DNA from: a virus
DNA: 20,941 nucleotides
Virus record (IMG/VR): IMGVR_UViG_3300037493_002695
Coordinates: 1 to 20,941 of that record
Strand: one strand, 5' to 3'
The number at the start of each line of letters is the position of its first letter. Position 1 is the first letter of the stretch. The position numbers and the translations under genes are program-made. The notes beneath the pieces were generated by a model. It did no database searches and was not told where the DNA came from. It saw only the letters and a list, made by a program, of their open reading frames with translations. Positions 1 through 20,941 of this stretch are shown here, one piece after another.

Positions 1-78
1 AGCCGATTGAATGGCATCGAATTCGGCCATTGCCTCGCTGTGAATAGCTGCCCACTTTTCCGCTTTGCTGCGTGCCAT
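1..78 (-). CDS. Portal-like protein, N-terminus only (cut by left edge)
   Basis: An open frame starts at the ATG whose first base is 78 and runs off the left edge; 26 codons are visible, beginning MARSKAEKWAAIHSEAMAEF. The following residues (DAIQSA) resemble the start of P22-type portal proteins, where a phrase like 'FDxIQSAxRDER' is common; that match is from memory and rests on few residues. Its place directly after the large terminase fits a portal gene. The start is odd: no purine-rich ribosome site precedes it, and it sits immediately after the T-tract of an intrinsic terminator. An in-frame ATG at base 30 has GAGG two bases upstream, a poor spacing. The frame being coding is likely; the portal identity is tentative. 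Confidence 0.5.
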   Translation of the reverse strand, partial: MARSKAEKWAAIHSEAMAEFDAIQSA

Positions 79-102
79 AAAAAAGCCCCGAAGTATCGGG
101 GC
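79..102 (-). terminator. Intrinsic terminator after large terminase
   Basis: Read on the minus strand, a perfect 7-bp stem (GCCCCGA / TCGGGGC) with a 4-base loop is followed by six T, the classic Rho-independent layout. It lies 22 bases after the stop codon of the large terminase and ends directly against the ATG of the next gene, so it would attenuate transcription from terminase into portal. Confidence 0.8.
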
Positions 103-124
103 AGTTTATACCACATTGGAGCGA

Positions 125-1348
125 TTACCTCCAAGCGGAGACAGTCGGCACAGCATGAACCATCTGCGGCTTGGCCATGCCGATCTGAGCCCGCCTAGCG
201 CCCTCGCACGCATATCTCAAAGCGTCGATAACGTGGTTGTCTTTATCCTCAAGCACTGGCAAGACTTGCGATGTGAGCGGGTCAATCTTGTAGCTGTACG
301 CGGTCAGCTCGTCGATTGTGTGTCGGCACCTCGGATGCACGACGATATCGAAAGACTTCAGCCACTCTACGCCTTCCTCGACCGAGCGCGGCCCTTTGAC
401 CGCTGGCATGATCTTTGGAAAGCCATTTCGCCGCATGTGCGAGATAGTCTCAGGCCGTGAGCTGTCGGCCACGATGGGCCAGCGCTCGGAGTCTGGCACC
501 GTCAAGAACAGGCTCGGCGTGTCCATGATCTCACAGCCGATGCGGTAGGCCTCGTGATCTATGTAGAGAGTGCGCCCAACGATGTGACAGCGCACCATGA
601 CAGTCGGGTCAACTGCAAAGCCCCAGTCGGCACCGAAGCGTAGAACCGCATCGGCTGGCGTGTCGAACTCCTCAACGCGCCAGTTTCGGAAAACGCGGGC
701 TTCGGTGTTGCTCAGGTAAGCGCCCTCCCAAACGTGCGCCCACTTGCCAGCGTCACGCTTGCGGTCATATTCCATCTCCTGCCGCAGCACATCAGGAAAC
801 CATGGATTGTCTGACCAATTGACCTGGAGAACCACGGAATCAGGTGGCGGATTGTCTCCGCGCAGCAAAGCATCAACCGGATCGGTAGGGCTTGAAGGGT
901 TCCATGTGAAGATGATTTCAGAATCGTCTTTGCGGATTGTGGGCCGCAGAAGTTCCAAGCTGCGGGCGCTAAGGCTTTGCGCTTCTTCCACCCATGCGAT
1001 GTTGTAGCCCTCAAGCGACTTGATCGAATCCGCAGTGTGATTCTGCATCCCCATAAAAATTATTTGCCCGCCGTTCTTTGCCTTAATCCTGGCCTCCTGC
1101 ACCTCGAAGTGATGCCCGACACCGAGCGCCTCGATCTTCATCTCGATCAGCTTCTTGACAGACTGACTCAGGCTCTTTTGGATTTCACGGATGCACACGA
1201 TATCGGTGCGAGCCATGAGCGAGCGCTCGACTATGTATTCAGCGACAAAGTGAGACTTTCCAGAGCCACGGCCACCGTATGCGCCCTTATATCGCGCAGG
1301 CTTGAACCATGGCTCGGCCCAGGCTGGGGTTTGTATTTGTAGCTTCAC
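125..1348 (-). CDS. terL: Terminase large subunit
   Basis: This is the ATPase and nuclease of the DNA-packaging motor, which docks on the portal and cuts the concatemer. The 407 residues show Walker A GGRGSGKS (about 25-32), Walker B IAWVEEA (about 117-123), and a C-terminal RNase-H-like nuclease with acidic residues in GADWGF (D241), IVADSS (D295) and HVIDAL (D375). Length and motif order are those of a complete TerL of the Terminase_3/Terminase_6 type. I chose the GTG at 1348 because it overlaps the small-subunit stop (GTGA), and family members begin close to 'LQIQTPxWAxP', which here follows that codon. The open frame extends upstream to 1471 but only through the small-subunit gene. Translational coupling to the upstream gene is likely, since the GTG lacks a clear ribosome site. 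Confidence 0.95.
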   Translation of the reverse strand: MKLQIQTPAWAEPWFKPARYKGAYGGRGSGKSHFVAEYIVERSLMARTDIVCIREIQKSLSQSVKKLIEMKIEALGVGHHFEVQEARIKAKNGGQIIFMGMQNHTADSIKSLEGYNIAWVEEAQSLSARSLELLRPTIRKDDSEIIFTWNPSSPTDPVDALLRGDNPPPDSVVLQVNWSDNPWFPDVLRQEMEYDRKRDAGKWAHVWEGAYLSNTEARVFRNWRVEEFDTPADAVLRFGADWGFAVDPTVMVRCHIVGRTLYIDHEAYRIGCEIMDTPSLFLTVPDSERWPIVADSSRPETISHMRRNGFPKIMPAVKGPRSVEEGVEWLKSFDIVVHPRCRHTIDELTAYSYKIDPLTSQVLPVLEDKDNHVIDALRYACEGARRAQIGMAKPQMVHAVPTVSAWR

Positions 1349-1761
1349 TTCTTGACGATCACTCGTTCGATTGTCTGGATTGCCAACGGGTTCTGCTGGT
1401 CGCCTGACAGCTCTAGCTTGTCGCCGTACCGCTTCGGATCCCACTTTGCCAGCAACTGCAACCGAGCCCATACGCGGTTTTTTTGCCAGCTCACAAATCC
1501 GGCATCGCTTGAGCCGTGAGCCGTGACGGGTGGCGGCTCGTCAATGATGCGCAGCGCGTCGGTGGCGATGACATCGTGGCCAGCCTTTCGCGCACGCGCG
1601 ATGCTTGCGGCCAGCGCTTCGTTCTTCTCCACCCAATCGTACCAAGTATGCAAGCCGAGCTGGTTATCTTTGCAGGCGTGAGCCAAAGGGATTCCATTAC
1701 TCACCGCTTCAATAATAGCCTCGCAGACTTTGGCCTTTTCTTCTTCAGTCTTTCGCGCCAT
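1345..1761 (-). CDS. terS: Terminase small subunit
   Basis: This 138-residue protein sits immediately upstream of, and overlaps by four bases, the large terminase, the usual place for the DNA-recognition subunit. The N-terminal part (about 10-60) reads as a helix-turn-helix with the pattern 'IPLAHACKDNQLGLHTWYDW', in which skipping helices are followed by aromatic residues as in phage TerS proteins that bind the pac or cos site. The middle is helical and would drive ring assembly. The tail ('KRYGDKLELSGD') is common in this group. The start is an ATG with GAGGTGG five bases upstream, lying inside the end of the DUF3310 gene. Function is inferred from family pattern and position. Confidence 0.88.
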   Translation of the reverse strand: MARKTEEEKAKVCEAIIEAVSNGIPLAHACKDNQLGLHTWYDWVEKNEALAASIARARKAGHDVIATDALRIIDEPPPVTAHGSSDAGFVSWQKNRVWARLQLLAKWDPKRYGDKLELSGDQQNPLAIQTIERVIVKK

Positions 1762-1960
1762 TTTCCACCTCGATCAGTTTATCCAAATAATGCCGGGCTT
1801 TGCGTAGGTCTTCAATCCCGCCCTTATCTCGCCACCGTGAAATATATTTCAAAATATTTCCTTCGAAATATCCTAGATTATTCGATGCGATGTAATCCCA
1901 AGGCTGAATTGCTTTGGCCGCGTAGTGAGAGCCGCCGACTTGATGATTGTTTGCGCTCAT
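1745..1960 (-). CDS. DUF3310 (SaV-like) small protein
   Basis: A 71-residue protein with the recognisable DUF3310 layout: an N-terminal GGSHY element, then PWDYI, then a 'GNILKYISRWRDKGG' segment and a final 'EDLRKARHYLDKLIE' helix. The family is widespread in phages. It is sometimes called a nucleotide-kinase-like protein, but no activity is firmly established and I assign none. It begins with ATG preceded by GAGGA at six bases, which overlaps the end of the winged-helix gene region, and its 3' end overlaps the small terminase by 17 bases. The set winged-helix, DUF3310, TerS, TerL therefore reads as one operon. Confidence 0.85.
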   Translation of the reverse strand: MSANNHQVGGSHYAAKAIQPWDYIASNNLGYFEGNILKYISRWRDKGGIEDLRKARHYLDKLIEVENGAKD

Positions 1961-1962
1961 AT

Positions 1963-2520
1963 TTATTCCTCAATTACTTTTTTACCAAGAATGGTTTTTA
2001 TTTTGTAATTTGGCTTTGGATTATCAGCCAGCCACATTGTGTATTCTCGATATTCAATGCTATCTGCAAATTGTTTTTTGCGATATGCATGAACTGAACA
2101 TGGTTGTTCTTCTGTGCAGTCTTCGCATCCTTCTCCAATTGAATCCATTTTTTCAATTAAATGCCCAAACAATTTTTGTTTGGTTTCATAATGAATATCG
2201 CATTCAGGATTGCTTGATTCTTGAATAAAATACTTCGTCAGCTCATCTGCGCTTCGCACTCGATAGGATGTTTGCATTCTACCGGATGCGGCTTCTTCGA
2301 TGTGTAGCACTTTCATTTCAACCAGCCGAGCGATTGACTTGATGACGCTTGCCTTTGAAAGTCCTACAGATTGGGCAAGTTCGCTGTAGCTGACTGAAAC
2401 CTTAGATGTCTTGTAGTTCGCTGAAGTGCTCAGGAACATGGCTAGACGGGCCTCAGAGCCGTTTAAATCACCATAGACAGCCAGCCATCTCATAAGCTCA
2501 GAAATTTCCTTGTAATCCAC
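1963..2520 (-). CDS. Winged-helix DNA-binding protein, candidate origin-binding initiator or regulator
   Basis: The N-terminal half of this 185-residue protein is a winged helix-turn-helix: helix 'SYSELAQSVGLSKASVIKSI' (about 44-63) as the recognition unit, followed by the wing 'VLHIEEAASGRMQTSYRV'. The C-terminal half has a Cys/His cluster CEDCTEEQPCSVHAY (about 132-146) that could bind a metal, then a helical tail. It starts with GTG, supported by AGGA seven bases upstream, right beside the repeat-rich 2521-2933 region. A winged-helix protein next to iterons is the arrangement of replication initiators, but it could instead repress the terminase operon. Its base composition is visibly richer in A+T than the terminase and primase genes, hinting at a separate origin. 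Confidence 0.75.
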   Translation of the reverse strand: MDYKEISELMRWLAVYGDLNGSEARLAMFLSTSANYKTSKVSVSYSELAQSVGLSKASVIKSIARLVEMKVLHIEEAASGRMQTSYRVRSADELTKYFIQESSNPECDIHYETKQKLFGHLIEKMDSIGEGCEDCTEEQPCSVHAYRKKQFADSIEYREYTMWLADNPKPNYKIKTILGKKVIEE

Positions 2521-2570
2521 GTTCTAGTCCTTTCGTGTTTTTGCGCGTTAGCGCTTAAGAGCGTAAACGA

Positions 2571-2594
2571 GTAGCGCCGCGAAGCGCGCGCTAC
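2571..2594. repeat. GC-rich hairpin with GCGAAGC mini-hairpin core
   Basis: GTAGCGC at 2571-2577 pairs with GCGCTAC at 2588-2594. Inside, CGC-GAA-GCG (2578-2586) continues the stem with one bulged base, giving ten pairs around a GAA loop. The core GCGAAGC (2579-2585) is the sequence known from biophysical work as an unusually stable single-stranded DNA mini-hairpin. Confidence 0.7.
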
Positions 2595-2635
2595 GAAGTA
2601 TTACGCTTCACTTTACGTTACGCTTATACTTCGTA
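2592..2635. repeat. 9-bp inverted repeat TACGAAGTA enclosing direct repeats
   Basis: TACGAAGTA at 2592-2600 is perfectly complementary to TACTTCGTA at 2627-2635. The 26-base interval holds two direct copies of TTACGCTT (2601-2608 and 2618-2625). The left arm shares three bases with the GC-rich hairpin, so the two structures would compete. Confidence 0.7.
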
Positions 2636-2642
2636 AGAGTAC

Positions 2643-2726
2643 CAAAAAAATATTACTCTACAGCGATTTTGTAGCACTCTACGCAAAAAGTCAAGCACTC
2701 TACGCACAATTAGTAGCACTCATGCG
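2643..2726 (+). repeat. Iteron array 1: four tiled 21-bp repeats
   Basis: Four units of exactly 21 bases adjoin one another: 2643-2663, 2664-2684, 2685-2705 and 2706-2726. Each has an A/T-rich first half followed by a conserved end with core starts at 2655, 2676, 2697 and 2718: ACTCTACAG, ACTCTACGC, ACTCTACGC and ACTCATGCG. Units 2-4 also share a preceding AGC. Twenty-one bases is two helical turns, so bound proteins would line up on one face. Confidence 0.85.
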
Positions 2727-2759
2727 ATATTTTTTTATAACGTGAGTGCTACTTTTTTT
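2712..2759 (+). repeat. Hairpin AGTAGCACTCA followed by T-tract
   Basis: AGTAGCACTCA (2712-2722, part of the fourth iteron) is perfectly complementary to TGAGTGCTACT (2743-2753), with a 20-base AT-rich loop and a run of seven T ending at 2759. It looks like a plus-strand terminator but no plus-strand gene is nearby; it also provides an inverted iteron copy. Confidence 0.65.
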
Positions 2760-2768
2760 GTCTCTTGT

Positions 2769-2800
2769 ACTACAGTTTTTGTGTTTTGTAGTCTTTTTTT
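2769..2800 (+). repeat. Second hairpin with T-tract in origin centre
   Basis: ACTACA (2769-2774) pairs with TGTAGT (2787-2792), followed by C and seven T (2794-2800). The stem is short. The phrase TTTTTTTATCACT (2794-2806) recurs at 2926-2938, across the primase stop codon. Confidence 0.45.
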
Positions 2801-2811
2801 ATCACTATCAT

Positions 2812-2825
2812 GGTCAAAATTGACC
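2812..2825. promoter_or_regulatory. 14-bp palindrome, operator-like
   Basis: GGTCAA and TTGACC are perfect inverted arms separated by AA. The palindrome lies in the middle of the gene-free region between the two iteron arrays, and is nested in a wider CATGG...CCATG pair (2809-2832). It could be a dimeric regulator site; no binding protein is known. Confidence 0.5.
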
Positions 2826-2859
2826 CCCCATGTTTTGCTGAAAAGCTCCTGTAGTGTGT

Positions 2860-2922
2860 AATTTTTGCACTACCCTACAGAGAATTAGCACTACTCTACA
2901 GACATTTAGTAGCACTCAAGCT
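2860..2922 (+). repeat. Iteron array 2: three tiled 21-bp repeats
   Basis: Units 2860-2880, 2881-2901 and 2902-2922 adjoin exactly. Cores start at 2872, 2893 and 2914: ACCCTACAG, ACTCTACAG and ACTCAAGCT. The first two are preceded by GCACT and the third by TAGTAGC, as in array 1. The last unit diverges in the same way as the last unit of array 1. The array ends 11 bases before the primase stop codon. Confidence 0.85.
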
Positions 2923-2933
2923 GTGTTTTTTTA

Positions 2934-4949
2934 TCACTCTGCTCCGCGCCTAACGATCATTGATCTAGCATGCGCAAGGTCACTTACCATCCATCCGTGA
3001 CGGTGTTCGGTGATGATGTGAGCATCAAGTAGAGACGCAATCATGCCTTCTGTTGCTCCTGGATTTGTAACTGCGTCTGCTTCTTTGAAGTTCGCGCATC
3101 TTCCTGATGATTGCAAAAATTCAACGAATGACGACCTTGATATGTAAGGCTTTCCGTCTGTAGTTTCTTCTGCACCTGTTGCATACCATCCTGCAATAAA
3201 GTGATGCATATTTGAATCAACATTATTTGTGCTTTTTGTTTTATTTTCTGCCTGCACAATAACCGCCGAAGTCACTGCTTGCCCGTCCTCGTCAAACCAG
3301 CCTGGAATCTCGACCTGTTCAAGCTGGACAAATACGGTTTGTGCCAGCTCCGCATCCTTGGACTTGCGCTGAACGATCTGCATCGGTGCGGATTCAGTGG
3401 CCGGCACAATGCTTATCTCAATGTCCAAAGCCCCGCGCCATGCACTGCTACCGCGTGCCCGGTGTTGCGCCTCGTCGCTGACGCCGGTGTGGTGAACTAG
3501 CACCACGCTGCACCCGAATTCGCTCATCAATCGGTTGCACGCATCAAGCATTGTCTTGGCATCCTGCGCGCTGTTTTCGTCGCCGTTTAGGAATCGGTGA
3601 AGGGTATCGACTACGATCACTTCGGGGCTGTATCCGAGCGCCCTAACCTGCTCAACGACCTTCAGATAGCCATCGGCGGTGTTGAGATCGCACCCGTCCC
3701 GTGAGAGCCACATCGAGAGACTGCCGGCCTGGTGTCGGTGTTTCCATGCTGCGATGCGCCCGCGCAGGCCGTGATGCCCTTCACCGGCCAGGTACACAAT
3801 CCGCCCAGGCTTGACCTTCTGCCCGCACCATTCGGCCATGCCGCTGGCCATGCGCAGGCACCAATCCAGAACGACGAAAGTCTTTCCGCCTCCGCTTGGG
3901 CCATGCACCATGATGAGCGCGTCTTTCTGAATCCAGTGCTTCACCAGCCACGAGATAGGCGCAGGCTGTGCTGAAAAGTCATCGGCTGGAATCAGCCAGC
4001 CATCCTCGCGCTGTGGAGTGAGAAGCGCGGCCAGATTGTGCCCGGCTTGCATATAATCGTTTGCATCCATGCCCTCTATTGGAGGGACAACCACGCGCGC
4101 GCCGTACTTCGCGCTGGCCTGATCGGCGTACTTCTGGCCCGTGTGGCTCGCATCATTGTCTGCAACGATCACAAGCGCCTGAGCCGCGCCGAACTGCTGT
4201 CGAAGCATGCCGCACACTGGCACAAGATTCGAGGCGCTGTATGCGATGAATACCGGCTGGCCGGTGGTCTGGTGAATCGTCGCGGCTGTGGCGAAGCCCT
4301 CCGCGATGTAAATCGTCTTTGCATCTTCGAGCGCACCGAGCCACCAATATGCGCCGCCAGTCTGCCCGCCTGGGTGGTATTTCTTTTCGCTGCTTGCGTC
4401 GATGTATTGCAGAGACACCAGCTCACCATCGGGGCTGTAAAGCGGCACGATCAAGCGACCGTCGCCGGTCACTCGTGCGCCGTGTGTGGCGATGCCCTTG
4501 CGCTGTAGGTACGGATGCTCCGGGCTTGCGGCCTGGGCTTCTGACCATATCCGCCCCACGACATCGGCGGCAGTCTCGCGCCGTCTGGCCAGCTCTGCCT
4601 CTCGCAGTGCTGCGGCTTCTGCCATGCGCCGGGTGTGGGCCATCTGCTCAACGTGCGAGATTTTGCGGCCAACATCTGCCCGCCAGGATTGCACCAGGCC
4701 TGATCGCCAGCATCCGAACTGCCCCGCCGGGATGCCATCAGCGAAGATGATGTACCAGCCGGAGTCTCCGCGCTTGCCGGATGTGCAGAATCGGTGCATC
4801 TTGCCGTCAATGTGAATCTGCTCCGGCGTGTGAGTGATGCCAGCCGAGCGCATGGCGTCTATGAGCTGTGATTCAGGAGGTGCGACTGGCCGCGCCGCGT
4901 CTAGTGTGGGGAGTGACGCGACATCAAAAACGCGCCCGAGCTTTGCCAT
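2934..4949 (-). CDS. Toprim primase fused to RecA-like (RepA/DnaB-type) helicase
   Basis: A 671-residue replication enzyme that should prime and unwind DNA at the fork. The N-terminal third holds a primase-type region with DGIPAGQFGCW (about 71-81). A Toprim domain follows, with the glutamate in YIAEGFATA (E217) and the metal-binding DND (264-266). A RecA-fold ATPase then starts with Walker A GPSGGGKT (350-357), Walker B VIVVDTL (444-450, D448) and the sensor-like VLVHHTG (about 483-489) typical of RepA-like hexameric helicases. The C-terminal 90 residues look like a small helical DNA-binding domain. No CHC2 zinc ribbon is obvious at the N-terminus. ATG 4949 has AAAGGAG nine bases upstream. 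The gene ends beside the iterons, and its last 300 bases are richer in A+T than the rest. Confidence 0.92.
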   Translation of the reverse strand: MAKLGRVFDVASLPTLDAARPVAPPESQLIDAMRSAGITHTPEQIHIDGKMHRFCTSGKRGDSGWYIIFADGIPAGQFGCWRSGLVQSWRADVGRKISHVEQMAHTRRMAEAAALREAELARRRETAADVVGRIWSEAQAASPEHPYLQRKGIATHGARVTGDGRLIVPLYSPDGELVSLQYIDASSEKKYHPGGQTGGAYWWLGALEDAKTIYIAEGFATAATIHQTTGQPVFIAYSASNLVPVCGMLRQQFGAAQALVIVADNDASHTGQKYADQASAKYGARVVVPPIEGMDANDYMQAGHNLAALLTPQREDGWLIPADDFSAQPAPISWLVKHWIQKDALIMVHGPSGGGKTFVVLDWCLRMASGMAEWCGQKVKPGRIVYLAGEGHHGLRGRIAAWKHRHQAGSLSMWLSRDGCDLNTADGYLKVVEQVRALGYSPEVIVVDTLHRFLNGDENSAQDAKTMLDACNRLMSEFGCSVVLVHHTGVSDEAQHRARGSSAWRGALDIEISIVPATESAPMQIVQRKSKDAELAQTVFVQLEQVEIPGWFDEDGQAVTSAVIVQAENKTKSTNNVDSNMHHFIAGWYATGAEETTDGKPYISRSSFVEFLQSSGRCANFKEADAVTNPGATEGMIASLLDAHIITEHRHGWMVSDLAHARSMIVRRGAE

Positions 4950-5101
4950 GTTTGCATGCTCCTTTGTGATTGGGGGGCCAATGATTGCACATCAAGGCTC
5001 AATCGTCATTAGGGTTTGTCCCGATGTGCATTTGTTCTTGAGCCGGTACAGTCTAGGACATGGACAGCGCGGTGCTGATCCAGCAAACCGGAGTAACCGA
5101 C
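4950..5101. promoter_or_regulatory. Divergent control region between primase and early operon
   Basis: These 152 bases separate the minus-strand primase from the plus-strand operon. An 8-bp inverted repeat (TGCACATC at 4986-4993, GATGTGCA at 5023-5030) brackets motif copy A (5011-5021). I see no strong sigma-70 promoter; TTGCAC at 4985-4990 with ATTAGG 17 bases later is weak. Layout suggests shared, mutually exclusive control of the two transcription directions. Confidence 0.6.
5011..5021 (+). repeat. AGGGTTTGTCC motif, copy A
   Basis: First of four near-identical 11-base motifs; it lies 80 bases upstream of the first early gene (ATG 5102), centred within the TGCACATC inverted repeat. Confidence 0.7.
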
Positions 5102-5104
5102 ATG
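5084..5104 (+). promoter_or_regulatory. Repeated translation-start leader, copy 1
   Basis: AAACCGGAGTAACCGACATG places GGAG nine bases before the ATG at 5102 and decides this start over the in-frame ATG at 5060. Near-identical leaders precede ATG 5968 (5951-5970) and ATG 6437 (6419-6439). Confidence 0.75.
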
Positions 5105-5494
5105 CTTTACTACCCTACCGAAGAATCCTGGAACGCTCAGATTGAATTCGAAGCAGCCACCGAGTGCGAGCAGCTTTGCGAAGAAATCAAAGAAGCTGCG
5201 CTGCACAGCAGCGAAACTTGGATGTACTACCTTGGGTTTGGCGAGGTCAGCATTGGTTCCGATGACGTTGCCAAGAGCCAAGTCAAGACTTGGCAGTTGG
5301 CCGCCGACGATGTGGCCAGCATGACGCACGAGCAGCTGGTTGTTCTCGTGATGATGGGCACTGACAAGCAAGCGCTGGAGGCACGCTACGAACTGCGCCA
5401 GCGACTCGAACGCGATCAAGACCTGGCCGACTACATTGACGGCGAGGCCGTGAAGGCCTGGCCGAAGTACAAAGCAGAACAGTCTAGGCTGTAA
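5102..5494 (+). CDS. Unknown 130-residue acidic protein, first gene of early operon
   Basis: I do not recognise a family. The protein begins MLYYPTEESWNAQIEFEAAT, is acidic and mostly helical by composition, and has a Cys pair near the start (ECEQLCEE). No membrane segment or signal peptide is evident. It ends with a charged helix 'KAWPKYKAEQSRL'. The start at 5102 is supported by the CCGGAGTAACCGA leader shared with two other genes in this operon; an in-frame ATG at 5060 lacks such a site. As the first product of the divergent promoter region it may act early after infection, but no specific job can be read from the sequence. The AGGGTTTGTCC motif copy B begins within its stop codon. Confidence 0.8.
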   Translation: MLYYPTEESWNAQIEFEAATECEQLCEEIKEAALHSSETWMYYLGFGEVSIGSDDVAKSQVKTWQLAADDVASMTHEQLVVLVMMGTDKQALEARYELRQRLERDQDLADYIDGEAVKAWPKYKAEQSRL

Positions 5495-5504
5495 GGGTTT
5501 GTCC
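5494..5504 (+). repeat. AGGGTTTGTCC motif, copy B
   Basis: Starts at the last base of the preceding stop codon and is followed by CTAATGGCA and a perfect hairpin at 5512-5530. Confidence 0.7.
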
Positions 5505-5511
5505 TAATGGC

Positions 5512-5530
5512 AGGGGCTCAAAAAGCCCCT
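5512..5530 (+). terminator. Intergenic hairpin, weak terminator or processing site
   Basis: AGGGGCT (5512-5518) and AGCCCCT (5524-5530) form a perfect 7-bp stem with loop CAAAA. No T-tract follows, so it is more likely an mRNA-stability or partial-attenuation hairpin than a full terminator. Confidence 0.5.
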
Positions 5531-5591
5531 ATCATTGAACCCATAGCGCGAACGGAATAGGCCGAAGGCGCTGAACCAGAAAGGAACTGAC

Positions 5592-5885
5592 ATGAACGCA
5601 ATGGACATCGCCCTGACCCAAGCTGATGAGCTTGGCCTGTTGCTCGCTGAAATTGCCGAGCTGACAAAAAAGGCAGACGCCATCAAGAATGTAATGAAAG
5701 ATGTGGCCACGGCTGGCGGTGACGCAGTGACGATTGGCAATCTGTTCAAGGCTTCGGTTATTGAAGCTAACCGGAAGGTCACTGACTGGAAGGCCATTGC
5801 AAAGGCATACAGCATCCCAGCTGAAGTGATAGATGCCAACACCAGCATCACGGCAGTCTTCAGCGTCAAAGTGACGGCGCTGTAA
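5592..5885 (+). CDS. Unknown 97-residue helical protein
   Basis: Not assigned to a family with confidence. The sequence starts MNAMDIALTQADELGLLLAE and contains a heptad-like helix (about 8-42, 'LLLAEIAELTKKADAIKNVM') suggesting coiled-coil packing. A compact second half follows, with 'KVTDWKAIAKAYSIPAEVI', which reads as a short helix-turn-helix-like or substrate-contact segment. Similar small proteins precede recombination genes in many phages, where their function is undetermined. AAGGA six bases before the ATG supports the start. The gene is flanked on both sides by the AGGGTTTGTCC motif (copies B and C), so it could be expressed as its own transcription unit. Confidence 0.75.
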   Translation: MNAMDIALTQADELGLLLAEIAELTKKADAIKNVMKDVATAGGDAVTIGNLFKASVIEANRKVTDWKAIAKAYSIPAEVIDANTSITAVFSVKVTAL

Positions 5886-5897
5886 GACAAATGAACT

Positions 5898-5922
5898 AGG
5901 GTTTGTCCTAATAGGCAAGCCC
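5898..5922 (+). repeat. AGGGTTTGTCC motif, copy C, with inverted extension
   Basis: The motif (5898-5908) is followed by TAATAGGCAAGCCC. As RNA, GGGUUUGUC can pair with GGCAAGCCC (nine pairs, two of them G-U) around a six-base CUAAUA loop. ATG 5968 lies 59 bases beyond the 11-base motif. Confidence 0.65.
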
Positions 5923-5967
5923 TGTTCGTCAGAACACAATAGAAGCTCATCAACCGGAGTAACCGAA

Positions 5968-6387
5968 ATGCTTAAAACCTACACGATCAACAACGTCAAG
6001 ACAAATACCTACCTCGGCACGTTCGAGGCTAACAGTCAAAGTGGTGCACTGGACGAATTCGCAAAGACACATGGTTATGCCAACTATGAAGACTTTTGCG
6101 AAGTTGAAGACTTGCGCGAGCCGGTTGGAGAAGACGACATACAAGTCGATCTGCAATTGCGAGATCGAGATGGTAACTACCGGTTTGCCAAATCCTCTCT
6201 CATCGATTGGATGGGAATGATTCCATCACACATCTTGAGCGCAATCGCCACCGGGCAAGTCAATGCAAGGCTTGCGGCTGTAGATCTGCTGTCCATGCGT
6301 GGGCAATGTGTAGAAACGTTGACTTGGCTCAAGTTCAGCGAAGCTGAAGAAGTCGCCATTGAATGGCGCAAGAAAGTTACGGCATAA
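5968..6387 (+). CDS. Unknown 139-residue protein
   Basis: No family is recognised. The N-terminal part (MLKTYTINNVKTNTYLGTFE) looks like a short beta-rich module that leads into 'ALDEFAKTHGYANYEDFCEV', a pattern seen in small phage and plasmid proteins of unknown role. The C-terminal half is helical and ends with 'EEVAIEWRKKVTA'. There are no membrane segments and no clear catalytic motif. The start is set by the leader CAACCGGAGTAACCGAAATG (5951-5970), nearly identical to that of the gene at 5102. It is separated from the next gene by a GCAA-capped hairpin (6394-6407). Confidence 0.78.
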   Translation: MLKTYTINNVKTNTYLGTFEANSQSGALDEFAKTHGYANYEDFCEVEDLREPVGEDDIQVDLQLRDRDGNYRFAKSSLIDWMGMIPSHILSAIATGQVNARLAAVDLLSMRGQCVETLTWLKFSEAEEVAIEWRKKVTA

Positions 6388-6393
6388 TCACCC

Positions 6394-6407
6394 GCCCCGC
6401 AAGGGGC
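6394..6407 (+). terminator. Intergenic hairpin with GCAA tetraloop
   Basis: GCCCC (6394-6398) and GGGGC (6403-6407) close a GCAA loop, a GNRA-type tetraloop that is especially stable in RNA. It lies seven bases after the stop of the 5968 gene. There is no T-tract, so it probably shapes or protects mRNA rather than ending it. Confidence 0.5.
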
Positions 6408-6436
6408 ATCCATCAACGCCAAACCGGAGAACCGAC

Positions 6437-7108
6437 ATGGCAATCAATCTAAAGAGAAGCGGCACCCTGGCCGCGCATGGCGTCAAGCTGCTTGTTTACG
6501 GGCAAGCTGGCGCAGGTAAAACGTCGCTCATCCCAACCCTGCCAGCGCCCATTGTCCTGAGCGCTGAAGGCGGCTTGCTTTCAATCGCCGGTGCCGATGT
6601 GCCATACATCGAGATCAGCGACATGGCAACACTGCGTGAGGCTTGGAGCTGGCTCAGCGAGAGCGCCGAGGCAAAGGAGTTTCAATCGGTGGCGCTGGAC
6701 AGCATCAGCGAGATTGCCGAAGTCGTGCTAAACGCCGAGAAGAAGGCCACGAAAGACCCGCGCCAAGCTTACGGCGCGATGCAAGAACAGATGGCCGACA
6801 TCATCCGGGCCTTCCGCGACCTTCCTGGACGGCACGTTTACATGAGCGCCAAACTCGAAAAAACGCAGGACGAAATGGGCCGGGTGTTGTATGCGCCGAG
6901 CATGCCGGGCAATAAGACCGGCCAGCAACTGCCATACTTCTTCGACGAGGTGCTGGCCCTGCGCGTAGAGCGTGACGCAGAAGGCAACAGCCAGCGTGCG
7001 CTTATGTGTGATTCTGATGGCCTTTGGCTGGCCAAGGATCGCAGCGGCAAGCTTCAAGCGTGGGAAGCGCCTGACCTGGGCGCAATCATCAACAAGATCG
7101 GAGCATGA
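6437..7108 (+). CDS. Sak4-like RecA-fold ATPase (phage recombinase)
   Basis: A 223-residue AAA_24-type ATPase of the Sak4 group, phage relatives of the RecA core that support single-strand annealing or strand exchange together with an SSB. Walker A GQAGAGKT spans 22-29, preceded by a strand 'VKLLVYG'; Walker B is FQSVALDS (D88). The conserved 'YGAMQEQMADIIRAFRDLPG' helix and the later 'MPGNKTGQQLPYFFDEVLAL' segment are typical of this family. The ATG at 6437 has the leader CCGGAGAACCGAC; the open frame extends upstream to 6359 only across the previous gene's end. The genes downstream encode a helper, an ssDNA-binding protein and an exonuclease, so this is the head of a recombination cassette. 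The stop overlaps a possible ATG at 7105. Confidence 0.9.
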   Translation: MAINLKRSGTLAAHGVKLLVYGQAGAGKTSLIPTLPAPIVLSAEGGLLSIAGADVPYIEISDMATLREAWSWLSESAEAKEFQSVALDSISEIAEVVLNAEKKATKDPRQAYGAMQEQMADIIRAFRDLPGRHVYMSAKLEKTQDEMGRVLYAPSMPGNKTGQQLPYFFDEVLALRVERDAEGNSQRALMCDSDGLWLAKDRSGKLQAWEAPDLGAIINKIGA

Positions 7109-7110
7109 GC

Positions 7111-7509
7111 ATGGATTACATTGACTTGGAACTGTTGGCCCGTCAGTGGCAAGAAGCAAAAGAAGCTGAGCGCGTAGCCGTGGCAAAGCGCCGTGAGCTT
7201 GAAGATCAAATGAGCAACGCGCTTGGCGTGGACGCAGCAAAAGAAGGTACAGAAACGCATCTTCTGCCAGAAGGCTTGATGATCAAGATCATCAGCCGCC
7301 TCGACCGCAAGGTTGACGCCGATAAGGCGCAGGAGCTGGCCGCAGAGCATGATCTACAGAATGCGCTCGGTGCGCTTTTCAGGTGGAAGCCTGAGATTGA
7401 TATGGCCGCATGGCGCAAAGCGCCCGCAGATGTGACCGCTATTTTCGCTGGGGCCGTTACCGTCAAGCCCGGACGCCCTTCTTTCACTATTGCAACCAAG
7501 GAGCAATAA
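7111..7509 (+). CDS. Unknown 132-residue recombination-cassette helper
   Basis: The protein begins MDYIDLELLARQWQEAKEAE and has a long N-terminal amphipathic helix, then a small beta region ('GLMIKIISRLDRKVDADKA') and a tail with 'FRWKPEIDMAAW' and 'KPGRPSFTIATK'. Proteins of this pattern are common between phage recombinase and SSB/exonuclease genes; their role is unknown, and I infer only association with recombination from position. Two ATG codons compete. The one at 7105 overlaps the previous stop (ATGA) but lies one base after GGAG, too close. The one at 7111 is seven bases from GGAG, so I prefer it. Confidence 0.8.
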   Translation: MDYIDLELLARQWQEAKEAERVAVAKRRELEDQMSNALGVDAAKEGTETHLLPEGLMIKIISRLDRKVDADKAQELAAEHDLQNALGALFRWKPEIDMAAWRKAPADVTAIFAGAVTVKPGRPSFTIATKEQ

Positions 7510-7511
7510 AA

Positions 7512-8027
7512 ATGGCTTTCCTTTCACAATCTTTCGCGGTTGACGAGTTGCCGCAAGGCTCTGGCGGTAACTTCGAGCCGCTGCCGGCTGGGTGGTATCA
7601 GGCCACGATCACATCGGCTGAACTGAAAAAGACCAAGGCCGGAACCGGAGAATACATCGCAATTCGCTACGACATCCTGGGGCCGACGCATCAAGGCCGG
7701 GTTGTTTTTGGCAACCTGAACATCGCCAATCCGAACCAAAAAGCCGAGGAAATCGGACGCCAGCAACTGCGCGAGCTGATGGTGTCAATCGGCCTCAACA
7801 GCGTGTCTGACACCGATCAACTCATTGGCGGTAGCCTTAGCATCAAGCTTGACGTAAAGAGTGACGAGCAATACGGCGACAAGAACGAAGTTCGCGGATT
7901 CAAGTCTGCCGGTGGTGGTTCTGCCGCGCCGAAGGCTGCTGCTTCTGTGCCCTCGTTCGCCGCGCATGCTGCTGCACCGGCTGCACCTGCAACTGCCAAG
8001 GCCGCGCCGCCCTGGTTGAAGAAGTAA
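7512..8027 (+). CDS. DUF669 protein, phage ssDNA-binding protein
   Basis: The 171-residue product has the DUF669 pattern: 'GGNFEPLPAGWYQATITSAE', then 'GTGEYIAIRYDILGPTHQGR', then 'NLNIANPNQKAEEIGRQQL' and 'IGGSLSIKLDVKSDEQYGDK'. This describes an OB-like beta fold that coats single-stranded DNA and partners phage recombinases. Residues from about 130 onward form a flexible Ala/Pro-rich linker that ends in a short conserved-looking tip, PPWLKK. The tip could recruit partners as the C-terminal tips of SSB proteins do, though it is basic, not acidic. AAGGAG nine bases upstream fixes ATG 7512. The gene follows the helper by two bases and is closed by a hairpin. Confidence 0.88.
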   Translation: MAFLSQSFAVDELPQGSGGNFEPLPAGWYQATITSAELKKTKAGTGEYIAIRYDILGPTHQGRVVFGNLNIANPNQKAEEIGRQQLRELMVSIGLNSVSDTDQLIGGSLSIKLDVKSDEQYGDKNEVRGFKSAGGGSAAPKAAASVPSFAAHAAAPAAPATAKAAPPWLKK

Positions 8028-8032
8028 ACCAA

Positions 8033-8053
8033 AGCCCGGACAGGTTCCGGGCT
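8033..8053 (+). terminator. Hairpin after SSB gene, weak terminator
   Basis: AGCCCGGA (8033-8040) and TCCGGGCT (8046-8053) form a perfect 8-bp stem with a five-base loop, followed by the modestly T-rich ATCTATTT. Partial termination here would leave the SSB more abundant than the downstream nuclease. Confidence 0.6.
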
Positions 8054-8072
8054 ATCTATTTGAGGTGAGCAA

Positions 8073-9098
8073 TTGAGCACACTCCCCGACCCTCAGCATT
8101 CAATCACCGCCCTGATTGATGCTGCACACGAAGCGAAAGCGGAGGCCCCTCGGGGCCATTTGGGGGCTTCTCTGCTTGGCCACCACTGCGACCGCTGGCT
8201 ATGGCTCAACTTCAGATGGGCCGTGATTGAGAAGTTTCCGGGCCGCATCCTGCGCGTGTTTAGGCGTGGCCACAATGAAGAAGCGCAGATTGTGAGCGAC
8301 CTTCGAGCCATTGGCATCGACATCAGAGACACGCAAGGCGCACAGAGCCGGGTTGACTTTGGCTCGCATGTGTCCGGCTCGATGGATGGCATCATTCATT
8401 CCGGCGTGCCTGAAGCGCCGAAAAAGCGCCACATTGCAGAGTTCAAAACGCACAGCAAAAAGAGCTTCGACGAGGTTTCACGCGATGGCGTGGAGAAAGC
8501 CAAGCCGATGCACTGGGCACAGATGCAAGCCTATATGCTCGGCGCTGGCATTGACCGTGCGCTTTACGTGGCAGTCTGCAAAGATGACGACAGGCTCTAT
8601 ACCGAGCGCGTGCGGCTGGATGTGGATGCAGCGCAGCAGATTGTGGCGCGTGGCCAGCGCATCGCACTATCTGATCGCATGCCAGAACCGGTGAGCGCAG
8701 ATCCGAGCTGGTATCAATGCAAGTTCTGCCCGGCGCATTCTTTCTGCCACCAGACCAAGCTGACAAAAGAGGTCAATTGCCGAACCTGCGCCCACTCTAC
8801 GCCGCTCAGTGATAGCACATGGCATTGCATACGCTGGGATGATGTGATTCCAGTTGAAGCGCAGCGCGAAGGCTGCACCGGGCATGTGTTGCATCCTGAC
8901 CTTGTGCCCTGGCATCGCAAAGAAGGGCCGGATGAATTCACGGCGGTTTATGTAGTGGATGGTGCCGAGGTGGCAAATGGCGAGCCGGATGCAAACATCT
9001 ACTCAAGCCGTGAGCTGATCGCAAACGCGCCGGCCTGCACTTGGCAAGAGGTGAAAGACTTGCGCGGGCAGTTCCCCGGCTCAAAGATCACAGCATGA
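8073..9098 (+). CDS. Cas4/RecB-like PD-(D/E)XK exonuclease with Fe-S cysteines
   Basis: A 341-residue nuclease likely to resect DNA ends for the phage recombinase. Active-site elements appear in order: H67 in RRGHNEE, D105 in SGSMDGI, the E-x-K of AEFKT (E123, K125) and the glutamine motif around HWAQMQAY (150-152). Four cysteines placed as in Cas4 and AddB-type nucleases (C39 in HHCDRW, then C216, C219 and C225 in CKFCPAHSFC) should bind a 4Fe-4S cluster. A second Cys set follows (CRTCAHS, HCIRW, GCTGH) and may hold a zinc. The start is TTG at 8073 with GAGGTGA five bases upstream; no ATG fits. It overlaps the next gene by four bases (ATGA). Confidence 0.9.
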   Translation: MSTLPDPQHSITALIDAAHEAKAEAPRGHLGASLLGHHCDRWLWLNFRWAVIEKFPGRILRVFRRGHNEEAQIVSDLRAIGIDIRDTQGAQSRVDFGSHVSGSMDGIIHSGVPEAPKKRHIAEFKTHSKKSFDEVSRDGVEKAKPMHWAQMQAYMLGAGIDRALYVAVCKDDDRLYTERVRLDVDAAQQIVARGQRIALSDRMPEPVSADPSWYQCKFCPAHSFCHQTKLTKEVNCRTCAHSTPLSDSTWHCIRWDDVIPVEAQREGCTGHVLHPDLVPWHRKEGPDEFTAVYVVDGAEVANGEPDANIYSSRELIANAPACTWQEVKDLRGQFPGSKITA

Positions 9099-9307
9099 GC
9101 CAAAGCCGCGCACAAAGCATGATTGAGAGCGCGGCCAATGTAGTGATCGGCTACATGGTTGCGCTTGGCAGTCAATTGGTGGTTTTCCCTATGTTCGGCG
9201 TTCACCTTCCGCTGCAAGATAACCTATTGATTGGGCTGTGGTTTACGGCAATCAGTCTGGTGCGGAGTTACCTTGTGCGCCGATGGTTTAACAGGATGTT
9301 TCGATGA
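9095..9307 (+). CDS. DUF7220-like small membrane protein
   Basis: A 70-residue protein with two hydrophobic segments (about 13-34 and 43-60) separated by 'FGVHLPLQDN', and a basic C-terminus (RSYLVRRWFNRMFR) expected to stay in the cytoplasm. The pattern 'SxxEsxaNVVIGYxVALxSQLVVFPMFG' is very common in proteobacterial phages; the family carries no known function. It overlaps the exonuclease stop (ATGA) and the next ATG, so all three are translationally coupled. A role at the inner membrane during takeover is possible but not shown by the sequence. Confidence 0.85.
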   Translation: MSQSRAQSMIESAANVVIGYMVALGSQLVVFPMFGVHLPLQDNLLIGLWFTAISLVRSYLVRRWFNRMFR

Positions 9308-9483
9308 ACTGGTTTTTCTGGCGCAAGCCCAAAGTCAAGCCGCAGCCGCCTACGCTCGAGGATCTGTGCAAGATCGCAATGGATGCAAACGTGGGCGAAG
9401 AAGTGACGATTGCCGAGCTGCTGCGAGCACATAAAACAATTGTGGCGGTGTATCACAAGTACAACCACCCTGGAGCTGATTGA
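9304..9483 (+). CDS. Small unknown 59-residue protein
   Basis: A short frame that starts with ATG overlapping the previous stop (ATGA) and ends one base before the helicase ATG. The N-terminus, MNWFFWRKPKVKPQPP, is aromatic and basic and may touch the membrane or nucleic acid. It is followed by two helices ('TLEDLCKIAMDANVG' and 'VTIAELLRAHKTIVAVYHK'). No family is recognised. Perfect junctions on both sides and a compact, protein-like composition make it likely to be a real gene in spite of its length. Confidence 0.7.
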   Translation: MNWFFWRKPKVKPQPPTLEDLCKIAMDANVGEEVTIAELLRAHKTIVAVYHKYNHPGAD

Positions 9484-9484
9484 A

Positions 9485-11104
9485 ATGCTGCGCGAATACC
9501 AACGCCGAGCAATCGACCAGCTCTATTCATGGTTTGAGCAAAACGAGGGCAATCCTTGCCTCGTGCTGCCGACCGGAGCAGGTAAAAGCCATATCGTGGC
9601 CGCGCTGTGCAAGGAAGCTGTGCAGAATTGGCCAGAGACTCGCATTCTCATGCTCACGCATGTGAAAGAGCTGATTGAGCAGAATGCCGAGAAGATGCGC
9701 CTACACTGGCCCGGTGCTCCGCTTGGCATTTATTCTGCAAGCATCGGACGCAAGCAGCTGGACGAGCCGATCACGTTTGCTGGCATTCAATCACTGCGAG
9801 GCAAGGCTGACAAAATCGGCCACGTTGACCTGATTGTGATTGACGAATGCCACATGGTCAGCCACAAGGACGAGGGCGGCTACCGTGAGCTGCTGAATGC
9901 TCTGAAAGCTATCAATCCGAGTCTGCGCGTGATCGGTCTTACGGCCACGCCGTACCGATTAGGCCACGGCATGATCACTGACAAGCCCGCGCTATTTGAT
10001 GGCCTGGTGGAGCCAGTGAGCATCGAGGAGCTGATTCATAAAGGCTTTTTGTCAAAGCTGCGCAGCAAGATAACGAAAGCAAAGCTATCGACAGAAGGCG
10101 TTCATAAGCGAGGCGGCGAGTACATTGAGGCCGAGCTGCAAGCCGCCGTGAACAAAGCAGACAAAAACGCCGCAGTGGTTGCCGAAGTTATGGCGCTGGC
10201 CGGTGATCGCAAGGCGTGGCTGTTTTTCTGCGCCGGCGTGGCGCACGCTGAGGCGATTGCAAATGAGTTGAATGCGCAAGGCATAAAAGCGGAGTGCGTG
10301 ACGGGTGCAACGCCGAAAGCGGAGCGTGAATCAATTTTGAGACGGTACAAAGCCGGAGAAATCCGCGCACTGACAAATGCCAACGTGCTGACCACCGGCT
10401 TCGATTACCCTGACATTGACCTGATCGCCATGCTGCGCCCGACCATGAGCGCGAGCCTTTACGTGCAAATGGCAGGGCGTGGCCTGCGCGTGAAAAGCCA
10501 CACTGACCATTGCCTTGTGCTGGACTTCGCTGGTGTGGTGGAGACTCACGGGCCGATCACTGCGGTAAAGCCGCCTAACAAGGTTTCAGGCGAAGGCGAT
10601 GGCGAGGCACCGGTCAAAGTGTGTGACTCATGCGGAGAACTATGTGCAATATCCGCAAAAGAATGCGAAGCCTGCGGAGCCGCTTTCCCTGAGCCAAAGA
10701 AGAAAGATCTGAAGCTGCGCGATGTGGACATTCTCGGACTAGACCCAATTGAGATGCCGGTACGCGCTTGGCATTGGAAAGTACACGTCAGCCGGGCCAG
10801 CACAAAGAAGATGCTGGCAGTGACGTACTACGGGCGCGACCTTGCAAGCCCAAGCGTCACCGAATATCTGCCGGTTGCGCATGACGGCTATGCCGGCGAC
10901 AAAGCGATGCAGACGTTTATGGCCATGTCTCGCAGCGCCGGCCTGAATCCGGCTGACTTGATGAAAGACACCGAGCCGAACGGCTGGCTGAGCGATTCGC
11001 TGATTTTGAGATTGAACGGGTCAAAGCCTCCTGTTTACCTCAAATACAAGATGGACGGTAAGTTTTGCAGAGTAACTAATAGGAGTTGGCATGCGCCCAC
11101 CTGA
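9485..11104 (+). CDS. SF2 DNA helicase with C-terminal zinc finger
   Basis: A 539-residue superfamily 2 helicase of the phage DEAD/DEAH (UvrB/RecQ-like) kind. Motifs seen: the N-terminal Q-like 'LREYQRRAID', Walker A PTGAGKS (29-35), motif Ib region, DECH (120-123), the TATP of motif III (153-156), 'LTTGFDYPDID' (motif V, about 302-312) and motif VI QMAGRGLR (328-335). A CX2C-X10-CX2C zinc finger (C380, C383, C394, C397) follows, and a 140-residue tail may bind DNA structures. It likely unwinds replication or recombination intermediates with the VRR-NUC nuclease encoded downstream. The ATG at 9485 sits one base after the preceding stop; the longer frame from 9410 runs through that gene. Confidence 0.92.
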   Translation: MLREYQRRAIDQLYSWFEQNEGNPCLVLPTGAGKSHIVAALCKEAVQNWPETRILMLTHVKELIEQNAEKMRLHWPGAPLGIYSASIGRKQLDEPITFAGIQSLRGKADKIGHVDLIVIDECHMVSHKDEGGYRELLNALKAINPSLRVIGLTATPYRLGHGMITDKPALFDGLVEPVSIEELIHKGFLSKLRSKITKAKLSTEGVHKRGGEYIEAELQAAVNKADKNAAVVAEVMALAGDRKAWLFFCAGVAHAEAIANELNAQGIKAECVTGATPKAERESILRRYKAGEIRALTNANVLTTGFDYPDIDLIAMLRPTMSASLYVQMAGRGLRVKSHTDHCLVLDFAGVVETHGPITAVKPPNKVSGEGDGEAPVKVCDSCGELCAISAKECEACGAAFPEPKKKDLKLRDVDILGLDPIEMPVRAWHWKVHVSRASTKKMLAVTYYGRDLASPSVTEYLPVAHDGYAGDKAMQTFMAMSRSAGLNPADLMKDTEPNGWLSDSLILRLNGSKPPVYLKYKMDGKFCRVTNRSWHAPT

Positions 11105-11282
11105 ACCTAGTTTTGTGATCGCCTGGCGCGAGTTTGACAAAAAAGGCCCGCCGAAGTGTTGCCATACATGCGAGTGGTACAGCAAAAACGGCAAGTGTGA
11201 GAAACATGGAATGGAGCCGCCTGCGGAGTTCGCAGCTACTGAAGATGATTGTGAAGATTGGCTTTGGGAGATTCCGTTTTGA
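11091..11282 (+). CDS. Small Cys-rich zinc-binding protein
   Basis: A 63-residue protein with C24, C27, C36 and C54 (CHTCEWYSKNGKC...DDC) and a C-terminal 'DDCEDWLWEIPF'. This four-cysteine layout is frequent in small phage proteins of unknown role and probably binds one zinc. AGGAG five bases before the ATG at 11091 is a strong site. The gene overlaps the helicase by 14 bases and the nuclease start by four, so the three are coupled, and it could be an accessory or targeting factor for them. Confidence 0.8.
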   Translation: MRPPEPSFVIAWREFDKKGPPKCCHTCEWYSKNGKCEKHGMEPPAEFAATEDDCEDWLWEIPF

Positions 11283-11635
11283 CTACTGACCGCATACCAA
11301 CCGAGCACGAAGAACAACGCCAATTTGTTCAATGGTTCCGCAGAAGCTGGCCAGATGTGCGCATCTTTGCGATTCCGAACGGCGGTGCAAGAAGCGCGGC
11401 CACCGCTGGACGCCTGAAGGCCGAAGGCGTGGCGTCAGGCGTGCCGGATATTTTCGTGCCAGCCTGGAGCCTATGGATTGAGATGAAGCGCACGAAAGGC
11501 GGCAGCGTGAGCGCCGAACAGAAGGATTGGCTCCAATATCTGGAGGGCATCGGTCACACGGCTATCGTATGCCGGGGCTGTGAGGATGCAAAAAAGCAGA
11601 TTGAGAACCTGATTTTGAAAGGTACGAAAGAATGA
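11279..11635 (+). CDS. VRR-NUC nuclease
   Basis: A stand-alone virus-type replication-repair nuclease of 118 residues, the usual size. The PD-(D/E)XK core is plain: a first acidic helix 'PTEHEEQRQFVQWF' (E11/E12), 'IPNGGARS', then GVPDI (D57) and WIEMK (E68, K70), with Q81 in the following helix. Such nucleases cleave branched or flapped DNA and often sit beside SF2 helicases, as here. I take the TTG at 11279 as start: it overlaps the previous stop (TTGA) and has GGGAG eight bases upstream. The more distal TTG at 11258 lies inside the upstream gene and lacks a site. Confidence 0.9.
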   Translation: MTTDRIPTEHEEQRQFVQWFRRSWPDVRIFAIPNGGARSAATAGRLKAEGVASGVPDIFVPAWSLWIEMKRTKGGSVSAEQKDWLQYLEGIGHTAIVCRGCEDAKKQIENLILKGTKE

Positions 11636-11654
11636 AGAATAACAATATCTAGCA

Positions 11655-11674
11655 AAGTCTATCCAAGTCTATCC
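11655..11674 (+). repeat. Tandem 10-bp repeat AAGTCTATCC
   Basis: Two perfect adjoining copies lie in the 65-base gap before ATG 11701; ACATCTAACCC follows. No promoter is evident. Function unknown, possibly a replication-slippage duplication. Confidence 0.6.
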
Positions 11675-11700
11675 ACATCTAACCCAAACGGGATATACAA

Positions 11701-12183
11701 ATGAAGAAGAAACGCAAACTGCCGCAGTATGAATGCGCCTACACGGTGATGGATGAGCTGCTGGCCAGCCCTACAGCGCCGCTGCAAGCTGAAAAACGCA
11801 CGTACCAGCTAACGCGCATGTACCAGGGATTGCATGAGATCGAGCAAGGCCAGAACCCAACACCGGAGGATTGGCGACTTGTTTCCAATGCTGTCAACCT
11901 GCTGGAAACCCTAGTACGAGACATGAAGGTTTGTGAAGACAATTCAGGCTTGCTACATGATGCAGTTGCAGCATTGGCAAAGGCTGGCAAGCGTCACAAG
12001 TGCGGGGGCGCATTGCGATTGGATGGTGAAGGCATCGCCGCAGTTCGGGCTGTGCTTGATGACTACGCCGCGCTGCTTGACGTATTGCCAGCTCGCACGA
12101 TGATCCGGTGCCACCGCCTGACAGAGCGCCGAATCATTGACTTAATCAAAGGTAAAACACGGTTAGAGGATGTTGTTGTATGA
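11701..12183 (+). CDS. Unknown 160-residue helical protein
   Basis: It starts MKKKRKLPQYECAYTVMDEL, a basic head followed by an almost entirely helical protein. The central part 'VNLLETLVRDMKVCED' and the end 'ARTMIRCHRLTERRIIDLIK' are amphipathic. Proteins like this occur near replication or late-regulation genes in proteobacterial phages but I cannot name a family with confidence. It has no membrane segment. A GGGATATACAA stretch upstream is a weak ribosome site. Its stop overlaps the next start (ATGA), so it is probably expressed together with the winged-helix protein that follows, and both begin with MKKKR. Confidence 0.75.
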   Translation: MKKKRKLPQYECAYTVMDELLASPTAPLQAEKRTYQLTRMYQGLHEIEQGQNPTPEDWRLVSNAVNLLETLVRDMKVCEDNSGLLHDAVAALAKAGKRHKCGGALRLDGEGIAAVRAVLDDYAALLDVLPARTMIRCHRLTERRIIDLIKGKTRLEDVVV

Positions 12184-12626
12184 AAAAAAAGCGAAACCAA
12201 CCCGACAGTGTGCGCAACAAAATACTGGAGTCTCTTGAGGCTTGCGGGCCGATGACTCGTGCAGAGATTGAGCGCGAATGCGGCCTGAAGTACAAGTCGG
12301 CATCATCGTCAATTGATAAGATGATGCAGCCGAATCTGCACCGATCCAAGCGGCCAAAGCTGCTCTACGTCAGTTCTTGGGTATCGGTAGATGCCACATC
12401 AGGGCACAAGTATTTGCGCCCGGTGTACGCGATTGGCAACCGGCCAGATCAACCAAAGCCAGACGCAAAAGAAACAAGAAAGGAAAGGAACGCTAGGTAT
12501 TGGCAGCGCCGTAAGCTGAAAAAAGGCGCTGGAGCTTCAATCTTTCACTTTGCAATGTCCCAGGCTAAAGGAGGCCTAAAAGATGTCATTCAGCAATTTT
12601 CAACGCACAGCGACTTGGCTGCATAA
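12180..12626 (+). CDS. Putative winged-helix regulator
   Basis: The 148-residue product has an N-terminal helix-turn-helix of MarR/winged type: 'VRNKILESLEACGPMTRAEI' then 'CGLKYKSASSSIDKMMQ', followed by a strand 'PKLLYVSSWV' and a second strand 'YLRPVYAIG' as a wing. A strongly basic segment 'KETRKERNARYWQRRKLKKG' (about 99-118) should bind nucleic acid. A DNA-binding transcription factor of the middle or late programme is plausible; the target is unknown. The start overlaps the previous stop and the end runs 44 bases into the MazG-like gene, so the C-terminal residues may be non-essential. Confidence 0.72.
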   Translation: MKKKRNQPDSVRNKILESLEACGPMTRAEIERECGLKYKSASSSIDKMMQPNLHRSKRPKLLYVSSWVSVDATSGHKYLRPVYAIGNRPDQPKPDAKETRKERNARYWQRRKLKKGAGASIFHFAMSQAKGGLKDVIQQFSTHSDLAA

Positions 12627-13044
12627 CTGCGGCAAAGAATCCAACAAGCTAAACGCCGAAGCCATCAGCGTGCAGATCGGATGCCACATCGAGGAGGTAT
12701 GCGAGCTTCTGGACAACCTGAGCGTGAGCAAAGAAGGATACGCGCGGCTTTTGCAGCGCTGCGTGATTGACCTTAACGCGCTGGCGCTCAAGCTCAAAAC
12801 CGGCGGCGTGATCGCCTACATTCCTGAGCATTTGCGCGAGGATTGCTTAGATGCTCTGTGCGATGCCGAGGTGACTGGAAACGGCATTGCATACCTGGCG
12901 CAGATGGACAAGGACGAGGCCGATGATGCCGTTCTGACATCAAACGAGGCAAAGCTGGTTGATGGAAAGCCGGTGATTCTGCCAGGCGGCAAGATTGGCA
13001 AGCCTGAAGGCTGGAAACCGCCGAACCTGAAGCCATACGTTTAA
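12583..13044 (+). CDS. MazG-like nucleotide pyrophosphohydrolase
   Basis: A 153-residue all-alpha NTP pyrophosphatase-like protein. The metal-binding pattern is visible as HIEEVCELLD (E37, E38, E41) and DCLDALCDAEVTGNG (D90, D94), matching the EExxE...D of MazG and phosphoribosyl-ATP pyrophosphohydrolase relatives encoded by many phages. The C-terminal 'LVDGKPVILPGGKIGKPEGW' is a characteristic phage extension. Such enzymes hydrolyse NTPs or ppGpp and can blunt the host stringent response; the substrate here is unproven. AAAGGAGG eight bases upstream of ATG 12583 is the strongest ribosome site in the block. Motif copy D begins at the last base of its stop codon. Confidence 0.82.
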   Translation: MSFSNFQRTATWLHNCGKESNKLNAEAISVQIGCHIEEVCELLDNLSVSKEGYARLLQRCVIDLNALALKLKTGGVIAYIPEHLREDCLDALCDAEVTGNGIAYLAQMDKDEADDAVLTSNEAKLVDGKPVILPGGKIGKPEGWKPPNLKPYV

Positions 13045-13066
13045 GGGTTTGCCCTAGTAGGCAAAC
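13044..13066 (+). repeat. AGGGTTTGCCC motif, copy D, with perfect inverted arm
   Basis: The motif (13044-13054) overlaps the MazG-like stop. GTTTGCC (13047-13053) is perfectly complementary to GGCAAAC (13060-13066) around CTAGTA. Compared with copy C, T changes to C in the left arm, turning a G-U pair into G-C. It stands just before an intrinsic terminator. Confidence 0.7.
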
Positions 13067-13073
13067 GATCAAC

Positions 13074-13106
13074 AAAGCCCGATGATTCGCTCATGGGCTT
13101 TTTTTT
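13074..13106 (+). terminator. Intrinsic terminator between core and accessory early genes
   Basis: AAAGCCC (13074-13080) pairs with GGGCTTT (13095-13101); ATGA/TCAT extends the stem inside with one bulge. Five further T follow. It lies 30 bases after the MazG-like gene, and GGAG of the next gene starts right after the T-tract, so the downstream genes need read-through or their own promoter. Confidence 0.85.
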
Positions 13107-13118
13107 GGAGATAAAGAA

Positions 13119-13289
13119 ATGAAACGTTCACACATTGAGACACCTCGCACGATGCAAGACGGCGAATGGGAAACCGGCTATCACTCAGTCGAGGAATATG
13201 ATCGTGAGACAGCAGAAGTGGCTAAATACGTTCTCGGCCTGTGTGCTGTGATCGTGCTTTGGGTGTTGATGTCTTATTTTGTCTTTTGA
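13119..13289 (+). CDS. Small single-pass membrane protein, 56 residues
   Basis: The frame begins MKRSHIETPRTMQDGEWETG, a polar and acidic head, and ends with one hydrophobic helix (about 37-56, 'VLGLCAVIVLWVLMSYFVF') that reaches the C-terminus, so it is a tail-anchored type. GGAG at 13107-13110, eight bases before the ATG, is a good site. It is the first gene after the terminator. No family is recognised. Short tail-anchored proteins in phage early operons often alter host envelope functions or superinfection, but here that is only a guess from topology. Confidence 0.72.
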   Translation: MKRSHIETPRTMQDGEWETGYHSVEEYDRETAEVAKYVLGLCAVIVLWVLMSYFVF

Positions 13290-13291
13290 TC

Positions 13292-13540
13292 ATGCGATGC
13301 GCAAACTGCAGATCATTGACGCGCGTGCTTGAAACACGCAAGCATTCAGCATTTGAAAGCAAAGGCGAGCTTTTGCGCAAACGTGAATGCGAAAACGGGC
13401 ACCGTTTTTTCACGGTGGAAAAGTTGATAGCACTGCAATGCAAAGACAGAAACAATCATGAGCAATTGGCTAACCCACGGCGCACCGAAAAAAGAGCAAG
13501 CGACACCAGATCGAGCGTGCAACAAGCTGAGGCAGTGTGA
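13292..13540 (+). CDS. NrdR-type zinc-ribbon protein, 82 residues
   Basis: The first 45 residues closely follow the N-terminal zinc ribbon of NrdR, the repressor of ribonucleotide reductase genes: MRCANC (C3, C6), 'TRVLETRK', a basic 'LRKREC' (C33), then 'RFFTVEKL'. In NrdR the fourth ligand is a cysteine two residues after the third; here the pattern is C-x3-H (H37). The ATP-cone domain of NrdR is absent, so it cannot sense nucleotides in the same way. It may bind DNA, perhaps NrdR boxes, or simply be a zinc ribbon. The ATG lies two bases after the previous stop with no ribosome site. The final 28 residues overlap the next gene out of frame. Confidence 0.68.
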   Translation: MRCANCRSLTRVLETRKHSAFESKGELLRKRECENGHRFFTVEKLIALQCKDRNNHEQLANPRRTEKRASDTRSSVQQAEAV

Positions 13541-13643
13541 CAAGTGCGCCAGCATGGCTGCCCCTGAGCATGGCATTGAATACAACGGAAACCGGTGGAT
13601 GTGTTTCAACTGCTGGAAAAAGAAGTTAGGGCTACGGAAATGA
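13458..13643 (+). CDS. Zinc-ribbon protein, 61 residues
   Basis: Four cysteines in two CX2C knuckles (C27, C30 and C49, C52) enclose 'ASMAAPEHGIEYNGNRWM', giving a compact treble-clef or ribbon fold. The basic end 'WKKKLGLRK' suits nucleic-acid binding. It starts with ATG 13458, inside the NrdR-like gene in another frame, and its stop overlaps the next start (ATGA). The conserved-looking cysteines make this frame credible despite a poor ribosome site. Its target is unknown. Confidence 0.72.
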   Translation: MSNWLTHGAPKKEQATPDRACNKLRQCDKCASMAAPEHGIEYNGNRWMCFNCWKKKLGLRK

Positions 13644-13864
13644 ATAATGCATTGATTCTGGCCGCGACAAAGTACGCGCTGATGCGTCAAAACGCATTCA
13701 TCGAGTGGCAATGCGTTCACTGGCTGCATGAGCATTGGCACATCCTGGCCGAGGAAACCAAGACCAGCATTCGCCGTGCGGTTGAATCAGCCTTTGCTGA
13801 GAACTACGATGATCTGCAATTGTCGCAGTGGGTTGATATTCGTAAGATTTGGATTGGGGAATGA
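13640..13864 (+). CDS. Unknown 74-residue helical protein
   Basis: MNNALILAATKYALMRQNAF opens a protein rich in Trp and His ('WQCVHWLHEHWHILAEE') with no membrane segment. It ends with 'QWVDIRKIWIGE'. The ATG overlaps the preceding stop (ATGA); the longer frame from 13595 is only an extension into the zinc-ribbon gene. No family is recognised. It belongs to a row of small accessory genes with tight junctions. Confidence 0.7.
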   Translation: MNNALILAATKYALMRQNAFIEWQCVHWLHEHWHILAEETKTSIRRAVESAFAENYDDLQLSQWVDIRKIWIGE

Positions 13865-13865
13865 A

Positions 13866-14108
13866 ATGAACGATCGCATTTCCGCATACGCGATGGCGCT
13901 GCAAAGCGACATCAACACCGAGCGATTTCAAGTTGTAGAAAACGGAAAACTGCAAACCTATTGGATGGGCACAGTTTATGGCGGTGGAGTTGCTACCGAT
14001 GCCGGGTTCAAATTCAAAACACCTGAAGAAGCATGGGACAACGCTAGTCGGTTCATTGAACAGTGCTCCGAAATAGTTAGTGAGAGATTAAATAAAAAAG
14101 GTGAATGA
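13866..14108 (+). CDS. Unknown 80-residue protein
   Basis: The frame begins MNDRISAYAMALQSDINTER and has a central beta-like stretch 'FQVVENGKLQTYWMGTVYGG' followed by a helix 'TPEEAWDNASRFIEQCSE'. It ends in a basic tail. No known family is evident. GGGGA precedes the ATG, which sits in the recurring junction GAATGAAATGAAC (13859-13871). I reject the longer frame from 13728 because it crosses the upstream gene. Confidence 0.7.
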   Translation: MNDRISAYAMALQSDINTERFQVVENGKLQTYWMGTVYGGGVATDAGFKFKTPEEAWDNASRFIEQCSEIVSERLNKKGE

Positions 14109-14109
14109 A

Positions 14110-14328
14110 ATGAACCACGAAGACATTATCAAGCTGGCGCGGGAGGCTGGCTTTGAACAAAACTCGCTTGGTATGACGTACACGAGTGGGGCTCTGCCTG
14201 ATTTGCTTGAACGCTTCGCATCCCTGGTCGCCGCTGCCGAGCGTGAGGAATGCGCGAGGGTGGCTGCATGGATTCTCAAGATGCCTCAGAACGATGTGAG
14301 TGCAGCCATGCGAGCAGGGGGAAATTGA
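14110..14328 (+). CDS. Small phage protein with 'AEREECARV' motif, paralogue 1
   Basis: A 72-residue protein: N-terminal 'HEDIIKLAREAGFEQNSLGM', a spacer, then 'LLERFASLVAAAEREECARV' and a C-terminal 'VSAAMRAGG'. The trio helix, AEREECAxV and 'aAIRARG' is a very frequent but uncharacterised phage accessory type. The gene at 14606 is a relative. A stretch of 23 bases encoding the central motif is identical in both (14235-14257 and 14731-14753). The start at 14110 has AAAGGTGA upstream and lies in the recurrent GAATGAAATGAAC junction; GTG 14101 is a less likely alternative. Confidence 0.75.
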   Translation: MNHEDIIKLAREAGFEQNSLGMTYTSGALPDLLERFASLVAAAEREECARVAAWILKMPQNDVSAAMRAGGN

Positions 14329-14753
14329 AATGCAACTGCACGAATACGTGTGGGTCTTGTACGAAATGCAAGGCCGAGAGCCCAGCGAAGAAGATGAGTC
14401 GTGCGCGGGCGGCAGAGCGGCCACGCAAGCCGAAGCAGTACGGGAAGCCGCCCACTACTTGAGCCAGTACGCGAACGACAACACCGGATTCAGGTATGAG
14501 GTGTTCGAGGTGACGCGCAGAAGCCTCGGCGGGCTGACTCGGCTACCTGATGCATAACACTCATTAGCAGGCGTTGAACACCGCCATCCGAGAAAGAGAA
14601 ATGAAATGAACAAAGCAAGAATCAAAGAAGAGGCAGAGCACTTTTTTGAATGGCCAACAAATCGGCGTGACCATGTGACGCTGACCTCGTGCCTGATCTT
14701 CGCGGAAGTGATCGCAGGCATGGCAGTAGATGCCGAGCGTGAGGAATGCGCGA
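14235..14753 (+). repeat. 23-bp direct repeat within paralogous genes
   Basis: Identical 23-base segments at 14235-14257 and 14731-14753 (starting TGCCGAGCGTGAGG, ending GCGCGA) encode the AEREECA motif in the two small proteins at 14110 and 14606. The coordinates given span both copies; the 473 bases between them are not repeated. They mark a duplication or recombination point. Confidence 0.8.
14330..14557 (+). CDS. Unknown 75-residue protein
   Basis: MQLHEYVWVLYEMQGREPSE begins a protein with an acidic middle and 'TQAEAVREAAHYLSQY' helix. Its beta-type end 'GFRYEVFEVTRRSLGGL' suggests a small alpha/beta domain. No family is recognised. The ATG at 14330 starts just after the previous stop, with AGGGGG eight bases upstream. 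A 48-base gap without a clear signal separates it from the next gene. Confidence 0.7.
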   Translation: MQLHEYVWVLYEMQGREPSEEDESCAGGRAATQAEAVREAAHYLSQYANDNTGFRYEVFEVTRRSLGGLTRLPDA

Positions 14754-14839
14754 AGGTGGTAGAAATTTTTGACAGGACGTTCCAAACAGGCGGCGGTATT
14801 GCGTCAGCCATCCGAGCGAGGGGGAATGTGAATGATTGA
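14606..14839 (+). CDS. Small phage protein with 'AEREECAKV' motif, paralogue 2
   Basis: A 77-residue relative of the 14110 product. The first half differs (MNKARIKEEAEHFFEWPTNR, 'DHVTLTSCLIFAEVIAGM'), but 'DAEREECAKV' and the final 'IASAIRARGN' are shared, including a 23-base exact DNA match. The difference of N-terminal parts against a conserved C-terminal part suggests domain shuffling. GAGAAATGAAATGAAC precedes and contains the start; the first ATG (14601) is out of frame. It overlaps the next gene by eight bases. Function unknown. Confidence 0.75.
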   Translation: MNKARIKEEAEHFFEWPTNRRDHVTLTSCLIFAEVIAGMAVDAEREECAKVVEIFDRTFQTGGGIASAIRARGNVND

Positions 14840-15053
14840 ATGTTACAAAGAGCCCGACGGAATCATTCGAGTTGAAAGCTATCGAGTCGGTTCGCGCCAA
14901 GATGTTGTTATCGGGTATCTGCGTCAAGGCGTGGAAGATGAGGATTTCTGGCACTTCTATCCGTCGCGCGCTTGCGTGCTAAACGCTGGAACGTGTAGGC
15001 GTCTATCCAGGAAGCTTGCAGAATTGAATAAAGCTTTGCCGAATGACACCTGA
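14832..15053 (+). CDS. Unknown 73-residue protein
   Basis: MIECYKEPDGIIRVESYRVG continues with 'QDVVIGYLRQGVEDEDFWHF' and a basic helix 'CRRLSRKLAELNKAL' that would fit a small alpha/beta fold. Start is ATG 14832 with GAGGGGG upstream. It overlaps genes on both sides (eight and eleven bases). No family is recognised. Confidence 0.7.
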   Translation: MIECYKEPDGIIRVESYRVGSRQDVVIGYLRQGVEDEDFWHFYPSRACVLNAGTCRRLSRKLAELNKALPNDT

Positions 15054-15168
15054 ACAAGAAAAGCGCAAAATCAGGGAAGCGCAGGTTGACATTGTGCTTG
15101 CCATCGTGATTTGCCTAACGTGGTTCGCTTTCTGCGTGCAAATGCTGATCTGGATATTTGATCTTTAG
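15043..15168 (+). CDS. Tiny membrane protein, 41 residues
   Basis: MTPEQEKRKIREAQVDIVLA leads directly into one hydrophobic helix (about 16-39, 'IVICLTWFAFCVQMLIWIF') and ends FDL. A charged, basic N-terminus followed by a single helix predicts an inner-membrane protein with its head in the cytoplasm. The start overlaps the previous gene and the stop TAG overlaps the AGGAG of the next gene, so its boundaries fit the operon. No family is recognised. Confidence 0.62.
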   Translation: MTPEQEKRKIREAQVDIVLAIVICLTWFAFCVQMLIWIFDL

Positions 15169-15179
15169 GAGCAACAAAC

Positions 15180-15377
15180 ATGGAACAGAAGATCTGCACA
15201 TACTGCGGTCAAACCGGCCACCGCGCAAGCAATTGCCCTCATTTGCGAGCCGCTGAAGCCTGCACAGAATTGGGCATGGATGAGGAAAAGATGCACAATG
15301 GCCACGGTAGCCTAGGCATGTGGCTTGTGGTGATGATTGCGATCTTCAGCGCGGCTCTGTTATCGCTTGGAGAGTAG
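15180..15377 (+). CDS. CCHC zinc-knuckle protein with membrane anchor
   Basis: The first 20 residues contain a textbook zinc knuckle, CTYCGQTGHRASNC (C6, C9, H14, C19; CX2CX4HX4C), the single-stranded nucleic-acid-binding module known from retroviral nucleocapsids and some RNA-binding proteins. An acidic linker follows, then one hydrophobic helix (about 46-62, 'GMWLVVMIAIFSAALLSL') at the C-terminus. The 65 residues thus read as a nucleic-acid binder fixed to the inner membrane. AGGAG nine bases before ATG 15180 is strong. It is the last gene of the operon and overlaps the end of the convergent holin gene by 18 bases. The function is unknown. Confidence 0.8.
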   Translation: MEQKICTYCGQTGHRASNCPHLRAAEACTELGMDEEKMHNGHGSLGMWLVVMIAIFSAALLSLGE

Positions 15378-15881
15378 CGCGGTTTTGTCGGAACTGCCGG
15401 CACTTGATCCGAAGTAGTAGCTGATTATGCTGGCCCAGGCTCCGCCCAAAGCGCCCAGCATGACAAGCAAAGCATCGCCGCCGTTCTGTGGCTTTCCTTG
15501 AATCAAAAGAAAGCCCAGCACGCCGAAGAAGCCAGCCGTGACGAACATGGCAAGCGCTCGCGGCGTGAATGTGTCGCCGGTCTTTGCTTCGCGTTCACGC
15601 GCCGCCACACGGTCAGCCTGGTGGATCTTCTCCACATCAATATCAAGCTCACGCATGCGAGTGGTGAAGGCTAGCTCTGCTTCTTTGAGCTTGGCCAGCA
15701 CTTCAGGCCCGCCATTTCCGATTGCCTGAGCGATCTCTGTTTCTGTACCGTCAGGCTTTCCGAGAATCTTCTCCGATACTACGGTTGCCACGGTGCCACC
15801 AAGCGGGCCACCCCAGGCCGTGCCGATTACCGGGGCCGCTGCGCGTAGAACGCGCTTCCAGATGCTTTCATTGTCGCTCAT
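15360..15881 (-). CDS. 3TM holin (GTA_holin_3TM type)
   Basis: Pore-forming holin that would release the endolysin or collapse the membrane potential. The 173 residues have a Gly/Ala-rich first hydrophobic segment (about 12-34, 'LRAAAPVIGTAWGGPLGGTV'), a long charged helix (about 48-102) and two strong C-terminal membrane helices (109-127 and 135-157), the layout of the 3TM gene-transfer-agent holin family. I chose ATG 15881. A TTG at 15896 is in frame and overlaps the stop of the HNH gene (TTGA), so coupled initiation there is possible. Neither has a strong ribosome site, perhaps a result of the HNH insertion. It ends the lysis cassette. Confidence 0.82.
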   Translation of the reverse strand: MSDNESIWKRVLRAAAPVIGTAWGGPLGGTVATVVSEKILGKPDGTETEIAQAIGNGGPEVLAKLKEAELAFTTRMRELDIDVEKIHQADRVAAREREAKTGDTFTPRALAMFVTAGFFGVLGFLLIQGKPQNGGDALLVMLGALGGAWASIISYYFGSSAGSSDKTALLSKR

Positions 15882-15892
15882 GGGTACTGCTT

Positions 15893-16291
15893 TCAAAGTC
15901 TATAACGAGAAATGCCAGTTTGACGCTCTGCTTCACGTTTACTGTAAAACGTCTGGCCATCTACATCTGTTGTGATGCAAATACTTTTGCGCAGTCCTTG
16001 CTTGAATGATTTTGAGCAATTCAAGCCTGCTGGCATGCGCTGTAAATTGCTCGCACTGTTGTTGGTTTTGTCACCATCAATGTGATCAATTGTTTCACCT
16101 ACACCATGAATATCAAAACAATCAGCGACAAGTCGATGAATAGTGCGCGTGACGATTTTTCCTGGTGTACTGATATTTATACGCAGATAACCATATCTGT
16201 CCAATCGTGGTACTCGTTCACCTCTTACGCCACGAACGCGCCCAGTGTTGCTGACTTCGATGTTGTAGTTTGGATGCTTTACCCAAATCAT
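15893..16291 (-). CDS. HNH homing endonuclease (NUMOD4-HNH), C-terminally short
   Basis: A selfish DNA endonuclease inserted in the lysis genes. After the start come a NUMOD4-like segment 'HPNYNIEVSNTGRVRGVRG' (about 6-24), an HNH_3 nuclease core with H52 and 'IDHIDGDKTNNSASNLQ' (H70, N77/N78), and the beginning of a DNA-binding repeat 'TFYSKREAERQTGIS'. Relatives usually continue for further residues after this last element, so the protein seems trimmed at 132 residues. ATG 16291 has AGGA five bases upstream; the frame extends upstream to 16357 only through the endolysin gene. The region is richer in A+T than its neighbours, as expected of a mobile gene. No intron boundaries are evident, so it appears free-standing. 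Confidence 0.88.
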   Translation of the reverse strand: MIWVKHPNYNIEVSNTGRVRGVRGERVPRLDRYGYLRINISTPGKIVTRTIHRLVADCFDIHGVGETIDHIDGDKTNNSASNLQRMPAGLNCSKSFKQGLRKSICITTDVDGQTFYSKREAERQTGISRYRL

Positions 16292-16296
16292 AAATT

Positions 16297-16699
16297 TCCT
16301 TACGGGTAGTATTTTCTGTCCAATTCGAAATGTGGTCCATCTGGGAATTTTTTCCAATCAGCGCCGCAGACAATCGGGACGTTTTCCTCTTTCGCCGCCA
16401 GCTTGAATGCCTTGGCCAGTTCATCAAAAAGCGGCCAATCCCAGCGAATTTTCCCGCCGATGATCGGTGCAACGTCGATTGCATGGCCGGTGATGTGCCG
16501 GCTGTTCATAGTTTTGCTGGCACCAGCCGCCATGAGTTCGGCCTGCCTTGCCTTAGTGCGCAGACCTTCAATGACTGCAAAATCAATCTGAGACAGCGAC
16601 AATGCTTTGTGAGCGACTCTCACAAGGTCAGCATTCACGCCGGCTAGATTCTTGATTGATCGCTCACCGAATGCGAATGCCATGATGTGTCCTTACGGG
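16297..16699 (-). repeat. ACCCGTAAGGA box at two lysis-gene junctions
   Basis: The 11-mer ACCCGTAAGGA (minus strand) occurs at 16297-16307 and 16690-16700. In both copies TAA is the stop of the upstream gene and AAGGA the ribosome site of the downstream one (HNH and endolysin respectively). The span lists both copies with the endolysin between them. Confidence 0.7.
16300..16683 (-). CDS. M15 peptidase endolysin (L-Ala-D-Glu peptidase type)
   Basis: A 127-residue zinc peptidase that cleaves the peptide stem of peptidoglycan at lysis. The metal site is visible as SRHITGHAID (H63 and D70) and PHFE (H118), with D115 just before as part of the active site; 'IEGLRTKARQAELMAAGASK' is the substrate-side helix typical of this group. 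Length equals a single catalytic domain with no cell-wall binding module. There is no signal peptide, so release needs a holin. ATG 16683 has AAGGA seven bases upstream. The stop TAA lies within a CCCGTAAGGA box that also serves as the ribosome site of the HNH gene. Confidence 0.93.
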   Translation of the reverse strand: MAFAFGERSIKNLAGVNADLVRVAHKALSLSQIDFAVIEGLRTKARQAELMAAGASKTMNSRHITGHAIDVAPIIGGKIRWDWPLFDELAKAFKLAAKEENVPIVCGADWKKFPDGPHFELDRKYYP

Positions 16700-16971
16700 T
16701 TTTTGCGAGCATGGGCCGGTGGTTCTTTGACCCATGTCGGGAATGATACACCCAGCCAACATACGGACGCTATCACAGCGCCGATTGAGCCTGGTGTAAT
16801 GTCTTGATGTATGGCCTCATTCAGCGCCCACAAAACAGAAAACGCTAGGCCGATGTGCATGCCAATGGATGCCGGCTGATTGTCTCGCCAGTTGAGCATA
16901 TTCAACCGGCAAATGAGCGCAAACAGAGAACCCAGCGCCGAAACGCCAACCACAAGCGACAGGATCATCAT
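16693..16971 (-). CDS. Small membrane protein, possible holin or pinholin
   Basis: A 92-residue protein with three hydrophobic segments (about 2-21, 36-52 and 60-79) and a basic tail 'KEPPAHARKNP'. The pattern 'CRLNMLNWRDNQPASIGMHI' between helices one and two is typical of an uncharacterised protein in proteobacterial phage lysis regions. Its place just upstream of the endolysin makes a holin role plausible. AGAGG precedes the ATG at 16971; a second ATG follows at once (16968). The start overlaps the upstream stop. Confidence 0.75.
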   Translation of the reverse strand: MMILSLVVGVSALGSLFALICRLNMLNWRDNQPASIGMHIGLAFSVLWALNEAIHQDITPGSIGAVIASVCWLGVSFPTWVKEPPAHARKNP

Positions 16972-17321
16972 GCTAACCTCTTTGCTACCAGTTTCGGCAG
17001 TTCGCTGACGATAATTGACAGGAGTGGGTGAAATAAAATACCCAGACCGGCCGCAATCCCCTGCGCTGTTTCACTGGAACCAGCAAACCAAATGGTTGAT
17101 GCAATCGCGCCGCCTTTTGCTGAAAGCATGGCCGCAGATGAGAAAAGCGAGATGGCTCTGATGCGTCCGGTTTCTGGTGCCCATGTTACGCCAACAATGC
17201 ACCCAAGAGCCGCCCAAATAAGCAGCGCCCATGAAATACCTAACGAAAGCAGCATGGCTCCTGCCATGCCTGAGCCGAATGCGATGATTCCTGCTGATGA
17301 GGTTGTCGTTGGTTCAGCCAT
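16968..17321 (-). CDS. Putative holin-like membrane protein, 117 residues
   Basis: The protein begins MAEPTTTSSAGIIAFGSGMA and has three to four hydrophobic segments (about 12-47, 57-79 and 85-107), with a basic end 'LPKLVAKRLA'. Size and topology suit HP1-type holins, but no diagnostic motif lets me choose. The start at 17321 is inside the end of the previous gene (eight-base overlap) and lacks a ribosome site, so translation is presumably coupled. It lies two genes upstream of the endolysin. Confidence 0.72.
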   Translation of the reverse strand: MAEPTTTSSAGIIAFGSGMAGAMLLSLGISWALLIWAALGCIVGVTWAPETGRIRAISLFSSAAMLSAKGGAIASTIWFAGSSETAQGIAAGLGILFHPLLSIIVSELPKLVAKRLA

Positions 17322-17682
17322 TTTCGTCACTTGTGTTGCAAACGTAGAGCACAAGAATTGCTGCCAACCCGCTCAGAAGCAGCATCGGAACACCCCAAGC
17401 CTCGGAGCATGATTGCTCCCAAGATTCTAAAGCCCACGGCGCGTAAAGCCAAGCAGCCGAACACATAGCCGTTGTCGATGACATGATCGCAATGGCAACG
17501 CAAGCGGCGGTAATCATGCGGCTTTTGGAAAGCCAAGCGACACAAAAACACAAAGCCACCAGAAGCGGCCATTGTGTCAATGCTCGAATGTCGCCCTGAA
17601 TGTCCTCTGGAAACATCTTCCAGGCGAATTCATGGACACATGCCAAGACCAGCAAGGCCTCGGCTATGCGCTTGCGAATCAC
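17314..17682 (-). CDS. Membrane protein of the lysis cassette, 122 residues
   Basis: The sequence begins MIRKRIAEALLVLACVHEFA, followed by a polar stretch and three hydrophobic segments (about 38-52, 56-80 and 98-114). Five cysteines are distributed among the outer loops ('MCSAAWLY', 'ESWEQSCSEAW'), possibly forming disulphides in the periplasm. No family is recognised. The start is GTG at 17682, overlapping the stop of the 29-residue frame (GTGA), with GAGG eight bases upstream. The end overlaps the next gene by eight bases. Confidence 0.72.
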   Translation of the reverse strand: MIRKRIAEALLVLACVHEFAWKMFPEDIQGDIRALTQWPLLVALCFCVAWLSKSRMITAACVAIAIMSSTTAMCSAAWLYAPWALESWEQSCSEAWGVPMLLLSGLAAILVLYVCNTSDENG

Positions 17683-17768
17683 CGCGGTGGCCTCGGCTTT
17701 GGGCCGAATAGCGGCTTGATGATCTTGTTCCAGAGTTTGGAGAGTGCGGATGTGATGAAGTCAATCAT
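17679..17768 (-). CDS. 29-residue cationic amphipathic peptide
   Basis: A tiny frame between the tailspike and the lysis genes: MIDFITSALSKLWNKIIKPL followed by FGPKPRPPR. The first 20 residues would form an amphipathic helix with Ile/Leu/Trp/Phe on one face and Lys on the other; the tail is Pro/Arg rich. GGAA lies eight bases before the ATG, and the stop overlaps the GTG of the next gene (GTGA), both signs of a genuine gene. It resembles membrane-active peptides in composition only; a leader for coupled translation is an alternative. Confidence 0.6.
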   Translation of the reverse strand: MIDFITSALSKLWNKIIKPLFGPKPRPPR

Positions 17769-17859
17769 TTGGTTATTCCTTTGTAATTAGCTTGTCGCGG
17801 GGGATGGTTATGCTAGGTGCTGGAACGGAGAATGGAGAAAACCATTGGCATCGAGATAA

Positions 17860-19131
17860 TCAAGTTGTTCCATCAACAATCAACCCTGTGTTTGCGAGTG
17901 CCGTAATCAGACTGGCAAGGGCAGCATTACCACCTTTTGACCCTGTAACGGTTTGCTGTGACGTTCCTGACGACCCAAAGAAACCAAAAGCACCATCTCT
18001 AAAAAGCATATAGGTGGTGCCGGAACCGCCGATTTGTTTGAACTTTGCCTGCGTAGAACTCGACTGTTCAATGCCAAATTCATACCCGCCAGCAGCGCGT
18101 TGCTTGACGCTAATGCCTTGGTTGAATTGCGGCCTTAGCCCTGGAAAAGTTAGGTATGGAGACGTTCCAGCCCCAGCAACCATAAAGCTATCAAAAGCCG
18201 GTGCGCCGCTTGCGGTCGTTGCAAAAGAAAAGATAAGCCTGTCGTTTGCTTCTTCAAATGTTTCGTTGAAGCGGTTTCCATTTGGGTCTGCATTTACGTC
18301 AGAACGTTGCCAAAGCAAGTCTGTGCTTCCCCCGTTCGTTGCGGGTTTTACTTGACACCAGTGACTATCTGTCTTGAACGCTAATCCACGATAAAAATAC
18401 GTTGCAGTTCCTGCCGCACTGTTTTGATAGCCGACAATAATGTTGCCAGTAACTGCATCGACTATGTTTGTCAGAACATTTGATGCAACTTGATACCGCA
18501 ACCGTCCAGCGAAAGCATTGCTGATGTTGTAAGTAGTGGCCCCGATTTTTATGTATGCCGCGCCGCTTGCAGTAAAATTGTCGGCCCAGACATCTGGTGA
18601 TGACGCAACAAGATACGTTCCATCTGGGACGTAGTACCTGCCTGACGAAGCCGTTCTTGCGTCAGTGAAAGCCAACGTATCATCAACAATCCCATCACCC
18701 ACCGCCCCGAAGTCTTTCACACTCACAACATCGCGCAGCTTGCTTTGCACAGTGCGCAGCTGCGCACCTGTCCCAGCCTGCAAGAATCCAACCAAAGATG
18801 AACCTGAAGATGATGCGAGGCTGGATTGCAAGTTGGAAAGCGAAGTCGCATCCAGAACACTAAACACCACCCGACCCTGCCGGTCTTTCACCGTCATTGA
18901 GAAGTCTTCAAGCGCCGTATAAACCCGCGCAGGCGTGCCACTGCGCACAAGGTAGCCGTTCAGCGTGCGAAGCGGCTGCGCGGCTGGAATGGTGCCAGCA
19001 TCGTCCCAGTAGATCGCAATGGGGCTGGTTTCAGGATTCGTGTTAGCCGTTCCGATGTAAACGTAGCCATCATCAAGCGGAGAGCCGTTCGTGTCGAACA
19101 ACTGCTGGAATGGGGATTGAATTTGGAGCAT
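17860..19131 (-). CDS. Tailspike / tail fibre with P22-type head-binding domain
   Basis: A 423-residue receptor-binding protein. Residues 1 to about 105 match the P22 tailspike head-binding domain: 'PFQQLFDTNGSPLDDGYVYI', 'IAIYWDDAGTIPAAQPLRT' and 'RSGTPARVYTALEDFSMTV'. A linker leads to 'VVSVKDFGAVGDGIVDDT' (about 135-152), the usual start of a pectate-lyase-type beta-helix. Only about 270 residues follow, and they lack the obvious repeated coils of an enzymatic tailspike. The end is Ser/Gly rich ('FFGSSGTSQQTVTGSKGGN'). It may bind its receptor without cutting it. AAGG eight bases before ATG 19131 is a modest site. It lies downstream of the ejection-protein gene. Confidence 0.85.
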   Translation of the reverse strand: MLQIQSPFQQLFDTNGSPLDDGYVYIGTANTNPETSPIAIYWDDAGTIPAAQPLRTLNGYLVRSGTPARVYTALEDFSMTVKDRQGRVVFSVLDATSLSNLQSSLASSSGSSLVGFLQAGTGAQLRTVQSKLRDVVSVKDFGAVGDGIVDDTLAFTDARTASSGRYYVPDGTYLVASSPDVWADNFTASGAAYIKIGATTYNISNAFAGRLRYQVASNVLTNIVDAVTGNIIVGYQNSAAGTATYFYRGLAFKTDSHWCQVKPATNGGSTDLLWQRSDVNADPNGNRFNETFEEANDRLIFSFATTASGAPAFDSFMVAGAGTSPYLTFPGLRPQFNQGISVKQRAAGGYEFGIEQSSSTQAKFKQIGGSGTTYMLFRDGAFGFFGSSGTSQQTVTGSKGGNAALASLITALANTGLIVDGTT

Positions 19132-19163
19132 GGTGGGCCTTGCTGTTCAATGGATTGGGGGGA

Positions 19164-20941
19164 TTATGGCTGCACTTGCGGTTCAGCGGCTTGCGCTGTG
19201 GCTTGCATGGAGTTTTGTAGCCATGCGATGCGATAGTCCAAAGACTTTGGCATTTTGACAGCATTGGCGAATTCTGAAAACGCTGCGCTCATTGCTGCGC
19301 GACGAACGACCTGTCTGCTTGGCTGGCCTGCCGTTGTTGCAGCTTTGACTGCCAATTCTTGGAACTCTGGAGATGCAAAGAGCTTAGATGCTTTTTGCAC
19401 GCCTGAGCCTTTTGCTCCTGCCATGAATTGAACAATGTCAGGCGCAATTACTGCGCCGCCTGGAATAAGTCCAGCTGCACCAGTAGTTACTCTTTGCGCA
19501 ATTCCATTTGCCATGACATTACCAATCAAGCCATCTACAGCAGCCTCTCCAAGGATCTGATTGGCTTTGCCGGTTGTAGGAATGCGAGCTTGCGCATCTG
19601 CCACGCGCCGCGAGACTTCATATAGATCACGCGCTGTTCTATCCCATTCTGGCCCCATGATCTTGACCATCTGAGCGTAAACCGGAGGATTGGCGCGCAA
19701 ACCTCGATAGACTTTGGTGTATTCGCTTGGGCTGAACACGGTTTCAGCCGCACCAATTGCGCGGCCTGTGGCCTTGCCAGCCGTGATAGATGCAAGCGCA
19801 GTAGAAACGGTTTCTTTTTGCAGTTCTTGAGGAACTACCTTCATCAGCTTGTTGAATGCTGCTGCATCGCCCTTGGATGCTGTGGCAATTGCCGTCTGCA
19901 TCTTTTGAGCCACGCTTCCGTCAATTTCTTTGCCGAATGCGCCAACAATACGCTTTTCAAGAGCCGATTGTTTTGTAGTCAAAAGATTTGCGGCACGCAA
20001 CTGCCTGCGAACTTCATTTCCTCCAAACGCTTCAACGGTATCAAGTTGATCTTTGGCAAGTGCGCCTTCCAATCTTTTGATGGTTCCTAGGTTGAGATTT
20101 TTTGCATACTCATTTGTTGTTCCTGCGCGTTTTGCAGCTCCTAGCATGCTTTTTTCAAATGAAACCCCGCCATATGTCATTCCACTATTTACCATATCAT
20201 CAAGTTTTTGCAAAGACTTTATGCCTTCGGCAGATGTTCCAAGTTCATTTTTGATTTTTGCAATTTCTGCTGCAAGATTGTCAGTGCTTGCAGGAAATGA
20301 TTTTGGAACAACTTTATTTACTTGTGTATAAAGATCCTTTGCTTCTGTTTGTAAGTTGTTTCTAGTGCTTGTTAGCGAATCCAAAATGCGCTGAGAAGTC
20401 ATTCCAGGCGCTGGCCTGCCTTCAATGAATGCCGCATCAGATTGTTGCGAGATCTCATCGGCCTTTTGCATGAACTGGCGAACAGTTGCCTCCCATGCGG
20501 CTTCAGCTTCCCCGCCAACCTTGGCACGAGTCAAACCAACTGCGGCGCGCACTTGTGGGCTATCGCTGAACACATCAACCGGAAGATCAACGCCCAACCG
20601 TTCGGCTGCTGCGCGAGCCTCTGGATTGACTTGCGCCATATCCGCCAGCTTTGCTTTTGCTGCAGATGAGCCTGGGCCAAAACCTTGCGCCTTGCGAGCC
20701 AAGTTCAAAACGTCAATTGCGCCTTCTGTTTCAGTCGCTGCCGCAGCCAACGGAGCCGCAGCGCCAGCCGCAGGAGCCGCCATCATCGGGGCTTGCTGTG
20801 CAGTTCCAGCCGCCTCAGCCCGCGCAGCCTGCGCTTGCATACGCTGCGCCAGTTCTTCAGCCGGTGGCCGAATGATTGAGACTTGAGGCGGTGGCACTTC
20901 AGCCGGCATGGCGCGGCGAGCAGCCGCAGCGGCCCGGCCTG
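19164..20941 (-). CDS. Putative internal virion / DNA ejection protein, 5' end beyond window
   Basis: A frame of more than 590 codons stays open to the right edge. The first in-frame ATG (20909) has no ribosome site and is preceded by further Ala/Arg codons, so the true start is probably outside. The visible N-terminal part is Ala/Gln/Pro rich and low complexity, the middle is helical ('AEIAKIKNELGTSAEGIKSL', 'RRQLRAANLLTTKQSALEKR'), and the C-terminal part has Gly/Ala-rich possible membrane-contact stretches ('GAAGLIPGGAVIAPDIVQFM'). Large helical, Ala-rich proteins just upstream of a P22-type tailspike are commonly ejected pilot proteins; this is inference from position and composition. Bases around 20090-20400 are richer in A+T than the rest. 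Confidence 0.65.
   Translation of the reverse strand, partial: GRAAAAARRAMPAEVPPPQVSIIRPPAEELAQRMQAQAARAEAAGTAQQAPMMAAPAAGAAAPLAAAATETEGAIDVLNLARKAQGFGPGSSAAKAKLADMAQVNPEARAAAERLGVDLPVDVFSDSPQVRAAVGLTRAKVGGEAEAAWEATVRQFMQKADEISQQSDAAFIEGRPAPGMTSQRILDSLTSTRNNLQTEAKDLYTQVNKVVPKSFPASTDNLAAEIAKIKNELGTSAEGIKSLQKLDDMVNSGMTYGGVSFEKSMLGAAKRAGTTNEYAKNLNLGTIKRLEGALAKDQLDTVEAFGGNEVRRQLRAANLLTTKQSALEKRIVGAFGKEIDGSVAQKMQTAIATASKGDAAAFNKLMKVVPQELQKETVSTALASITAGKATGRAIGAAETVFSPSEYTKVYRGLRANPPVYAQMVKIMGPEWDRTARDLYEVSRRVADAQARIPTTGKANQILGEAAVDGLIGNVMANGIAQRVTTGAAGLIPGGAVIAPDIVQFMAGAKGSGVQKASKLFASPEFQELAVKAATTAGQPSRQVVRRAAMSAAFSEFANAVKMPKSLDYRIAWLQNSMQATAQAAEPQVQP

Follow-up and report, generated by a model that had tools for sequence, protein, structure and literature searches.

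A candidate phage replication origin that seems to be exchanged together with the winged helix of its primase-helicase

The IncQ plasmid RSF1010 divides helicase, primase and iteron binding among three separate proteins (RepA, RepB' and RepC); its iterons are 20 bp long, and RepC recruits RepA. The locus described here lies in a 20,941-nucleotide stretch that is part of a viral contig and was analysed as a whole (the window). It resembles RSF1010 in having a RepA-type hexameric helicase and tandem iterons that each span roughly two turns of the helix, but primase and helicase, and probably also the binder, are one chain here, and a separate initiator-like winged-helix gene is found in the window only.

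Several other described initiators share single traits with this locus. SaPI Rep helicases use their C-terminal domain to read iterons that directly follow the rep gene (PMC7581432). Oppositely facing repeats are common to the window and to SaPI Rep, as well as SCCmec Cch2, but the protein families differ, the window protein matching Toprim_3 and AAA_25 in Pfam and not DUF927 or the Primase_Cterm/D5 type. Relative to SaPI Rep, the many repeat words, the covariation of residue and word across a phage family and the exchange as a cassette are particular to the present case. In P4 alpha, primase, helicase and winged helix are fused in one protein (PMC4234260), and P4 alpha with ori1/crr is like the window in its short repeats and in a C-terminal winged helix that in the window would be the origin-binding domain; the P4 helicase, however, belongs to SF3, whereas that of the window is of the AAA_25/RSF1010 RepA type. 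Geminiviruses have short iterons that vary from one close relative to the next in step with the Rep domain that recognises them (PMC12548392), although that Rep is an unrelated rolling-circle initiator of another virus group and the phages considered here have double-stranded DNA. Initiator and origin are swapped as a module with matched specificity in the PLE RepA modules and ICP1 Odn (PMC8263062); the PLE initiator is a RepA_N protein without primase or helicase, and its iterons are longer and semi-palindromic. In the open-access literature we found no paper on the origins of the present primase-helicase family, which does not exclude that one exists.

Genes and repeat arrays of the window

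On the - strand the gene order is primase-helicase, array, winged-helix protein, DUF3310 protein and two terminase subunits (coordinates in Table 1). A first-pass annotation made from the letters alone had labelled the neighbours of the array as a winged-helix protein and a primase-helicase, and both labels held in PHROGs and Pfam. The helicase part matched PDB 1g8y in sequence over residues 323-492 (E 1.3e-5). An AF2 model of the C-terminal domain of the primase-helicase had a mean pLDDT of 84 and gave general winged helices as fold matches (Z about 7), the P4 alpha domain not being among those listed; peptide and degenerate-DNA searches found no second example of this winged helix. The separate winged-helix protein gave suggestive matches to PHROG 8102 (E 1.6e-6) and the O-like PHROG 391 (E 3e-5), and HTH_36 was barely above its cut-off. 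It stayed below the Phage_rep_O cut-off in Pfam (16.2 bits vs 28.7) and NCBIfam (15.3 vs 45.5), its single-sequence model was unusable (pLDDT 46), and searches of viral contigs, phage and plasmid records found nothing related to it. At 6359-9098, genes for a Sak4-like annealing protein and a Cas4-domain exonuclease lie on the strand opposite to the primase, as they do in relatives.

The seven 21-bp cores claimed for the intergenic region were confirmed to the base. The count of two arrays was borne out for the + strand, but an inverted array, R, had been missed. TRF reported period-21 arrays at 2671-2721, 2749-2800 and 2867-2917, the second of which is the inverted array. Both + strand arrays matched themselves best at period 21, and their best 55-nt stretch was equalled in 1 of 1000 dinucleotide shuffles when any period from 10 to 40 was allowed. 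Inside the 21-mers sits a shorter word, GTAG/CTAC, which occurs 14 times in 2640-2945 (306 nt) against 3.1 expected; none of 2000 shuffles reached this count, and 3 of 2000 did so when any 4-mer was counted.

Table 1. Positions of the features discussed in the text.
Feature	Position	Strand	Basis
Exchanged cassette: primase winged-helix codons (about residues 568-671), array, winged-helix gene	1961..3246	-	blastn, G+C
Winged-helix protein, replication-initiator-like (Rep-O/DnaD-like), GTG start; alternative reader	1963..2520	-	PHROGs, HTH_36
Array F: four tiled 21-bp units, cores 2655, 2676, 2697, 2718	2647..2730	+	sequence, TRF
10-bp perfect inverted repeat GTAGCACTCA / TGAGTGCTAC around AT-rich stretch TGCGATATTTTTTTATAACG	2713-2722 / 2743-2752	.	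sequence
Array R: two clear inverted 21-bp units, weak third	2735..2797	-	sequence, TRF
Inverted repeat between arrays, 6-bp arms, GGTCAA-AA-TTGACC; weak hairpin, fold z -0.8	2812..2825	.	sequence, folding
Array W: three tiled 21-bp units, cores 2872, 2893, 2914	2864..2926	+	sequence, TRF
Primase-helicase: Toprim_3 primase and AAA_25 helicase, RSF1010 RepA type	2934..4949	-	Pfam, PHROGs, PDB 1g8y
C-terminal winged helix of primase-helicase, probable array reader; predicted helix 3 = residues 621-627, codons 3069-3089	2937..3248	-	AF2 model, fold matches, covariation in relatives

The folding test gave no strong hairpin at the window array, no DnaA box was found near it, and a search for known RNA families returned none. 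A cumulative GC-skew minimum, which had been suggested as a check on an origin here, lies at about 4.5-4.75 kb, where gene direction switches, and not at the arrays, so that GC skew lends the origin no support. AGCGTAA words at 2521-2645 were considered as a remnant of an array of the type seen in relatives and rejected, since they occur at chance level (365 of 1000 shuffles). A search for relatives carrying the window iteron, in the form GTAGAGTGCT-N11-GTAGAGTG, gave just four hits, all of them coincidences within the coding sequence of phage structural genes; in L213, L214 and L216 a stretch of structural gene copies the iteron pair exactly, a coincidence of coding.

Repeat words and the winged helix in related loci

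Searches with the primase recovered well over 100 loci, among them those of Idiomarinaceae phage 1N2-2, Salicola phage CGphi29 and Alteromonas phages PB15 and XX1924. The layout of the window, with a repeat array just past the 3' end of the primase-helicase gene, was found in 102 of 108 usable loci, where a word is repeated in at least three copies 3' of the primase stop. Each phage uses one word from about a dozen (GGTAAC, GGAAC, CGTAAC, CCCCCT, TGACCC, CGTACC, CGGACC, GGTACA, GGTTCA, GGGACA, CGCCCTA and GGTATA), a vocabulary that was picked by inspecting those same loci and in which the class call for L139 looks wrong. Word density averaged 8.5 per 300 nt 3' of the primase versus 0.54 per kb elsewhere. 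The six exceptions are L035-L038, L091 and L135, the last of which shows another word, TGTCCT; L035-L038 form one primase lineage with no repeat word 3' of the gene, and their origin may be elsewhere. The two loci closest by primase core, L012 and L047, end inside the primase gene, and their arrays are therefore not visible.

All 98 loci with enough sequence carry their words in both orientations; 76 of them have a palindrome between forward and reversed words and 61 a DnaA box. The space between facing words often holds a hairpin with a CTTTAG-type centre, and every DnaA box of the related loci sits 3' of the primase. In 82 of 97 relatives, two to six forward words are followed by one reversed word (cluster I layout). 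The window has this same layout: read in the direction of the primase gene, the GTAG words closest to its stop are forward at 35, 40, 56 and 61 and reversed at 80, all in array W. Its regular unit is longer than that of any relative. The first-pass annotation had named loss of the 21-bp period in close relatives among the signs that would count against an origin. Taken literally this loss does occur, but the array and its place are kept, with other, shorter words at other spacings, and since relatives keep an array in place with other words, we read this as the exchange of a cassette and not as a refutation of the origin. Position and layout common to about 100 related loci support the earlier proposal of an origin, and the window array is probably, perhaps very probably, the replication origin of the phage.

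Two irregular cases were observed among these loci. In L029 / L125 the primase reading frame breaks off ahead of the C-terminal winged helix, which resumes in another frame past an insertion with CTACCC-type repeats, which is either a contig error or a real rearrangement. In L117, within the stretch 1-520 past the primase stop, a small ORF precedes the GGTAAC array and shifts it by about 300 nt.

We compared the words with the residues of the primase C-terminal domain. A single position, residue 626, split loci with GTAAC-type words from those with GGAAC in 52 of 52 cases (0.999 of 0.999 bits): every GTAAC-type locus has Q, L or M there, and every GGAAC locus V, K or T. When all words were considered, the most informative columns were residues 609-642, with the highest values at 619, 620 and 625-629, in or beside predicted helix 3. 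A tree was built on the core alone (residues 25-556), so that the informative columns were excluded, and on it the GTAAC/GGAAC word class changes 13 times and the full set of words at least 36 times. Among 8 independent pairs with support, residue and word went in the same direction in about 6.6 and in opposite directions in none (p 0.016). This statistic serves as a guide only, given a rapidly built tree in which many forks had weak support and a vocabulary drawn up by inspection. The strict 52 of 52 match is the stronger fact. Judged from sequence, the repeat word in the relatives tracks the C-terminal winged helix of the phage's own primase-helicase, and from this covariation we infer that helix 3 of that domain reads the word.

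The exchanged segment

In blastn comparisons of the window with L002, L004-L006, L008 and L009, homology stops exactly at 1960 and restarts at 3247 (at 3271 for L007). Position 1960 is the first base of the gene for the DUF3310 protein, which is 93-100% identical in close relatives. The DNA between the computed boundaries is absent from all close relatives, and its G+C content is 0.38-0.45 over most of its length versus 0.50-0.64 in most of the remaining window. From the breakpoints and the lower G+C we conclude that winged helix, array and extra gene arrived as one cassette of 1286 bp. The edge is also seen in the protein: against L002-L006 the primase core is 90-100% identical per block up to residue 520, whereas residues 560-640 are 30-45% identical and the last ~105 residues about 30-60% identical to those of L002-L007. 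These six relatives, with a primase core near-identical to that of the window, themselves carry three different words. As read from these alignments, the window is a natural swap in which winged helix and array are new and a Rep-O-like gene has been added, and array and probable reader seem to have been exchanged together in lock-and-key fashion.

Reader and role of the array

The reading that we favour, and to which we give a fair measure of confidence, takes the array at 2640-2940 as an origin that the primase-helicase reads with its C-terminal winged helix, much as SaPI Rep or P4 alpha would, array and winged helix being exchanged as a specificity cassette. The array, its position and layout in relatives, the covariation of word and residue and the limits of the cassette are results of computation; we infer binding, melting, loading and origin function, and for the window the identity of the reader as well. 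The primase-helicase, whose gene lies immediately upstream, would bind the short GTAG-type words, present in both orientations, through its winged helix; once assembled on facing words, it would melt the AT-rich stretches, and the RepA-type helicase with its fused primase would be loaded at the melted DNA. Host DnaA may assist in those relatives that have DnaA boxes. Array and winged helix would constitute a specificity cassette traded as a unit among phages with nearly identical primase-helicase cores. More tentatively, and on balance short of what we would hold probable, one helix may carry a readable amino-acid-to-word code, with the last ~105 residues and the array being swapped between near-identical proteins and word turnover being selected, perhaps by origin-directed attack or competition in co-infection. 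If true, these phages would offer a dozen DNA words, each naturally paired with a winged-helix reader in a protein that otherwise hardly varies. Origin recognition and its evolution could then be tested directly, for example by single-residue swaps (626 Q/V for GGTAAC/GGAAC). It would also mean that what phages trade is a small module of replication specificity, with relevance to co-infection incompatibility and origin-targeting defence, and a probable origin would be named for an abundant environmental phage group.

The reader might instead be the winged-helix protein 1963-2520, which the first-pass annotation had nominated, acting as a lambda-O/RepC-like initiator that arrived with the array and recruited the primase-helicase in the manner of RSF1010. 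Its Rep-O-like profile matches and the RSF1010 RepA-like helicase part are consistent with this, the 21-bp tiling and near-palindromic core GTAG-4-CTAC would fit a dimeric initiator, and a promoter-like site of the right direction overlaps the array, albeit at chance frequency. At the window locus, and nowhere else, 21-bp units occur together with an additional initiator-like gene, which favours this protein, just as the cluster I layout of the window GTAG words favours the primase-helicase. About 100 relatives, however, have arrays at the same spot without such a gene: it was missing downstream of the primase in all 44 related loci examined, and a later search of all loci gave no further match. 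The primase winged helix was moreover replaced with its fold kept, which would be unexpected if it no longer read DNA. With no relative found in the records searched and a poor model, protein 1963-2520 is a doubtful candidate, and we regard its role as reader as rather unlikely. The covariation of word and putative reader was seen in the relatives, the window winged helix and array being without a second example, and the window array is probably read by the C-terminal domain of the primase-helicase rather than by protein 1963-2520.

That the array is an operator with no origin role, bound by the winged-helix protein or another regulator to control transcription from the winged-helix gene or the terminase genes, we consider very unlikely. 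It does lie directly upstream of 1963-2520 and includes the promoter-like site (2694-2666, - strand), but the count of such sites is at chance level, and relatives keep arrays, DnaA boxes and hairpins in front of many different genes without that one. Direct repeats occur in some pac/cos sites, and the gene for the terminase small subunit (terS) lies about 0.9 kb from the array, yet a packaging site read by this subunit is the least probable of the roles considered and is largely refuted. The window terS is 97% identical to that of L008, whose array differs, while L002 and L005 share a GGTAAC array with terS 94% and 45% identical to that of the window; array and terS vary independently, and the packaging site was rejected on this ground. 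The terS genes (window 125-1761; L002, L005, L008 and L009) have themselves been exchanged among close relatives, at 42-97% identity and independently of the array.
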